Shown here one piece after another: positions 1 to 64,000 of a DNA stretch of 64,000 nucleotides. The stretch is from the NCBI RefSeq assembly GCF_003667565.1, contig NZ_RCUX01000002.1, positions 124,001 through 188,000 of the forward strand, read 5' to 3'. The stretch is from Mycetocola tolaasinivorans (GTDB lineage Bacteria; Actinomycetota; Actinomycetes; Actinomycetales; Microbacteriaceae). The first letter of the stretch is position 1. Each line of letters begins with the position of its first letter. The translations under genes and the position numbers were made by a program. Under the pieces are notes generated by a model that saw nothing but the letters and a program-made list of their open reading frames with translations, had not been told where the DNA came from and did not search any database.

Positions 1-1084
1 CAACGATGTGGGTCGAGAGCGCGTTCAAGAACCAACCGTGAAGCGCGTGCACGTCGGGCAGCCCACGCTCACGCACGAGCTCATGGGTGCGTGCGTCGGC
101 CTCCCACTGCTCGGTGGGGCACTCATCGCCACCGATGCCGATGTGGCTGCTGGGGAAGAGATCCATCACCTCGTCGAGCACGTTGCGGAAAAACTCGACG
201 GTGGAATCCTCGGTGTTGAGCACATTGGGGTTGATGCCCCAGCGGGTGAAGACCTCCAGGTCCGGGCCGCCGCGGCCGGAGGCGTCCACCCCGATACCGA
301 GCTCCGGATACGCGGCGATCGCCGCCTGGGAGTGCCCGGGAAGGTCGATTTCCGGAACCACGCTGATGTGCCGGGCATCCGCGTAGGCCACAATCTCACG
401 GATATCATCCTGCGTGTAAAAGCCGCCGTGCGGGCGGCCATCTCCCGGGGCATCCCGAACCGGGCCCCGCTGCGACTCGCGCCGCCACGCCCCCACCTCG
501 GTGAGCTTCGGGTAGCGGCGAATCTCGATCCGCCAGCCCTGATCCTCGGTGAGGTGCAGGTGCAGCACGTTGAGCCGGTGCAGCGCCATCAGATCGATGA
601 ACCGCAGCACATCGGCCTTGGGCATAAAGTGACGGGCCACATCCAGCATCACCCCGCGCCAGCCGAACGTGGGGGCGTCCTCGATGCTTACCGCGGGCAG
701 CAGCCACTCGGTGTCCGGCGCAATGACCGCGGTACGGTAGGCGGCCACCGGGAGCAGCTGACGCAGCACCTGTGCGCCATAGAACGCGCCGGCCGGGCCC
801 CCCGCGTCGATCGCCACCCCCGAATCGGACACCCGCAGACGATACGCCTCGGCCCCCAGCGCGGTGTCGTGACGGAACACAACTCCGTGATCCGAAGAGT
901 CAGCGCTGCCGTTCGCGTCGGCCGAGTCCAGATCCAGGCCGGTCGCTGGGCGGAGCACCTGCTGCAGCCAGCGCGCCGCATCCCTCAGCGCGGGATCCGC
1001 GGCAATGCGGGTCGAATCGGTGAGCGTGTAGCTCCCGGCGTCCGGCTGGCTGATTGAACGAGGCTGGGGGAGCAGAGCGGTCAT
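1..1084 (-). CDS. Beta-N-acetylhexosaminidase, GH20 (3' end cut by window edge)
   Basis: Family 20 glycoside hydrolases remove terminal GlcNAc or GalNAc from chitin fragments and glycans. About 361 residues are visible from an ATG at 1084, and the gene runs off the left edge. An N-terminal GH20b-like domain (about 10-135) is followed by the TIM barrel, with LHLHLTEDQGWR near 174-185, PEIDLPGHS near 244-252 and the catalytic Asp-Glu pair in HIGIGGDE (D320, E321). No signal peptide is visible, so it may act inside the cell on imported oligosaccharides. The only other GlcNAc gene here, nagA, is 20 kb away. The gene is divergent from the ABC exporter. The family is sure; the exact substrate is not. 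Confidence 0.93.
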   Translation of the reverse strand, partial: MTALLPQPRSISQPDAGSYTLTDSTRIAADPALRDAARWLQQVLRPATGLDLDSADANGSADSSDHGVVFRHDTALGAEAYRLRVSDSGVAIDAGGPAGAFYGAQVLRQLLPVAAYRTAVIAPDTEWLLPAVSIEDAPTFGWRGVMLDVARHFMPKADVLRFIDLMALHRLNVLHLHLTEDQGWRIEIRRYPKLTEVGAWRRESQRGPVRDAPGDGRPHGGFYTQDDIREIVAYADARHISVVPEIDLPGHSQAAIAAYPELGIGVDASGRGGPDLEVFTRWGINPNVLNTEDSTVEFFRNVLDEVMDLFPSSHIGIGGDECPTEQWEADARTHELVRERGLPDVHALHGWFLNALSTHIV

Positions 1085-1201
1085 GACGGTAGCCAACCAC
1101 ATCGGACCGGTGGACTTCGAGTGTTTGGGTGAAAATGGCCGAACACGATCCCCAGAGCGTCCCCCGAGTTGCGGACACGCCGGACAGCGCGCATTCGGGG
1201 C

Positions 1202-1231
1202 TTGAAATAAAACGAAACCTGACGATATCCT
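1202..1231 (+). promoter_or_regulatory. Candidate promoter for the ABC exporter operon
   Basis: TTGAAA (1202-1207) and TATCCT (1226-1231) are 18 bp apart, about 90 bp before the exporter ATG. The leader that follows holds a GC-rich inverted repeat (CGCCGG...CCGGCG, about 1245-1260) and a weaker CCACG...CGTGG pairing further on. No strong Shine-Dalgarno sequence precedes the ATG at 1322. Confidence 0.4.
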
Positions 1232-1321
1232 GTAAGGCTGCTCGCCGGGACCCCGGCGTCACCTTCGACCACGCGTGACCCTTCCACGTGGCGACGCCGT
1301 TTTCGACCTTTACGGGTACGC

Positions 1322-3097
1322 ATGTCTGAACGTTCTGTTATTTCCTCCCTGTGGCGCCTGCGTGAATACGCACGGCCCGCACTACCGCGCCTGGCGCTCG
1401 GCGGCGTTGCCGGGCTATTCGCCGGGCTCCTCGCGCTCGCCATCCCGCTGGTGCTGCGCGAGCTCGTGGACGGCCCGCTCGCCTCGCGCGACACCGCCCT
1501 CATCATCGGTGCCGCCGGCGTGGTGCTCGGCCTCGGTGTGGCCGAGGCCGCCACCATCGCCGTGCGCCGCTGGCTCGTGCTCACCCCGGGAACGCACGTC
1601 GAAGCCGCCATGCGCAACGCCATGTACGAGCGTCTGCAGGACCTCCCGGTGTCCTTCCACGACCGCTGGCAGTCCGGCCAGCTGCTCTCCCGCCAGGGCA
1701 CCGACCTCGGCCTGATTCGCCGCTGGCTCGCCTTCGGCCTGATCCTGCTCTTCGTGAACGTGGTCACGATCATCGCCGGTACCGCGGTGCTGTTCACCTG
1801 GCACCCGATGCTCGGCGGAATCTTCCTGCTGATCTCCGTCCCGATCTGGATCTACGGCTTTGCGTTTGAAAAGCGCTACGCCGTGGTTGCCCGCCTGAGT
1901 CAGGACCAGACCGGTGACCTCGCGACCGCCGTCGAAGAGTCCGTACACGGTATCCGCGTGCTCAAGGCCTTCGGCCGCGGCCGCCACGCCCTGCGCGGAT
2001 TCACCCGCCAGGCCGAGGCGCTGCGCGGCACCGAGATCAACAAGGCGAAGGCACTCGCCGGTATCTGGCTGTGGCTCGTGCTGCTGCCCGACATCGGCTT
2101 CGCGCTGTGCCTCCTCGGCGGAATCTGGCTCGCCAGCCAGGGCCAGATCACCGTGGGCGAGCTGTTCGCGTTCTTCGCCACCGCGACGATCCTGCGCTTC
2201 CCGCTGGAATCCATCGGATTCCTGCTGGCGATGACCCTCGACGCGCGCGCCGCAACCGACCGCTTCTTCGAGGTCATGGACGAACCGATCGCGCTCGCCG
2301 ACCCGGCCGAGCCGAAGTCGATCGAGGTACCGCGCGGACGCCTGGAGTTCGACGACGTTCACTTCCGATTCCCGGACGCCCCCGCAGACACCGCGGATCT
2401 CCTGGACGGGGTGTCCTTCGTGGTCGAACCCGGCCAGACCGTGGCCGTCGTGGGCCTGACCGGTTCGGGCAAGTCCACCATGACGGCGCTCGCCTCCCGC
2501 CTCTACGAGGTGACCGGCGGATCCATCCGCCTCGACGGGGTGGACCTCCGCGACCTCACCCGGGACGAGGTATACACGTATCAGGCGGTCGCGTTTGAGG
2601 AGCCCACGCTCTTCAGCGCCTCGATCCGCGACAACATCCTGCTCGGTAGAGACGATACCGAAACGGATCCGGAGGCCGCGCAGCGCGCGCTCGACCGGGC
2701 CCTCAACGTGGCCCAGGCCGACTTCGTGCACCGCCTGCCCGAGGGTGTCGAAACCGTGGTCGGGGAGGAAGGCATGAGCCTCTCCGGTGGCCAGCGTCAG
2801 CGCGTAGCCCTCGCCCGCGCCCTCGCGACCGACCCCAAACTGCTGGTGCTGGATGACCCGCTCTCGGCGCTGGACGTCAACACCGAGGCCCGCGTGGAGG
2901 AGGGGATGCGCCGCGACTACGGCCAAACCTCGACCCTGATCGTGGCCCACCGCCCCTCCACCGTGCAGACCGCTGACCGGGTTGTCCTGCTTCACGAGGG
3001 TCGCATCCACGACACCGGAACACACCGAGAGCTGCTGGAACGCAGCGCCGAATACCGATTTGTACTGTCCAGCCTGGACGAGGAGAACACCCGATGA
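1322..3097 (+). CDS. ABC exporter half-transporter A (degenerate-site subunit)
   Basis: This 591-residue half-exporter has an N-terminal six-helix membrane domain (about 20-310) and a C-terminal ATPase. Walker A is GLTGSGKST (378-386), the signature is LSGGQ (487-491) and Walker B is LLVLDDP (507-513). The catalytic Glu after Walker B is replaced by Asp (D512), as in the non-hydrolysing site of heterodimeric exporters such as TM287/288, LmrCD and TmrAB. The gene overlaps the next one by ATGA, and the partner carries the consensus Glu, so the two should form one heterodimer. The substrate is unknown; drug or lipid export is typical of the family. Confidence 0.93.
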
Positions 3098-4911
3098 GCG
3101 ACAACAGCGTGCAGGGGGTCAGCGGCGAGGAACGCTCGACGCTGACCGCCGAGGAATCCGCACGTATCCGCAAACGATCCCTGAGGCTCCTGGGGGAGCT
3201 CGTGCGCCCGGTGCGGGCGCGGGTCATCCTGACCATGGTGGTCGTGATCCTGTCGACCGCCGCCCAGGTGGCCGGCCCCGCCCTGATCGCCTACGGGCTA
3301 AACACCGCGCTCCCCGCGGTGCTCGATCGGGCCGACTGGATGCCCGCCTACCTCGCGGTGGGTGCGCTCCTGGCGTCCGGTGTCATCGGCGCGGTGCTGA
3401 TCTCCTGGTACACGATTCTGAGTGCCCGGGTGAGCCAGGCGATCCTGCTGGATCTGCGCCTGCGCGTGTTCGCGCACACCCAGGACCTCAGCCTCGACTT
3501 CCACGAGAGCTACACCTCGGGCCGCATCATCTCGCGCCAGACCAGTGACCTCGACGCCATCCGGGAGCTCCTGGACTCCGGCATCAACCAGCTGGTGTCC
3601 GGCGTGCTCTACATGTCGTTCACCGCGGTTGCGCTCGTGCTGCTCGACCCCACCAGCGCGCTCGTGATCGGCATCGCGCTGATCCCGCTGTTCCTGCTCG
3701 GTCGCTGGTTCCAGCGGCGCTCGCAGGTGCTGTTCCGGCAGCAGCGGGTGGCCTCGGCCCAGACCATCGTGAAGTTCGTCGAGACCATGACCGGCATTCG
3801 CGCGGTGAAGGCGTTCCGTGCGCGTCGCCGTAACGAGGCCGACTTCGGCGGCAAGGTCGAAAAGCTGCGCGGCATCAACGCGAAGGTTATCGGACTGTTC
3901 GGAATCTTCGATCCGGGCCTGATCCTGATCGCCAACGTCTCGGTGGCGGTCATCGTGCTCGTCGGCGGCCTGCGCGTGGCCAGCGACACGATTGCGATCG
4001 GAACGCTGCTCGCCGCGGTGCTCTACGCGAAGCGATTCTTCGACCCGGTCGAGGACATGGCGATGTTCTACAACTCGTACCAGTCGGCCGCGGCCGCGCT
4101 CGAGAAGATCTCCGGTGTGCTGGAGGAGGAGCCCGGTGTTCCCGCTCCGTCCACACCGGTGAGCCTGACCGCCGCGCGCGGTCACCTGGAGTTCCGCGAA
4201 ACCACGTTCGGCTACGGAAACGGCGTCGAGATCCTGCCGAAGTTCAGCCTGGACATCCCGGCCGGGCAGACCATCGCCCTGGTGGGAGCGACCGGTGCGG
4301 GCAAAACCACGCTGGCCAAGCTGATGTCCCGGTTCTACGACCCCACCTCCGGCGAGGTCACCCTCGACGGCGTGGATCTGCGCGACCTCGACGACGTGCA
4401 CCTGCGCGGGGCGGTGGTGATGGTCACCCAGGAGGCGTACCTGTTCTCGGGCACCATTGCCGACAACATTGCGCTCGGAAACCCCGATGCCACCCGCGAA
4501 CAGATCATCGCGGCGGCACGGGCGGTGGGTGCGGATGCCTTCATCGAGGCGATGCCCGCCGGTTTCGATACCGACGTCAACAAGCGCGGTGGCCGGCTGT
4601 CGGCCGGGCAGCGCCAGCTGGTGTCGTTCGCGCGTGCGTTCCTCGCCGATCCCGCGGTACTGCTGCTGGATGAGGCCACGGCCTCGCTCGACATCCCGGG
4701 TGAGCGTGCGGTTCAGAACGCCCTGCAGACGCTGCTCGCCTCGCGGACGGCCGTGATCATCGCGCACCGCCTGTCGACGGTCGCGATCGCCGACCGCGTG
4801 CTCGTGATGGAACAGGGCCGGATCGTGGAGGATGGCACCCCCGATGAACTCATTGGTGGGACCGGGCGCTTCGCCAAGCTGCACGAGGCCTGGCGGGACT
4901 CCCTGGTCTAG
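3094..4911 (+). CDS. ABC exporter half-transporter B (catalytic-site subunit)
   Basis: The 605-residue partner of the preceding gene is translationally coupled through a 4-base ATGA overlap. The membrane domain spans about 30-340. The ATPase has Walker [10 protein letters not shown] (398-406), Walker B ending LLLLDEA with D526 and E527, and an H-loop in [11 protein letters not shown]. Its signature is LSAGQ (502-506) rather than LSGGQ. That altered signature should face the Asp-substituted Walker B of subunit A, building one degenerate and one active ATP site, as known for heterodimeric exporters. An intrinsic terminator follows 17 bp after the stop. Confidence 0.93.
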
Positions 4912-4928
4912 CCCGGGTCGAAATGACG

Positions 4929-4968
4929 AGGGGGTGTTCCCCGCGGAAATCCGCGGGGAACACCCCCT
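4929..4968 (+). terminator. Intrinsic terminator after the ABC exporter operon
   Basis: An 18-bp perfect inverted repeat (AGGGGGTGTTCCCCGCGG and its complement) has a 4-nt AAAT loop. It lies between two convergent genes and probably serves both strands. The trailing T-run is short. Confidence 0.8.
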
Positions 4969-4984
4969 CTAAGTGTGCTGTTGA

Positions 4985-5413
4985 CTACCGGGGAGCGATC
5001 TGTGTCTCGCCGTAGTAGTTACCGAACGCCTGGAAAACCGACCAGTCCTTGCAGAGGAAAACATCCTTGGGAACCTCGGTGGGCCACCAGGTGTCGTTCA
5101 GATCCGGCGGCGTGGGGCGCGGACCGGTGGTGCAGGCGCCCTCGGCCAGGCCCTTCTCGGTGTGGAACGTCAGGAGCGTTCCCGGCCGAGACTGGTGATA
5201 CTTAATCCGGATGTCGGTGGCATCGTCGGGAATCCAGCTGGTGTCGGCGAGCTTCGCGGCCTCGGCGGCGAAGTCCTTATAGGTGGGGTAGATCGCGGAG
5301 GTTGGTGAGGAGACGAGTCCTCCGATCGCGCCGCATCCGGTCAGGCCGGTGATCCCTGCCACGACGAGCGCGGCAAGGGGAAGAATACGTGCTGGAGACC
5401 AAACATGTTGCAT
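4985..5413 (-). CDS. Secreted lipoprotein of unknown function
   Basis: A 142-residue protein read from ATG at 5413. The frame stays open further upstream, but an N-terminal signal ending in the lipobox LTGC fits only this start. After the lipidated Cys there is a small soluble domain rich in Trp and Pro, with three further cysteines visible. No family was recognised. It should be anchored to the outer face of the membrane. It is convergent with the ABC exporter genes. Confidence 0.7.
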   Translation of the reverse strand: MQHVWSPARILPLAALVVAGITGLTGCGAIGGLVSSPTSAIYPTYKDFAAEAAKLADTSWIPDDATDIRIKYHQSRPGTLLTFHTEKGLAEGACTTGPRPTPPDLNDTWWPTEVPKDVFLCKDWSVFQAFGNYYGETQIAPR

Positions 5414-5577
5414 GATTCCATTACAACGCTGTTTCCTGTGTGCAACATCGCTCCGTGGCGTGAGAGCGGTCACCCTCGGGGATGACATCGCGGTGAACAT
5501 CACCAAAAACCGCGGGAACAAGCGGGATTCGCGCGTTGCGGGTGCCCTCAATCCAATTGCAACGATTCGGTAATGAT

Positions 5578-6057
5578 TTACCGAAGGGGGTTCCCATGTT
5601 CCCCATTTGGGGGACCGGATTCGACAGGCCTGTCGCCCGGTCGGAGGGCATTTTTCTGAGGCCGCAGAAACGCGGCCGCGGCGGGTCGCGTATCGGCACC
5701 GGTTCCGCGCACCGGGGTACCCTCGCTGAGCCAGTGCGACCGGGCCCTGGCTTGCAGCTCGGCGGGGAGCGTGCCATCCGCGCGCACCACCCGCCACCAG
5801 GGTAGGTCGTCGCCCTGGCTCGCAAGTATCTTGCCAACCTGCCGAGCGGCGCGCGTGCCGAGGGCCGCGGCGATTCCGCCGTAGCTCATGACGCGGCCCG
5901 CGGGGATCGCGAGTGCCACCACGTACACGCCCTCCAGGAACGCCTCGGCGTCGGTGATCTCCGGGATCGGGAGCGAGGCGAAGTGCGCGGCCGCGCCGGT
6001 GTCACCAGCACCGGCAGGCGCCCTGCGCGCCGTCGTTTCGGGAGATGCCTCGGGCAC
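5578..6057 (-). CDS. Alkyltransferase-like (ATL) DNA-binding protein
   Basis: This 159-residue protein has the MGMT DNA-binding fold (about 38-105: VYVVALAIPAGRVMSYGGIA, then RQVGKIL). Where O6-alkylguanine transferases have Pro-Cys-His-Arg, it has PWWRVVRADG, so the alkyl-accepting Cys is Trp. ATL proteins of this kind bind O6-alkylguanine without repairing it and hand the lesion to nucleotide excision repair. The start is GTG at 6057, inside the second copy of a 15-bp tandem duplication. The last 45 residues are not part of the family and overlap palindromic DNA, which may reflect a lost stop codon. It lies just downstream of the GNAT gene. Confidence 0.85.
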   Translation of the reverse strand: MPEASPETTARRAPAGAGDTGAAAHFASLPIPEITDAEAFLEGVYVVALAIPAGRVMSYGGIAAALGTRAARQVGKILASQGDDLPWWRVVRADGTLPAELQARARSHWLSEGTPVRGTGADTRPAAAAFLRPQKNALRPGDRPVESGPPNGEHGNPLR

Positions 6058-6076
6058 CTAGGCCTCGGGCACCTAG
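6047..6076. repeat. 15-bp perfect tandem duplication at the ATL start
   Basis: GCCTCGGGCACCTAG occurs twice head to tail (6047-6061 and 6062-6076). On the minus strand each copy reads TAG-GTG-CCC-GAG-GC. The copy nearer the GNAT gene supplies its stop and a dead-end GTG CCC GAG GCC TAG; the other supplies the working GTG start of the ATL gene. Confidence 0.9.
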
Positions 6077-6525
6077 ATGGTGCGGCGGGCGAGAACCTCG
6101 CCGTAGGCGGTTTCGCCGACGGCGACGAAGCCGACCTGGCGGAAGAAGACATCGGGGCCGAGATCGCCGGGCTCGTAGATCACGGTGACGTGGTCGAAGC
6201 CGCGCTTGCGGGCCTCCTCGGTCAGGGCGTCCACGGCGAAGGTGCCTACACCGCCGCCCTGGGCGCCGGCGTCGACGTTGATGCGCCACAGGATGCTGCG
6301 GAACTCCTCGCTGGGGGAGTTCTCGTCGAAGCTGGCCTGTACAAAACCCACCACCTTGTCATCGCGCAGCACGACGCGCTGCCAGGTGGTGGAGGGGTCG
6401 GTCACGGCGGCGGCGACGGAGTAGGACACGGGCGCGATGAACTGCTCCTGCCCGGGCTTCAGGGTCAGGGCGTTTACCGCGACGATGGTCGTGGCCGAAA
6501 GTTCCTCAAGGCGTAGGTCGGTCAT
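6073..6525 (-). CDS. GNAT family N-acetyltransferase
   Basis: A 150-residue single-domain acetyltransferase that moves an acetyl group from acetyl-CoA to an unknown amine. The acetyl-CoA loop is seen in AGAQGGGVGT, followed by the helix AVDALTEEARKRG, and the LWRINVDA strand resembles polyamine or small-molecule acetyltransferases. ATG at 6525 is chosen because TACCCT (minus strand, 6532-6537) lies 6 nt upstream, the spacing of a leaderless transcript. It is divergent from icd and probably cotranscribed with the ATL gene behind it. Confidence 0.85.
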   Translation of the reverse strand: MTDLRLEELSATTIVAVNALTLKPGQEQFIAPVSYSVAAAVTDPSTTWQRVVLRDDKVVGFVQASFDENSPSEEFRSILWRINVDAGAQGGGVGTFAVDALTEEARKRGFDHVTVIYEPGDLGPDVFFRQVGFVAVGETAYGEVLARRTI

Positions 6526-6641
6526 ATCCCTAGGGTAGCCCCACCCTCCCGGCATGGGTAGCCCAGTGCCCGAATACACACGTTTGCCCAGGTTTGGCGC
6601 GTCGAGCGTCGCCGATCAAAATCCACTCCGATGAGAATCTC

Positions 6642-6655
6642 TCTCGATGTCGAGA
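6642..6655. promoter_or_regulatory. Palindromic operator candidate upstream of icd
   Basis: TCTCGA-TG-TCGAGA is a 6+6 bp perfect inverted repeat in an AT-rich stretch (GAGATAATTC follows). It sits about 65 bp before the icd start codon and 117 bp from the divergent GNAT gene. The ATCTCGA...TCGAGAT pattern looks like MarR-type operators, but the regulator is not identifiable from the window. Confidence 0.45.
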
Positions 6656-6719
6656 TAATTCGCGCGCTCCGGTAAGCTTGCTGGTGGCCGGAACAGGCCC
6701 GTTTCTGAGGAGCACTCTT

Positions 6720-7934
6720 ATGAGCAAAATCAAGGTTGAGGGAACCGTTGTCGAGCTCGACGGCGACGAGATGACCCGCATCATCTGGCAGTCCATCAAG
6801 GACACCCTGATTCACCCCTACGTGGACGTGAACCTGGAGTACTACGACCTGGGCATCGAGTCGCGCGACGCGACCGACGACCAGATCACCATCGATGCCG
6901 CTCACGCGATTCAGAAGCACGGCGTCGGCGTCAAGTGTGCCACCATCACCCCGGACGAGGCCCGGGTTGAGGAGTTCGGCCTGAAGAAGATGTGGAAGAG
7001 CCCCAATGGCACCATCCGCAACATCCTCGGCGGCGTGATCTTCCGCGAGCCCATCATCATCTCCAACATCCCCCGTCTGGTTCCGGGCTGGAACAAGCCG
7101 ATCATCATCGGCCGTCACGCCTTCGGCGACCAGTACCGCGCCACCGACTTCCTCTTCAAGGGCGAGGGCACCCTGACCGTTGAGTTCACCCCCAATGACG
7201 GTGGCGAGCCCCAGAAGTTCGAGGTTTACCAGGCACCCAGCGACGGTATTGCCCAGGTTCAGTACAACCTCGACTCCTCGATCCGCGACTTCGCTCGCGC
7301 CTCGCTGAACTACGGCCTGAGCCGCAACTACCCGGTCTACCTCTCGACCAAGAACACCATCCTGAAGGCTTACGACGGTCGCTTCAAGGACATCTTCCAG
7401 GAGATCTTCGAGGCCGAGTTCAAGGCCGACTTCGACGCCGCGGGCCTCACCTACGAGCACCGCCTGATCGATGACATGGTGGCCTCGGCAATGAAGTGGG
7501 AGGGCGGTTACGTCTGGGCCTGCAAGAACTACGACGGTGACGTGCAGTCCGACACCGTGGCACAGGGCTTCGGCTCGCTGGGCCTGATGACCTCGGTCCT
7601 GTCGACTCCGGACGGCAAGGTTGTGGAGGCCGAGGCCGCCCACGGTACCGTGACCCGTCACTACCGTCAGCACCAGGCCGGCAAGCCCACCTCGACCAAC
7701 CCGATCGCCTCGATCTTCGCCTGGACCCGTGGCTTCGCCCACCGTGGCAAGCTGGATAACAACCAGGAGCTGATCGACTTCGCGAACACCCTCGAGGACG
7801 TCGTCATCAAGACCGTTGAGTCCGGCAAGATGACCAAGGACCTCGCGCTCCTCGTCGGCCCGGACCAGGCCTACCAGACCACCGAGGAATTCCTCGCGTC
7901 GATCACCGCGAACCTCCAGGCTCGACTGGGCTAG
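6720..7934 (+). CDS. icd: NADP-dependent isocitrate dehydrogenase
   Basis: This TCA-cycle enzyme oxidatively decarboxylates isocitrate to 2-oxoglutarate and makes NADPH. It has 404 residues and is the short, eukaryote-like homodimeric type rather than the 740-residue monomeric form found in corynebacteria. Family segments are [12 protein letters not shown] near the N-terminus, [13 protein letters not shown] near 95, the metal site region LIDDMVA near 250 and [11 protein letters not shown] near 305. The start follows a GAGGAG Shine-Dalgarno sequence. A strong terminator follows, so it is monocistronic. Confidence 0.97.
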
Positions 7935-7956
7935 TCGACTGGGCAGTAGCCACACA

Positions 7957-7997
7957 AAACGACCCCGCCGGATCATCCGATCCGGCGGGGTCGTTTT
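7957..7997 (+). terminator. Intrinsic terminator after icd
   Basis: ACGACCCCGCCGGATC pairs with GATCCGGCGGGGTCGT around a tiny loop and is followed by TTTTCGT. It lies between the convergent icd and lipoprotein genes and is probably bidirectional. Confidence 0.88.
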
Positions 7998-8006
7998 CGT
8001 ATCCCG

Positions 8007-8540
8007 CTAGTTCGTAGGGGTGGGCGTCGGGGTGGCCGGGCTCGGGCACACCTTCAGGAACGCGGCATCGGCGTCCTTCGCCGCCTTTTCCGCGGTGGCG
8101 AGCTTGTCGAGGTCGACCTTGCTGGGGTCGCTCTGCCCGGTCTGGAGGACATCGGCCATCGCGGCCGCGGTGGTGGTGAGCGCGAGGCCGGCCGTGCGCA
8201 CCTCATCGTTGTTGATCGCGTTGAAGGCGTTTGAAAGCTCGATGTTTGTGGCGCGCAGCGTCGCGAAAGCACCGGCCGGATCGGTGGTGGGATCCGTGGT
8301 GGAGTTCGCCGGATACGCCACGTTCAGGGCCTCATTCGCCGCCGCGCAGGCCGTCTCCAGGTCTACCGGGGCACCGGTCGGCGACGTGGTGGGGGACGGG
8401 AACGGCGACGGTGCCGCCACCGCGGGTGCCGAGGAGGACGGGGCGGCCGGGGTTTCCGCGGCCGTGCAACCGGCGAGCCCGATCACCCCGGCGAGCAGGG
8501 CGGGAACGAGGATGAGGCGGCGCGGGGCAAAAGAATACAT
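8007..8540 (-). CDS. Predicted lipoprotein, helical, unknown function
   Basis: A 177-residue protein with a lipoprotein signal ending in LAGC (about residue 25). A Ser/Pro/Ala-rich linker (about 30-60) comes next, then a largely helical domain with Ala-rich segments and a Pro/Thr tail. GGAAAG lies ahead of the ATG. No family could be named. The shape, lipid anchor plus flexible stalk plus helical domain, is common among actinobacterial cell-envelope proteins. It lies downstream of, and on the same strand as, the GlcD-like gene. Confidence 0.75.
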   Translation of the reverse strand: MYSFAPRRLILVPALLAGVIGLAGCTAAETPAAPSSSAPAVAAPSPFPSPTTSPTGAPVDLETACAAANEALNVAYPANSTTDPTTDPAGAFATLRATNIELSNAFNAINNDEVRTAGLALTTTAAAMADVLQTGQSDPSKVDLDKLATAEKAAKDADAAFLKVCPSPATPTPTPTN

Positions 8541-8632
8541 AACAGCTTTCCGATCGGGTGCTCGGCGAGCGTAGCAGACCGGGCTGTGCCCCGCGCGTGC
8601 GTGCGCGGGCAGCGCCGGGCCGCGAACACCGC

Positions 8633-9985
8633 CTAGCGCGAGAACACCTTGCCCGGGTTCAGGATGCTCTGCGGGTCAAACGCGAGCTTGATCCGCCGCT
8701 GCAGCTCGTGCTGGGTGTCACCCAGCTCCTCGGCCAGCCAGCGCTGCTTGAGCACGCCGATGCCGTGCTCCCCGGAGAGCGTGCCGCCGAGGGCGAGGCA
8801 GGCCTGGAATAGCGCGTGCGCGGCCTCCCAGACGCGCTCGGGCACCTCGGGACCGTCCACGATGAGGTTCGGGTGCAGGTTGCCGTCTCCGGCGTGCGCG
8901 AGGGTCGGAATCGGGATGCCGAAGCGGGCTGAGACCTCCTCGATCGCCACAAACATCTCCGCCAGGCGGGAGCGCGGCACGCTCACATCCTCGATCAGCG
9001 GATAGCCGAGGGTTTCGAGCGAGGGGTGCATCGCCCGGCGCACCACCAGGAGGTCCTCGCCCTCCTGCGCGGTGGCCGCGAGCTCGGCGATACCGCCGTG
9101 CTCGCGCAGGATGACCAGGGCGCGCTCCGCGGCCTCGCGGGCATCGGGGCCGTCGGTGCGCAGCACCAGCTGGCTCTGCCCGAGCGGCGGGGTGGGGCGG
9201 CCGAGGTGGGCGTGCACGGTCGCGAGGCAGGTTGCGTCCAGCAGCTCCATGATCGCCGGGGTGAGTCCGGCGCGGCCGATCGCCACCGAGGCCTCGGCGG
9301 CCGCGGTCACGCTCGGGAAGTAGGCGGCGATGGTGTGCAGCTCACCGGGAACGCTGCGGCGCAGACGCACCGTGGCCCCCACGATTACGCCGAGTAGCCC
9401 CTCGGAACCCACCATCAGGGCGGTGAGATCGAGGCCGGTGACGCCCTTGATGCTGCGATGCCCGAGGGAGATGAGCGAGCCATCGGCGAGCACCACGTCG
9501 AGGGCCAGCACGGCCTCGCGGGTCACACCGTACTTCGCGCACAGCAGTCCGCCGGCGTTGGTCGCGATGTTGCCGCCCACGGTGGAGATCGCGCGGGAGG
9601 CCGGGTCCGGCGCAAACCAGAGCCCGTGCTCGGCGAGAATATCGTTGAGGTCGGCGTTGATGATGCCCGGTTCGACCACCGCGAGCAGGTCGGTGTCGTT
9701 GATCTCCAGCACGCGCGTCATCCGCGCCGTGGAGAGCACGATCTCGCCCGGTCCGGCGGTCGCGGCCCCAGCGAGCCCGGTTCCCGCGCCGCGGGTGACC
9801 ACGGGCACGCCGTGGGTGCTCGCCCAGCGCAGGGTGGCCTGCACGTCCGCGACCGTCTCGGCGTGCACCACGCCGAGCGGCGTGCCCGCGGACGCGTAGC
9901 CCGAGCGGTCGCTCCGTACGGATTCGAGTGTGGCGGGGGATACATCGAGGCGGTCGCCGAGTACGGCCTGCAGTTCGGGGAGCAT
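8633..9985 (-). CDS. FAD-linked 2-hydroxyacid oxidase/dehydrogenase, GlcD family
   Basis: A 450-residue flavoprotein of the glycolate oxidase GlcD / D-lactate dehydrogenase family, which oxidises 2-hydroxyacids to 2-oxoacids. The FAD-binding PCMH domain includes TRGAGTGLAGAA near 61-72 and GGNIATNAGGL near 136. The C-terminal domain has HAGDGNLHPN and GTLSGEHGIGVLKQ. No separate GlcE or GlcF subunit is adjacent, so it probably works alone on D-lactate or D-2-hydroxyglutarate. ATG at 9985 lies 6 nt after TAGGAT (minus strand), suggesting a leaderless mRNA. Confidence 0.9.
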   Translation of the reverse strand: MLPELQAVLGDRLDVSPATLESVRSDRSGYASAGTPLGVVHAETVADVQATLRWASTHGVPVVTRGAGTGLAGAATAGPGEIVLSTARMTRVLEINDTDLLAVVEPGIINADLNDILAEHGLWFAPDPASRAISTVGGNIATNAGGLLCAKYGVTREAVLALDVVLADGSLISLGHRSIKGVTGLDLTALMVGSEGLLGVIVGATVRLRRSVPGELHTIAAYFPSVTAAAEASVAIGRAGLTPAIMELLDATCLATVHAHLGRPTPPLGQSQLVLRTDGPDAREAAERALVILREHGGIAELAATAQEGEDLLVVRRAMHPSLETLGYPLIEDVSVPRSRLAEMFVAIEEVSARFGIPIPTLAHAGDGNLHPNLIVDGPEVPERVWEAAHALFQACLALGGTLSGEHGIGVLKQRWLAEELGDTQHELQRRIKLAFDPQSILNPGKVFSR

Positions 9986-10057
9986 ATCGGAATCCTACCG
10001 AGTACCCCGCCCGCGGGCGTGTTTCAGCGTCGCCGCGTTACCGGTGTGGAGGGGAAC

Positions 10058-10414
10058 CTAGCGGTTCATCGAGCGGAGGCCGTGCACGAGACCCGAGACG
10101 GTCGAGATGACCGCGAGGATAACGGCGCCGATCCAGCTTCCGAGGTGCCACAGCGCGAGCGATGCACCGAACATTACGATGATCTCGATCAGGGCGCGGC
10201 CGAAGACATCGAAGTTGACCACGGCGCGCGGCGACTGGAACAGTGCCCAGATCAGGACGACGAGCGCGGGGGCGGCGATACCGATGCCGATGTTCCAGGG
10301 GAACGGCCAGGAGGTGAACCCCCAAATCGCGACGATAACCACCGCTGCGAGCTCCAGGAAGAGTCGAAGAATATCGTTGGGAGCAAATACGGGGCGAGGG
10401 GTTACGTCTGACAC
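10058..10414 (-). CDS. YrdB/DUF2568 family small membrane protein
   Basis: A 118-residue integral membrane protein with about four hydrophobic segments. The sequence pattern (RLFLELAAVVIVAIWGF, then WALFQSPRA) fits the YrdB/DUF2568 family of unknown function. GTG at 10414 is chosen because TAGACT (minus strand, 10421-10426) lies exactly 6 nt upstream, the recurrent leaderless layout in this genome. It is followed by the GlcD-like gene on the same strand after 72 bp. Confidence 0.8.
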   Translation of the reverse strand: MSDVTPRPVFAPNDILRLFLELAAVVIVAIWGFTSWPFPWNIGIGIAAPALVVLIWALFQSPRAVVNFDVFGRALIEIIVMFGASLALWHLGSWIGAVILAVISTVSGLVHGLRSMNR

Positions 10415-10461
10415 CCCGATAGTCTACGTGATCTGGGCACCCGGTCCGGCATCGGTGCCCG

Positions 10462-11283
10462 CTAGGACAGCCCGAGCGCAAAAAACTCCACCCGCGCCCC
10501 GCGCGTACTGTTCTCCGAGGACGACTGGTTGTATGAGCCCGCCTTGAAGTACACGCTGTAGGGGTCGAAGGAGTGCGGGATCGGATAGGTCGAGGTCTGG
10601 CCGTTGATGCTCACCCGGAGGACCTGGTCGTCCACGGTGATCGAGTATGTCCAGCGCTGCCCGAGCGGCACCCGGCCGAGCGGGTGCTCGACCTGCCCGC
10701 CGTCGGGTGACTTCGCGACGCCCAGCATGATCTGCCCGTCGGCACCGTAGTAGAGCTCGGTCAGCACCTTCGTGGAGGGGCCGCCGGTGCCCAGGTGCAC
10801 CTGTCCCACGCACACGCGCTTGGTGACGTTCGGAATGGCGACGGTCGCGGAGAGCGTGTGGTTCTCGGTGATCCTCCACTCGGCCAGGGAGCCGTCCGGA
10901 TTCATCTGCCGCAGCTCGCTGCGCGCATAGTCCGAGTGCGGGGTGGTCACACCCTTTTCTGGCGCCCAGAAGGTCATCGCTCCGTTGTCGCCCAGCGAGA
11001 AGTACCGGGCATTCGCGTAGCCGCCGGTGCCCACGAGACGCGCGGGCGAAATCGTGGTGGGGGAGCCCGGTGACCCGGTGGGCAGCTGCAGCTCCCAGTC
11101 GGAGAGGTCGAATCGGCCGCCCGGTGCCGCGGCATTCGAAACGGGCAACGTCGACGTGGCGCGTTCCTGCGCCTGGGCGTGGTGTTTCGTGATCGGCGGC
11201 GCGATCTGCGGCAGGGCACAGGCCGCCCCCGCGATAATCACCGCCGCCCCACCCAGGGTCAACAGCGCGGTGCGCGTTCTCAT
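10462..11283 (-). CDS. Secreted alginate lyase, PL7 family
   Basis: A 273-residue exported beta-jelly-roll lyase that cleaves alginate by beta-elimination. The three PL7 signatures are all present: RSELR (121-125), QVH (161-163) and YFKAGSYNQ (245-253), carrying the catalytic Arg, Gln, His and Tyr. In this family Val in the QxH motif usually goes with preference for mannuronate blocks, while Ile goes with guluronate. The N-terminus has a hydrophobic signal (about 5-30); a Cys near 22 is not in a good lipobox. No alginate uptake or uronate genes are adjacent. Confidence 0.92.
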   Translation of the reverse strand: MRTRTALLTLGGAAVIIAGAACALPQIAPPITKHHAQAQERATSTLPVSNAAAPGGRFDLSDWELQLPTGSPGSPTTISPARLVGTGGYANARYFSLGDNGAMTFWAPEKGVTTPHSDYARSELRQMNPDGSLAEWRITENHTLSATVAIPNVTKRVCVGQVHLGTGGPSTKVLTELYYGADGQIMLGVAKSPDGGQVEHPLGRVPLGQRWTYSITVDDQVLRVSINGQTSTYPIPHSFDPYSVYFKAGSYNQSSSENSTRGARVEFFALGLS

Positions 11284-11403
11284 CTGAACATCCCATTTCT
11301 CGAGCCCGGGCCAGACCTGCGTGCCCGGCGCCCACTCGCAAACCTAGGAAGTCGGCCTTCAAACTGGCTGATGTTTTGATGGGAAATGCCCGCCCTCCTG
11401 AAA

Positions 11404-11443
11404 CGCCGCAGCGCGCCACCCCGAGGGGCGGCGCGCTGCGGCG
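11404..11443 (-). terminator. Strong intrinsic terminator downstream of purU
   Basis: CGCCGCAGCGCGCC pairs with GGCGCGCTGCGGCG, and the stem continues through a CCCC/GGGG top. On the minus strand it is followed by TTTC. It separates purU from the alginate lyase gene downstream. Confidence 0.85.
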
Positions 11444-11455
11444 AGAGGCGGGAGC

Positions 11456-12328
11456 CTAGCGGAAGATGATCGTGCGATCCCCGTCGAGCAGGATGCGGTC
11501 CTCGGCAAACCAGCGCACGGCCTGGGTGAGGGTGCGGCTCTCCTCGTCCTGACCGATCGAGATGAGCTGCTCGGGGGTGCGGGAGTGATCCACGCGCACC
11601 ACGTTCTGCTCGATGATCGGGCCCTCGTCGAGGTCGCTGGTCACGAAGTGCGCGGTGGCACCGATGAGCTTCACGCCGCGAGCGTGTGCCTGACGGTAGG
11701 GGTTTGCCCCCTTGAAGCCGGGCAGGAACGAGTGGTGAATGTTGATGGCCTTGCCCGCGAGGGCGGCGCAGAGCTCGGGGGAGAGGATCTGCATGTAGCG
11801 CGCCAGCACCACGAGCTCAATGTTGTGCTCCTCCACGGCCTCAAGCACGCGCGCCTCAAAAGCGGCCTTGCTCTCGGGGCCGGTGACGGCGTGCGATTCA
11901 AAGGGCACGCCATAGAACTCGGCGAGGTCGCCCAGCACGTCGTGGTTCGCGAGCACCAGCGGAATCTCCACCGGAAGCTGGCCCGCGCGCTGGCGGAACA
12001 GCAGGTCGTTGACGCAGTGGCCGGCCTTGCTGGCGAGTACCAGGGTGCGCAGCGGGCGGCCGACGCGATCGAGGGTCCAGGTGGCGTCGAAGCGCTCGGC
12101 GATGGGTGCGAGGGCCGCGGCGAACTCGTCGTAGCTCGCGGTGGCCTCGACCTGGAGACGCATAAAGAAGCGGCCGGTGTCGGCGCTCGAGAACTGCTGG
12201 CTCTCGGTGATGTTGCCGCGTGCGGCCACGATGGCACCACTCACGTCGTGCACGATTCCGGGCTGGTCGGCGCACACGAGGGTGATTACCCAGTGGTTCA
12301 GTTCTGCGGGGGAGGTGTTGTTGGTCAC
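11456..12328 (-). CDS. purU: Formyltetrahydrofolate deformylase
   Basis: PurU hydrolyses 10-formyltetrahydrofolate to formate and THF and balances one-carbon pools for purine synthesis. The protein has 290 residues, usual for the family. An N-terminal ACT domain (ITLVCADQPGIVHDVSGAI) is followed by a formyltransferase fold with NIHHSFLPGFKGANPY and the catalytic Asp region TSDLDEGPII. The frame is open further upstream, but GTG at 12328 matches family length and lies 6 nt after TACTCT (minus strand, 12335-12340), a leaderless arrangement. Confidence 0.95.
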   Translation of the reverse strand: MTNNTSPAELNHWVITLVCADQPGIVHDVSGAIVAARGNITESQQFSSADTGRFFMRLQVEATASYDEFAAALAPIAERFDATWTLDRVGRPLRTLVLASKAGHCVNDLLFRQRAGQLPVEIPLVLANHDVLGDLAEFYGVPFESHAVTGPESKAAFEARVLEAVEEHNIELVVLARYMQILSPELCAALAGKAINIHHSFLPGFKGANPYRQAHARGVKLIGATAHFVTSDLDEGPIIEQNVVRVDHSRTPEQLISIGQDEESRTLTQAVRWFAEDRILLDGDRTIIFR

Positions 12329-12502
12329 CGCTCTAGAGTATTGCCTGAAACCCATAGATGCGTATTCCGGGCGCACACTGTATCCTGGTATATGGTTCCG
12401 GCAGTCCCCGAGAGCCCTGGGCGCGCACATCAGCGCGCAGACGAACTCGATGCCTCGAGGCACTTCCTCGGCCCGAGTGAACGCCATTCCGGAATTTTCC
12501 AG

Positions 12503-13753
12503 ATGACCTCCTCCACCGCGGCACCCGTGCGCTCAAACGCCCTGCCGATGCTCGGACTGATCGCCCTGTCGATCTCCGTATTCCTGTCCATTACCAGCGA
12601 GATGATGCCCACCGGGCTGCTGCCCGAGATGAGCGCCGACCTCGGCGTGAGCGAGTCCCAGGTAGGCCTGCTCGTGACCATCTTCGCGTTCACCGTTGTG
12701 CTCACCAGTACGGGCATGATTCGGGTGACCATGCGCCTGCCGCGGCACACGCTGATGGTCGCGATCCTGCTGACCCTGGCGCTCTGTAACGTGCTCACCG
12801 CGCTGCTGCCCAGCTACGAGGCGATCGTCTTCGCCCGCATCCTGGGTGGCGTCGCCCACGGCATGTTCTGGTCGATGACCCCCGCCTACGCCTCGCGCCT
12901 GGTCGCACCGCACCTGATCGGTCGCGCGATCACCATCGCCCTGACCGGCGGAACCTTCGCCATGATCCTCGGCGTTCCACTGGGCACCGCCCTCGGCCAC
13001 GCCGTGGGCTGGCGCACCGCGTTTGGCGCGGTGGCCATCGCCCTCGCGCTCGGTGCCGTCGCGGTCTACTTCTTCCTGCCGAAGGTGGCGCAGGACCCGA
13101 TCACCCCGAAGCGTGAGCGCAGCCAGAACGGCGGCGTGAAGGAGCCGGGCTCTGCCCTGCCCGTGGCGCTGATCTGCATCATGGTGGCCCTCACCATGAC
13201 CGGCTACTACGCGTTCTTCACCTACATCACCCCGTTCTTCACCGGCTGGGTGGGGGTGCCGCCCGAACTCGTGAGCGTCGCGCTGCTGGGCTTTGGCGCG
13301 TTCGGTGCGATTTCCCTGTTCTTCACCGGCGGCATTTTCTCTCGCCTTCCGTTGCCCGGCCTCACGATCGGCCTGGTGGGCTGTGCCACCGCGGTGAGTC
13401 TCATCGCGATGACCGCGGGTTCGCCCATTCTCGCGGCCGCCGCGATGGCGGTATGGGGATTCTGCTTCGGTCTGATCCCGCCCCTCGCCCAGACCCTGAT
13501 GCTGCGCGCGGCGGCGCCCGAGCACCGCGATACCGCGGGTGCCTTCTACACCACCGCGTTCAACATCGGTATTGGTGGGGGCGCGCTGATCGGAGGCATT
13601 CTGCTTTCGGCATATGGTTTGGGTGCGCTGCCGATCCTGTCTGCCGTGCTGACCGGCGCAGGTCTGGTTCTCTTCCTGTTCGCCCGAGGGCGCGTCTCCG
13701 CGGCGGTTGAGCGGCACTCCCCGAGCGTGGAATCGGAGAAAATTTCGGCGTAA
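12503..13753 (+). CDS. MFS transporter, DHA1/AraJ-like exporter
   Basis: A 416-residue 12-helix major facilitator resembling the AraJ/SotB sugar-efflux and drug-efflux branch. The usual loop 2-3 motif is degenerate (near MIRVTMRLPRH), and helix 4-5 features such as FARILGGVAHGMFWS are clear. A charged central loop (KRERSQNGG, about 205) splits the two halves. It is divergent from purU. The substrate cannot be told from sequence. The C-terminal tail is short, polar and acidic. Confidence 0.88.
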   Translation: MTSSTAAPVRSNALPMLGLIALSISVFLSITSEMMPTGLLPEMSADLGVSESQVGLLVTIFAFTVVLTSTGMIRVTMRLPRHTLMVAILLTLALCNVLTALLPSYEAIVFARILGGVAHGMFWSMTPAYASRLVAPHLIGRAITIALTGGTFAMILGVPLGTALGHAVGWRTAFGAVAIALALGAVAVYFFLPKVAQDPITPKRERSQNGGVKEPGSALPVALICIMVALTMTGYYAFFTYITPFFTGWVGVPPELVSVALLGFGAFGAISLFFTGGIFSRLPLPGLTIGLVGCATAVSLIAMTAGSPILAAAAMAVWGFCFGLIPPLAQTLMLRAAAPEHRDTAGAFYTTAFNIGIGGGALIGGILLSAYGLGALPILSAVLTGAGLVLFLFARGRVSAAVERHSPSVESEKISA

Positions 13754-13851
13754 ATGGGGAATTATCCGGTCAAATACCCCGTTCGGTTACGAAGAAGCTT
13801 CCCGGTTTTGATAGGTTAGAAGCTACAGGCCACCTACCTTACGGAGACCTC

Positions 13852-16848
13852 ATGGCGACGATTTTGACCATCTTCCTGATTGTCTCCGTCGCGACTCCAT
13901 TTCTTGCCAGGTTCCTCAAGAACCATGTTTTCACCGTTGTGGCGCTCGTGCCCGCTGGGGCATTTATTTGGACGTTGCTGCAGGGCGAACAGATCCGCAC
14001 GCACGGCGAGATAACAGAGACCATCCGCTGGGTTCCCCAGCTCGACCTCGCCCTCGCCTTCCGCATGGACACCCTCGCGTGGCTCCTCGCGCTGGTCGTG
14101 ACCGGCGTGGGCACCGTGGTGCTCCTCTACTGCACCCAGTACTTCACCAAGCGTGAGCCCGGGCTCGGCCGCTTTGCCGCGTTCCTGTTCGCCTTTGCGG
14201 GCACCATGTTCGGGCTCGTGACCGCGGATGACATCATCCTGATGTTCATGTTCTGGGAGATCACCAGCGTGCTCTCCTACCTGCTGATCGGGCACTACAC
14301 CGGCAAGAAGGAGAGCCGCGGTGCCGCGCTCCAGGCGCTGCTGGTCACCACGTTTGGTGGCCTCGTGATGCTCGTGGGCGTGATCATGATCTCGGTGCAG
14401 GTGGGCAGCACCTCGCTCAGCGCGATCGTGGCGGCCGGCGTGACCGGGCCGATGGCCGTGACGGCGATCCTGCTCATCATCGTGGGTGCCATTTCGAAGT
14501 CCGCGATCGTGCCCTTCCACTTCTGGCTGCCGGCCGCCATGGCTGCACCGACCCCGGTTTCCGCGTATCTGCACGCCGCCGCGATGGTCAAGGCCGGTAT
14601 CTACCTGATCGCACGCCTGGCCCCCGGCTACGCCGACCTTCCCGGGTGGAAGCTCGTACTGATCGGCCTCGGAGTCTGGACGATGCTGGTGGGTGCGTGG
14701 CGTTCGCTGCGTCAGTACGACCTCAAGCTGGTCCTCGCCTACGGCACCGTCAGCCAGCTCGGTTTCCTCATGGTCATCGTGGGCTTCGGTACGCCGGATG
14801 CCGCCCTCGCCGGTGCCGCCCTGCTGCTCGCCCACGCCATCTACAAGTCCACGCTGTTCCTGGTGGTGGGCATCATCGACCATGCGGCGGGCACGCGAGA
14901 CTGGCGTCAGCTCTCCGGGCTCGGCCGCAAGATGCCCGTCCTTGCCGTCATTACCGGGCTCGCGATCGCCTCGATGGCGGGTATTCCGCCGCTCTTGGGG
15001 TTCGTTGCCAAGGAGTCGATCTTCGGGGCATTCCTGCAGGCTGCCGAGGCCGGCGACCCCTACGGCTGGATCGCCCTGATCGGTACCGCCATCGGTTCGG
15101 TCCTCACCGTGGCCTACTCGGCCCGCTTCTTCTGGGGGGCGTTCGCCACCCGCAACGCCGCCTGCGTCTCGACCGAGTGGCACAAGCCGCCGGCAACGAT
15201 CCTGATCGGCCCGGGCATTCTCGCGGTGGCCTCGGTGCTGCTCGGCATCTTCTCGCCCGCGCTCAACACCTGGCTTGACCCCTACCCGGAGAGCTTCGAC
15301 GGTCACCTCGAGGGCCACCTGGCGCTCTGGCATGGCTTCGAGCCCGCCCTGTTTATCTCGGCCGCGATCCTGATTCTCGGCGCCGGGCTGTTCTGGAAGA
15401 AGACCCACGTGGCGCGCCTGCAGGAGGCCCTGCCCCCGCTGGTCGACTCTTCCCGTGGCTACTGGAGCGTCACCCGCGCGGTAGACAAGATCTCCGCGAA
15501 GGTGACGATCTTCGGCCAGCGCGGCGGTCTGCCGCAGTACCTCTCGACGATCCTCGTGGTCTTTGTGCTGGTGCTCGGCACCCTGGCCGCCATCGGCAAC
15601 GTCTGGCCCACCACCTTCCGCCTCTACGACTACCCGCAGCAGGTCGTGATCGCGCTGGTCATGGCCCTCGCGACGCTCGGTGCCGCCTGGACCAGCAAGC
15701 GCATGGCCGCGGTACTCCTCGTGGGTGTCACCGGTTTTGGTATGGTCGCGCTGTTCGCGTTCCACGGTGCCCCCGACCTCGCGCTCACCCAGGCCCTGGT
15801 CGAAACCATCACCATCGTCGCGTTTGTGCTCGTGCTGCGCCGCCTGCCGGGCAACAGCCAGAAGCTCACCAAGCGGGTGCACCGCGGTCGCCGTGCGGTG
15901 ATCGCGATCGGTACCGGCGCGGTGATGGGCGCGATCGCGCTGATCGCGCTGGGTTCCCGGATCACCGAGCCGATTTCGAACCGCCTGCCGGAAATGGCGT
16001 ACTACGAGGGCCACGGTAAGAACGTGGTCAACGTGGCACTGGTCGATATTCGTGCCTGGGACACCATGGGCGAGATCTCCGTGCTCGTCGTGGTCGCCAC
16101 CGGTATCGCCAGCCTCCTGTTTGTCTCCGGTCGTGCGGATAAAAAGGGCCGTCGCGGCCTGCGCCGCCCCGCCACCGCGCTCGGGCGCCGCACCGTGCTC
16201 TCCGATCCGGATATCCAGCCCGCGACCCCGGGTGCACGTCAGTCCTGGCTGGTGAGTGGCGGAAAGATCGCCAGCGCCAACCGTTCGATCCTGCTCGAGG
16301 TGCTGGTGCGACTGATGTTCCACCCGGCCATCGTGGTCTCGATCTTCCTGCTCTTCGTCGGTCACAATTCGCCCGGTGGAGGCTTCGCCGGTGGGCTCCT
16401 CGCGGGTCTCGCCCTGGTGTTCCGCTACCTCGCGGGTGGCCGTTACGAGCTGCGTGAGGCCGTGCCGATCGATGCCGGAAAGCTCCTCGGCGCGGGTCTC
16501 GTACTCTCCGTCGGATCGGCGATCGGTTCGCTCTTCGTGGGTGCCGAGATCCTCTCCTCCGCCTACCTCTCCGCCGATATTCCCGTACTGGGATACATCT
16601 CAATCGGCACCACCACCATCTTCGATATCGGGGTTTACCTCGTGGTCGTGGGCCTCGTGCTCGACATTCTGCGCTCGCTCGGTGGTGAGGTCGACCGCCA
16701 GCAGGACGAGGCCGACATCGCCGAGGAGAGCACCGACGAGTTCAGCCCGCGCCAGCAGGTGCCGAACACCGACCTGTGGGCCACGCAGCGCGTGCCCATT
16801 GTGCCGGATCCGACGCCCGCCACCGATCCCCGGGAGGACGGCCGATGA
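13852..16848 (+). CDS. mrpA: Mrp Na+/H+ antiporter subunit A, fused to MrpB domain
   Basis: A 998-residue membrane protein and the largest subunit of the Mrp cation/proton antiporter, related to complex I subunit NuoL. The NuoL-like core (about 1-600) contains MFMFWEITSVLSYLLIGHY and HAAAMVKAGIYLI. A C-terminal MrpB domain (about 800-950: FLLFVGHNSPGGGFAGGL) is fused on, so no separate mrpB is needed. A GGAGA ribosome site precedes the ATG. It begins a tightly coupled operon A-C-D-E-F-G that supports Na+ and alkali tolerance and pH homeostasis. Confidence 0.96.
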   Translation: MATILTIFLIVSVATPFLARFLKNHVFTVVALVPAGAFIWTLLQGEQIRTHGEITETIRWVPQLDLALAFRMDTLAWLLALVVTGVGTVVLLYCTQYFTKREPGLGRFAAFLFAFAGTMFGLVTADDIILMFMFWEITSVLSYLLIGHYTGKKESRGAALQALLVTTFGGLVMLVGVIMISVQVGSTSLSAIVAAGVTGPMAVTAILLIIVGAISKSAIVPFHFWLPAAMAAPTPVSAYLHAAAMVKAGIYLIARLAPGYADLPGWKLVLIGLGVWTMLVGAWRSLRQYDLKLVLAYGTVSQLGFLMVIVGFGTPDAALAGAALLLAHAIYKSTLFLVVGIIDHAAGTRDWRQLSGLGRKMPVLAVITGLAIASMAGIPPLLGFVAKESIFGAFLQAAEAGDPYGWIALIGTAIGSVLTVAYSARFFWGAFATRNAACVSTEWHKPPATILIGPGILAVASVLLGIFSPALNTWLDPYPESFDGHLEGHLALWHGFEPALFISAAILILGAGLFWKKTHVARLQEALPPLVDSSRGYWSVTRAVDKISAKVTIFGQRGGLPQYLSTILVVFVLVLGTLAAIGNVWPTTFRLYDYPQQVVIALVMALATLGAAWTSKRMAAVLLVGVTGFGMVALFAFHGAPDLALTQALVETITIVAFVLVLRRLPGNSQKLTKRVHRGRRAVIAIGTGAVMGAIALIALGSRITEPISNRLPEMAYYEGHGKNVVNVALVDIRAWDTMGEISVLVVVATGIASLLFVSGRADKKGRRGLRRPATALGRRTVLSDPDIQPATPGARQSWLVSGGKIASANRSILLEVLVRLMFHPAIVVSIFLLFVGHNSPGGGFAGGLLAGLALVFRYLAGGRYELREAVPIDAGKLLGAGLVLSVGSAIGSLFVGAEILSSAYLSADIPVLGYISIGTTTIFDIGVYLVVVGLVLDILRSLGGEVDRQQDEADIAEESTDEFSPRQQVPNTDLWATQRVPIVPDPTPATDPREDGR

Positions 16849-17342
16849 GCGCATCCCTCACCCTTGTCCTGCTGATGTCGCTGATGTACGCGGTCGGCAT
16901 CTACGTCATGCTCGAGCGCAGCCTGACCCGCTTCCTCATCGGCTTCCTGCTGGTGGGTAACGCCACCAATATTCTGATCTTCCTGATGAGCGGCCCCAAC
17001 GGTAACGCGCCGCTGTGGACCGGCGGTCCGGAGGATGCCGACATGGTGGATCCGCTGCCGCAGATCCTGATCCTCACCGCGATCGTGATCAACTTCGGTA
17101 TCACCGCCTTTGTGCTCGCCCTGATCTACCGCACCTGGTGGCTCGCGCAGCTCGGCGATGAGGGTGACACCCTGCCGGATGACCACGCCCACGACACCGA
17201 GGAGGACGCCGAGGAGGTGTTCCGCCAGGTGGATGAGGACGATGAGGCCATCCAACGGGTGCTCGACGCCTCCAACGAACACGAAGACGACCCCGAACCC
17301 GACCCGGTTCAGACAGCACGAGACACGGAGGTGGGACGATGA
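16845..17342 (+). CDS. mrpC: Mrp antiporter subunit C
   Basis: A 165-residue NuoK-like subunit with three helices in the first 110 residues (RFLIGFLLVGNATNILIF, then a long segment ending FGITAFVLALIYR). A long acidic cytoplasmic tail (about 112-165, rich in Asp and Glu) extends well beyond the usual family length. ATGA overlap with mrpA and again with mrpD shows translational coupling. Confidence 0.94.
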   Translation: MSASLTLVLLMSLMYAVGIYVMLERSLTRFLIGFLLVGNATNILIFLMSGPNGNAPLWTGGPEDADMVDPLPQILILTAIVINFGITAFVLALIYRTWWLAQLGDEGDTLPDDHAHDTEEDAEEVFRQVDEDDEAIQRVLDASNEHEDDPEPDPVQTARDTEVGR

Positions 17343-18898
17343 ACGCCCTGGTTCCCCTCGTCGTCACGATCCCGCTGCTGGGTGCCGCGATCGCGCTGAT
17401 CTTCGGTCAGCGCCCGCGCGTGCAGATCTTCGTCTCGCTGGTCTCGCTCACCCTGGTCACCGCGATTGCCGCGGTGCTCCTGGTGGCGGTAGACCAGACC
17501 GGCACCGTGACCGTCAACGTCGGTGGCTGGGCACCGCCCTGGGGCATCGTCCTGGTGGTGGATCGCCTGTCGGCCATCATGCTGCTGGTGTCTGCCCTGA
17601 TGCTGCTCGGCGTGCTGATCTTCGCGATCGGGCAGGGCATCGTGGACGACGATAACGAGACCCCGGTCTCGATCTTCCACCCCGCCTACCTGGTGCTGTC
17701 GGCCGGTCTGTTTGACGCCTTCGTCGCTGGTGACCTCTTCAACATGTACGTCGGCTTCGAGATGCTGCTGGCCGCGAGCTACGTGCTGCTGACCCTCGGC
17801 GGCACCGGTGCCCGCATCCGCGCGGGCGTGACGTACATCGTGATCAGCCTGATGAGCTCGCTGCTGTTCGTGGGCGCGATTGCGCTGATCTATGGTGCCA
17901 CCGGAACCGTGACCATGGCGCTGATTTCCGAGCGAGTGCGCGAGCTTCCGATGGGGGTTCAGGCGATCCTCTGCGCGGCGCTGCTGCTGGGCTTCGCGGT
18001 GAAGGCCGCCGTGTTCCCGCTGTCGTTCTGGCTGCCGGACTCCTACCCCACGGCGCCCGCGCCGGTCACCGCGGTGTTCGCGGGTCTGCTCACCAAGGTG
18101 GGCGTGTATGCGATCATCCGCACCGATACCCTCCTGTTTGTCGATGTGCCGCTTCGAATACCGTTGATGGTGGTGGCGTTCTTCACGCTGCTCGTGGGCA
18201 TCATGGGTGCGGTGATGCAGGCCGATATCAAGCGTCTGCTCTCGTTCACCCTGGTCAGCCACATCGGATACATGATCTTTGGTATTGCGATCGGTGGCGA
18301 TATCGCCCTCACCGCGACCATCTTCTACGTGGTGCACCACATCGTGGTACAAACCACGCTGTTCCTCGCGACCGGACTGGTCGAGCGGGTGGGCGGCAGT
18401 ACGTCCATCTCGCGCCTCGGCGGGCTACTCAAGGCCGCACCGTTTGTGGCGGTGCTGTTCTTCCTCGGCGCGCTGAACCTCGGTGGTATTCCGCCGTTCT
18501 CCGGCTTCCTCGGCAAGATCGGTCTGTTCCAGGCCGGTGTGGAGGAGGGCAGCTGGCTCTCCTACGTGCTGATTGCCGCCGGTGCCGCAACCTCGCTGCT
18601 CACCCTGTACGCGCTGGCTCGGGTCTGGAACATGGCGTTCTGGCGCTCGCGCGGCGAGGTCGAGGGCTACCAGTCTCCGCTGCTCGAATCCCTGGCCGAG
18701 AGCCCGGAGGACTCGGGTACCGTCGCAACCAAGCAGACCTCGGGTCTGATGGTGGGTGCCACCACCGGCATGGTTGCGCTGACCCTGCTGTTGACCGTGT
18801 TCGCCGGCCCCATTTTCGGCTACGCCGAGCGTGCGGCCGCCCAGGTGGAAAACCCGGATAACTACATTTCCGCCGTGTTCCCGGAGGGATCGCCCTAA
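17339..18898 (+). CDS. mrpD: Mrp antiporter subunit D
   Basis: A 519-residue NuoM/NuoN-like proton-translocating subunit with about 14 helices. Conserved pieces include NMYVGFEMLLAASYVLLTLG, with the key membrane Glu, and the Lys-containing VKAAVFPLSFWLPDSYP. It overlaps mrpC by 4 bases and shares one base of mrpE (TAATG). It works with MrpA to couple Na+ efflux to H+ entry. Confidence 0.96.
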   Translation: MNALVPLVVTIPLLGAAIALIFGQRPRVQIFVSLVSLTLVTAIAAVLLVAVDQTGTVTVNVGGWAPPWGIVLVVDRLSAIMLLVSALMLLGVLIFAIGQGIVDDDNETPVSIFHPAYLVLSAGLFDAFVAGDLFNMYVGFEMLLAASYVLLTLGGTGARIRAGVTYIVISLMSSLLFVGAIALIYGATGTVTMALISERVRELPMGVQAILCAALLLGFAVKAAVFPLSFWLPDSYPTAPAPVTAVFAGLLTKVGVYAIIRTDTLLFVDVPLRIPLMVVAFFTLLVGIMGAVMQADIKRLLSFTLVSHIGYMIFGIAIGGDIALTATIFYVVHHIVVQTTLFLATGLVERVGGSTSISRLGGLLKAAPFVAVLFFLGALNLGGIPPFSGFLGKIGLFQAGVEEGSWLSYVLIAAGAATSLLTLYALARVWNMAFWRSRGEVEGYQSPLLESLAESPEDSGTVATKQTSGLMVGATTGMVALTLLLTVFAGPIFGYAERAAAQVENPDNYISAVFPEGSP

Positions 18899-19479
18899 TG
18901 CCACAACAGACTCGCGATAAGCATCGTCTCGCCGGCCTCAGCCAGGGCCTGCTGGCCCTCGGCCTGCTGCTGCTCTGGTGCCTGCTCTGGGGCAGCTTCA
19001 CGCCGCTCACCATCATCACCGGCATCCTGGTGTCGATCGGTGTCTCGTTCACGTTCTACCTCCCCGGGGTAGAGCTCAGCGGCCGGATCAATCCCTGGCG
19101 CGTGATCGTGTTCTTCGTCGTGCTGGCCTGGGACATCCTGCGCGCCTCGATTCACATTTCCTGGCTCGCGTTTGCCCCGAACTTCAAGCCGGGGAACGCC
19201 ATCGTGGGAATTCCGCTGAACACCCGATCCGACCTCATCATGTCGTGGACCTCCACGGCAATCTCGATCGTGCCGGGTTCGATCGTGGTGGATCTCGACC
19301 GCAGTGGTTCGATCCTCTACGTGCACGTGATCGACGTGCACTCTGAGGAGGATATTCAGCGCTTCATTCAGGAGGTGCTCGACACCGAGCGTCGCCTGGT
19401 GCTCGCGATCGGCTCGAAGGCCGAGGTGGTGCGCGTCAACGAACAGCACGCTCTCGCACACGGAAGGAAAGACCGATGA
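18898..19479 (+). CDS. mrpE: Mrp antiporter subunit E
   Basis: A 193-residue subunit with N-terminal helices (about 15-85) and a cytoplasmic C-terminal domain. PLNTRSDLIMSWTSTAISIV and PGSIVVDLD are hallmarks of MrpE. The start codon shares one base with the mrpD stop, and the end overlaps mrpF by 4 bases. It is a structural subunit needed for a stable Mrp complex. Confidence 0.95.
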   Translation: MPQQTRDKHRLAGLSQGLLALGLLLLWCLLWGSFTPLTIITGILVSIGVSFTFYLPGVELSGRINPWRVIVFFVVLAWDILRASIHISWLAFAPNFKPGNAIVGIPLNTRSDLIMSWTSTAISIVPGSIVVDLDRSGSILYVHVIDVHSEEDIQRFIQEVLDTERRLVLAIGSKAEVVRVNEQHALAHGRKDR

Positions 19480-19739
19480 CCGTGATTCTGGGAATCATCA
19501 TCGCCATGTTTGGTGTCTCGGCGCTGTGCGCCGTCTACCGGATCGTGCGCGGCCCCTCGCTGCTTGACCGAGTGATTGCCTCCGACGTTCTGGTCGCGAC
19601 CGTGATGTGCGCGATGGGTGCCGAGATGGCGATCAACCGCCACACCAATACGCTGCCCGTGATGCTGGTGCTCGCGATGTTTGCGATCGTCGGTTCGGTG
19701 AGCGTGGCTCGCTTCATGTCGAATCAGGCCGAAGCGTGA
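19476..19739 (+). CDS. mrpF: Mrp antiporter subunit F
   Basis: An 87-residue protein with three hydrophobic helices and the typical YRIVRGPSLLDRVIASDVL motif of MrpF. ATGA overlaps on both sides place it in the middle of the coupled Mrp operon. Confidence 0.95.
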   Translation: MTVILGIIIAMFGVSALCAVYRIVRGPSLLDRVIASDVLVATVMCAMGAEMAINRHTNTLPVMLVLAMFAIVGSVSVARFMSNQAEA

Positions 19740-20215
19740 CCGGCGAGTGGTGGCGCGACGCCCTGACCATCGCGCTGGTGTTTGCCGCCGCGCTGCTGTG
19801 TCTGGCGGCGGGCGTGGGTCTGCTGCGATTCTCGGATGTGCTGGCACGCCTGCACGCGGCCACGAAGCCGCAGGTGCTCGGTGTGATTCTGGTGGTGACG
19901 GACGTCATTATCTCGACGCCGACGATCGGCACGATCACGCTCGGGTTCTCGATCATCCTGTTCCAGGCCCTGACCGCGCCGATTTCGGCACACATGGTGG
20001 GCCGGGCGGCGTATCGCACGGGTAAGTTCCGCAGCGACGTCCTGATTCGCGATGAACTGCGCGGGCGTAACCACCTGCTGGGTCTCGACTATCCGGACCC
20101 CGAGGACTACGTATCGGGCAACACCGCGGCAACCCAGGTTGTGCAGGAGGCCTCGGTCGAGCATGATCCGGTGGTGCCGAATCACGAGCAGACGCCGGGG
20201 GACACGGCACGATAG
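19736..20215 (+). CDS. mrpG: Mrp antiporter subunit G
   Basis: A 159-residue last subunit starting at GTG, overlapping the mrpF stop by 4 bases. The MrpG core (about 8-90) includes LRFSDVLARLHAATKPQ and the glycine-rich GTITLGFSIILFQALTAPIS. A hydrophilic tail of about 55 residues after the core is longer than in typical MrpG. It ends the operon; no clear terminator is seen before the next gene. Confidence 0.93.
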   Translation: MTGEWWRDALTIALVFAAALLCLAAGVGLLRFSDVLARLHAATKPQVLGVILVVTDVIISTPTIGTITLGFSIILFQALTAPISAHMVGRAAYRTGKFRSDVLIRDELRGRNHLLGLDYPDPEDYVSGNTAATQVVQEASVEHDPVVPNHEQTPGDTAR

Positions 20216-20255
20216 GCGCGCGAAAGCGCATACAAACTGGATTACACTCGTTTGG

Positions 20256-21347
20256 GTGACTCTTCAGAACCATCTCGGTGAACGCGCTTATCCCGTCCGA
20301 CCCCGCATCTGGCATCAGCGAAACTATCAGCAGCTGAGGAGGGAGCAGAAGCCCGTTCGCGCACAGGGACGGGCCCTGTTGACGTTCGCGATTGCCTTTG
20401 CCGTCGCCGCGTTTGTCTCGATCAAGTGGCATGATATCGCCGAGGTATTGCCCTTTACCGCGGATGGTACCTTCGCTCCCGTGCTGGCCGCGGTGCTGGC
20501 GTTTGCGCTGGTGGCGTTCGCGGTGTCTTCGCTGGATGGCTTCGGCCCCTGGCGTGACCAGCGCCGTTACCGCCGCCTGAGCGGTGCCACCGAGACGACC
20601 CCCGCGCAGCGCTCACTGCTGGCGCTGGATGCCGAGTCGGACTTCCGTTCGGGCCTGTGGAACTCGAGCCTCGAGTACTCGCCCGCGTGGTCGAAGCTGC
20701 CCGCGTCGATGCGGAAGAAGTATGCGGATGGGGCCAAGGGCTACCCGATCGTGTCGTTGCCGATGAACGATCTGCGTGACCTGCAGGCCGACCTCGATAA
20801 GCGCACCCGTATTGCCTCCGAACGCGACCTCGAACTGTATGTGGCCGATGGCCTGGCGCAGCACAGCATGAGCGCCCGCTTCCAGGCGATCCTAAACGGC
20901 CCCGACGCCGAGCGGATGCTCACCCGCATCGCCGGCCTGACCGGGCTGTCGGAGTGGGATCTGCGCGCGTTGGCCGAGCCGCAGGCCGGACGCCCGCCGC
21001 TGCTGCTCTGGGCCGGGGACGTGCAGCGGTTGATCGCGATCACCCGCACCGCGTTTGTGGCCGGTCAGGTGAGCGAACAGACCGCGTGGACGCTGATCGA
21101 GCGTCTGGGAAACATCGCCTTCGCGCTGTACACCGACTCCGCCGACTATTGGAGCGCCGTGCGCATCGCGACCGCCTTCGCCTCGGACGAGGTGGCGGCG
21201 GTCCAGGCGTTCGACGAGACGATGCGTGAGCTACGTGCGAGCCGCTGGCCCGCGGCCACGGCAACCTTCGGTACCGCCTCGCTCGACACCCTGCCCGGCC
21301 AGATCCGCACCCCCGAGGTGCTGCTGCCGCGCGAGGAAGCAAACTAG
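20256..21347 (+). CDS. DUF1266-like membrane-anchored protein
   Basis: A 363-residue protein with two hydrophobic segments near the N-terminus (about 50-70 and 85-105) and a soluble C-terminal domain. The C-terminal part (WAGDVQRLIAITRTAFVAGQ, then AWTLIERLG) has the Trp-rich, helical look of DUF1266 proteins, whose function is unknown. GTG at 20256 lies 7 nt after TACACT (20243-20248), so the message is probably leaderless and separate from the Mrp operon. The DUF1266 assignment is moderate. Confidence 0.7.
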   Translation: MTLQNHLGERAYPVRPRIWHQRNYQQLRREQKPVRAQGRALLTFAIAFAVAAFVSIKWHDIAEVLPFTADGTFAPVLAAVLAFALVAFAVSSLDGFGPWRDQRRYRRLSGATETTPAQRSLLALDAESDFRSGLWNSSLEYSPAWSKLPASMRKKYADGAKGYPIVSLPMNDLRDLQADLDKRTRIASERDLELYVADGLAQHSMSARFQAILNGPDAERMLTRIAGLTGLSEWDLRALAEPQAGRPPLLLWAGDVQRLIAITRTAFVAGQVSEQTAWTLIERLGNIAFALYTDSADYWSAVRIATAFASDEVAAVQAFDETMRELRASRWPAATATFGTASLDTLPGQIRTPEVLLPREEAN

Positions 21348-21355
21348 CGCAGACC

Positions 21356-21402
21356 TGAAACGGCGTCGCCCGGTGGGATTTCCCGCCGGGCGAAGCCGTT
21401 TC
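21356..21402. terminator. Bidirectional terminator between DUF1266 gene and nagA
   Basis: GAAACGGC-TCGCCCGG pairs with CCGGGCGA-GCCGTTTC around a TTTC-containing loop. A-rich and T-rich flanks on either side suit termination in both directions between the convergent genes. Confidence 0.8.
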
Positions 21403-21422
21403 AGTGTACGAAGCGCGTGGGT

Positions 21423-22589
21423 TTATGCGCCGGCTGCGGGGTATTCGGTGCCGCCCGCCCAGACCCGCTGCAGGGTGAGGTCGTCGCTCCAGAGCAGGAC
21501 ATCGGCGGGGTAGCCGGGTTCGAGGGAACCGAGGTCACGCTCGCGGCCGAGCACCCGGGCGGGGGTTTCGGTGAGGGCGCGCACGGCCTCGGGCAGGGCG
21601 ATGCCGACCACGTGCACCGCGCGGTGCAGGGCGGCATCCAGGGTGAGGGTTGAGCCGGCGATCGCGCCGCCCTCGACCAGGCGGGCGGTTCCGTCGGTCA
21701 CCATGACCTCGAGCGAGCCGAGGCTGTAGAGGCCATCGGCCGCGCCGGTGGCGGCCATCGCATCGGTGACGAGGGCGATGCGGCCGGGTGCCTCGGTAAA
21801 GGCCAGGCGCACGACGCTCTCATGCACGTGCACGCCGTCGTTGATGACCTCGAGGGTCACGCCGGGGCTGTCGACCGCGGCGAGGACGGGGCCGGGGGCA
21901 CGGTGATGGATCGGGTGCATCGCGTTGAACGCGTGGGTCAGCAGGGTTGCGCCGGCATCGAAGGCGGCGCGGGCAGCGGCGTAGTCGGCGTCGGTGTGGC
22001 CCACGGCGACGATCACGCCGGCGGCGGTGAGCTCCCGGATCGCCTCGGCCGCGCCGTCCAGCTCGGGCGCGATGGTGATCTGACGCAGCGTTCCCTGACC
22101 GGCTTCGATCAGGCGGTCTACCGTGCGCATGTCGGGGGTGCGCAGGGCCTCGGGGTCGTGGGCACCGCGGTGTCCGGGATCGAGGAACGGGCCCTCCAGG
22201 TGGCTGCCGAGCACACCCGGATCGGTCTCGACGAGGTCGGCGACGCCGCCGAGCCGTTCGACGAGGTCATCGATACCGCCACTCACGAACGAAACCACCG
22301 CGCGGGTGGTGCCGTGGGAGCGGTGCAGCGCGAGCGCTGTGCGAATCGCCTCGGGGCCCTGCTCGAACGCGACGGCGGCACCGCCATGGCAGTGCAGGTC
22401 GATCAGCCCGGGGGTGATGACCCGGCCGGTGCCGTCGATCACCGTGGCCTCGGGATGCTCGGCCGCGCGGGCACGCCAGGTGTCATCGGTGCCGCGGGCG
22501 ATGATGCCGTCCGCGTCGAACTCGATCCAGGCGTGCTTGATGCTCTGCCCACCGGAAACCACGGTGGCCGAGTGAATGAGGTTCCGCAT
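21423..22589 (-). CDS. nagA: N-acetylglucosamine-6-phosphate deacetylase
   Basis: NagA removes acetate from GlcNAc-6-phosphate, feeding amino sugars to glycolysis and cell-wall precursors. It is an amidohydrolase of 388 residues with the metal site DLHCHGG near 58, HLEGPFLDPGHRGAH near 120 and the catalytic Asp in LVTDAMAATG near 272. ATG at 22589 is preferred because TATGCT (minus strand, 22597-22602) is 7 nt upstream; ATG at 22601 would add MLVR. No nagB or PTS gene is adjacent. It is convergent with the DUF1266 gene. Confidence 0.93.
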   Translation of the reverse strand: MRNLIHSATVVSGGQSIKHAWIEFDADGIIARGTDDTWRARAAEHPEATVIDGTGRVITPGLIDLHCHGGAAVAFEQGPEAIRTALALHRSHGTTRAVVSFVSGGIDDLVERLGGVADLVETDPGVLGSHLEGPFLDPGHRGAHDPEALRTPDMRTVDRLIEAGQGTLRQITIAPELDGAAEAIRELTAAGVIVAVGHTDADYAAARAAFDAGATLLTHAFNAMHPIHHRAPGPVLAAVDSPGVTLEVINDGVHVHESVVRLAFTEAPGRIALVTDAMAATGAADGLYSLGSLEVMVTDGTARLVEGGAIAGSTLTLDAALHRAVHVVGIALPEAVRALTETPARVLGRERDLGSLEPGYPADVLLWSDDLTLQRVWAGGTEYPAAGA

Positions 22590-22601
22590 ACGCACGAGCA
22601 T

Positions 22602-22865
22602 AGTCCCGGGCGCAATTTTTCGGGATGCTTCTTCGGCAGGATGGCGGAACTCACACGGTGCCAAAGACGGTGCTTCAAAGGTGTCAAATGCGGTGAGAGC
22701 CGATGATAGCTTGGGCGTAGCCGAGCACCCCACCCCGTTTCGTCTCAGCAAAGCTGGATCGGGGCAAATAAAAACGTCTCAGCGGCGTAATCTGCTAGGG
22801 ACCAGAGGCCGTTCTGAAACGTTCTATCAATCATAAAGCTCGAGGATGAGCAAAGCTAGGGGATC
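22602..22865. other. Gene-free spacer before the HEPN islet
   Basis: No convincing gene is seen in these 264 bases. The GC content drops towards the right end, matching the islet gene that follows. A short reading frame (22576-22836) lacks a ribosome site and shows no recognisable protein. Confidence 0.6.
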
Positions 22866-23552
22866 ATGGTCGAATTGGCGTACTGGATTTCTCAGCGCAG
22901 ATTTGACGAGTATCTTGCAGCGGCACACTATGATTCCGAAGATGCTCGTGTCCTTTATGAATGGAATGTGTCAGTTTCAGGTGCGTTCTTCGAGCTCATC
23001 TGCCACGTTGAAGTCGCGTTAAGAAATGCCGTGGATGGGATCCTCTCCCCGCTGGAGATGGCGAGTTCGGCACGTGTTGAGGAAGCCCGTGGGTGGTGGT
23101 TTGCGAGTGCAACCTTTCTCCGCGAATCTGAGCTTGTTTTCTCCAGAACTGCTTCACGACACCTTGTAGACCGCACGAAACCTGCTTCACGAGACAGGAT
23201 GCTGGCTTCGATGACGTTCGGAATCTGGGACGCGATGTTCGGGCGTTCGTATGAGCTGCTCTTCCGCAAACACCTCGTTCATGCTTTTCCCTACCGAAAT
23301 GCAGGGTTCACGCGTGCAGTTGTTAAGCAGAACGTGCTCGTTTTGAAGAACCTTCGTAACCGGATCGCGCATCATCAACCAATATTTGATCGGCCTCTGG
23401 ACGAATACTTCACACAGGCGATGGATCTGCTTCGATGGATTTCGCCTGATCTTGCGGACTGGGTCCAGGCTCAGTCTCGTATCCCGGATCTGCTGGCTCA
23501 GCGACCCGTGGGCACGGAATCGATGGCGCGGATAGACCACGACAGTGGCTAA
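22866..23552 (+). CDS. Abi-like HEPN-domain protein, possible abortive-infection or toxin factor
   Basis: A 228-residue protein whose C-terminal part carries [12 protein letters not shown] (about 163-174), a HEPN-type R-x4-H motif (R164, H169) as in Abi_2 family proteins, many of which are RNases in phage defence. Further conserved-looking blocks are [16 protein letters not shown] (41-56) and [13 protein letters not shown]. The gene is clearly AT-richer than its neighbours (about half GC by eye) and uses less biased codons, which suggests recent acquisition. GGGG precedes the ATG. No antitoxin gene is adjacent. The activity is inferred from the motif only. Confidence 0.75.
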
Positions 23553-23616
23553 AAATACGGGGCACGGTGTGTCCGTGGATTGCGAAACGAGCACGCACGA
23601 GCGCGCCCCGGGATGC

Positions 23617-23622
23617 TAGGCT
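23617..23622 (+). promoter_or_regulatory. Candidate -10 box for the glyA-folD operon
   Basis: TAGGCT lies just before the ZTP riboswitch and would start transcription near 23629, at the 5' edge of the aptamer. No good -35 box is evident. Confidence 0.4.
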
Positions 23623-23624
23623 AA

Positions 23625-23722
23625 TCGCGTCGCGACTGGCGTCGGTGGAGCGGGATCGCACCACTCAAGATGGTTACCATCGGGGAGCGACCGACACGGA
23701 TTCGACCGCACGCCTGGGCCGA
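23625..23722 (+). ncRNA. ZTP (ZMP/pfl) riboswitch upstream of glyA
   Basis: The conserved pieces of the pfl/ZTP aptamer appear in order: CGCGACTGGCG, a GGTGG...CCACT helix, GGGGAGCGACCG, and after a variable linker CGCCTGGGCC, which forms the pseudoknot half. ZTP riboswitches sense the purine intermediates ZMP and ZTP when 10-formyl-THF runs short and switch on folate one-carbon genes. This fits exactly with the downstream glyA and folD. The leader continues for about 48 nt to the GAGGAG ribosome site. Confidence 0.9.
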
Positions 23723-23770
23723 TACGGAAAATTGATGTTTTGTCCGCCGCTGTCATCAGAGGAGCCAGTT

Positions 23771-25036
23771 TTGACCGACCTATTTAACGCCCCCCTTGCC
23801 GAGGTTGACCCGGAAATTGCCGCGGTCCTGGAGCAGGAGCTGGTTCGCCAGCGTGACTACCTCGAGATGATCGCCAGCGAGAACTTCGTTCCCGTGTCGG
23901 TGCTGGAATCCGTGGGTAGCGTGCTCACCAACAAGTACGCCGAGGGTTACCCGGGTCGCCGTTACTACGGCGGCTGCGAGGCCGTTGACGTCGCCGAGAA
24001 CCTCGCGATCTCCCGCGTCAAGGAGCTCTTCGGTGCCCAGTACGCGAACGTTCAGCCGCACTCCGGTGCCACCGCAAACGCCGCCGTACTGGCCGCTATC
24101 GCGAAGCCGGGAGACACCATCCTCGGTCTCGAGCTGGCTCACGGTGGTCACCTGACCCACGGCATGAAGCTCAACTTCTCCGGCAAGCTCTACAACGCCG
24201 TCTCCTACGGTGTTGACCCCGAAACCTTCCTCGTGGACATGGACGTCGTGCGCGCCCAGGCCCTCGAGCACAAGCCGCAGGTCATCATCGCCGGCTGGTC
24301 GGCCTACCCGCGTCAGCTGGACTTCGCCGCGTTCCGCGCCATCGCCGACGAGGTGGGCGCACTGCTCTGGGTCGACATGGCTCACTTCGCCGGTCTGGTT
24401 GCCGCGGGCGTTCACCCCTCGCCGGTGCCCCACGCGCACGTGGTCTCCTCGACCGTGCACAAGACCATCGGTGGACCCCGCTCGGGCTTCATCCTCACCA
24501 ACGATGTTGACCTCGCCAAGAAGATCAACTCGGCCGTGTTCCCGGGCCAGCAGGGTGGACCCCTGATGCACGTGATCGCCGGTAAGGCCACCGCGTTCAA
24601 GATCGCCGGTAGCCCCGAGTTCGCCGACCGTCAGCGTCGCACCCTCTCCGGTGCGAAGATCGTGGCCGAGCGCCTCACCGCCCCGGACAGCAAGGCCGCC
24701 GGTATCGACGTCCTGACCGGTGGATCCGACGTGCACCTGGTGCTCGTTGACCTCCGCAACTCCGAGCTCGACGGCAAGCAGGCCGAGGACGCGCTGCACG
24801 CGGTGGGCATCACCGTGAACCGCAACGCCGTGCCGTTCGACCCGCGCCCGCCGATGGTCACCTCGGGTCTGCGCATCGGTACCCCCGCGCTCGCAACCCG
24901 CGGATTCGGCGACGCCGAGTTCACCGAGGTTGCCGACGTGATCGCCCTTGCCCTGCGCCCCGGTGCCGACCTGCCCGCCCTGCGTGCACGCGTCGCCAAG
25001 CTCACCGAGGCGTTCCCCCTCTACCCGGGCCTGTAA
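23771..25036 (+). CDS. glyA: Serine hydroxymethyltransferase
   Basis: This PLP enzyme converts serine and THF to glycine and 5,10-methylene-THF. It has 421 residues. Landmarks are [13 protein letters not shown] near 27, [13 protein letters not shown] near 52 and the PLP-lysine motif [13 protein letters not shown] near 225. TTG at 23771 is chosen because GAGGAG sits 7 nt upstream and the protein then starts at the usual place. It lies behind the ZTP riboswitch and directly before folD, giving a one-carbon operon. Confidence 0.97.
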
Positions 25037-25038
25037 GC

Positions 25039-25914
25039 ATGACCGCACAGAAGCTTGATGGTCTCGCCGCGGCGAGTGCCATCAAGGATGAGCTGCGTAC
25101 CCGGATCGACGCCCTGCGTGAGCGCGGCATCGTTCCCGGGCTCGGCACGCTGCTGGTTGGTGAAGACGGTGCCTCGCGCTCGTATGTGGCGGGTAAGCAC
25201 CGCGACTGCGCCGAGGTTGGGATCGAGTCGATCCGTGTGGATCTGCCCGAAACCGCGAGCGCCGAGGAGATCCGTCAGGCCATCCGTGACCTGAACGAGA
25301 ACCCCGCCGTCACCGGGTACATCGTGCAGCTGCCGCTGCCGAAGGGCATCAACGAAAACGAGATGCTCGAGCTGATCGACCCCGCCAAGGACGCCGACGG
25401 CCTGCACCCGACCAACCTCGGCAAGCTGGTGCTCGGCGTGGGCGGCGAACTGGATTCGCCGCTGCCCTGCACCCCGGCTGGCATCATCGAGCTGCTGGAG
25501 CGCAGCGGTGTCTCGATCCCCGGAAAGCACGTGGCCGTGATCGGCCGCGGCATCACCGTGGGTCGTCCCCTGGGCCTCCTGCTGACCCGCAAGGGCATCG
25601 ACGCAACCGTCACCCTGACCCACTCGCGCACCCCGGACCTCGCGTCCGAGGTATCCCGGGCGGACATCGTGGTGGCCGCAGTGGGTGTGCCGCACCTGGT
25701 CAAGCCCGAGTGGATCAAGCCCGGTGCCGCGGTGCTCGACGTGGGTGTGACCCGCGTGGGCACCACCGAGTCTGGCAAGGCCAAGCTCTCCGGAGACATC
25801 GACCCGGCCGTGGCCGAGGTTGCCGGTTTCCTGTCGCCCAACCCCGGCGGCGTGGGCCCGATGACCCGTGCGCTGCTGCTGAAGAACGTGGTGGAGGCGG
25901 CCGAGCGGCTGTAA
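25039..25914 (+). CDS. folD: Methylenetetrahydrofolate dehydrogenase/cyclohydrolase
   Basis: A bifunctional 291-residue enzyme that turns 5,10-methylene-THF into 10-formyl-THF. The catalytic Lys is in [10 protein letters not shown] near 54, QLPLPKGIN near 99 is the folate-site motif, and the NADP-binding part has [13 protein letters not shown] near 166. It begins 2 bases after the glyA stop, so the two are coupled and share the ZTP riboswitch. Confidence 0.97.
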
Positions 25915-25928
25915 CTTCTCTCACATTG

Positions 25929-25962
25929 ACCGCCCCGCGATCGTTTGGATCGCGGGGCGGTC
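25929..25962 (+). terminator. Intrinsic terminator after glyA-folD
   Basis: ACCGCCCCGCGATC pairs perfectly with GATCGCGGGGCGGT, with a 6-nt loop, followed by TCTGCTTT. Confidence 0.85.
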
Positions 25963-26024
25963 TGCTTTGGCGCTATTGTCGAAATGGCGGCATATGGTCG
26001 CCGTCGAGGAGGTTTAGAAACACG

Positions 26025-26951
26025 ATGCACGCAGCCCCCAACGGTCAGAGCTTCACGCTCGCCCATGAGCAGGATGGCCTCGCCCTGCACGCCGAAATCA
26101 CCGAGGTGGCCGCGGGCCTGCGGGTGCTCACCGCCAACGGCGTGGACGTGCTCGCCCCCTACGACGTCACCCAGCCCCGGCCGATGGCCTCGGGTATCGT
26201 GCTGGCCCCCTGGCCCAACCGTGTCGAGGACGCCCGCTGGGTACTCGACGGCGAGGTGCAGCAGCTGGATGTGACCGAGCCCGCGCAGTCAAACGCGATT
26301 CACGGTCTCCTGCGCTTCACCCCGTATACGGTGCTGGAACAGACCGCGAACTCGATCCGTCTGGCCGCGACGGTCTTCCCGCAGCACGGCTACCCGTTCT
26401 ACCTCGATACCGAGGTGGACTACGTGCTCGACGAGCGTGGCCTCACCGTCACCCATCGCCTCACCAACCGCTCGGATACTCCCGCACCCGCCGGCGTGGG
26501 GTCGCACCCGTACCTCACCATCGGCGGCGTGCCCGCCTCGGACCTGACCCTCACCGTGGCCTGCGACACGGTCTGGGAGGTCAATCACCACCAGATTCCG
26601 CAGAACGAGGTTCCCGTGGGCGAGGGCAACGATCTGCGCCACGGCGTCGCGCTGGACTCGGTGGTGCTCGATCACGGCTTCGCAGCCCCGCTCATCGTGG
26701 ACGGCGTGAGTACCCACACCCTCGCCGACCCGGCCGGCCGCACCGTTTCCATCTGGGGCGAGGAGCGCTTCGGCACCTGGCAGGTCTTCAACCCCACCCG
26801 CTACCCGGGTGAAAACGCCGTCGTGGCGATCGAGCCGATGACCGCCCCCGCCAACGCCCTGAACAGCGGCATCGGCCTCGAATGGATCGCCCCGGGAGAC
26901 ACCTGGAGCGTCAGCTGGGGCATTCGCGCGGAGGGCTTCACCGCGCGGTAG
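26025..26951 (+). CDS. Aldose 1-epimerase family protein (GalM-like)
   Basis: A 308-residue beta-sandwich protein of the mutarotase family. The substrate-binding His residues lie in SNAIHGLLRF (near 89) and GVGSHPYL (near 163), and the catalytic Glu lies in VAIEPMTAPANALNS (near 270). The family interconverts alpha and beta aldoses. GAGGAGG lies about 12 bases before the ATG, slightly far. No sugar kinase or galactose genes are adjacent. It sits between the folD terminator and the GntR gene. Confidence 0.88.
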   Translation: MHAAPNGQSFTLAHEQDGLALHAEITEVAAGLRVLTANGVDVLAPYDVTQPRPMASGIVLAPWPNRVEDARWVLDGEVQQLDVTEPAQSNAIHGLLRFTPYTVLEQTANSIRLAATVFPQHGYPFYLDTEVDYVLDERGLTVTHRLTNRSDTPAPAGVGSHPYLTIGGVPASDLTLTVACDTVWEVNHHQIPQNEVPVGEGNDLRHGVALDSVVLDHGFAAPLIVDGVSTHTLADPAGRTVSIWGEERFGTWQVFNPTRYPGENAVVAIEPMTAPANALNSGIGLEWIAPGDTWSVSWGIRAEGFTAR

Positions 26952-26988
26952 CGGCGGCGGGCCCGGGCCTGCGTGCCATACTAATTAA

Positions 26989-27693
26989 ATGCCGTCCCGA
27001 TCCAGCCGCGTTCCCGCACGTACAAAGCCCGTGCGGGTGTCCCTCGCGGACGGTGTCTACGACATCATCCTCTCGCGACTGATCGATGGTGAGGTCTCCG
27101 CCGGAGCCCCACTCAACATCGATGAGTTGGCGCGGGACCTCGCGGTCTCGCAAACGCCCATTCGGGAGGCCCTCGCCCGGCTGGAATCCACCGGCCTCGT
27201 GACCCGGGCCGCGCTGCGCGGATACCGGGTGGCCCCGCTCTTTACCGATCAGGAGCTCGCGGATCTGATGGATGCGCGCGCGGTGGTCGAACCGGCCACC
27301 GCCCGCTTTGCTGCCGGTCGGACAACCCCGGAGTTCCTGGCGGAGCTTGCCGCGACGATTACCGAGCTGGAAGCCTTCGCCGAGTCCGGACGCGATACCG
27401 AGGTGCACCGCTACTGGGAGTCCGATGCGCACTTCCACAACCTGATCGCGGAGCAGTCGGAGAACCGATTCCTGCAGACGGCCTATGAGTCCCTCGGTGG
27501 TCACGTGCAGCGATTCCGTCTCTTTGGCGCGCTTGGGGCGACGGATGCCGCCTTTGCCGCGCGTGAGCACCGAGACATTCTGGAGGCGCTGCAGCGGGGC
27601 GACGCTCAGGCCGCGCAGCAGCGCATGACCGAGCACATCGAGAGCGTGAAGTCTCGCGCCCACCATGACCGTGAGGCGATCGACACCCACTAG
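26989..27693 (+). CDS. GntR/FadR-family transcriptional regulator
   Basis: A 234-residue regulator with an N-terminal winged helix (about 20-85: SRLIDGEVSAGAPLNIDELA, QTPIREALARLESTGLV) and an all-helical FCD ligand domain (about 95-225). FCD-type GntR proteins usually respond to sugar acids and other carboxylates. The gene lies just upstream of an acid-sugar cluster, with a strong promoter and palindrome between them, so it probably represses that cluster. ATG at 26989 is 6 nt after CATACT and lacks a ribosome site, so the message may be leaderless. Confidence 0.92.
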   Translation: MPSRSSRVPARTKPVRVSLADGVYDIILSRLIDGEVSAGAPLNIDELARDLAVSQTPIREALARLESTGLVTRAALRGYRVAPLFTDQELADLMDARAVVEPATARFAAGRTTPEFLAELAATITELEAFAESGRDTEVHRYWESDAHFHNLIAEQSENRFLQTAYESLGGHVQRFRLFGALGATDAAFAAREHRDILEALQRGDAQAAQQRMTEHIESVKSRAHHDREAIDTH

Positions 27694-27765
27694 CGGGTGC
27701 GGTGCGGGCCTCCTCTGGGCCGGGAATGAGGCCCGGGAACCCGGGGTGAGGGCCAAACACGAGGT

Positions 27766-27801
27766 TTGACACGATTCTTCTTTATCGTCTATCCTATAGG
27801 A
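27766..27801 (+). promoter_or_regulatory. Strong promoter with overlapping palindromic operator for the acid-sugar operon
   Basis: TTGACA (27766-27771) and TATCCT (27790-27795) are 18 bp apart, the best sigma-70-type promoter seen in the window. A 10-bp perfect palindrome TCCTATAGGA (27792-27801) overlaps the -10 box, a position suited to repression by the adjacent GntR protein. Confidence 0.75.
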
Positions 27802-27875
27802 AATAGGCCAGGGATCCTCGGGGTACTCGCGTACCCGCTTACCCCTGGGATTCAGACACAAAGGAGTCTCGCCCC

Positions 27876-28865
27876 ATGACGACCGCACGCCCCCGCATCG
27901 CGCTCACCCTCGGAGACCCGGCCGGAATCGGCCCCGAGCTGGCCGCCAAGGTTATCTCCCGCCCCGGCATCCTGGACGCCGTTGAGGTGTACATTCTCGC
28001 CGATCGCGCCGAGCTTGAGCGCGCCTTCGCCGACGCTCGCCTCCCACTGGTTCCGCTGAGCGATGAGCCCACCCCCGGAGCCGCCATCCTGCTGGATGAC
28101 AACAGTGCTCCGGCCGAGGAGATCCCGGTGGGCCAGGTGAGCGTCGCCGCCGGTGCGCGCGCCATGCACCAGCTGGAGCGCGCGCTCGCCCTGGTTAAGG
28201 AGGGGCGCGTGGGAGCCATCGTCTTTACCCCGCTCAACAAGACCAGCCTGCACCTCGCCGGAATGCACGAGGACGACGAGCTGCGCTGGTTCGCAAAGCA
28301 CCTCGAATTCGAGGGCACCACCTCCGAGCTCAACGTCTTGGACGGCCTGTGGACGGCCCGCGTCACCTCGCACATTCCGCTGAGCGGGGTTGCCGAACGC
28401 ATCACCGCACCGAACGTCACGGCCGCGATCGAGCTGCTGAACACCGTGCTTGTAGACGCCGGGCTCACCCCGAAGATCGGCGTGTGCGCGCTCAACCCGC
28501 ACGCCGGCGAAAACGGCAATTTCGGCCGCGAGGAGATCGACCACATCGCCCCCGGAATCGAGGCCGCCCGCGCCACCGGCATCAACGTCAGCGGACCGTT
28601 CCCCTCCGACACCATCTTCCTCGCCGCCAAGCGGGGCGACTTCAACGGCGTGGTCACGATGTACCACGACCAGGGCCAGATCGCGATGAAGCTCATCGGT
28701 TTTGACGGTGGCGTCACCATTTCCGGCGGACTGCCGGTCGCGATCACCACCCCGGCCCACGGCACCGCTTTCGAAATCGTCGGCCAGGGAATCGCGAACA
28801 CTCGCTCCACCGAGCACGCCTTCGACATTGCGGTTTCGGTCGCCTCCCGTCGCCTGAACGACTAG
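27876..28865 (+). CDS. pdxA2: PdxA2-type 4-phospho-acid-sugar dehydrogenase
   Basis: A 329-residue metal- and NAD-dependent dehydrogenase of the PdxA family. Metal and substrate motifs are TPLNKTSLHLAGM, AGENGNFGREE and MYHDQGQIAMKLIGFDGG. PdxA proper acts in vitamin B6 synthesis, but paralogues beside DUF1537 kinases (PdxA2) oxidatively decarboxylate D-threonate 4-phosphate or D-erythronate 4-phosphate to dihydroxyacetone phosphate. The neighbourhood, with a kinase, importer and lactonase-like protein, supports the catabolic role. AAGGAG precedes the ATG. It is the first gene after the promoter. Confidence 0.88.
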   Translation: MTTARPRIALTLGDPAGIGPELAAKVISRPGILDAVEVYILADRAELERAFADARLPLVPLSDEPTPGAAILLDDNSAPAEEIPVGQVSVAAGARAMHQLERALALVKEGRVGAIVFTPLNKTSLHLAGMHEDDELRWFAKHLEFEGTTSELNVLDGLWTARVTSHIPLSGVAERITAPNVTAAIELLNTVLVDAGLTPKIGVCALNPHAGENGNFGREEIDHIAPGIEAARATGINVSGPFPSDTIFLAAKRGDFNGVVTMYHDQGQIAMKLIGFDGGVTISGGLPVAITTPAHGTAFEIVGQGIANTRSTEHAFDIAVSVASRRLND

Positions 28866-28918
28866 TTTTTTCTCCCCCTTCCCCCTTCGTAGACACCCAA
28901 GACAATGAGGTCGGTTTG

Positions 28919-30223
28919 ATGTCCCATTCGATTCCCCCAAAACAGTCCAAAATTCGGTTGAAGATCTTCGGGGTCCTCTGGATCCTGGTGCTGCTGAACT
29001 TTATTGACCGCGCGGCACTCTCCATCGCGATGCCGCTGATCAGCGAGGAGTTTGAGCTCACTCCAGCCGTGCAGGGCTGGCTGCTCGGGTCGTTCTTCTG
29101 GACCTACCTGCTGTTCCAAATCCCCGGCGGCTGGCTGCTCGACCGCTTCGGTGCCCGCAAGGTTGTGGGTTGGGCCGGCGCGGTCTGGGGCGGATTCCAG
29201 CTCCTCGGCGGTCTCGCCACCAGCGGCATTTTCCTGGGTGCAACCCGCCTTGGACTCGGTGCCACCGAGGCTCCGGTATTCCCCGCCGCGGCCAAGCTGA
29301 ACTCCCGTTGGCTACCCTCCAAGGAGCGCGCCCGCGGCGCGACCTTCATCGATGCGGCGACCCCGGCCGGCTCCGCGCTCGGCGGTATCATCGTCACCGC
29401 GCTGATCGGATTCACCGGCGGTTGGCGGATGGCCTTCATCCTCACCGGTGCCCTGACGATCCTGGTCGCCGTGGCCTACTACTTCTATCTTCGCGACACC
29501 CCGGAGGAGCACCCCGGGGTCAACGAAGCCGAGCTGGCACACATTCGCAGTGACGTCGACGTGGCCGATAAGGCCCTGGGTGGAGTGCTGCCCCGCCTGG
29601 CCGATTACGCCCGCTCCTCATCGTTCTGGGGTCTGTGGCTTGGCCGTCTGGGCTGGGCGACCGTGTGGTGGGGCATCATCTCCTGGACCCCGTCCTACCT
29701 CTCCAGCGCGATGGGCTTCGACCTCGCCGGCCTGGGCTGGGGCACCTTCGCGGTGTATGGCATGGGAGTCTTTGGTCAGCTGATTGCCGGCTGGGCCACC
29801 GATAAGTTCCGTGCCCGCACCACCAACTACAACGGCGTGATGAAGACGATCCTCGCGATCTCCGGTCTGGGTACCGTGGCCTCGATCCTCACCCTGCCCT
29901 TCATCGACAACGGCTACCTGGCTCTGGTCTCCCTCGGGCTCGCGGTCTTCTTTGTGCAGTTCGGTGGCGTCTACTGGGCCTTCCCGGCCTGGCTCGCTCC
30001 CAAGCCCCAGGTGGGCAAGGTGGGCAGCGTGATGAACATCGCCTCCAGCGCGGGCGGTGGCCTGGCACCGGTCATCATGGGATACGCGATTCTCGCCGGT
30101 GGTGGCAGCTACACCGGAGCGTTTGTCTTCCTCGCTGCGGCCGCGGCCCTCTACCTGCTGGGATCGATGACCATCAACTTCAACCGTCCGCTGGCACGGA
30201 TGCGCCAGACCGTGGAGGCCTAG
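28919..30223 (+). CDS. MFS anion:cation symporter, probable acid-sugar importer
   Basis: A 434-residue 12-helix transporter with features of the ACS family, which imports hexuronates, tartrate and other organic anions. IDRAALSIAMPLISEEF in helix 1 and the loop motif GGWLLDRFGARKVVGW are seen, with RLGLGATEAPVFPAAAK in helix 4. GAGG lies 8 bases before the ATG. It sits between pdxA2 and the amidohydrolase, so it probably brings in the pathway substrate (threonate, erythronate or a lactone). Confidence 0.88.
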   Translation: MSHSIPPKQSKIRLKIFGVLWILVLLNFIDRAALSIAMPLISEEFELTPAVQGWLLGSFFWTYLLFQIPGGWLLDRFGARKVVGWAGAVWGGFQLLGGLATSGIFLGATRLGLGATEAPVFPAAAKLNSRWLPSKERARGATFIDAATPAGSALGGIIVTALIGFTGGWRMAFILTGALTILVAVAYYFYLRDTPEEHPGVNEAELAHIRSDVDVADKALGGVLPRLADYARSSSFWGLWLGRLGWATVWWGIISWTPSYLSSAMGFDLAGLGWGTFAVYGMGVFGQLIAGWATDKFRARTTNYNGVMKTILAISGLGTVASILTLPFIDNGYLALVSLGLAVFFVQFGGVYWAFPAWLAPKPQVGKVGSVMNIASSAGGGLAPVIMGYAILAGGGSYTGAFVFLAAAAALYLLGSMTINFNRPLARMRQTVEA

Positions 30224-30224
30224 C

Positions 30225-31145
30225 ATGGCGCTGTATCAGGGGCCGATCGTTGATGCCCACCACCACTTCTGGGAGCCCGAGCTAGGCAGACAGCCTTGGC
30301 TGCTTCCGGAGGCTGCCATTGCGTTCCGCTACGGTTCCTATGAGTCGATCAAGCGCACCTATCTTCCGCCGCAACTGCGTGAGGACGCTGCCGGCTTGAA
30401 CCTCGTGGGCACCGTGACCATGGAGACCGAGTGGGATCTGGATGACCCGATCGGCGAGATGGACTACACCGAGGACATTGCCCGCCGATATGGGCTCCCC
30501 ACCGCCGCCATCGCACACGCCGTGCTTCGGGATCCGGCAATCGAGGCGGTCCTCGAAGAGCTCGGTGGTCGCCCGTTTGTGCGCGGTGTGCGGAACAAGC
30601 CCGGCCAGGCGGCGAGCCCCGCCTTGGCGGCGAGCGAACCGACGCTGATGGAGGACCCCCAGTGGCGGCGAGGATTCGCCCTGCTCGACACCTACGGCCT
30701 CGACTTCGAGCTGCAGGTGGCCTGGTGGCACATGCATGAGGCGTCCCGGCTGGCCGCGGACTTCCCGGAGACCCAGATCACGATCAATCACACCGGGCTT
30801 CCCTCTGATCGCAGCCCCGAGGGGCTGCGCGGCTGGGCTGAGGCACTGCGACTCATGGCTCGGCACGAAAACGTACTGATCAAGATCTCCGGAATCGGGC
30901 TCCCCGGTGTGCCCTGGAGCGCGGAAAATAATCGCGAGGTGGTGCAGACCACCGCCGATATCTTCGGGCCGGACCGGATTATGTTTGCCAGTAATTTCCC
31001 GGTCGACTCGCTCGTGGGCGGGTATCACGAGATATTCACCGGTTTTGCGGAGATCGCGCGCGGATGGTCCGCGGACGAACAGCGCGCTGCCTTTATCGAC
31101 AACGCGATCCGTGCGTATCGGCTGCCCGCCGATCTCGGCGCATAG
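30225..31145 (+). CDS. Amidohydrolase-2 family, probable sugar lactonase
   Basis: A 306-residue TIM-barrel hydrolase of the family that includes L-fuconolactonase and LigI. The N-terminal metal motif is extended (IVDAHHHFWEPELG). The barrel continues with QITINHTGLPSD near 187, KISGIGLPG near 220 and ASNFPVDSL near 251. It starts one base after the importer stop. Within a threonate-type pathway the natural step for it is opening a four-carbon aldonolactone to the acid. That role is inferred from context. Confidence 0.82.
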   Translation: MALYQGPIVDAHHHFWEPELGRQPWLLPEAAIAFRYGSYESIKRTYLPPQLREDAAGLNLVGTVTMETEWDLDDPIGEMDYTEDIARRYGLPTAAIAHAVLRDPAIEAVLEELGGRPFVRGVRNKPGQAASPALAASEPTLMEDPQWRRGFALLDTYGLDFELQVAWWHMHEASRLAADFPETQITINHTGLPSDRSPEGLRGWAEALRLMARHENVLIKISGIGLPGVPWSAENNREVVQTTADIFGPDRIMFASNFPVDSLVGGYHEIFTGFAEIARGWSADEQRAAFIDNAIRAYRLPADLGA

Positions 31146-31207
31146 CACCACACGTCCGGGGTTCCGGGATGCACGCATCCCGGAACCCCGCTATTCCAGG
31201 AGGAATC

Positions 31208-32458
31208 ATGAAGACCGTCGTACTCGACGACGACCCGACCGGCACCCAGTCCGCGACCAACGTGCGGGTGCTGCTGGAAACGAGTGTGGACCTGTTGGAG
31301 GCGGCGCTGAGTCAGTCCAACAGCGTCTACGTGCTGACAAACAGCCGCGCGATTAACGAGGAGAGCGCGGTGGCGCTGCTCGAACGGATTCGTTCCGAAG
31401 CGCGGGCCGCGGCCGCTCGCCTGGGCGAGGAGGTGCGCTTTGTCCTGCGGGGCGATTCGACCCTGCGCGGGCACGTGTTCGCCGAAACCGAGGTGTTTTG
31501 TGAGCCGGACTCGGTGGTGCTGTTTGCCCCGGCGTTCCCGGACGGTGGCCGGGTAACCCGTGAGGGGACGCATCTTGTCCGTATCGGCGGGCGTGATGTT
31601 CCGGCCCATGAGACCGAGTTTGCCAACGATCCGGTGTTTCCGTTTCGCAGCTCGGTGCTTGCCGAGTACGTGGCCGAGAAGTCTGATCGGCCGGCGATCC
31701 GTATTTCGAGCGAGCGGGTCCGTGCCGGGGAGTTGGCCGACGTGCTCCTGACCGCAGCGCCGCGCAGCGTGATCCTGCCCGATGTGGAGACAAATGAGGA
31801 CATCGTGCTCATCGCCGAGGCGATCGAGGAGGCTACTCGCCGAGCGGGTGCCGCCCGGGTCGTGGTGCGTTCGGCCGCGCCGCTGGCCGCCGAACTGGCC
31901 GGGGTGCACAGCGCGGGCCTTCTCTCGACCCCGCTGCTGGCGCAGCGTGGACGGGTGCTGCTCGTGTGCGGCTCCCACACGATCGGCGCGACGGCTCAGC
32001 TGGCCGAGGTTGAGCGAGAATACGGTGTGGCCACGGTGATTCCCACCGCCACCGCGCTGGAGGATCCGAGTGCTGCCGGGCTGATTGCGGCGGATGCCGC
32101 CCGGGGAAGCCTCGTGGATCGCGGGTTTACCGCGGTGACCACCGAACGCGTGCGCTCCGCCGAACACAACACCCTCGACCATGGTGAACGCGTCATGGCC
32201 GCGCTGACGACGGCCGTGCGAGCGCTGCTACCGGAGAGCGATGTGATCGTCTCCAAGGGTGGAATCACCTCCGCCGACACCGCTCGGATCGGTATTGGTG
32301 CGACCTCGGCGCTGGTGAGTGGGCAGATCCTGCCGGGGGTTTCGGTGTGGCTGCTGGAGGGGGCGGACGGCCGCTCGCGCCCCTACGTTGTGGTGCCGGG
32401 AAACGTGGGGGATGCGGACACCCTGAAGCGGGTCTTGGATTCGCTCGCCGCGCACTAG
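31208..32458 (+). CDS. Four-carbon acid sugar kinase (DUF1537, DtnK/OtnK type)
   Basis: A 416-residue kinase that phosphorylates threonate or erythronate at C4 with ATP. The N-terminal substrate domain opens with VVLDDDPTGTQSA and has VRFVLRGDSTLRGH near 79. The C-terminal nucleotide domain has SKGGITSADTAR and the closing PGNVGDADTLKRVL. In characterised systems the DtnK-PdxA2 pair converts D-threonate to DHAP. AGGAGGAATC precedes the ATG. It is the last gene of the operon and is followed by a terminator. Confidence 0.9.
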   Translation: MKTVVLDDDPTGTQSATNVRVLLETSVDLLEAALSQSNSVYVLTNSRAINEESAVALLERIRSEARAAAARLGEEVRFVLRGDSTLRGHVFAETEVFCEPDSVVLFAPAFPDGGRVTREGTHLVRIGGRDVPAHETEFANDPVFPFRSSVLAEYVAEKSDRPAIRISSERVRAGELADVLLTAAPRSVILPDVETNEDIVLIAEAIEEATRRAGAARVVVRSAAPLAAELAGVHSAGLLSTPLLAQRGRVLLVCGSHTIGATAQLAEVEREYGVATVIPTATALEDPSAAGLIAADAARGSLVDRGFTAVTTERVRSAEHNTLDHGERVMAALTTAVRALLPESDVIVSKGGITSADTARIGIGATSALVSGQILPGVSVWLLEGADGRSRPYVVVPGNVGDADTLKRVLDSLAAH

Positions 32459-32480
32459 ACGTCTAGTTACAAACCGCTCG

Positions 32481-32518
32481 TGTGGGCCGTGGAAATCTTT
32501 GGATTTTCGCGGCCCACA
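32481..32518 (+). terminator. Intrinsic terminator after the acid-sugar operon
   Basis: TGTGGGCC pairs with GGCCCACA, and an inner GGAAATC/GGATTTTC stem extends it. TGCGTTTTT follows. Confidence 0.8.
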
Positions 32519-32578
32519 TGCGTTTTTGTGCGTCAAAAACCGGGGCATGTATGGTCTGACAAGACATGCCGAGTGTAA

Positions 32579-32607
32579 TTGACTTAATCGAACACATGTT
32601 CGAATAT
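32579..32607 (+). promoter_or_regulatory. SOS promoter with LexA box for imuA'-imuB-dnaE2
   Basis: TCGAAC-ACAT-GTTCGA (32588-32603) is a perfect actinobacterial LexA box. It lies between TTGACT (-35, 32579-32584) and GAATAT (-10, 32602-32607, 17-bp spacing). The predicted start of transcription is about at the ATG of imuA' (32614), so LexA would block polymerase directly and the mRNA would be leaderless. Confidence 0.93.
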
Positions 32608-32613
32608 TAACGC

Positions 32614-33357
32614 ATGTCGCTCGCGTTCTCCTCTCGTGTGGGCGCCGGGCCCTCGGGACTCGGCGCCGATTCTGGTGCCGCCGAACGGGCTGGCACCGTG
32701 GCGGCGCTGCGTGAGCGCATCCGGGGGATGCAGCGCACCGAACTAGAGTCTCAGCCACTACCGACGCTGCCCGTTCTGGTCGATCTGCTCCCCGGCGGAG
32801 TGCTGCGCGCGGGCGGGGTGTACGCGGTGCCGGATGCGCCGGTACTGGCGATGGCGCTCGCCGCCGGACCGAGCGGGGCCGGCTCCTGGAGCGCGGTGGT
32901 GGACCTCCCCACGTTTGGAATTGAGGCCGCCGAACGGGTGGGGATCAACCTCGACCGGCTCGTGGTGGTGCCGACCCCCGGCGCGCACTGGCTCGAGGTG
33001 GTGGCGGCGCTCGCCGATGTGGTGACCGTGATCATCACCGGGCCTGCCCCGCACCTGAGTACCTCGGATCGCGCCCGGCTCACCGCCCGCCTGCATCAGC
33101 GCGCGGCGATGCTCGTGACGCTCGGAACCTGGCCCGGGAGCGACGCCGAGCTGCGCAGTACCGCGGGCAGCTGGGACGGCATCGGGGCGGGATTTGGGTA
33201 TCTGGGGGCGCGCGAGCTGCGGGTGGACTCCACCGATCGTGCCGGACGCCTGCGCCGTGGATCACTGACCCTCGCCGAGAGCGGCGGCCTCACGGCGCCG
33301 ACCCCGCGGATCCGCGCGGTGCCCCGGCCCGAACGCACTCTGGCCGGAGTTGGCTGA
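32614..33357 (+). CDS. imuA': ImuA' mutasome accessory protein
   Basis: A 247-residue RecA-like accessory protein of the mycobacterial-type mutasome. Sequence is low-complexity at the N-terminus, then PVLVDLLPGGVLRAGGVYAV resembles the start of the RecA-like core, though a clean Walker A is absent, as in other ImuA' proteins. It works with ImuB and DnaE2 in damage-induced, error-prone bypass. It starts 10 bp after the LexA box and is followed by imuB after 30 bp. Confidence 0.88.
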   Translation: MSLAFSSRVGAGPSGLGADSGAAERAGTVAALRERIRGMQRTELESQPLPTLPVLVDLLPGGVLRAGGVYAVPDAPVLAMALAAGPSGAGSWSAVVDLPTFGIEAAERVGINLDRLVVVPTPGAHWLEVVAALADVVTVIITGPAPHLSTSDRARLTARLHQRAAMLVTLGTWPGSDAELRSTAGSWDGIGAGFGYLGARELRVDSTDRAGRLRRGSLTLAESGGLTAPTPRIRAVPRPERTLAGVG

Positions 33358-33387
33358 TGGTGCTACTTACGGGTGAGGGGTGCGCTG

Positions 33388-35004
33388 ATGAGTGAGCGGG
33401 TGTTGGCGCTGTGGATGCCGGACTGGGGCGTGCTCACCGCCGCCGAGGATGAGGGGATCGCCTCGGACGTGCCGGTGGTGCTCACCGCGCGCGGTGAGGT
33501 GTTCGCAGCGAACGCGGTAGCGCGGGCGCTGGGCGTGCGGCGGGGGCTCAGGATTCGAGAGGCACAGGAGCGTGCGGCGAACGCCGTGTTTGTGCCGTAT
33601 CGGGAGGATGCGGATCACCGCCGATTCGAGCCGCTGATTCGCGTGTTGGAGGGGATCGTCCCGAGCATTCAGCAGGTGCGGCCGGGGCTCTGCCTGGTGC
33701 CCGGACGCGGCCCCGCCCGGTACTACGGGAGCGAGGCGGCGGCGGCCGAGGCACTGACGAGAGCACTGCGCGCTGCGGAGGTTATCCCGACCGGTTCCGC
33801 CGTGCGGATCGGCGCGGCCGACGGCGTCTTTGCCGCGCAGCAGGCCGCGTATCGGGCGGTTCCCGTGGAGATGCCGGAATCGGAATCTACGGAGCTTCTC
33901 GCCTCTGTGACGGGCACCGAAGCAGATGCCCTGCTCCTTATCCCGGCCGGGTGCTCCGCCCGCTTCCTTGCCCCGATGCCCGTGACAACGCTCGGTGAGC
34001 CCGAACTCTCCCGCGTCCTGGCTCGCCTTGGCGTGCACCGGCTCGGCGAACTGGCCGCGCTGCCCGCGGCCTCGGTGCGCGATCGGTTCGGCGCGGCCGG
34101 GGAGCAGGCGCACCGGATCGCCTCCGGGGAGGACCCACGCCGGGTGCGCCCCCGGGTGCCGCCGGCCGAGCTCGCGGTGGAGCGGGAGTTCGATCCGCCG
34201 CTGGAGCGAGCCGACCAGGCCGCCTTCGGGTTCCGTGCATCCGCCGATCGCTTCCTCGCGGGGCTCGCCGAGCACGCACTCGTGGTGAGTGCGGTGCGGA
34301 TCGAGATTATCGGTGATCGCGGGGGCCGTAGCGCCCGCAGCTGGCTGCACCCGCGACACCTCGATGCGGGCGACGTCGTGGATCGCGTGCGCTGGCAGCT
34401 GCAGGGTGCCGGAGCCATCGAGGCGGCGCTGGCCGAACCGGTGGCGCTGATCCGGGTGATTCCCGAAACCCTCGCCGCGATGAGTACGCAGGAACCCGGG
34501 CTCTGGGGCGGCGGCCCGGACACCCGCGTGTATAACGGGCTTACCCGGTTACAGGGCATGGTGGGGCACGATGGCGTCCTGACGGCGCGGATCGGTGCGG
34601 GTCGCGAACCCCGCGAACGCCAGAGCCTGGTGCCCTGGGGAGAGCGCGATCCACGCACCGACCCCGCCGGCCCCTGGCCCGGGAGTCTGCCCGGAGCGCC
34701 ACCCCAGACCGTGCTGCCCGAACCGATGCCGGCGCGGGTGATCGATGCGGCGGGGGAGAGCGTGGCCATTAGCGACCGCGACGTGCTCAGCGCTCCGCCG
34801 CGTCGCCTGCAGATCCCCCCGCTGCCGCGCATTGCCCCGGGCGGGGTGGACTCCGAGGTGCGCGCATGGGCGGGCCCCTGGCCGGTGATCACCGGCACCA
34901 CCGCCGACCGGGTGGATCGCTTCCAACTGCTGGATGAACGCGGCCACGGCTGGCTGGTGCGTCGCGATCGGGGCGAGTGGTGGGCGGAGGCTCGCTATGA
35001 CTAG
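33388..35004 (+). CDS. imuB: ImuB, Y-family-like mutasome adaptor
   Basis: A 538-residue protein with a Y-family polymerase fold that serves as hub between DnaE2, ImuA' and the beta clamp. It starts ALWMPDWGV and lacks the acidic active-site residues of true Y-family polymerases, as known for ImuB. QEPGLWG (368-374) matches the clamp-binding motif of mycobacterial ImuB in sequence and place. GAGGGG precedes ATG at 33388; the frame also has a GTG at 33373. It belongs to the SOS operon. Confidence 0.92.
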   Translation: MSERVLALWMPDWGVLTAAEDEGIASDVPVVLTARGEVFAANAVARALGVRRGLRIREAQERAANAVFVPYREDADHRRFEPLIRVLEGIVPSIQQVRPGLCLVPGRGPARYYGSEAAAAEALTRALRAAEVIPTGSAVRIGAADGVFAAQQAAYRAVPVEMPESESTELLASVTGTEADALLLIPAGCSARFLAPMPVTTLGEPELSRVLARLGVHRLGELAALPAASVRDRFGAAGEQAHRIASGEDPRRVRPRVPPAELAVEREFDPPLERADQAAFGFRASADRFLAGLAEHALVVSAVRIEIIGDRGGRSARSWLHPRHLDAGDVVDRVRWQLQGAGAIEAALAEPVALIRVIPETLAAMSTQEPGLWGGGPDTRVYNGLTRLQGMVGHDGVLTARIGAGREPRERQSLVPWGERDPRTDPAGPWPGSLPGAPPQTVLPEPMPARVIDAAGESVAISDRDVLSAPPRRLQIPPLPRIAPGGVDSEVRAWAGPWPVITGTTADRVDRFQLLDERGHGWLVRRDRGEWWAEARYD

Positions 35005-35030
35005 ACGAAACAGTAGGGAAGGAGCGCGAG

Positions 35031-38000
35031 ATGGGATTCTCGAATCCGCCGATTCCGTGGTCGGAGTTTGAGCGTCGGCTCAGCGGCCGTCGTGCCGCCG
35101 AGACCGTGCCGTCGGAGAGCCCGGACGCACCGCGCGAGACGCACGCGGAGACCCCCGAGCAAGCGGAGGGCCCGGGATACGCCGAGCTGCACGCGCACTC
35201 AAACTTCAGCTTTCTGGACGGCGCATCCGGCCCCGACGAGCTCGTCACCGAGGCGGTGCGGCTGGGCCTGCACGGTCTCGCGCTCACCGACCACAACGGC
35301 TTCTACGGTGCGGTGCGGCTGGCCGAGGCCGCCGAGAAGCACCCCGATCTGCGCACGATGTTTGGAGCCGAACTGACCCTGGGGTTGGATGCCCCACAGA
35401 ACGGGGTGCCCGATCCGGCCGGCCAGCACCTGCTGCTGCTCGCCCGGGGGATCGAGGGATACCACGCGCTCGCCGGGGCGATCACCCGTGGACAGCTCGC
35501 TCCCGAGGCCGAAAAGGGCGCGCCCCGCTACGATCCCGATGTGCTCGCAGACCGCCTGCGCGGCCGGGTGATCGCGCTCACCGGCTGCCGCAAGGGGCCG
35601 GTGCGGTCGGCCCTGGAGACCGCGGGGCTGGACGCCGCCCGGACCGAGCTGATCCTGCTGGAGGAGCGCTTCGGAGCGGAGAACGTGCTGGTGGAACTCA
35701 CCGACCTGGGCGATCCGCGCGACAGCACCCGCAATGACGCCCTCGCGAGCCTCGCCCGTGAGCGCGGTCTGCCGATCGTGGCCACCACCGCGGCCCACGC
35801 GGCCGCGCCGGATCGCCGCCGCCTCGCCCGCGCACTCGCCGCGGTGCGCGCCCGCACCAGCATTGACGCCCACGCCGGCTGGCTGCCCGCCGCGGGCGGT
35901 GCGTACCTGCGCTCCCCGGCCGAGATGCACGCGCGCTTCGCCCGGTATCCGGGGGCCGCCGCACACACCGTGACGGTGGCCGAGGAGATCGGATTCCGGC
36001 TGCGCTCGGCCCGGCCCCGGCTGCCCCGGCAGGAGGTGCCCGAGGGCCACACCCCGATGAGCTGGCTGCGCGAGCTCACCTGGCGCGGAGCCGCGAAGCT
36101 GTACCCGAATATGAGCGAGAGCGACCGCGACCGCATCACCCGCGAGCTCGCGGTGATCGAACAGAAGGACTTCCCCGGCTACTTCCTCATCGTGCACGAC
36201 ATCGTGCGGTTTGCGCGCTCGCGCGGCATCCTCTGTCAGGGGCGCGGATCGGCCGCCAACTCGGCCGTGTGCTATCTGCTGGAGATCACCGCGGTCGACT
36301 CCATCGCCTATGGCCTGCCCTTTGAGCGCTTCCTCTCCAGCCTGCGCGCCGAGGAGCCGGACATCGACGTGGACTTCGACGCCGACCGCCGAGAGGAGGT
36401 CATCCAGTACGTGTACGAGCGCTACGGACGATTCAACGCGGCTCAGGTGGCCAACGTCATCACCTACCGGCCCAAGGCGGCAATCCGAGACATGGCCAAG
36501 GCACTGGGGTATACGCCCGGGCAGCAGGATGCCTGGTCCAAGCGGATCGAGCGCGGCAGCGCGCTCGCCGAGGATCCGGAGATCCCCGAACCGCTCCGCG
36601 AGCTGAGTACCGAGCTGCTGGGCTTTCCCCGGCACCTGGGCATCCACTCGGGTGGCATGGTGCTGACCGATCGCCCGGTGGGGGAGGTCTGCCCGATCGA
36701 ACACGGCCGGATGGACGGCCGCACGGTCCTGCAGTGGGACAAGGACGACTGCGCCTGGATGGGGCTGGTCAAATTCGACCTGCTGGGCCTCGGCATGCTC
36801 GCCGCCATCCAGCACTGCTTCGACCTGGTGGAGGCGCACACCGGCGAGCACTGGGATCTCCACTCGCTCCCCAAGGAGGAGGCCGGGGTCTACGACCAGC
36901 TGTGTCGGGCCGACGCCGTGGGGGTCTTCCAGGTGGAGTCACGCGCGCAGCTCGGGATGCTCCCGCGGCTGCGTCCACGCACGTTCTATGACCTGGTGAT
37001 CGAGGTGGCGCTGGTGCGTCCCGGGCCCATCCAGGGGGGCGCGGTGCACCCGTATATTCGGCGCCGGATGGGGCAGGAACCGGTGACCTACCTGCACCCG
37101 AGCCTCGAACCGGTGCTCGAACGCACCCTGGGCATCCCGCTGTTTCAGGAGCAGCTCATGCAGATGGCGATGGCCGTGGGTGGTTGCGACGCCGAGGACG
37201 CCGACCTCCTGCGCCGCGCGATGGGTTCCAAGCGCGGCCGGGAGAAGATCGCGACCCTGCGCGAAAAGCTGTACGCGGGCATGGCGGAAAACGGCATCGT
37301 CGGGGCCGAGGCCGACAACATCTACGAGCGCATCGAGGCCTTTTCAAACTTCGGTTTTGCCGAGAGCCACTCGATCAGCTTCGCGCTGATCGTCTACGCG
37401 AGCGCCTGGCTGCGCCTGCACTATCCGGGAGCGTTCCTCGCCGCGCTGCTGCGCGCGCAGCCGATGGGGTTTTACGCCCCGCACACGCTCGTGGCCGATG
37501 CGACCCGGCACGGCGTGCAGACCCTGCGTCCGGATCTCCATCGCTCGGGGGTGGACGCCGGTCTGGAACCCCTCGCCACCGTGGATACCCGGCACAGCGG
37601 CATGGATGCCTGCCTGCACACCCCGGCCGAGAGCCCGGGTCCATTCGACCCGGCCGGGCCGAACCTCGACCACGAGCATCGCCGCGATGCGGGATTCGCG
37701 GTGCGGCTGGGCCTCGCCGGAATCACCGGAATCGGGGCGGAGGCTGCCGCCCGGATCGTGGCCGAGCGCGAGCGCGGGGGCGAGTACACCGGCATGGACG
37801 ATCTCGGCCGTCGCACCGGGCTGTCCTCCGCGCAGCTCGAAGCGCTCGCCACCTCGGGGGCCTGCGATGGCCTGGGAACCTCGCGTCGGCAGGCGCTCTG
37901 GCAGGCGGGCCCGGCCTCGCGGGAGAGCCCGAATCAGCTGGCCGGATCCGCGGTCACGGTACAGCCGCCCCTGTTTGCGATGCTGGATGCGCAGGAGACC

Positions 38001-38399
38001 CTCGCCGCCGACCTCTGGGCCACCGGAATCTCGACCGATGATCACCCGCTCGCCGGGCTACGCGGTGCGCTGAGCGCGCGGGATATCCTCGGATCTGCGG
38101 CCCTGCGTGATGCCGAGTCTGGACGCCGGGTGCGCGTGGCCGGGGTCGTGGTGCACCGCCAACGGCCGGCCACGGCCTCCGGCATCACGTTTGTGAATCT
38201 CGAGGATGAGGACGGCATGATCAACGTGATCTGTAGCGTGGGCCTGTGGAATCGCTACCGGCGGGTGCTGCGGGAGTCGCCCGCGCTGGTGATTCGCGGC
38301 ATTCTGGAGCGCAGCCCGGAGGGCATTATCAACGTGGTTGCGGATGGCGCGGAGCCACTGGATCTCGCGGTTCGCACCCGATCGAGAGACTTCCAATAG
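35031..38399 (+). CDS. dnaE2: Error-prone DNA polymerase III alpha subunit DnaE2
   Basis: A 1122-residue C-family polymerase for damage-induced mutagenesis and lesion bypass. It has a PHP domain (AELHAHSNFSFLDGAS near 51), the catalytic aspartates in EEPDIDVDFDADRRE (near 443), a polymerase core through about 830, and an OB-fold region near the end (VAGVVVHRQRPATASGITFV). Length matches DnaE2 rather than the longer replicative DnaE1. AGGAAGGAG precedes the ATG. It is the third gene of the SOS mutasome cassette. Confidence 0.96.
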   Translation: MGFSNPPIPWSEFERRLSGRRAAETVPSESPDAPRETHAETPEQAEGPGYAELHAHSNFSFLDGASGPDELVTEAVRLGLHGLALTDHNGFYGAVRLAEAAEKHPDLRTMFGAELTLGLDAPQNGVPDPAGQHLLLLARGIEGYHALAGAITRGQLAPEAEKGAPRYDPDVLADRLRGRVIALTGCRKGPVRSALETAGLDAARTELILLEERFGAENVLVELTDLGDPRDSTRNDALASLARERGLPIVATTAAHAAAPDRRRLARALAAVRARTSIDAHAGWLPAAGGAYLRSPAEMHARFARYPGAAAHTVTVAEEIGFRLRSARPRLPRQEVPEGHTPMSWLRELTWRGAAKLYPNMSESDRDRITRELAVIEQKDFPGYFLIVHDIVRFARSRGILCQGRGSAANSAVCYLLEITAVDSIAYGLPFERFLSSLRAEEPDIDVDFDADRREEVIQYVYERYGRFNAAQVANVITYRPKAAIRDMAKALGYTPGQQDAWSKRIERGSALAEDPEIPEPLRELSTELLGFPRHLGIHSGGMVLTDRPVGEVCPIEHGRMDGRTVLQWDKDDCAWMGLVKFDLLGLGMLAAIQHCFDLVEAHTGEHWDLHSLPKEEAGVYDQLCRADAVGVFQVESRAQLGMLPRLRPRTFYDLVIEVALVRPGPIQGGAVHPYIRRRMGQEPVTYLHPSLEPVLERTLGIPLFQEQLMQMAMAVGGCDAEDADLLRRAMGSKRGREKIATLREKLYAGMAENGIVGAEADNIYERIEAFSNFGFAESHSISFALIVYASAWLRLHYPGAFLAALLRAQPMGFYAPHTLVADATRHGVQTLRPDLHRSGVDAGLEPLATVDTRHSGMDACLHTPAESPGPFDPAGPNLDHEHRRDAGFAVRLGLAGITGIGAEAAARIVAERERGGEYTGMDDLGRRTGLSSAQLEALATSGACDGLGTSRRQALWQAGPASRESPNQLAGSAVTVQPPLFAMLDAQETLAADLWATGISTDDHPLAGLRGALSARDILGSAALRDAESGRRVRVAGVVVHRQRPATASGITFVNLEDEDGMINVICSVGLWNRYRRVLRESPALVIRGILERSPEGIINVVADGAEPLDLAVRTRSRDFQ

Positions 38400-38454
38400 C
38401 AGGGTGATTGGCCTCGAATCGAGATTCTGGGCGCTCCCTCGGTAGACTGTCAGC

Positions 38455-38613
38455 ATGATCTTTGTAATTGCACTGGTTCTTTTCCTTGGTGGAATCTACC
38501 TGTTCGGTCTGGCTTTCCAGGTTGAGGACTTCCACGCGCTCGTCTTCTTCTCCGGAATTCTCGCGATTTCGCTGAGCATCGCGATCCCCTTCCACATGCT
38601 GCGGAGGCGCTAG
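38455..38613 (+). CDS. Small membrane protein (52 aa)
   Basis: A 52-residue protein with two hydrophobic segments (MIFVIALVLFLGGIYLFGLA, then a second near 30-45) and a basic end HMLRRR. ATG at 38455 lies exactly 6 nt after TAGACT (38443-38448), a leaderless promoter, so it has its own transcription start after dnaE2. Function is unknown. The short GC-typical coding bias and promoter support a real gene. Confidence 0.7.
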   Translation: MIFVIALVLFLGGIYLFGLAFQVEDFHALVFFSGILAISLSIAIPFHMLRRR

Positions 38614-38623
38614 CGGGAGAACG

Positions 38624-38875
38624 GTGACCGTTCTCAAGTTCGGGCGTTCCGAGGCGGTTGCCGGGGACGCCACGGTGCTGTCACGCGTGTGCTCGGTGGC
38701 GGGGATCCTGGGGTTTGTGACCGCGATCACCCTCATCGTTTTTGCCGCGTATCGGCTCGACGCCGGTGGTGCGTTCTGGGGGCTGGGCGTTCTTGCCCTG
38801 GCCATCCTGGTGCACGCGGTGGGCGTGGTGTTAAGGCTGCGACACGGATTCACCCTGGGTTCGGCCCGGGCATAA
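38624..38875 (+). CDS. Small two-helix membrane protein (83 aa)
   Basis: An 83-residue protein from GTG with two clear hydrophobic segments (about 25-43 and 50-70) and a basic C-terminus. It starts 10 bp after the preceding small membrane protein gene, so the two are probably cotranscribed, and a terminator follows at once. No family was recognised. Confidence 0.65.
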   Translation: MTVLKFGRSEAVAGDATVLSRVCSVAGILGFVTAITLIVFAAYRLDAGGAFWGLGVLALAILVHAVGVVLRLRHGFTLGSARA

Positions 38876-38879
38876 CCTC

Positions 38880-38915
38880 AAATGACGATCATTCCCTCGG
38901 GAACGGTCGTCATTT
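38880..38915 (+). terminator. Intrinsic terminator after the small membrane protein pair
   Basis: AAATGACGA pairs with TCGTCATTT around CATTCCCTCGGGAACGG, itself partly paired, followed by TTGTTT. Confidence 0.82.
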
Positions 38916-38991
38916 TTGTTTATCCATTGGTTTTTCAGGTGGAATCGGTAAGACTGATAACGCAGGTTATTCACTAGCTCGAGGAGGAATT

Positions 38992-39186
38992 ATGGGATTC
39001 ATCGAAGACGCCAAGGAAACCATCGAAGCCGGTGCCGAAAAGGTATCGCGTGCCGCACACGACCTGGTAGACCAGGCAAAGGACAAGGTCGACGAGGTCA
39101 AGGCCGATGCCGAGGTCAAGAAGGCCGAAGCCGAGGCCGAGTCGGTCAGGGCCCGCAACGAGGCCAAGGAAAAGCTGCGCGACTAG
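38992..39186 (+). CDS. Charged amphipathic-helix stress-type protein (64 aa)
   Basis: A 64-residue, highly charged protein made of Lys/Ala/Glu-rich helical repeats (DAKETIEAGAEKV, DQAKDKVDEVKADAEVKKAE). The pattern resembles LEA-like or YtxH-tail stress proteins that coat membranes or proteins. It has a textbook GAGGAGGAATT ribosome site. It stands alone between a terminator and a convergent gene. The exact function is unknown. Confidence 0.72.
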   Translation: MGFIEDAKETIEAGAEKVSRAAHDLVDQAKDKVDEVKADAEVKKAEAEAESVRARNEAKEKLRD

Positions 39187-39252
39187 TCGCACACGGATAT
39201 TTCTTCGTGGCGGGGGCACCGAGTGCTCCCGCCACGAGTGCGTTAACGGTGC

Positions 39253-39639
39253 CTAGCGGCGTGCGCGGCGCATCATGACGAGCAGTGCGAGCGCACGCCA
39301 GCCGATCAGGAACAGGGCGAGCACCCCGGCGGTCACGAGCACAAATGATAGCGGTGCCTCGCCGCCCGCGAGCACCCGCAGCGGCAGGCCGAGTACCACG
39401 GTGGAGAGCCAAATCAGCGGGCCGGTCCAGCGCAGGGCCACGGGGTTTCGCCAGGCCAGGGTGACCAGCCAGCCGATCGCGGCACCCGCGAGGAACGGCC
39501 AGGCGGTGCCGAGGATCCCCAGCAGATCGTTGCCCTCCGCGTGGCTGCGTCGGCCGAGCATTACAAAGACGATGATCAGCAGGGCATCGAGGGCCGCGGC
39601 CGAGACAATCGAACGGGCGGGGGAGGATCCAAAGCGCAT
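39253..39639 (-). CDS. DUF3054 family membrane protein
   Basis: A 128-residue protein with four hydrophobic segments. The layout (ALDALLIIVFVMLGRRSHAEG, then LGTAWPFLAGAAIGWLV and ALRWTGPLIWLSTVVLG) fits DUF3054, a common actinobacterial membrane family of unknown role. ATG at 39639 lies 6 nt after TAGACT (minus strand, 39646-39651), so it is probably leaderless. Confidence 0.85.
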   Translation of the reverse strand: MRFGSSPARSIVSAAALDALLIIVFVMLGRRSHAEGNDLLGILGTAWPFLAGAAIGWLVTLAWRNPVALRWTGPLIWLSTVVLGLPLRVLAGGEAPLSFVLVTAGVLALFLIGWRALALLVMMRRARR

Positions 39640-39687
39640 GATCCCAGTCTAGAGCCGCGCCGAGGGCCCATCGCGGTGGAGCTGGCG

Positions 39688-39921
39688 CTAGCTGCGACGC
39701 AGGGCGATGAACATCACTACGAAGCCGGCGATGCCGACCGCCATCGCGCCGAGCATGAGGCCGAGCTCGAGGCTCGTGGCGGGGCAGGCCGCGGCGACGG
39801 TGTCGTCGGCGCACGTACGCCAGGGCTGCAGGAGGCCAAGAATCAGCCCAATAACACCCGCTGCCATGAGTCCCATACCGATGAGACCGAGGGGGGTTGC
39901 GCGACGTCGGGGAGTGGCCAT
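39688..39921 (-). CDS. Small membrane protein (77 aa)
   Basis: A 77-residue protein with two hydrophobic segments separated by a loop holding two Cys (about positions 35 and 43), perhaps a disulfide outside the membrane. ATG at 39921 lies 6 nt after TACGAT (minus strand, 39928-39933), the leaderless layout, and fits better than longer readings of the frame. Function unknown. The DUF3054 gene follows on the same strand. Confidence 0.68.
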   Translation of the reverse strand: MATPRRRATPLGLIGMGLMAAGVIGLILGLLQPWRTCADDTVAAACPATSLELGLMLGAMAVGIAGFVVMFIALRRS

Positions 39922-40018
39922 GTAACCATCGTAGGGGACACCGAGCCGTACGCAACTACCTGTTTTGTCCACGCCGTGGAAAAGCGAGTGCTTAGGCGGT
40001 GTTAGCCCCGCGCGAGAG

Positions 40019-40492
40019 CTAGTACTCGTCGATAACGGGTGTTATCTCGGGGCTGCTCAGGTGCTCGTAAACGATCGAGGTGCGCACGTCCGCAACCTCG
40101 GGTTTTTCGGTTAGACGATCGATCACAAAGGCGTACAGGTGTGCGTTATCGGGTACGGCCACGTGGAGGAGAAAATCCTCGGTGCCGCTGGTGACAAACA
40201 CCCCGATGACCTCGGGAAGGGCGGCGGCCCACTCCCGAAACCCCTCGATATTGGCGCGCGTGGGCGGGCGCACGCGCACGGCCACCATGGCCTGAACGGG
40301 GCGGCCGATCTGCTCGAGGTCGAGTTCGAGGCGCGCGCCGCGAATGATCCCGCGGTCGCGAAGTGCGCGGGTGCGATCGAGCGCGGTGGTGGGCGCGATG
40401 CCCACCGCGGCGGCGACGTCACGATTTGTGCGTCGTGCATCGCGCTGCAATTCCCGCAGAATCGCCGTATCTAATTCGTCCAAACGCGCCAT
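40019..40492 (-). CDS. Lrp/AsnC family transcriptional regulator
   Basis: A 157-residue regulator with an N-terminal HTH (LDELDTAILRELQRDARRTN, VAAAVGIAPTTALDRTRAL) and a C-terminal RAM domain (MVAVRVRPP, then IGVFVTSGTEDFLLHVAV) that senses amino acids or related ligands. ATG at 40492 lies 6 nt after TAAGAT (minus strand), so it is probably leaderless. It is divergent from the DUF2000 gene across 70 bp, a typical place for autoregulation and control of the neighbour. Confidence 0.93.
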   Translation of the reverse strand: MARLDELDTAILRELQRDARRTNRDVAAAVGIAPTTALDRTRALRDRGIIRGARLELDLEQIGRPVQAMVAVRVRPPTRANIEGFREWAAALPEVIGVFVTSGTEDFLLHVAVPDNAHLYAFVIDRLTEKPEVADVRTSIVYEHLSSPEITPVIDEY

Positions 40493-40562
40493 ATCCACAT
40501 CTTATCCGCAGAAAATACGAGTTTTCCACAGACTTATGCACATGTGTCTAAACTTCGTCGAT

Positions 40563-41072
40563 ATGAACGAGTTAAATACGACCAAACCTGGGGATAACCG
40601 AGTTAGTGGAGCGCGCATTGGTTTTTTGCCGGAGGAGATTCGTCCGGGCGAGCCGACGCGCAGTGCGCGGCTGAAGTGGGTCATCGTGGTCTCCGCGGAT
40701 CTCCCCGCGGGGCGTATCGCAAACGCCGTGGCTTGCGTAGCGGCGGTCGCCGGTGACGACGTTTTCGGGATGCTTGGAGAGCCGGCTGTGGATGCCTCGG
40801 GGTCGCCGCACGCGGGATTGCCCTGGGCTGGATGCAGTATCGTGGTGGCCCCGGCGGACAGGCTGGCATCGATCCGAGCCCGGGCGGCAGCTCGGGATGA
40901 CGTTCACGTGGCGGATATGCCCACGCTCGCGCAGGAGACCCGGGTGTACGCCGAGTATCTCGAGGGGCTTTCGGGGCTGGAGCCCCCGGCGGTGACGTAT
41001 GCGGCGGTCGGCCTGGTGGGCGAGCGCAAGCGGATTGACCGCCTGGTGGGTGGGCTAGCGCTGTTGGGGTAG
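40563..41072 (+). CDS. DUF2000 family protein
   Basis: A 169-residue protein with the DUF2000 core (KWVIVVSADLPAGRIANAVA near 40, HAGLPWAGCSIVVAP near 82). The family is fold-related to peptidyl-tRNA hydrolase 2 but has no assigned role. TAAACT lies 8 nt before the ATG. It is divergent from the Lrp gene and likely its target. About 35 residues before the core look disordered. Confidence 0.85.
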   Translation: MNELNTTKPGDNRVSGARIGFLPEEIRPGEPTRSARLKWVIVVSADLPAGRIANAVACVAAVAGDDVFGMLGEPAVDASGSPHAGLPWAGCSIVVAPADRLASIRARAAARDDVHVADMPTLAQETRVYAEYLEGLSGLEPPAVTYAAVGLVGERKRIDRLVGGLALLG

Positions 41073-41092
41073 GCGATGGCGGGGTTGCTTTT

Positions 41093-41110
41093 GTACATAC
41101 TAGTAGTTAC
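41093..41110. promoter_or_regulatory. Imperfect palindrome, probable TetR operator
   Basis: GTACATACTAGTAGTTAC is an 18-bp imperfect inverted repeat (7 of 9 positions match, core TACTAGTA), centred 18-19 bp before the TetR start codon. It overlaps the candidate promoter, as expected for autorepression. Confidence 0.55.
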
Positions 41111-41119
41111 AGTTAACGC

Positions 41120-41695
41120 ATGACGACCCGCGAAAAGCTCACCGCCGCCATGTCCGATCTGCTCTGGGAGCGCGGATATGCGGCCACGAGCCCGCGAGAC
41201 ATTCTGGAGCGTGCCGGGGTTGGGCAGGGCAGCATGTACCACCACTTCAGCGGAAAGCACGAGCTGGCGGTCGAGACGCTGCGTGAAACAGTCCCCGGTG
41301 TCACCGAGCGTTCGCTGCTGCTCGCCGGCGAGGGCAGCCCGATGGAGCGCATCCGCGCGTACCTGACGCTTCCGCGGCCGGGTACGCGCGGCTGCCGGAT
41401 CGGGCGGATGACCCAGGACCCTCAGGTGGTGCAGGATGCCGAGATGATCGCGATTGTGGCCGGCGGTTTTGACCTCATCATCGAGCGTTGGCAAGGCGCG
41501 CTCTCTGCGGCAATCGAGGCTGGGGAGCTGCCCGTGGGCATCGATCCCGCCGACCTCGCGCACACGCTGGTGGCCGTTATCCAGGGCGGATACGTGCTTG
41601 CCCGGGCACACGATGATCAGGCGTCAATGGACGCCGCGATCCGTGGTGCCCTCGCGCTGCTGGAGGCAGCTGGCGCTCCGCGCCCCGAGATTTAG
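41120..41695 (+). CDS. TetR family transcriptional regulator
   Basis: A 191-residue regulator with an N-terminal TetR HTH (LLWERGYAATSPRDILERAGVGQGSMYHHF, split here as helix 1 then SPRDILERAGVGQGSMYHHF) and a helical ligand domain. A GCRIGRMTQD segment resembles Cys-containing TetR proteins that respond to reactive compounds. The next gene, a GAPDH, begins 25 bp after its stop, so the two may form an operon. The palindrome in front suggests autoregulation. Confidence 0.92.
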   Translation: MTTREKLTAAMSDLLWERGYAATSPRDILERAGVGQGSMYHHFSGKHELAVETLRETVPGVTERSLLLAGEGSPMERIRAYLTLPRPGTRGCRIGRMTQDPQVVQDAEMIAIVAGGFDLIIERWQGALSAAIEAGELPVGIDPADLAHTLVAVIQGGYVLARAHDDQASMDAAIRGALALLEAAGAPRPEI

Positions 41696-41720
41696 CCCGT
41701 AATAACAGAAGGAGAACCCC

Positions 41721-42716
41721 ATGTCCGTTCGCATTGGAATCAACGGTTTCGGCCGAATCGGTCGCAGCTACCTGCGTGCCGCTCTCGCGAGTGGTGCCGA
41801 CGTCGAGGTGGTCGCAATCAACGACATCACGAGCGCACAGACCCTCGCCAACCTGCTGGAATGGGACTCCGTCTCGGGCCGTCTGGCCGGGGTCTCGGTT
41901 GACGGTGACTTCATCGTGGTGGGGGAGCGCCGGATCCGGGTGTTCTCCGAGCGCGAGCCCGACCGGATTCCCTGGGGGTCGGTCGGGGTAGACGTGGTGG
42001 TGGAATCCACCGGGTTCTTCACGAGCGAGGAGAGCGCACGGCGCCACCTCGTGGGTGGTGCCCGAAAGGTCATCATCTCGGCTCCGGCTTCGGGGGACAT
42101 ACCCTCGGTGGTGCTCGGCGTGAATGACGAGGTGATCGAGGCGTCGACCACGGTGATCTCCAACGGCTCCTGCACCACAAACTCGCTCGCCCCGCTGGCG
42201 AAGGTGCTGAACGATGCGTTTGGGATCGAGCACGGCCTGATGACCACGGTGCACGCCTACACGAGCGATCAGCGCCTGCAGGATGCCCCGCACAGCGACC
42301 CGCGTCGTGCCCGCGCCGCCGCACTGTCGACGATCCCGACCTCCTCGGGCGCGGCCAAGACGATCGGCAAGATCATTCCCGAGCTGGACGGTAAGCTCAC
42401 CGGCCTCGCGCTGCGCGTGCCGGTGCCGGTGGGGTCGATCACCGACCTCACGGTGAAGCTCACCCGTCCGGCCACCGTGGAACAGGTGAACGCGGCGTTT
42501 GCGGCGGCCGCCGCGTCGGGCTCGCTGGCACACGTCCTGGAGTACTCGGAGGCTCCGATCGTCTCCGCCGATATCGTGGGCAACCCGCACTCGACGATCT
42601 TCGACGCGCCGCTCACCCAGGTCGTGGGCGACCAGGTAAAGGTCTTCGGCTGGTACGACAACGAGTGGGGCTTCACCAACCGCCTGGTGGAGCTCTCCGA
42701 GCGTCTCGGAGCGTAG
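41721..42716 (+). CDS. gap: Type I glyceraldehyde-3-phosphate dehydrogenase, atypical paralogue
   Basis: A 331-residue NAD(P)-dependent enzyme of glycolysis. The Rossmann start is GINGFGRIGRSYLRAAL and the catalytic Cys lies in NGSCTTNS (near 150), with the His in HAYTSDQRLQD. Family members usually have SCTTNC and YDS in the N-terminal LxYDSxxG segment; here they are SCTTNS and WDS. It is not next to pgk or tpi, and lies behind a TetR gene, so it is probably a second, regulated copy. AGAAGGAGA precedes the ATG. Confidence 0.93.
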   Translation: MSVRIGINGFGRIGRSYLRAALASGADVEVVAINDITSAQTLANLLEWDSVSGRLAGVSVDGDFIVVGERRIRVFSEREPDRIPWGSVGVDVVVESTGFFTSEESARRHLVGGARKVIISAPASGDIPSVVLGVNDEVIEASTTVISNGSCTTNSLAPLAKVLNDAFGIEHGLMTTVHAYTSDQRLQDAPHSDPRRARAAALSTIPTSSGAAKTIGKIIPELDGKLTGLALRVPVPVGSITDLTVKLTRPATVEQVNAAFAAAAASGSLAHVLEYSEAPIVSADIVGNPHSTIFDAPLTQVVGDQVKVFGWYDNEWGFTNRLVELSERLGA

Positions 42717-42881
42717 CTGCTCGCGCGCGGCCCGGTAGCCCTTCGGGGCTGCCGGGCCGCAGGCGTTTGGCGGGCGGAACACCGGCTGAGAGGTTACCGT
42801 TTTCAAGCGAGTCCGTCGTGGCGTCGCGATAAACTGCGGGGCAGAACCTCCCGTGCGCTCCACCACCCAAAGGACCCAAAT

Positions 42882-43736
42882 ATGACCCGCTGGACCGCCG
42901 AAGACCTCCCCTCCCTGACCGGTAAGACGATCGTCGTGACCGGTGCGAGTAGTGGCCTCGGCGAGGTGACCGCCCGCGAGCTTGCCCGGGTGGGGGCGCG
43001 CGTCATTCTCGCGGTGCGCAACGTGGAAAAGGGCGCGGTGGTGGCCGAAAACATCGACGGGGATACCGAGGTGCGCGAGCTTGATGTGAGTAGCCTCGCC
43101 TCCGTACGTGCGTTTGTCGCGGCGCTGGAGGGCCCGGTGGACACCCTGATCAACAACGCCGGCATTATGCAGGTGCCTGAGCAGGTTTCGGCGGATGGTT
43201 TTGAGCTGCAGCTGGCCACCAACTTTCTGGGGCCGTTCCTGCTGACCAACCTGCTCCTGCCGCGCATCACCGACCGCGTCGTTACGCTGTCCTCCGTGAT
43301 GCACCGGATGTCGCGGATGGACGGCACCGACCTCGGCTGGACGCGACGCACCTACCGCGATATGGGCGCGTACAGCGACTCAAAGCTTGCGGACGTCTAC
43401 CTGGGGAAGGAACTGCAGCGACGCCTCGACGCCGAGGGAAGCCCGGTGCGCTCGATGCTCGCGCACCCCGGTATCGCCCTCACCAACCTCGCGGTGGGCA
43501 CCAGCTCGAGCGTGATCTACCGATTCCCCCGGTTCCTCAATGACGCCGCCCACGGTGCGCTCCCCACCCTGTACGCGGCCACCCAGGACATCCCCGGTGG
43601 CTCCTTCGTCGGCCCCGACGGCGCCTTCGGAGTGCGCGGCTACCCGAAGATCATCGAGGTCAACCGCCGCGGCCGCGACCCCGAGCTCGCTCGCAGGATC
43701 TGGGCCGAGGCGGAGCGGATGACGGGGCTGGCGTAG
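42882..43736 (+). CDS. Short-chain dehydrogenase/reductase
   Basis: A 284-residue NAD(P)-dependent oxidoreductase of the retinol-dehydrogenase-like SDR group. The nucleotide motif is TGASSGLG (near 20), NNAG is near 90, the catalytic Ser lies in VTLSSVMHR and the Tyr-x3-Lys in AYSDSK. HPGIALTNL is typical of the group. AAAGGA precedes the ATG. Substrate unknown. The gene stands alone. Confidence 0.9.
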   Translation: MTRWTAEDLPSLTGKTIVVTGASSGLGEVTARELARVGARVILAVRNVEKGAVVAENIDGDTEVRELDVSSLASVRAFVAALEGPVDTLINNAGIMQVPEQVSADGFELQLATNFLGPFLLTNLLLPRITDRVVTLSSVMHRMSRMDGTDLGWTRRTYRDMGAYSDSKLADVYLGKELQRRLDAEGSPVRSMLAHPGIALTNLAVGTSSSVIYRFPRFLNDAAHGALPTLYAATQDIPGGSFVGPDGAFGVRGYPKIIEVNRRGRDPELARRIWAEAERMTGLA

Positions 43737-43739
43737 ATT

Positions 43740-43997
43740 CACGCTCCCCAGCCCAGGCCCGTTAAAGCGTTATAGCCCGCTTTCACGGGCCATAACCAAT
43801 TCAAAATCCGCTTGTCGCCTAACCTTTTCAGGACAGAGGACCGAGTTCGCCAGCGGACGATGTATCCAGCGTATTCTGGATGCACAGTAGAGAGCAAGCG
43901 ATTTTGCCCGGCCTGACGTGCCCCACGCACGTCCCATGAGACCAGTGCAACGTGAACCCGTCGCGCGAAAAAAGCGTCCTGATCGGGTACTGAAGGG
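43740..43997. other. Gene-free region between SDR gene and tRNA-Lys
   Basis: No convincing gene is seen in these 258 bases. There is one near-perfect inverted repeat (GTTATAGCCCG at 43769-43779 with CGGGCCATAAC at 43786-43796), possibly a terminator. A 63-codon minus-strand frame has no ribosome site. The region lies just downstream of the tRNA 3' end, a usual integration spot, but no copy of the tRNA end is found here. Confidence 0.6.
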
Positions 43998-44070
43998 TGG
44001 GCCCGGTGGGGCTCGAACCCACGACCCGCGGATTAAAAGTCCGATGCTCTGCCAACTGAGCTACAGGCCC
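43998..44070 (-). tRNA. tRNA-Lys (anticodon TTT)
   Basis: A full 73-nt cloverleaf on the minus strand: acceptor GGGCCTG paired with CGGGCCC, D arm GCTC...GAGC, anticodon loop CTTTTAA giving TTT, T arm GTGGG-TTCGAGC-CCCAC and discriminator A. CCA is not encoded. Confidence 0.97.
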
Positions 44071-44246
44071 GACCCCGTGCGGCATCGCAGAGCGAGTGTT
44101 CACGAGGGGAGATCGCCCGCGCAGACGCGGGGCGAACGACATCAGTCTATCGGATCAAACCGAGTGTTCGCCGCCACCACTCGCGCGCGGTGGCGAGTAC
44201 TCTGGAAGCCGTCCTGCGTGTCCGTCACGCCAGAAAGGAGACGACC

Positions 44247-44873
44247 GTTAACGACTTCCGTAAACCCACGCTGTTTCCTGGGCACATGTTCAGCATCTTC
44301 GCCGGGGGCAGCGATCCCGCCGAGACCAGCCGGATCTCGCACGAGACCGCGCACGCGCTCCTCTCCCGGGTGCGCGCAAACCCCGACGCCGATATCCTCG
44401 ACCGCCTGATCGCCTACACCGACGAGCACGGCATCGAAACCATCGCCGAGCTGTGGTCCTCCGCGCCCGCGCGGAGCCTGCCCGGTGCGCTCTGGCGCAT
44501 CTACCTGCTGCGGGTGCTCATCCGGCAGGATCCGCAGTCCGCGAGCCTGATTTTCCGTCGCGGCAGCGAGGTGATCCCCACCATCGACCCGGTGATCGCC
44601 GGTGCCGCCGTGCCCACCAACGTCGAGGAGATCACCGCGCTGGCCGATGAGATCCTGCGCGGGATCTTTGCCGGAGACTTCGGCATCGCGCTCGACCGAG
44701 CCGCCGCCTACTGCCGTATTAACGCCGCCGGTTGTGTCTCGTTTGCGAACGAGGAGGAACTGATCCACCCCGAACGTGCCGCCGAACTCACTCGGCGCGG
44801 TCTGCGCTACAGCACCCTGGGCGCGGAGCTCACCTCCTGCGCCAAGCTGTGGCGCGCCCAGTCGCTCGACTAG
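44247..44873 (+). CDS. Conserved-looking protein of unknown function, start codon uncertain (GTT)
   Basis: About 208 residues, opening with NDFRKPTLFPGHMFSIFAGG and mostly helical afterwards. No family was recognised. AAGGAG (44235-44240) stands 6 bases before GTT (44247), where a GTG would be expected, and no ATG, GTG or TTG lies nearby in frame. The upstream in-frame GTG (44190) precedes the best -10 box (TACTCT, about 44198). Either GTT is used, or the upstream GTG starts a form with 19 more residues. The coding bias is normal for this genome, so the gene is likely functional. Confidence 0.65.
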   Translation, partial: VNDFRKPTLFPGHMFSIFAGGSDPAETSRISHETAHALLSRVRANPDADILDRLIAYTDEHGIETIAELWSSAPARSLPGALWRIYLLRVLIRQDPQSASLIFRRGSEVIPTIDPVIAGAAVPTNVEEITALADEILRGIFAGDFGIALDRAAAYCRINAAGCVSFANEEELIHPERAAELTRRGLRYSTLGAELTSCAKLWRAQSLD

Positions 44874-44912
44874 CCCGTAGCGCCAAACCGTAGCGCGCCC
44901 AGTCGCTCGACT
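44852..44912. repeat. 20-bp direct repeat overlapping a stop codon
   Basis: GCGCGCCCAGTCGCTCGACT occurs at 44852-44871 (the last codons and first stop base of the preceding gene) and again at 44893-44912. The offset is 41 bp, consistent with a small tandem duplication whose middle has diverged. Confidence 0.9.
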
Positions 44913-44946
44913 CGTCCGTGTCGCCGCACGTCGGCACCGAGTTTGG

Positions 44947-44952
44947 TACACT
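44947..44952 (+). promoter_or_regulatory. -10 box for the structured RNA at 44959
   Basis: TACACT lies 6 nt before G44959, the first base of the outer stem of the structured RNA. The spacing equals that of the leaderless promoters in this genome. Confidence 0.6.
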
Positions 44953-44958
44953 TATCTA

Positions 44959-45098
44959 GCCGGGCCGCAAAACCCCGGGCTCCAGTTTTTGCCGCTGCGA
45001 GCGGCCTTCCGCCGAGAGGCGTTTCTGCGGCCTGGCACCTACTTTTAACGAGAAGCGCCTTCCCCCACCTGTGAGACAGGCCGAAGGAAGGCGCTTTT
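44959..45098 (+). ncRNA. Candidate novel structured RNA with own promoter and terminator
   Basis: The transcript would begin at the base of an 11-bp stem (44959-44969 with 45026-45036, one G-U pair). Inside are three hairpins: AAAC/GTTT (44970-44973, 44985-44988), GCCGCT/AGCGGC (44991-44996, 45000-45005) and CGCC-GAGA-GGCG (45010-45021). A 16-nt linker follows, then an intrinsic terminator. No reading frame or ribosome site fits the region. It does not match tRNA, tmRNA, SRP RNA or RNase P RNA as I know them. Identity is open. Confidence 0.6.
45053..45098 (+). terminator. Intrinsic terminator of the structured RNA
   Basis: AAGCGCCTTCC (45053-45063) pairs with GGAAGGCGCTT (45086-45096), ending in TTTT. 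The loop contains a smaller CCTGTGAGACAGG hairpin. The T-run is better on the plus strand, although the convergent excalibur gene could also use it. Confidence 0.85.
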
Positions 45099-45118
45099 CG
45101 ATGTTGCCCTACTCGGCG

Positions 45119-45523
45119 TTAGCGCTTCTCGCAGGCAACGCCGTCCTTATCGCGGTCGAGCTTGGTGTTGGCGTTGTAGACGGCGGTGTTGCGGGTAAAG
45201 TTCGTGACCGGCTTCGACTTGCCCGAAACCCTGTCCACGGCACCGGAGCGGCCCACACCGTGCGGGTACACCTTATTGAGCGCGGCACAGTTTGCGTAGG
45301 TCTTCGCCTTCGCCGCGGGCTTCTTCGCGGCGGGCTTCTTTACCGCAGGCTTCGGCGCGGGCTTCTTCGCGGCGACGACGTGCGACACCGAGGCCGGCGT
45401 CGCGGCCTGTGCGGGGGCCGCACTCAGGAGCGCCGAACCGCCGATCGCGGCCGGTGCGAACAGCGCGGCGACGATGAGCGCGCGCAGCGGCGATACCCGG
45501 CGGGAAGAACGAGTCGAGGACAT
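45119..45523 (-). CDS. Secreted excalibur calcium-binding domain protein
   Basis: A 134-residue exported protein with an N-terminal signal (about 1-40, ending AAPAQA), a Lys/Pro/Ala-rich linker (KKPAPKPAVKKPAAKKPAAK, about 53-72) and a C-terminal excalibur domain. That domain has YANCAALNKVYPHGV and the short calcium loop DRDKDGVACE. The family is extracellular; the basic linker may bind wall polymers. AAGGAG precedes the ATG. Role unknown. Confidence 0.9.
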   Translation of the reverse strand: MSSTRSSRRVSPLRALIVAALFAPAAIGGSALLSAAPAQAATPASVSHVVAAKKPAPKPAVKKPAAKKPAAKAKTYANCAALNKVYPHGVGRSGAVDRVSGKSKPVTNFTRNTAVYNANTKLDRDKDGVACEKR

Positions 45524-45644
45524 ACAAAACTCCTTGTACCGGATGGCCCGGCAGAAAATGAGGGGGACTTCCCGATACTACCGATCGGAGAGCCCGCCGA
45601 GTAGCCCCACGTTCGCGCTACAAATTGCCTCCTCACACACGCAT

Positions 45645-45674
45645 ATGCGCCGCCTCCCGAAGGAGACGGCGCAT
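45645..45674 (-). terminator. Terminator after the surface protein gene
   Basis: ATGCGCCG pairs with CGGCGCAT, with inner CTCC/GGAG pairs and a CGAA loop, 30 bp past the stop of the surface protein gene on the minus strand. Confidence 0.7.
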
Positions 45675-45705
45675 GTGCGTGCGATGCGCTGTTTCTCGGC
45701 GGAGC

Positions 45706-46938
45706 CTAGAGCCCGTCTACCGAAGCGCGGCGGCGCTTCAGCCCGAGCAGGCCCACGCCGGCGGCGAGCACCAGAACGGCGATGCCGGGCACGACCGAGG
45801 ACAGATCCGAACCGGTATCGGCCAGACCGCCGACGGCCGGGTCGAGTTTGACCGTCAGGGTCTGCGGAGCGGAGAGCACCCAGAACTCACCCATGCTCTG
45901 CGAGGTTGCGTTGACGGTAAAGATGGCCGAACCACGGGCGATATCCGCGGCCCCAACGATGTGGGTTCCGGTCAGGGTGCGGCTTTCGCCGGGGGCAACT
46001 CCCCGCACGGTTTCGTAATCGATCGGGTAGGCGCGCTCTGCTCCACCGGTGGTGTTGGCGGGCGAGGCGAGTGCGGGCTCGGCCAGGGTCGCGTTGCCGG
46101 AGTTCGTGACAACAACCGAGTAGTTGATGACGTCGCCCACGAGGCGAGGGGTCTCGGTGGAGGTGACCGTCGCAACGGAGGTTACCGCGGGCTTGACCAC
46201 GGGAAGCGGGAAGTCGTGAACCTGAATCGAGCTGTAAACGCCCTTGTCATTGGCGCTGATCCCGCGCACAACATACGACTCGGTGGTTTCGTTCTCGGCG
46301 CCCGAAACGGTCCCGGTCTGGGTGGGGACACGGAAATCGAAGGCGATCTGGGAGTACACCCACGTCTCGGTCAGGGTGACGGTTTCACCGGCCGCCACGC
46401 TCGGGCCCGGGGTGTCCCAGGGGTAGGCGGGGTGGATCTGGTTGACGGTGAGGTTGGTGAGATCCAGGTCGGTGAGGTTCTTGACCTCAAAGCTGTATCC
46501 GAAACGCTCGCCGACATCCAGCAGGCCGTTGCCGTTGGTGTCTTCGATGATCCAGGTCGGGGTTACCTCGAGACCGTAGTCGCCCCAGGGGCCCTCCTCG
46601 GTCTCCTGCCCGGGGGCGTTGCCCTCTTCGGGCTCGGCCTCGGTGTCGGTCTCCTCGGGGACGTCCGCGGCCCTGGTCGGCTCGATCGAAACCTCGGGGG
46701 TGGGCACCGGGCTGGACGGCTCGTCGGCCTCGGTGGTCTCCGACGGGCTCGCGCTCGGCACCACCGAAGGATCGGTGGATTCCGAACCGGTTTCGGTCGT
46801 GTCATCCTCTGCGACGACACTTGCCGACGGTACCGGCATCGGCGCGGCCGATGCCGGAAGAGTGGTGGTCACGCCGAGCAGTACGCCAAGAGACAGGACG
46901 GAGGCCGCGGTAGCCCAGCGACCCGAGATTTTTGCCAT
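45706..46938 (-). CDS. Cell-wall-anchored surface protein with LAxTG sorting signal
   Basis: A 410-residue secreted protein. It has a signal peptide (about 1-32), an acidic Ser/Thr/Pro/Glu-rich stalk (about 33-115), a calcium-loop-like DTNGNGLLDVGE (near 135), and DUF11-like beta domains (about 140-360) with TVTNSGNATL-type strands. The C-terminus is LADTG, then a hydrophobic helix and KRRRASVDGL, a sorting signal of the LAxTG class used by class E sortases. GGGGGA precedes the ATG. It lies just downstream of pstB, separated by a terminator. Confidence 0.85.
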   Translation of the reverse strand: MAKISGRWATAASVLSLGVLLGVTTTLPASAAPMPVPSASVVAEDDTTETGSESTDPSVVPSASPSETTEADEPSSPVPTPEVSIEPTRAADVPEETDTEAEPEEGNAPGQETEEGPWGDYGLEVTPTWIIEDTNGNGLLDVGERFGYSFEVKNLTDLDLTNLTVNQIHPAYPWDTPGPSVAAGETVTLTETWVYSQIAFDFRVPTQTGTVSGAENETTESYVVRGISANDKGVYSSIQVHDFPLPVVKPAVTSVATVTSTETPRLVGDVINYSVVVTNSGNATLAEPALASPANTTGGAERAYPIDYETVRGVAPGESRTLTGTHIVGAADIARGSAIFTVNATSQSMGEFWVLSAPQTLTVKLDPAVGGLADTGSDLSSVVPGIAVLVLAAGVGLLGLKRRRASVDGL

Positions 46939-47023
46939 TATTCCCCCATGGAATTGAAGTGGTTGAGTGACTTCAAAGATACGTGCAACCGGGGACAATT
47001 CGGGACGAAAACAGTGGAGTTTT

Positions 47024-47054
47024 CATAACGTTTGAACCACGAGCGGACGTTATG
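47024..47054. promoter_or_regulatory. Inverted repeat, operator candidate for the surface protein gene
   Basis: CATAACGT and ACGTTATG form perfect 8-bp arms around 15 bp, about 86-116 bp before the surface protein start. Two-turn spacing of the arms suits a dimeric regulator. The regulator is unknown. Confidence 0.4.
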
Positions 47055-47134
47055 TTTTATGGGTCGAAATTATCGCCCGAAACACCCGGTAGTTGGTGCT
47101 TTTTGAACCTCGGTGGAGGGGCGTCTAGACGACA

Positions 47135-47171
47135 AAATGCGCCAATCTCCCTGACGGAAATCGGCGCATTC
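47135..47171 (-). terminator. Terminator of the pst operon
   Basis: AATGCGCC pairs with GGCGCATT, with further GATT/AATC pairing inside. On the minus strand TTTTG follows, 27 bp past the pstB stop. Confidence 0.8.
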
Positions 47172-47197
47172 TGCCCGTGCCTGTTATCGGCGGCTGT

Positions 47198-47977
47198 TTA
47201 TCCGAATCGACCGGAGACGTAGTCCTCGGTGGCCTGAACGTTGGGCTGGGTGAAGATGGTGTTGGTGTCGTCGTACTCGATCAGCTTTCCGGGCTGACCG
47301 GTGCCGGCGATGTTGAAGAACGCGGTCTTGTCCGAGACGCGAGAGGCCTGCTGCATGTTGTGGGTCACGATCACGATCGTGTACTCCTTCTTCAGCTCCT
47401 CCATGAGGTCCTCGATCGCCAGGGTGGAGATCGGGTCCAGGGCGGAACAGGGCTCATCCATCAGCAGGATGTCCGGGGAGACCGCGATGGCGCGGGCGAT
47501 GCAGAGACGCTGCTGCTGTCCACCCGACAGTCCCGAACCGGGACGGTCGAGACGATCCTTGACCTCGTTCCAGAGGTTGGCGCCGCGCAGCGACTTCTCC
47601 ACCAGGTCGTCGGCGTCCGACTTCGAGATGCGACGGTTGTTGAGCTTCACACCGGCGAGCACGTTCTCCTTGATCGACATCGTCGGGAACGGGTTCGGGC
47701 GCTGGAACACCATGCCCACCTGGCGGCGTACGAGCACCGGGTCAACGCCGGGGCCGTAGAGGTCGTCGCCGTCGATCAGCACCTCACCCTCGACGCGAGC
47801 GCCGGGGATAACCTCGTGCATGCGGTTCAGGGTGCGCAGGAAGGTGGACTTGCCACAACCCGACGGGCCGATGAACGCGGTGATGCTGCGCGGTTCAATG
47901 GTCAGGGAGACACCCTCCACGGCACGGAACTTGGAGTAGTAGACGTTGAGGTCGCGGACCTCGATGCGCTTAGACAC
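47198..47977 (-). CDS. pstB: Phosphate ABC transporter ATP-binding protein
   Basis: A 259-residue ATPase of the high-affinity phosphate importer. Walker A is GPSGCGKST (near 34), the signature LSGGQQQR (near 150) and Walker [13 protein letters not shown]. Length and motifs are canonical for PstB. It is the last gene of pstS-C-A-B and is followed by a terminator. Expression should follow the PHO box ahead of pstS. Confidence 0.97.
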
Positions 47978-47996
47978 GGACTATTCCTTCGGGTTT

Positions 47997-49052
47997 CTAT
48001 CGGGAGAGCTTCGGGGAGAAGATGCGGGCGATCAGGCGACCGAGGAGGTTCAGGGCCATCACGATCAGGATCAGGGTGAGCGCGCCGGTCCAGGCACGGT
48101 CGAGGAACTGCTGCGGGTCGGCACCCTGCTGGGCGTACGAGGAGTACACGAACAGCGGGAGGGACATCATCCGGTCGCTGAACAGGTCGTAGTTCATCGA
48201 CTGGGTGAAGCCGGCGACGATGAGCAGCGGGGCGGTCTCACCGATCACGCGGGCCACGGCGAGCAGCGAACCGGTCACGATTCCGGCCAGCGAGGTGGGC
48301 AGAACCACCTTGAGGATGGTGAGGTACTTCGGCACGCCGAGGGCCAGCGAGGCCTCACGCAGCTCGTTCGGGACGAGCTTCAGCATCTCCTCGGTGGAGC
48401 GAACCACCACGGGGATCATCAGCAGCGACAGGGCGACCGCACCGGCGATGCCGAGGCGGATGCCGGGTCCGAAGATCAGCGAGAACAGGGCGTAGGCGAA
48501 CAGACCGGCCACGATCGACGGGATACCGATCATGATGTCGACCATGAAGGTGATCCAGCGGGCGAGGGAGCCGCGGCCGTACTCCACCAGGTAGATCGCG
48601 GTGAGGATACCGATCGGGATCGAGATGATCGCGGTGGCCAGGGTGATCAGCACGGTACCCACGATGGCGTGCAGTGCTCCACCGCCGGCGTCGGTGACGT
48701 TGCGCATCGAGGTGGTGAAGAACTCGATGTCGAAGCGGGCGAGGCCGAGGCCGATGGTGGTCGCGGCCACCGAGATCAGCGGCACCAGGGCCAGCAGGAA
48801 CGCGAGGGTGACCAGCGAGGTCATCAGGCGGTCCTTGGCCTTACGCGAGCCCTCCACGACGAGTGAGAGCAGGTACACCAGCACGACGAACAGGATCGCG
48901 GAGACCACGACGATGCCGGCGATGGAGGGGTTTCCCATCAGCAGGGCCACACCGGTGACGATGACGGCGGAGCCGAGGAGGATCCACAGCGGGGTGTTGC
49001 GCGGGAGCTTTCCCGCGGTGAGCGCGTTGGCGATCGGGGCGACGGTGGACAT
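47997..49052 (-). CDS. pstA: Phosphate ABC transporter permease
   Basis: A 351-residue permease with about seven or eight helices. The coupling loop EEMLKLVPNELREASLALG and the flanking GIPSIVAGLFAYALF are typical of PstA. It overlaps pstC by one base and is followed by pstB after 19 bp. The N-terminal extra helices before the core (about 25-75) make it longer than E. coli PstA. Confidence 0.96.
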   Translation of the reverse strand: MSTVAPIANALTAGKLPRNTPLWILLGSAVIVTGVALLMGNPSIAGIVVVSAILFVVLVYLLSLVVEGSRKAKDRLMTSLVTLAFLLALVPLISVAATTIGLGLARFDIEFFTTSMRNVTDAGGGALHAIVGTVLITLATAIISIPIGILTAIYLVEYGRGSLARWITFMVDIMIGIPSIVAGLFAYALFSLIFGPGIRLGIAGAVALSLLMIPVVVRSTEEMLKLVPNELREASLALGVPKYLTILKVVLPTSLAGIVTGSLLAVARVIGETAPLLIVAGFTQSMNYDLFSDRMMSLPLFVYSSYAQQGADPQQFLDRAWTGALTLILIVMALNLLGRLIARIFSPKLSR

Positions 49053-49990
49053 TAGTTGGCTCCCGAGAATTCTTTACGACGCGCGACGATGGCCCGAGCA
49101 ATGAAGTTCACCGCGAAGGTGATCACAAACAGGATCAGGCCGGTGGCGATCAGCACGTTGACGCCGGTGCCGTGGGCCTCGGGGAAGTTCAGTGCGATGT
49201 TCGAGGCGATCGTGTTGGGGTTCTCCGACTGCAGCAGCACGAAGGAGATGACGGTGCTGGGGGAGAGCACCATGGCCACGGCCATGGTTTCACCGAGTGC
49301 GCGTCCGAGGCCGAGGATGGAGGCCGAAACCAGGCCGGAACGACCGAAGGGGATAACGGCCATGCGGACCATTTCCCAGCGGGTCGCGCCGAGGGCCAGG
49401 GCGGCTTCCTCGTGCAGCTTCGGAGTCTGCAGGAACACCTCGCGGGCCATGGCGGTGATGATCGGGAGGATCATCACGGCGAGGACGATGGCGACGGTGA
49501 GGATGGTGCGGCCGGTACCGGAGACCGGGCCGGCGAAGAGGGGGAACCAGCCGAGGTTGTCGGTGAGCCAGGCGTAGACCGGCTGGACCGCGGGGGCGAG
49601 GACCTTGATGCCCCAGAGACCAAACACAACCGAGGGGACGGCGGCGAGGAGGTCAATCACGTAGGCGAGGCCCTGCGCGAGGCGGCGGGGAGCGTAGTGG
49701 GAGATGAAGAGTGCGATTCCGGTGGCCAGCGGTACGGCGATCAGCAGGGCGAGGAACGCGGCCCAGACGGTACCGAAGGCGAGCGGGCCGACGTAGGTCC
49801 AGAAGCTGGACGGCGAGCCCTTGAGCTCCTTGGGGTCGGCGCCGAGGGCGGGTATTGCTTCAACGATGAGGAAGATGGCCACCGCGGCCAGGGCCACGAG
49901 GATGAGGCTTCCGGCAATCAGGGTGCTCCGGGCGAAAACGCGGTCACCCAGGCGGATGACGGGTTTAGGCCGTGCGGTTTGAGTGGTCAT
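49052..49990 (-). CDS. pstC: Phosphate ABC transporter permease
   Basis: A 312-residue permease partner of PstA, with the coupling segment LHEEAALALGATRWEMVRM and helices typical of PstC (DLLAAVPSVVFGLWGI). It starts 79 bp after pstS and ends overlapping pstA, consistent with one phosphate-regulated operon. Confidence 0.96.
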   Translation of the reverse strand: MTTQTARPKPVIRLGDRVFARSTLIAGSLILVALAAVAIFLIVEAIPALGADPKELKGSPSSFWTYVGPLAFGTVWAAFLALLIAVPLATGIALFISHYAPRRLAQGLAYVIDLLAAVPSVVFGLWGIKVLAPAVQPVYAWLTDNLGWFPLFAGPVSGTGRTILTVAIVLAVMILPIITAMAREVFLQTPKLHEEAALALGATRWEMVRMAVIPFGRSGLVSASILGLGRALGETMAVAMVLSPSTVISFVLLQSENPNTIASNIALNFPEAHGTGVNVLIATGLILFVITFAVNFIARAIVARRKEFSGAN

Positions 49991-50069
49991 GTTCGGCGGT
50001 GCCCTCGGCTCCTTGTCTCGCCGTCATGGCCCGACCAAAGGCCGGGCCATGACGAGGGTGAATGGGATG

Positions 50070-51173
50070 CTACTTGATGCTTGCGACTGCGGTGGCGACC
50101 TTCTTGGAGAGGTCAGCCGACAGGGGCGCGTTTCCAGCCTTTTCCGCGGCGGCCTTCTGGCCGGCGTCGGAGGTGATGTAGTCGAGGTAGGCCTTGACCA
50201 GGGTGCCCTGTGCCGGGTCCTTGTAGGTCTCGCAGGCGATGGCGTAGGAGACGAGGACGATCGGGTAGTGCGAGGCGTCGGTGGTCTTGCGGTCCAGCTT
50301 GATCGCGAGGTCGTTGGCGCCACGGCCGTCTACCAGGGGCGACTCGGCAACAACGGCGGCTGCGGCCTCAGCCGAGTAACCGACGAACTTGTCGCCAACC
50401 TTGACCTTGACAACACCGAGCTTGCCGGCGCGCGAGGCGTCTGCGTAGCCGATCATGTTGGTGCCGTTGGTGACGGCGTCAACCACACCGGAGGTACCCT
50501 GGGCACCCTCGCCACCCTGGAACGGGAAGTCGTCAGCGGGCTTCTCGGTCCAGACATCGGGAGCGTTCTGGTTCAGGTAGTCAGCGAAGTTCTTGGTGGT
50601 ACCCGAGGCGTCCGAGCGGTGCACGGCGTTGATCTTTGCGTCGGGCAGCTTGGCGTCAGGGTTGAGCGCGGTGATCGCGGCGTCGTTCCACTGGGTGATC
50701 TTGCCCGAGAAGATGCCGGCGAGGGTCGCGGCGTCGAGGTTCAGGTCCTTGACTCCGTCAACGTTGAAGATGACGGCGATCGGGGAGATGTAGACGGGGA
50801 TGTCGATGGCCTTGGTGTCTGCGGCGCAGGTACCGAAGGTGCCCGCGAGCTCCTCGTCGGAGAGGGCCGAGTCGCTACCGGCGAATGCGGCGCCACCGGC
50901 GATGAAGGCCTTACGGCCGGCACCCGAACCGGAGGGGTCGTAGTTTACGGTGACCTTCTCGTTGGCGGTCTGGAAACCAGCAGCCCAGGTGGTCTGCGCG
51001 GTGCCCTGGCTCGATGCACCAACACCGACGAGCTCACCCGAGAGGGAGCTGGCGGGAGCGCCGGAAGCCGACTCGGAGGAGGAGGGCGAACCCTCGTTGG
51101 CTGCACACGAGGTGAGGGCGAGGGCGGTGATCGCGGCGACTACCGAGACACGCGCTACCGAAGAAAACTTCAC
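50070..51173 (-). CDS. pstS: Phosphate-binding lipoprotein
   Basis: The extracellular phosphate receptor of the Pst importer, 367 residues. The signal ends in the lipobox LTSC, followed by a Ser-rich linker and the two-lobe binding domain. YDPSGSGAGRKAF and NAVHRSDASGTTKNF are phosphate-binding segments. GTG at 51173 is preferred because GGAAG stands just before it; ATG at 51185 would add four residues. Three tandem PHO-box units lie about 90-120 bp upstream, so it should be induced by phosphate starvation through PhoP. Confidence 0.95.
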   Translation of the reverse strand: MKFSSVARVSVVAAITALALTSCAANEGSPSSSESASGAPASSLSGELVGVGASSQGTAQTTWAAGFQTANEKVTVNYDPSGSGAGRKAFIAGGAAFAGSDSALSDEELAGTFGTCAADTKAIDIPVYISPIAVIFNVDGVKDLNLDAATLAGIFSGKITQWNDAAITALNPDAKLPDAKINAVHRSDASGTTKNFADYLNQNAPDVWTEKPADDFPFQGGEGAQGTSGVVDAVTNGTNMIGYADASRAGKLGVVKVKVGDKFVGYSAEAAAAVVAESPLVDGRGANDLAIKLDRKTTDASHYPIVLVSYAIACETYKDPAQGTLVKAYLDYITSDAGQKAAAEKAGNAPLSADLSKKVATAVASIK

Positions 51174-51263
51174 GGGTACTTCCATTCATAGTGGATTCGG
51201 GGGCGAGCCTGCTGTCGGCTCACCGCCAAGCTATGCGTCGTTAGTGACAAGCATCCCGCGTGC

Positions 51264-51294
51264 GGGTAAACGGAAGGTTAACGTGGGTGAACGG
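51264..51294 (-). promoter_or_regulatory. PHO box (PhoP binding site) upstream of pstS
   Basis: On the minus strand GTTCACCCAC, GTTAACCTTCC and GTTTACCC follow one another with GTT at 10- and 11-bp spacing. These are three direct-repeat units of the actinobacterial PhoP box, placed ahead of the phosphate uptake operon. Confidence 0.85.
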
Positions 51295-51367
51295 TTGGTG
51301 TCGTAGCCCGTGATTCCGCGGGAGTAAATCGGCGCGGTTTCCTGCCGTTTGCTCAACGGACAGAAAG

Positions 51368-51402
51368 TGATTGCCTCGAACACCGGGGTGTCGAGGCAAT
51401 CG
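51368..51402 (-). terminator. Hairpin downstream of mutT1, possible terminator
   Basis: GATTGCCTCGA pairs with TCGAGGCAATC around a partly paired ACACCGGGGTG loop. It lies about 50 bp past the mutT1 stop on the minus strand, but no clear T-run follows. Confidence 0.5.
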
Positions 51403-51451
51403 GAGGGTTTCGAGATGTTCGAACCCGAGGTGAACGGGGCGGGACGCCCCA

Positions 51452-52387
51452 CTACACCGGGTTTGAGTGCGTCTCGATCGAGATGATGCCGGAGCTCGGG
51501 TTGGTGGCCGAGAGGTGTACCACGGAGAAGTCGCCCGGGGCGAGATCTGCGGCAGAGTGAATGTAGGAGCCGGTGATGCTGCCGGTGGCGAGGGCGATCT
51601 CGCGCAGCAGCTCGGGAACCAGGGGCAGGTGCGAGCAGATCACGGCGTTCTTGCCGGCGCTGACCCGCTTGCCCACGATGGCACGCGGTTCGGCGTGACC
51701 GTCCTCGAAGGCGTCCTGACTGATCTTTGCGCTGCGCTTGGGCGTGATCCCGGTGGCCGCCGCGAGCGGGGCCACGGTGGTGACGCAGCGCACCGCATCA
51801 CTCGTGACGATCTTGCGTGGGCCAAACGCGGCAATGGTCGGAACCAGCGCCTGCGCCTGCTCCAGACCGCGCGAGGTCAGCGGACGACCCGCATCGGTGC
51901 CGTCCCCGGCCGAGGGCGAACCGGCCTTCGCGTGGCGCAGCACGGTGATCGAGAACGTGTGCGTCACACCCTCGTTCACCAGCTTCTCAAAAACGTCCAC
52001 AATCTCGACGTCGTGACCGTAGGTCAGGTAGCCGCGCGCCTTCTTCAGGGTGACCCACTCGATCGCGGCCACCTCACGGTTCGGCCGGAAATTCGAGGTC
52101 CGGATCGCCTCATCGGTGACGTGCGCGGCCCAGTAGTGCACCACCTTCGTCTTCCCCGAGGGAAGCGGATACCGGCTCATGCCGAGCGGCACACCGAGGG
52201 TCACCGAAAGACCGGTCTCCTCGGCAATCTCACGTACGGCGGTCTGCGGCAGCGTTTCGCCGGGATCCACCTTGCCCTTGGGGATGGTGACATCCCCATA
52301 GGCAGTGCGATGAATGACGAGAACGTGCGGCTTCCCATCAATGAGGCGCCAGCACAGAGCGCCGGCTGCGTATACGGCTTTGTTCAC
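51452..52387 (-). CDS. mutT1: MutT1-type Nudix hydrolase with histidine phosphatase domain
   Basis: A 311-residue two-domain protein as in mycobacterial MutT1. The N-terminal Nudix domain (about 1-140) has the Nudix box [20 protein letters not shown]. The C-terminal histidine-phosphatase domain begins TVLRHAKAG (near 150). The family hydrolyses 8-oxo-dGTP and diadenosine polyphosphates, protecting the nucleotide pool. Its start overlaps the end of ppk1, so the two are coupled. Confidence 0.93.
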
Positions 52388-54558
52388 CTACGGTTCCTCG
52401 GGCGTCGACGATGGGTAATCTGCTGCAACAGCTTATCCTGCAGATCATCCAACGGCGCACCCGCGTCGTCTGTGGAGTGGCGTACCCACTCACCATCGGC
52501 CTGGAGATCCCAGGCACCGGTCTGGTCATCCATCGCCATATCGAACAGATCGGTGAGTTCGGCAATGTGCGTCGGGTCGATCAGGCGCACCAGGGCCTCA
52601 ACCCGGCGGTCGAGGTTGCGGTGCATCATGTCGGCGCTACCGATGAAGACGTGCTGGTCGCCGTCGTTCACAAACGAGAAGATACGCGAGTGCTCCAGGT
52701 AGCGGCCCAGGATGGAACGCACCCGAATGTTTTCACTCAGCCCCGGCACACCGGGCATCAGGCCACAGATACCGCGCACCCACACCTCAACCGGCACACC
52801 GGCCTGGCTCGCGCGGTACAGGGCATCGATGATGGCCTCATCAACCATCGAGTTGACCTTGATACGGATACCGCTCGGCCTGCCCGCGAGGGCATTCTGA
52901 CGCTCGGTATCGATGTGCTTCAGCAGCCCCTTGCGCAGGTGCAGCGGAGCCACCAGCAGACGCTTGAACTTCTTCTCGATGGCGTAGCCGGAGAGCTCGT
53001 TGAACAGGCGGGTGAGGTCGCGCCCCACCTGAGGGTCGGCGGTCAGCAGGCCGAAGTCCTCATATATACGGGAGGTCTTCGGGTTGTAGTTTCCGGTGCC
53101 GATGTGGCTGTAGGAAACCAGCGCACCCTTCTCCTCGCGGATCACGTGGGCGAGCTTGCAGTGGGTTTTGAGCCCCACCAGGCCGTACACCACGTGCACG
53201 CCGGCCTTCTCCAGCTTGCGCGCCCAGGTGATGTTCGCCTGCTCGTCAAAACGTGCCTTGACCTCGACCAGCGCGAGCACCTGCTTGCCGGCCTCGGCCG
53301 CGCGAATCAGGGCCTCAACGATGGGGGAGTCACCCGAAGTGCGGTACAGGGTCTGCTTGATGGCGAGCACGTGCGGATCCGCCGCGGCCTGCTCCAGGAA
53401 CGCCTGCACGCTCGTCGCGAAGGACTCATACGGGTGGTGCAGCAGCACATCACCGCGCGAGATCACCTCAAAGAAGTCGACCGGGCCGTTGGAATCAGAC
53501 GGGGTGAGCGCCGCGGCCGTGGTGGGCAGACGCTTGGGGTAGTGGAGATCCGGGCGGTCGATCCCGGCGAGGCTAAACAGCCCGCCGAGGTCAAGCGGTG
53601 CCGGAAGACGGTAGATTTCCTGGTCGGTGATGTCGAGCTCGCGCACGAGCAGACCCAGGGTGACCTGGTCCATATCGGCGCTGACCTCGAGCCGGATCGG
53701 CGGACCAAACCGGCGACGCAGCAGCTCGCGCTCGAGAGCCTGAATGAGGTTCTCGGACTCGTCCTCCTCGATCACGACGTCCTCATTGCGGGTCACGCGG
53801 AACTCGTGGTGCTCCAGAATCTCCATGCCCGGGAAGAGATCACCCAGGTGGCTGGCGATGACGTCTTCCAGCGAGATGAAGCGCACCGAACGCAGGGTCT
53901 CGGACGGATCCACCCGCACGAAGCGCGGCAGCATCTGCGGCACCTTCAGGCGCGCAAACTCCTGACGGCCCGTCTTGGTGTTGCGGATGCGCACCGCGAG
54001 GTTGATCGAGAGCCCCGAAATGTAGGGGAACGGGTGGGCAGGGTCTACCGCGAGCGGCATCAGGATCGGGAACAGCTGATCGGCGAAGTAGGTGTTCAGC
54101 CGCTCGCGGTCGGCCTCATCGAGGTCGGCCCAGGTCACGACGCTCACACCGGCGCGCGCGAGCGCCGGGGAAACCTGCTCCTGCCAGACACGCGCGTGAC
54201 GCTCCTGCAGTTCGTGAGCGGTCACCGAAATGTCGTTCAGGACGTCTACCGGCGCGCGACCCACATTGGTCGGTACGGCAAGCCCGGTGAGGATGCGGCG
54301 TTTGAGGCCCGCGACGCGCACCATAAAGAACTCATCGAGGTTGGAGGCAAAAATCGCCAGGAAGTTGGCGCGCTCCAGCTCGGGCAGGGTGGGGTCTTCG
54401 GCGAGCTCCAGGACGCGCTGGTTGAACGCGAGCCAGCTCAGCTCGCGATCGAGATAGCGCTCTTCGGGGAGCGAGGGATCGGACTCATCACGTACCGCGT
54501 CGAAGTCATCATCGTCGCCGCCAAGCCCGGTGTCCAGAGCCACAATTTCATCAGCCAT
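52384..54558 (-). CDS. ppk1: Polyphosphate kinase
   Basis: PPK1 reversibly makes inorganic polyphosphate from ATP. The protein has 724 residues, normal for the family. It begins its N-domain with [19 protein letters not shown]. The active-site His lies in [20 protein letters not shown], and the C-terminal domain has [17 protein letters not shown]. The start is ATG at 54558; a longer reading lacks family similarity. It is linked by overlap to mutT1 and lies near pst, giving a phosphate-metabolism neighbourhood. Confidence 0.96.
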
Positions 54559-54619
54559 TTTCCCATCTTGGCAGGTTCTCCCCGCCGCCGCGCGGGAATT
54601 TCGTGAACGTTGTGAAAAC

Positions 54620-55519
54620 TTAGGAGCGCACCCCGGGCTGTGGACGACGGTACTGCACGTCAACCGTGTCCGTCTCAAATCCGAGTGAACGATAGAGGGC
54701 GACGGCACCCGCGTTTGAGTCATCCACGTAGAGGCTCGCGGTGCTCAGCCCGAGCTCGACGAAACGGGCCAGCCCGGCATTCATCAGGTGGCGACCAAGG
54801 CCCCGCCCGGCGGCCTCCTCGGCGACACCGATCACGTAGATTTCGCCGTCTTCGCTCCCGGGCTCAATCTTCAGCCAGTTATAGGCGATCAGGGCGTGTG
54901 TGGCCGCGTCGCGCACCAGGAGGAAGCTTCGCGGATCGAACCAGTCTTCTGCGATGCGGGCATCGAGATCCGCGCGCAAAATCGCACCCTGCTCGGGATG
55001 GGTTGCGAAGACCCGAGCGTTCAGTGCGACCCAGTCATCGGCGTCCCGATCCGCGTCAAACGTGGTGATCGCCAGAGAAGGCGGAGTATCGCGTGCGTCG
55101 GACGGGGTACCAGCGTCGAGGGCTCGTGCCAACCGATACAGCACGCGCTTCCGCGAAAATGCGTGACGGCGAGCCAGCGCCGCGGCACCGGGATGGTCGC
55201 CGTGCGCCCAGGCCGAGGTAATTTCGGCCCCACCCGGGGTATCAAGGAGCGCGGCGATCAGCGCGCCGCCGTGCCCGAGACCGCGCGCGGAGGGGTCGAT
55301 GACGGCCTCGAAACCAGCGCCATCACGAACCGCGACACCGAGCAGGGTGCCCGCTTCGTTTTCCGCCGTGATGATCTGAGCCGAGCCCGTAGCGAGCGCA
55401 ATACGCGTCTGGTCGTTGAACGGCGGCTGGTTATCGGTGGCGTGGGCGCGCGAGATGAGGTCGGAGAGCGCCGCGTCGAGCCCCTGGACGGTGCGGTCGG
55501 TGCGAATCTGACGGCTCAC
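54620..55519 (-). CDS. mshD: Mycothiol synthase
   Basis: MshD acetylates Cys-GlcN-Ins to mycothiol, the main thiol of actinobacteria. The 299-residue protein has two GNAT domains: a degenerate N-terminal one (about 1-135, [16 protein letters not shown]) and the active C-terminal one (about 150-295, [20 protein letters not shown] and [19 protein letters not shown]). Its GTG start overlaps the glnR stop (GTGA). Mycothiol use fixes the host as an actinobacterium. Confidence 0.95.
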
Positions 55520-56193
55520 GCGGATTCCCCGGTGGTCTCATCGGCGAGGTTGAAGCGGTAGCCCACGTTTCGGATGGTCACGATCAGCTGCTCCATATCG
55601 CCGAGCTTTGCGCGCAGGCGACGGATGTGGACGTCCACGGTACGGGTTCCCCCAAAGTAGTCGTAGCCCCATACCTCGCTCAACAGCTGCTCGCGCGTGA
55701 AAACTCGCCCAGGGTTGGCAACAAAAAACCGCAGGAGCTCAAATTCTTTATAGGTGAGATCCAGCGGTTTTCCCTGCACGCGGGCCGAATACGACGACTC
55801 GTCGATCGTGACCCCGGAGGTCTGAATGGGCGCGGCGGTGGCGGGTGCGGGCACGCGACCGATACACAGTCGAAGGCGAGCATCCAGCTCGGCGGGGCCC
55901 ACCCCGTCTACCAGGAGGTCATCGACGCCCCAGTCCGGTGCCACGACGGACAGGCCGCCCTCGGTCAGCACCAGCAGCAGCGGAATCTCGGCGAATCCGG
56001 CGTGCAGAATCTTGCACAGTGCCCGGGCTGAGGCCAGGTCGCGGCGGCCATCAACAATCAGGGCGTCGGCCTCGATTCCGGCCATGACCTGGTCGGCGCG
56101 AGCGGGGACCTGACGAACACGATGCTGCAGGAGCCCGAGCGCGGGTAACACCTCGCTGTCGGTTTGACCGGTAAGAATCAAGAGTCGTGCCAC
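55516..56193 (-). CDS. glnR: GlnR-like OmpR-family nitrogen regulator
   Basis: A 225-residue orphan response regulator. The receiver-like domain opens LLILTGQTDSEVLPALGLLQ and has the Asp in LIVDGRRDLA (D48). The C-terminal winged helix has LTYKEFELLRFFVANPGRVF and RTVDVHIRRLRAKLG. Actinobacterial GlnR controls glnA, amtB and nitrate genes without a partner kinase. GTG at 56193 stands 5 nt after GGAGGA. It overlaps mshD by 4 bases, an arrangement conserved in related actinobacteria. Confidence 0.92.
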   Translation of the reverse strand: MARLLILTGQTDSEVLPALGLLQHRVRQVPARADQVMAGIEADALIVDGRRDLASARALCKILHAGFAEIPLLLVLTEGGLSVVAPDWGVDDLLVDGVGPAELDARLRLCIGRVPAPATAAPIQTSGVTIDESSYSARVQGKPLDLTYKEFELLRFFVANPGRVFTREQLLSEVWGYDYFGGTRTVDVHIRRLRAKLGDMEQLIVTIRNVGYRFNLADETTGESA

Positions 56194-56323
56194 GGGTTCC
56201 TCCGCAAAGATGTAGGCCCATCCTACTGTTTCTTCCTGTGCGGCCACCTCCTCGGCGCACTGGGCGTTCGTGCATTTACCGCGCCGAATGGTGTGGCGGC
56301 GGGGGATCGGGCACAATGGCAGG

Positions 56324-56614
56324 GTGAGTCAATTTGAGAGTGTCGCCCTTCCGCGCCGCCGCGACATCGTGCTGGTGTGGGTGGTTGCGCTGGTCGCTGC
56401 GATCCTGATCTGGATCTTCGCACCCGGTGTTGCCGCGTTCTCCTGGCTCGCCGTGGCCCTCGCCGTGGTCACCATGCTCACCTTTGTGATGCAGCTGCGC
56501 GGCGGCCGAAAGACCGGTTTTATCGATCGGGTAGCCATCAGCATCGCCGGATCCGTGGTCATCCTCGGCGTCATGAGCGCGCTGATGGGAATTGGTAAGT
56601 TGCTCCCGGCATAG
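56324..56614 (+). CDS. Small three-helix membrane protein (96 aa)
   Basis: A 96-residue protein from GTG with hydrophobic segments about 14-30, 36-52 and 70-90. Basic loops (ALPRRRD, LRGGRKTG) follow the positive-inside rule. No family was recognised. It is divergent from glnR and followed by a 35-residue membrane protein and nitrobindin on the same strand. CACAAT lies 6 nt before the GTG. Confidence 0.7.
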   Translation: MSQFESVALPRRRDIVLVWVVALVAAILIWIFAPGVAAFSWLAVALAVVTMLTFVMQLRGGRKTGFIDRVAISIAGSVVILGVMSALMGIGKLLPA

Positions 56615-56633
56615 CGCGGGATAGACTGGGTGC

Positions 56634-56741
56634 ATGCTCGCACTTGAACTGTTTTTCATCGGTCTGCTCTGCCTGGCAACGCTGGCGATTGTCTACACAG
56701 CCGGCGTCGTCGTTTATAACCTGTACCGCGGCCAGCGCTAG
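56634..56741 (+). CDS. Single-helix micro-protein (35 aa)
   Basis: A 35-residue protein with one hydrophobic helix (about 3-27) and a basic end NLYRGQR. ATG at 56634 lies exactly 6 nt after TAGACT (56622-56627), so it has its own leaderless promoter. The nitrobindin gene begins 11 bp after its stop, so this promoter probably drives that gene too. Function unknown. Confidence 0.68.
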   Translation: MLALELFFIGLLCLATLAIVYTAGVVVYNLYRGQR

Positions 56742-56752
56742 CGGGTTCTCAG

Positions 56753-57373
56753 ATGATTGAGATCCCCACCGGTCTGCCGGCCGAGGTTGTTCCCCTGTCC
56801 TGGCTGCTCGGCGTCTGGGAGGGCACCGGTGTGCTGTCCTACCTCGTCGGCGAGGAGCGCATTCAGCACGAGTTCCGTCAGCGGGTGAGTTTCAGCCACG
56901 ACGGTCAGTCGTACCTGAACTACAGCTCGCAGGCCTGGCTGCTGGATGAGTCCGCCGACTCTGAAGAGGATGCCGCGACGACGCTGCTCGCCTCCGAAAC
57001 CGGTTACTGGCGCCTGCACCGCGCCCTGACCCCGGGTGATGCCGGGCCCGCGATGCTGCCGGCCCGCGCCGAGGCTCCGTTTACCGATGCCGAGGGCGTC
57101 GAAACCCTACGCAACGCCGCGGGCGGCTTCGACATTCAGGCCTCGATCATTCACCCGGATGGTGTGAGTGAGCTCTACCTCGGCCAGATCACCGGGCCGC
57201 GCATCGATCTCAGCACCGACGCCGTCCTGCGTGCCGCCGGGAGCAAGGACTACACCGCGGCCACCCGCATGTACGGTCTGGTAGATGGCCACCTGCTGTG
57301 GGCCTGGGATATCGCGGCTCTCGGCCAGGAGCTCGCCTCCCACGCGTCCGCTCGTCTGGCCAAGGTCGACTAG
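56753..57373 (+). CDS. Nitrobindin-like heme protein (peroxynitrite isomerase family)
   Basis: A 206-residue beta-barrel protein of the nitrobindin/THAP4 family (formerly DUF1794), which binds heme and turns peroxynitrite into nitrate. The diagnostic GVWEGTG (near 20-26) and EFRQRVSFSHDGQSYLNY are seen, with QASIIHPDG and a terminal HLLWAWDIAALG. An insertion of about 25 residues (55-80) is acidic. The ygfZ GTG follows directly after the stop. Confidence 0.9.
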   Translation: MIEIPTGLPAEVVPLSWLLGVWEGTGVLSYLVGEERIQHEFRQRVSFSHDGQSYLNYSSQAWLLDESADSEEDAATTLLASETGYWRLHRALTPGDAGPAMLPARAEAPFTDAEGVETLRNAAGGFDIQASIIHPDGVSELYLGQITGPRIDLSTDAVLRAAGSKDYTAATRMYGLVDGHLLWAWDIAALGQELASHASARLAKVD

Positions 57374-58528
57374 GTGACCGCGCTCCCGCAGACCCCGTTT
57401 GCCGCGCTGCCCGGCGCGATCGTGCCCGAGGAATCGGCCGATCCCGGCGTGCCCGCGCACTACGGCAATCCGCTGCGGGAGCAGCGTGCGCTCGATGCGG
57501 GGAAGGCGCTGGTGGATCTCTCCACCCGCACCGTGCTCGAGCTGCGCGGCGAGGACCGCCTCACCTGGCTGAACTCGATCACGTCGGGGCTTATCACCGC
57601 GCTCGCGGTGGGCGACTCGGGCGAGACGCTCGTGCTGAGCCCGCAGGGCCGGATCGAGCATGCCGCCGGCCTGATCGATGACGGTGTTTCGCTGTGGCTG
57701 CTGCCGGAGTCTTCCTCCGCCGAGGCGCTGGTGGCGTGGCTGTTGAAGATGCGTTTCCGTGCCCGTGTCGAGATTCTGGACCGCACGGAGGACTTCGCGA
57801 TCGTGGGCCTGCTGGAACGTGACGGCGGCATCGCGCTGGACGCTCTGCCCGCGGCCGCCCCGAACGACGTGCCGCTGATTTGGCGTGACCCGTGGACGCA
57901 CGTGGTGGATGGCGGCTGGCAGTATTCGCGCCCGGACACCCACCCCGGTGTGGACTACACCTGGCGTGAGGTGCTGGTGCCGCGCACGGCCCTCGCCGAG
58001 GTGGCGGCCGCGCATCCCGCGGCTGGGGCGCTGGCTGCCGAAGCCCTGCGGATTGCGGCCTGGCGTCCTCGGGAGATCACCGAGGTTGACGATCACGCCA
58101 TTCCGCATGAGACCGACTGGCTGCGCTCGGCCGTGCACCTGAACAAGGGCTGCTACCGCGGCCAGGAAACCATCGCGAAGGTGCACAACCTGGGGCACCC
58201 GCCGCGTCGATTTGTGCAGCTACACCTCGACGGCTCGGAGGGGTTCCTGCCCGAGCCCGGGGCCGAGATTCGTGCGTTCAAGGCGGGCGAACCCCGCATC
58301 GTGGGTAAGGTCACCTCGGTGGCAAACCACTACGAGTTTGGCCCGATTGCGCTCGGCGTTATTCGCCGCGCCGTTGACCCGACGATCGGTCTCGATGTGG
58401 CGCGCCCCGCTGGCGAAAACGAGGAACCCGGCTGGCTTGCGGCCGCCCAGGAGATCATCGTGCCGAGCGACGCCGGCTCCGTGGCCGACATTCCGCGACT
58501 GCCGCGCATTGGCGGACGTCGGGCGTAG
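57374..58528 (+). CDS. ygfZ: YgfZ/GcvT-domain folate-binding protein
   Basis: A 384-residue folate-binding protein related to glycine cleavage T protein; YgfZ helps iron-sulfur cluster enzymes such as MiaB. The hallmark KGCYRGQE motif with its essential Cys is near 257-264. The N-terminal domain has RTVLELRGEDRLTWLNSITS. GTG at 57374 follows the nitrobindin stop with no gap, so the two are coupled. Confidence 0.94.
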   Translation: MTALPQTPFAALPGAIVPEESADPGVPAHYGNPLREQRALDAGKALVDLSTRTVLELRGEDRLTWLNSITSGLITALAVGDSGETLVLSPQGRIEHAAGLIDDGVSLWLLPESSSAEALVAWLLKMRFRARVEILDRTEDFAIVGLLERDGGIALDALPAAAPNDVPLIWRDPWTHVVDGGWQYSRPDTHPGVDYTWREVLVPRTALAEVAAAHPAAGALAAEALRIAAWRPREITEVDDHAIPHETDWLRSAVHLNKGCYRGQETIAKVHNLGHPPRRFVQLHLDGSEGFLPEPGAEIRAFKAGEPRIVGKVTSVANHYEFGPIALGVIRRAVDPTIGLDVARPAGENEEPGWLAAAQEIIVPSDAGSVADIPRLPRIGGRRA

Positions 58529-58574
58529 GGTGCCGTGTGCACCGGGTGCGACATGCTCGGTGAGCCGTTGAGTA

Positions 58575-59201
58575 TTACTCTTCCCACTCCTCAACGGAGA
58601 TAAACGCCGCTAGGTCTGCGGAGTTGCGGTGTCTGTCGTACGCGCGTAGTAGCTGGATATATTGTTCTCGGTTTACCTGCCACTCGTAGCGTTCAACGTA
58701 ACGTCCGTTTTGAGCCGCACCAAAAACGATATCGGCGAGCACTCGGCTTGAACGCCCATTCCCATCGAAAAACGGGTGAATACGCGCCACCTCTGCATGT
58801 ACCGCAATTCCAAGCTGCGCGGCCGTCCAATCTGTGGTGTGCCGCCATCTGTAGCGAATTGTGTCCAGGGAATGCTGCAGCTCTGTCTGGATGTACGCGG
58901 GGTCAACTCCGATATTGGTGGTCCGGCGGCGATAGGTCCCGGCCCATGTCCACAGTTGTCCGTACATCTCATGGTGGAGCAGAGAGATGAAATGACGCGT
59001 GAGAATAAGGTCGAGGCCGATGCTGCCGACAACCGCACGGTCGGTGAGGCTGTCTCCTATGCGTTCTTCAAACGACTGTTCGATGTCGTAGATGGCAGCT
59101 TTCGTTCGAAGACTTACCGGAGCATAGCGAACCGCTGGAGTGAGGGCTTCTAGCTCATCAAAATCAAGTGCGGTGGCACCATACGGTGGCCGGAGAGACA
59201 C
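58575..59201 (-). CDS. fic: Fic-domain AMP-transferase toxin
   Basis: A 208-residue Fic protein that moves AMP (or a related group) from a nucleotide to a target protein. The complete active motif HPFFDGNGRSSR spans 142-153, with the catalytic His, the phosphate-binding acidic residue and both Arg. GQLWTWAGTYRRR near 81-93 fits bacterial Fic proteins. GTG at 59201 follows the antitoxin stop with no gap. With a separate small inhibitor this is a class I Fic toxin-antitoxin pair of the VbhT/VbhA type. Base composition is a little lower in GC than the neighbours. Confidence 0.92.
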   Translation of the reverse strand: MSLRPPYGATALDFDELEALTPAVRYAPVSLRTKAAIYDIEQSFEERIGDSLTDRAVVGSIGLDLILTRHFISLLHHEMYGQLWTWAGTYRRRTTNIGVDPAYIQTELQHSLDTIRYRWRHTTDWTAAQLGIAVHAEVARIHPFFDGNGRSSRVLADIVFGAAQNGRYVERYEWQVNREQYIQLLRAYDRHRNSADLAAFISVEEWEE

Positions 59202-59387
59202 TTAGCCGAGACGGTCGTGGGCGGCAAGAAACTTCGTGACCCATTCTGGTCTTACGTAGTCTTCGGGGATGACACGGCCCTCAAGTGCGGCCGATGCTCG
59301 CGTAGATTTACGTACGGCCTCGCGCAGGCGCTCGCGGCTGATGCTGCGTAGGCCGTCTGGGCTGCGGATGATGTCGGTGAGCGTCAT
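59202..59387 (-). CDS. Fic antitoxin (VbhA/FicA type)
   Basis: A 61-residue helical protein. SAALEG (32-37) fits the inhibitory motif [S/T]xxxE[G/N], whose Glu enters the ATP pocket of Fic and blocks transfer. AAAGGAGG stands before the ATG, stronger than anything ahead of the toxin, so antitoxin should be made in excess. The toxin start codon follows its stop directly. No DNA-binding domain is visible. Confidence 0.88.
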   Translation of the reverse strand: MTLTDIIRSPDGLRSISRERLREAVRKSTRASAALEGRVIPEDYVRPEWVTKFLAAHDRLG

Positions 59388-59573
59388 GATGGCCTCCTTT
59401 GGGATGTGTGCTGGGTATTCTCCAGCCTATGGAGGTGGGGTGGCTAGGGGAACCAAACGTGGGTGGGAAAGGACTGTGAGCCCAGGGCCTATGCGCTGCA
59501 TAGAATCGGCGCTGTCACCCTCATACGGGTATCCGTGCACGACAAATTATTCCCGTGTCGGAGGGCGTCTCGA

Positions 59574-59579
59574 TAGACT
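59574..59579 (+). promoter_or_regulatory. Leaderless -10 box of gpmA
   Basis: TAGACT lies exactly 6 nt before the gpmA ATG. The intervening GGAGGC could also act as a ribosome site if transcription began further upstream. Confidence 0.6.
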
Positions 59580-59585
59580 GGAGGC

Positions 59586-60338
59586 ATGACTGAGCCCTAT
59601 ACCCTCATCCTGCTGCGTCACGGTAACAGTGACTGGAACCAGAAGAACCTGTTCACCGGTTGGGTCGATGTTCGCCTGAGCGATCAGGGTGTGGCCGAGG
59701 CCGCCCGCGCCGGCGAGCTGCTGACCGAGTCCGGTCTGCGCCCCGACGTTCTGTTCACCTCCGTCCTGACCCGCGCCATCCAGACCGCGAACATCGCGCT
59801 GGACAAGGCCGACCTCGCCTGGATCCCGGTCACCCGCTCCTGGCGTCTGAACGAGCGTCACTACGGTGCGCTCCAGGGTAAGGACAAGGCCCAGACCCTC
59901 GCCGAGTACGGCCCCGAGCAGTTCCAGACCTGGCGTCGCTCCTTCGACGTACCGCCGCCCGCGCTGGCCGCCGACGCCGAGTACTCGCAGGCTCACGACC
60001 CGCGCTACGCCGGCATCGATGGCGAGATCCCCGAGACCGAGTGCCTCAAGGACGTCATCGAGCGCATGCTTCCCTACTGGGAGGGCACCATTGCCCCCGA
60101 GCTCGTCGCCGGCAAGACCGTCCTGGTCACCGCGCACGGCAACTCGCTGCGCGCCCTGGTGAAGCACCTCGACGGTATCTCGGATGACGAGATCGCCGAG
60201 CTGAACATCCCGACCGGCATCCCGCTGGTCTACCGCCTGGACGCCGACCTCAAGCCGATCGGTGCCGCCGAGTACCTCGACCCCGAGGCCGCCGCTGCCG
60301 GTGCCGCCGCCGTGGCCGCCCAGGGTGAGAAGAAGTAA
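59586..60338 (+). CDS. gpmA: 2,3-bisphosphoglycerate-dependent phosphoglycerate mutase
   Basis: This glycolytic enzyme interconverts 3- and 2-phosphoglycerate. It has 250 residues, with the phospho-His in [10 protein letters not shown] (His near 11), [14 protein letters not shown] near 88 and the second His in [14 protein letters not shown] near 184. The C-terminal tail is Ala-rich. It is followed by a strong terminator, so it stands alone. Confidence 0.97.
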
Positions 60339-60355
60339 CCCTTCCGCTGCGCTAC

Positions 60356-60389
60356 AGAGCCCCCGAGACCGTGAGGTCTCGGGGGCTCT
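60356..60389 (+). terminator. Intrinsic terminator after gpmA
   Basis: AGAGCCCCCGAGACC pairs perfectly with GGTCTCGGGGGCTCT around GTGA. Confidence 0.87.
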
Positions 60390-60418
60390 ATGCATCCCCG
60401 TGGAGAAGTTCTGTGGCG

Positions 60419-60434
60419 GTCTGGAACCCCAGAC
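60419..60434. promoter_or_regulatory. Palindromic operator candidate for the hut genes
   Basis: GTCTGG-AACC-CCAGAC is a perfect 6+6 bp inverted repeat, 80 bp before the hutU start. A probable IclR-type hut regulator lies at the other end of the cluster and could bind here. Confidence 0.45.
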
Positions 60435-60513
60435 ACACCGCCCGAGACGGGCATTGTTCCGCGGGTAGAGGCGCGCTTGGATAGTGGCAGACAGACAACG
60501 AAAGGTCTTCACT

Positions 60514-62193
60514 ATGGCACTCCCAGGGGCACGTCCGGTTCGCGCAGCGCGAGGCACCGAGATCACCGCGAAAAGCTGGCAGACCGAGGCGGTGCTGCGC
60601 ATGCTGCACAACAACCTCGACCCCGAGGTGGCCGAGCGTCCCGACGACCTCGTCGTGTACGGCGGCACGGGCCGTGCGGCACGAGACTGGGCAAGCTTTG
60701 ACGCGATCACCCGCGAGCTCACCCACCTCGATGACGACGAGACGCTGCTGGTGCAGTCCGGCAAGCCGGTCGGGGTGTTCCGTACAAACGTGTGGGCGCC
60801 GCGCGTGCTGATCGCCAACTCCAACCTCGTGGGCGACTGGGCAACGTGGCCCGAGTTTCGCCGGCTCGAGGCCGAGGGGCTCACCATGTACGGCCAGATG
60901 ACCGCCGGATCCTGGATCTACATCGGCACCCAGGGCATCCTCCAGGGCACCTATGAAACCTTCGCCGCCATCGCCGAGAAGCGCTTCGGCGGGACCCTCG
61001 CCGGCACCCTCACCCTCACCGGCGGCTGCGGTGGAATGGGCGGCGCGCAGCCGCTCTCGGTCACCCTGAACGGCGGTGCCGTGCTGATCGTCGACGTCGA
61101 CATCGATCGCCTCAACCGTCGCGCCGGCAAGCGATACCTTGACCGCGTCGAGACCGATATCGATCGCGCCCTCGAACTCGTGCTCGAGGCCAAGGCGAAC
61201 CGCACCGCGCTGTCGGTCGGGCTCGTGGGCAACGCCGCCGAGGTGTTCCCCGAGCTGCTGCGCCGCGGCGTCCCGATCGACATCGTGACCGACCAGACCT
61301 CCGCCCACGACCCACTGTCCTACCTCCCGGTGGGCTACACCGTCGCCGAGTGGGCCGAACGCGCCGCCGCCGACCCCGAAACCTTCACCCTCGACGCTCG
61401 CGCCTCGATGGCCGCACACGTGAGGGCGATGGTCGAGTTCCAGGACGCCGGTGCCGAGGTGTTCGACTACGGCAACTCCATCCGTGACGAGGCCCGCCAC
61501 GGCGGTTACGATCGCGCATTCGAGTTCCCCGGCTTCGTCCCGGCCTACATTCGCCCGCTGTTCTGCGAGGGCCTTGGGCCGTTCCGCTGGGTCGCGCTTT
61601 CCGGAGACCCCGAAGACATCCGGGTCACCGACGAGGCCATTCTCGAGCTCTTCCCCGAAAACGAACACCTGCACCGCTGGATCCGCGCCGCCCAGGAACA
61701 CGTCGAATACGAGGGTCTGCCCGCCCGCATCTGCTGGCTCGGCTACGGCGACCGCGCGAAGGCAGCGGTGCGCTTCAACGAGCTGGTCGCCGAGGGCAAG
61801 GTCAGCGCGCCCATCGTGATCGGCCGCGACCACCTCGACTCCGGATCGGTCGCCTCGCCCTACCGCGAAACCGAATCCATGGCCGACGGCTCGGACGCCA
61901 TCGCCGACTGGCCCCTGCTCAACGCACTTACCGCCGCATCCTCGGGTGCCACCTGGGTGTCCATTCACCACGGCGGCGGCGTGGGCATCGGACGTTCGAT
62001 CCACTCGGGCCAGGTGTCCGTGGCCGACGGCACCCCGCTCGCCGCCGAACGCCTCTCGCGCCTGCTGACAAACGACCCCGGCATGGGCGTCATCCGGCAC
62101 GTGGATGCGGGCTACCAGCGTGCGGCAGATGTCGCCGCCGAACGCGGCGTACACATTCCGATGGAACCCACCATTCGCAACACCGGCAACTAG
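60514..62193 (+). CDS. hutU: Urocanate hydratase
   Basis: The second enzyme of histidine degradation, converting urocanate to imidazolonepropionate with tightly bound NAD+. It has 559 residues, the usual length. Landmarks are [13 protein letters not shown] near 172 for NAD binding and the catalytic Cys in [18 protein letters not shown] near 350-370. [15 protein letters not shown] lies near the end. GAAAGG precedes the ATG. hutI follows on the same strand after 110 bp. Confidence 0.97.
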
Positions 62194-62303
62194 CCTGGGA
62201 CCGAGCGCGGGCACACCCGTGCCCGCGCTCAACTCCGGCCCCACGGCCAGCGCGCTACACCCGTGCGAAACACCAGCGTGAAACACCCTCGGGAGGACCC
62301 CAG

Positions 62304-63479
62304 ATGAGCACCCTGATCACCGGCATCGGCGAGCTGACCACCCACGATCCCGAACACTCAGGCGGGCGCCTGCGTGACGCCGCGGTGGTGATGGATGACG
62401 GTCTGATCGCCTGGGTCGGGCCCGCGGCGAACGCCCCCGCCGCCGATGAACGATACGACGCCGAGGGGCGCGCCGCGCTGCCCGGCTGGGTTGACTCCCA
62501 CACCCACCTGGTCTTCGCGGGGGACCGCACGGCGGAGTTCGAGGCGCGTATGGCCGGCGAAGCGTATGCGGCCGGTGGCATCAACGTGACCGTCGAGGCC
62601 ACCCGTGCCGCGACCGACGCACAACTCGAACGCGGCCTGATCCGCCACCTCGAGGAGGCCTACGGGGGCGGCACCACCACCCTGGAAACCAAGACGGGAT
62701 ACGGCCTGACCGTGGCCGATGAGCGGCGATCGGCGCAGATCGCGGCCCGCCACGTCGACGAGGTCACCTTCCTCGGGGCGCACGTTGTCCCCGCCGGAGC
62801 GGACCGGGCAGCCTATCTCGACCTCGTCACCGGCGAGATGCTGGACGCGGTGGCGGACACCGTCTCCGCCGTCGACGTCTTCTGCGAAACCGGCGCATTC
62901 GACGAGGCGGAAACCCGACGCATTCTCGCGGCCGCCACCGCGCGCGGCCTCGACACCCACGTCCACGGAAACCAGCTGGGGCACGGCCCCGGAGTGCGCC
63001 TCGCGGTGGAGCACGAATCGCTCAGCGTGGATCACCTCGGGTTCCTCACCGAAGGCGATATCGCGCTGCTCGCGGCCTCCGACACCGTCGCCACCGTGCT
63101 GCCTGCCTGTGACCTCTCGACGCGCATGCCGCTGGCCCCGGCCCGTGCGCTCCTCGACGCCGGCGCACACCTCGCTATTGCCAGCAACGCGAATCCCGGC
63201 ACCTCGTACACCTCGTCGATGGGATTCGCCGTGGCCACCGCGGTGCTCCAGATGCGCCTCACCGTGGCCGAGGCCGTGCGTGCCGCGACCCACGGTGGTG
63301 CCCGCGCCCTCGGCCGGCACCTCGACCGGCCGGGCAAACCTCGCGTGGGCGAGCTCACCGTGGGTGCCCGCGCCGACCTTCAGATACTCGATGCGCCCTC
63401 GGTCACCCACCTGGCGTATCGCCCCGGCATGCCGCTGACCCACGCGGTCTGGCGTGCCGGAAATCGCGTCCGCGGATAG
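62304..63479 (+). CDS. hutI: Imidazolonepropionase
   Basis: The third enzyme of histidine degradation, which hydrolyses imidazolonepropionate to formiminoglutamate. It is a 391-residue amidohydrolase with the metal site WVDSHTHLVFAGDR (near 63-76), ETKTGYGL near 132, HGNQLGHGPG near 220 and the substrate-binding ASNANPGTSYT near 294. hutH and the formiminoglutamate step are not in the window. A terminator hairpin follows. Confidence 0.96.
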   Translation: MSTLITGIGELTTHDPEHSGGRLRDAAVVMDDGLIAWVGPAANAPAADERYDAEGRAALPGWVDSHTHLVFAGDRTAEFEARMAGEAYAAGGINVTVEATRAATDAQLERGLIRHLEEAYGGGTTTLETKTGYGLTVADERRSAQIAARHVDEVTFLGAHVVPAGADRAAYLDLVTGEMLDAVADTVSAVDVFCETGAFDEAETRRILAAATARGLDTHVHGNQLGHGPGVRLAVEHESLSVDHLGFLTEGDIALLAASDTVATVLPACDLSTRMPLAPARALLDAGAHLAIASNANPGTSYTSSMGFAVATAVLQMRLTVAEAVRAATHGGARALGRHLDRPGKPRVGELTVGARADLQILDAPSVTHLAYRPGMPLTHAVWRAGNRVRG

Positions 63480-63503
63480 GGGAACGGGGAATCCGCCGAC
63501 GAG

Positions 63504-63538
63504 GAGGGCCGGCCGGGAGCTGCACCCGGCTGGCCCTC
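63504..63538. terminator. Terminator between hutI and the IclR gene
   Basis: GAGGGCC...CCGGG pairs with CCCGG...GGCCCTC around a short loop. It lies between convergent genes and can serve both. Confidence 0.75.
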
Positions 63539-63597
63539 GCCCCGTTGAGCCGTTCTCCCGCGGAGCGCTTCGAAGCCAAGGGGCGGAAAAACCCGAG

Positions 63598-64000
63598 CTA
63601 CGCCGTACGTCCGTAGATGCGCTGGGTCAGGGTATCCGCGGTCTGCTGCACCTGCTCAACAAGGCCCGCAATAGCTCCTGGGTCGACGGCCTCCGCGGCG
63701 AAGGTGACGGCAATACCGGCCACCGGCCAGCCGCGGTGATCATGGACAGCGCAGGCCACCGAGGAGAGGCCCGGGCTCACCGAGCCCTCCTCGGTCGCGT
63801 AGCCACGTCGCTGTACCTGGGTCAGGACCTCGCGCAGGCGTGCATAGCGGGTGATCTCATCCGGGCTTTCGCCGCGGGTCACAAACGACCCCTTATCCGG
63901 GAACAGCGCGCGCACCTGGGCCGTGGGCATCCCGGCCAGGATGGCCCGGCCGGTGGCGGTGAGCGGGGCAGGCAGACGCACGTCCACGTCGGTGATCAGC
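63598..64000 (-). CDS. IclR-family regulator (5' end cut by window edge)
   Basis: Only the C-terminal effector domain is visible, about 133 residues. PAPLTATGRAILAGM and SSVACAVHDHRGWPVAGIAV are typical of IclR ligand domains, and the end is VQQTADTLTQRIYG. The HTH lies beyond the right edge. Its place beside hutU and hutI suggests it controls histidine use. Reading continues without a stop to the edge. Confidence 0.88.
   Translation of the reverse strand, partial: LITDVDVRLPAPLTATGRAILAGMPTAQVRALFPDKGSFVTRGESPDEITRYARLREVLTQVQRRGYATEEGSVSPGLSSVACAVHDHRGWPVAGIAVTFAAEAVDPGAIAGLVEQVQQTADTLTQRIYGRTA

Follow-up and report, generated by a model that had tools for sequence, protein, structure and literature searches.

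The 64,000-nucleotide stretch of Mycetocola tolaasinivorans DNA analysed here (the window) contains, in the wake of a gene for an all-helical protein, a compact structured RNA that recurs in many Actinomycetes. It is probably a free-standing, trans-acting regulatory RNA of about 140 nt, a member of an undescribed Actinomycetes family that is linked to stress in many lineages; it would pair with its targets through a seed in its C-rich junction, J2/3. A free-standing regulatory RNA is in itself of a known kind. This family, the depth of its conservation and the thiol-stress link of its promoter appear undescribed in the searchable part of the literature, possibly excepting the Streptomyces transcript scr2952.

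Architecture and covariation of the RNA

The RNA lies on the forward strand. A sigA-type −10 element, TACACT (44947–44952), stands six bases ahead of G44959; TACACT, TAAACT or TAGACT is equally spaced in most Microbacteriaceae homologues. In most of this family a TANNNT hexamer ends 6–7 nt ahead of the RNA. The conserved core of 78 nt (44959–45036), delimited by family blastn and covariance-model searches, is closed by helix P1 (44959–44969 with 45026–45036), which in the window has 11 bp, one of them G-U. Inside P1, the short helix P2 brings AA (44971–44972) together with UU (45022–45023). It is followed by the single-stranded junction J2/3, CCCCGGGCUCCAGUUUUU (44973–44990), a C-rich segment of 18 nt whose conservation marks it as a putative interaction site. 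Then come two hairpins: P3, GCCGC-UGCGA-GCGGC (44991–45005), and P4, CGCC-GAGA-GGCG (45010–45021), which carries a GNRA tetraloop and abuts P2 directly. All four helices are placed by covariation. The core is succeeded by a single-stranded linker of 16 nt, ACCTACTTTTAACGAG (45037–45052), which genus comparison finds conserved within the genus only, and by a predicted intrinsic terminator hairpin of 13 bp, with an inner hairpin and a TTTT end (45051–45098). The 140-nt locus folds at −69.9 kcal/mol compared with −52.2 kcal/mol in shuffles (z −4.64; 0 of 200 shuffles as low).

An earlier note, made from the letters of the window, had described this layout, and its coordinates all check out: the TACACT hexamer and its distance from G44959, the 11-bp closing stem, the GAGA-tetraloop hairpin, and the 16-nt linker with a terminator-type hairpin running to 45098 behind it are present in the sequence. 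Two of the three inner hairpins that it drew, P3 and P4, are supported by homologues. The third finds no such support and was dropped. In the class-wide consensus, the C-rich stretch 44973–44990 is a single-stranded junction.

The predicted fold, in which P1 and the short P2 enclose the C-rich junction J2/3 and the hairpins P3 and P4, is set by covariation. Pair counts come from an alignment of 72 distinct sequences, in which 97.8% of the cells of the P1-P2-P3-P4 structure are paired, compared with 89.7% when shuffled. Double changes affect 13 of the 20 pairs and 116 cells, against a mean of 24.9 cells in shuffles, none of which (0/500) reached the observed value. P1 is paired in 99.7% of cells, with double changes in eight of nine consensus pairs; compensatory changes in the closing stem, whose absence among relatives the earlier note would have taken as a refutation, are thus found. 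P3 is paired in 99.4% of cells and passes from C-G to U-A in ten sequences; P4 is paired in 100%, and two of its pairs are doubly changed.

P1, P3 and P4 were included in the alignment model, R1, and their figures therefore lean towards the structure, whereas P2 was absent from it. The AA:UU pairs of P2 in the window are AG:CU, GA:UC, GU:AC or UG:CA in other homologues. Double changes in P2 number 26 and 11 cells with zero one-sided changes, and 15–24% of its cells are unpaired. The loop of P4 is GNRA (GAGA, GCGA or GUGA) in 143 of 152 class-wide sequences. Across 29 family sequences, J2/3 consists of an invariant CCCCGGGCUCCA and a variable tail; class-wide, CCGG and a pyrimidine-rich run are kept in nearly all of the 152.

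Distribution, paralogues and neighbouring genes

By blastn, the locus is matched in each of the four genus genomes, and its 78-nt core is kept in 272 of 300 family genomes and 81 of 85 genera. Most family matches cover the core only, and begin and end at, or close to, the outer bases of the closing stem. The listed family genomes that gave no blastn match are mostly small (0.7–1.7 Mb); some others, among them G080, G142 and G194, are of normal size, and a covariance model recovered the RNA in G080 and G142. Model R1, built from 29 family sequences, detects the RNA in 293 of 297 order genomes (20 families) and in 137 of 247 class genomes, mostly as one full-length copy per genome. A second model, R2, built from 72 divergent sequences, detects it in every Streptomyces genome that the phylum sample lists, this genus being recognised by the named Streptomyces records that group with it, and in 106 of 201 genomes of a family (f22) tentatively assigned by sequence resemblance to Mycobacterium-like relatives. 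R2 gave no match in 358 genomes belonging to the phylum's other classes, a result that doubles as a false-positive control.

Hosts named by a pattern scan are Streptomyces, Kitasatospora, [Mycobacterium] manitobense, Nocardia, Gordonia, Williamsia, Arthrobacter, Rothia, Kocuria, Cellulomonas, Brevibacterium, Nocardioides, Geodermatophilus, Jiangella and many Microbacteriaceae. Homologues keep no coding frame and carry many short indels in their junctions. A protein-coding explanation was rejected for want of a conserved frame, in agreement with the earlier remark that no reading frame fits the locus. At one locus (L104) the RNA is duplicated in tandem (1593–1672 and 1775–1854), and either copy has a GGAAT/GGAAC-N18-GTT promoter of its own.

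R2 also retrieves expanded paralogues of 98–108 nt (loci L344–L363, in which the core begins at base 301 of the RNA strand). These keep P1, P2, J2/3 and P4, and P3 is replaced by a long hairpin. Several genera of f22 and other families have them, and some Streptomyces carry one as a second copy.

Upstream of the RNA in the window, and outside it, a co-directional gene (44247–44873, forward strand) encodes a 208-aa all-helical protein. A GTG start is likely and the AlphaFold model has a pLDDT of 87; the protein has no match in Pfam or NCBIfam and no PDB fold match at E < 0.001. Homologues are present at 79 of 151 RNA loci, upstream and co-directional at 71 of them and usually 10–180 nt before the RNA, a synteny that extends over the order and some neighbouring lineages. 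Of the 247 class genomes, 77 encode the protein, nearly all of them RNA-positive. It was not found in Streptomyces, which, like other lineages, carries the RNA without it, and on this ground the protein was rejected as an obligate partner. Judged by its distribution, it is a lineage-specific neighbour.

The neighbours of the RNA change by lineage. In Streptomyces, 165 nt separate the RNA from a malic enzyme gene downstream, and a terminator lies in between. In the window, the gene behind the RNA is convergent and encodes an Excalibur protein (45119–45523, minus strand). Further on lies a gene for a DUF7507-repeat surface protein with a weak LAVTG-type sortase signal (45706–46998, minus strand); it stands between the RNA region and genes from 47198 (minus strand) that resemble a pst operon (phosphate transport) by sequence.

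Promoter elements and a proposed SigR/SigH link

The motif GGAA[TC]-N16–20-GTT is found upstream of 28 of 72 homologues and of 35 of 80 compact copies from the pattern scan, against a random background of 0.61%; these counts are per sequence and not per independent event, which makes binomial significance figures too favourable, yet the motif is found in many families. It mostly ends about 5–15 nt ahead of the core. The expanded paralogues carry it at 18 of 20 loci, against the same background. In Streptomyces both promoter elements are fused, as GGAAT-N18/19-GTTAGCCT.

The SigR motif is published as GGAAT-N18–19-GTT (PMC9205884), and the motif of the homologues agrees with those of SigH/SigR in the summary given by PMC3489674. 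Many homologues thus share the promoter motif of the SigR/SigH regulon, which serves actinomycetes in thiol-oxidative stress. The literature searched was not found to describe this RNA as a member of that regulon, and the regulation is suggested by the motif. In many lineages, a sigma factor of the SigR/SigH type (thiol/oxidative stress) would accordingly control the RNA, its promoter being often fused with a housekeeping −10 element.

The window's own copy departs from these homologues: the GGAAT and GTT elements are absent, GGT stands at the position of GTT and only the sigA-like TACACT is visible. A promoter scan found no sigma-70 −35 hexamer at this copy. A genus-mate locus (L004) has GGAAC-N17-GTT.

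Downstream of the RNA, strict terminator-like hairpins occur within 110 nt at 23 of 152 homologues, as opposed to 3 of 427 random stretches. Promoter elements at a fixed spacing and, in the window, a terminator give the locus the free-standing layout of a trans-acting sRNA. Action in trans is a reasonable inference, and the RNA is presumably expressed in M. tolaasinivorans.

Mode of action and relation to known RNAs

Under the reading that we favour, the RNA would start at or beside G44959 from its own promoter and end at its own terminator. P1, the short P2 and the three-way junction with P3 and P4, the latter abutting P2 and bearing the GNRA loop, would display the invariant C-rich strand CCCCGGGCUCCA.... 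Transcription would be driven by a SigR/SigH-type sigma factor in many lineages; in the window species, only the housekeeping element is visible. A short seed in the displayed strand would presumably pair with G-rich sequence close to the ribosome-binding sites of a small number of mRNAs, whose translation would thereby be adjusted during stress.

Seed pairing by J2/3 is favoured since small RNAs of Gram-positive bacteria are commonly built with an exposed C-rich strand. The 12-nt complement of J2/3, TGGAGYYCGGGG, is found at 64 sites in 14 genomes compared with 57 for a reversed-pattern control, so it is not enriched. About 12 of the 64 sites are the RNA genes themselves, and those that were checked and could be assigned to a gene lie mostly inside coding sequence. 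Since full complements are neither enriched nor, for the most part, outside the middle of coding sequences, there is no large set of perfect targets; full-length antisense targets of J2/3 were rejected, their frequency being no higher than that of the reversed control.

So uniform a conservation of the junction is unusual for base-pairing small RNAs and also fits protein binding. The three-way junction, the GNRA loop and J2/3 would then form a rigid site that holds or sequesters a protein, on the principle of 6S or CsrB RNA. Unpaired and paired residues are similarly rigid, both being near-invariant across the class, the tetraloop is kept almost throughout and sites complementary to J2/3 are not enriched, all of which makes protein binding a serious rival. 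We nevertheless hold it to be possible rather than likely, as no protein strictly co-occurs with the RNA: even the helical protein is confined to its 77 class genomes and missing from RNA-positive Streptomyces. An RNA with two states has also to be considered, in which the binding of a ligand, a metal or a partner converts the three-way junction to a long hairpin formed by J2/3 and both arms of P4, or back. For the window sequence alone, this alternative, which pairs J2/3 with the arms of P4, is the minimum-free-energy structure (−41.2 kcal/mol, against −34.2 kcal/mol for the covariation fold; the interiors differ), and RNAalifold picks it for family-only sequences. Such a switch is improbable: P1, P3 and P4 are selected by the class-wide alignment, GACA and GUCA loops disrupt one of the alternative pairs, and the alternative pairs are nearly invariant, so that no covariation backs them.

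It is unlikely that the RNA is an element acting in cis, be it the 3' UTR of the helical-protein gene or a leader or attenuator of a downstream gene. In favour of such an element, the upstream gene is co-directional and usually close by in the order, and the malic enzyme gene follows the RNA in Streptomyces; however, promoter elements sit directly ahead of the RNA, terminators come after it, the gene behind it in the window is convergent, and the neighbours vary between lineages while the RNA does not. The earlier view that it is not a leader holds on the same evidence. To a divergent 6C RNA (RF01066), which the earlier note had left open as a relative, we give almost no credence. The present RNA resembles 6C RNA in being small, free-standing and actinobacterial, with a C-rich unpaired stretch; this stretch is a junction, though, in a closed three-way structure, whereas 6C RNA has two hairpins with loops of at least six C, and the loops here are UNCGA-like and GNRA. 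RF01066 matches neither the window nor the locus (E up to 10), nor any part of the host genome (93% complete). Moreover, S. lividans possesses 6C RNA (PMC8079986), and the sampled Streptomyces genomes carry the present RNA too.

Other Rfam families fare no better. At the gathering score, Rfam 15 finds in the 64-kb window one tRNA and a ZTP riboswitch only; the latter (ZMP/ZTP, RF01750; 23622–23726, forward strand) scores 40.7 bits against a gathering score of 39 bits. No match overlaps the RNA at this score in the window, at 13 family loci, at 20 divergent loci (where E up to 1 was searched) or at 6 named loci, and no family matches in 8 kb around the Streptomyces copy. Permissive thresholds, such as E up to 10 at the locus itself, gave chance-level matches only. 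A match to a known Rfam family, which would have spoken against the earlier note, is therefore missing from Rfam 15. Its description of an unknown structured, free-standing RNA is borne out by this result together with the class-wide covariation, the promoter at a fixed distance, the differing neighbours and the many terminators. A literature search by sequence fragments returned no relevant paper, its matches being by chance and outside the subject.

Among described RNAs, 6S RNA and mycobacterial Ms1 are likewise structured and free-standing, and, like them, the present RNA might bind protein. 6S RNA is built as a long hairpin with a central bubble; the present RNA, by contrast, has a core of about 80 nt with a three-way junction, and no Rfam model of a known RNA matches it. 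Scr4115 (RF02829) and other Streptomyces small RNAs in Rfam are also small, intergenic and found in the same hosts, but RF02829 sits at other positions of the same genomes.

A described transcript, scr2952, may correspond to the Streptomyces copy, a comparison made by location only. This small RNA of Streptomyces coelicolor goes back to Vockenhuber et al. 2011 (cited in PMC8388888); PMC8388888 reports it as expressed, as conserved in over half of the Streptomyces that were tested and as included in Rfam. Its name points to the SCO2952 region; the two may be identical because SCO2951 is a malic enzyme (PMC7494193) and the Streptomyces copies of the RNA lie just upstream of a malic enzyme gene. 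If so, the reported expression of scr2952 may lend the family indirect support as a transcribed RNA. Against this, the Streptomyces copy has no match in Rfam 15, although PMC8388888 places scr2952 in Rfam. For scr2952, neither a structure, a promoter nor conservation outside Streptomyces was found described in the literature searched.

The RNA is present in about 99% of the sampled genomes of the order, in the sampled Streptomyces and in about half of the sampled genomes of the Mycobacterium family. Few actinobacterial small RNAs are understood, and actinobacteria are not known to have a general RNA chaperone such as Hfq. A broader reading, which we advance only tentatively, is that of a class-wide Actinomycetes family of compact and expanded paralogues that may serve the SigR/SigH response to thiol stress as its non-coding arm and act through its three-dimensional junction, by protein or ligand binding and possibly by switching, instead of seed pairing. 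The finding opens an RNA arm of the SigR/SigH response to testing, and it also supplies a covariance model, ready for use, along with candidate loci in laboratory strains amenable to genetics. A structured RNA kept this widely, and often behind the thiol-stress promoter, would count among the class's most conserved regulatory RNAs.
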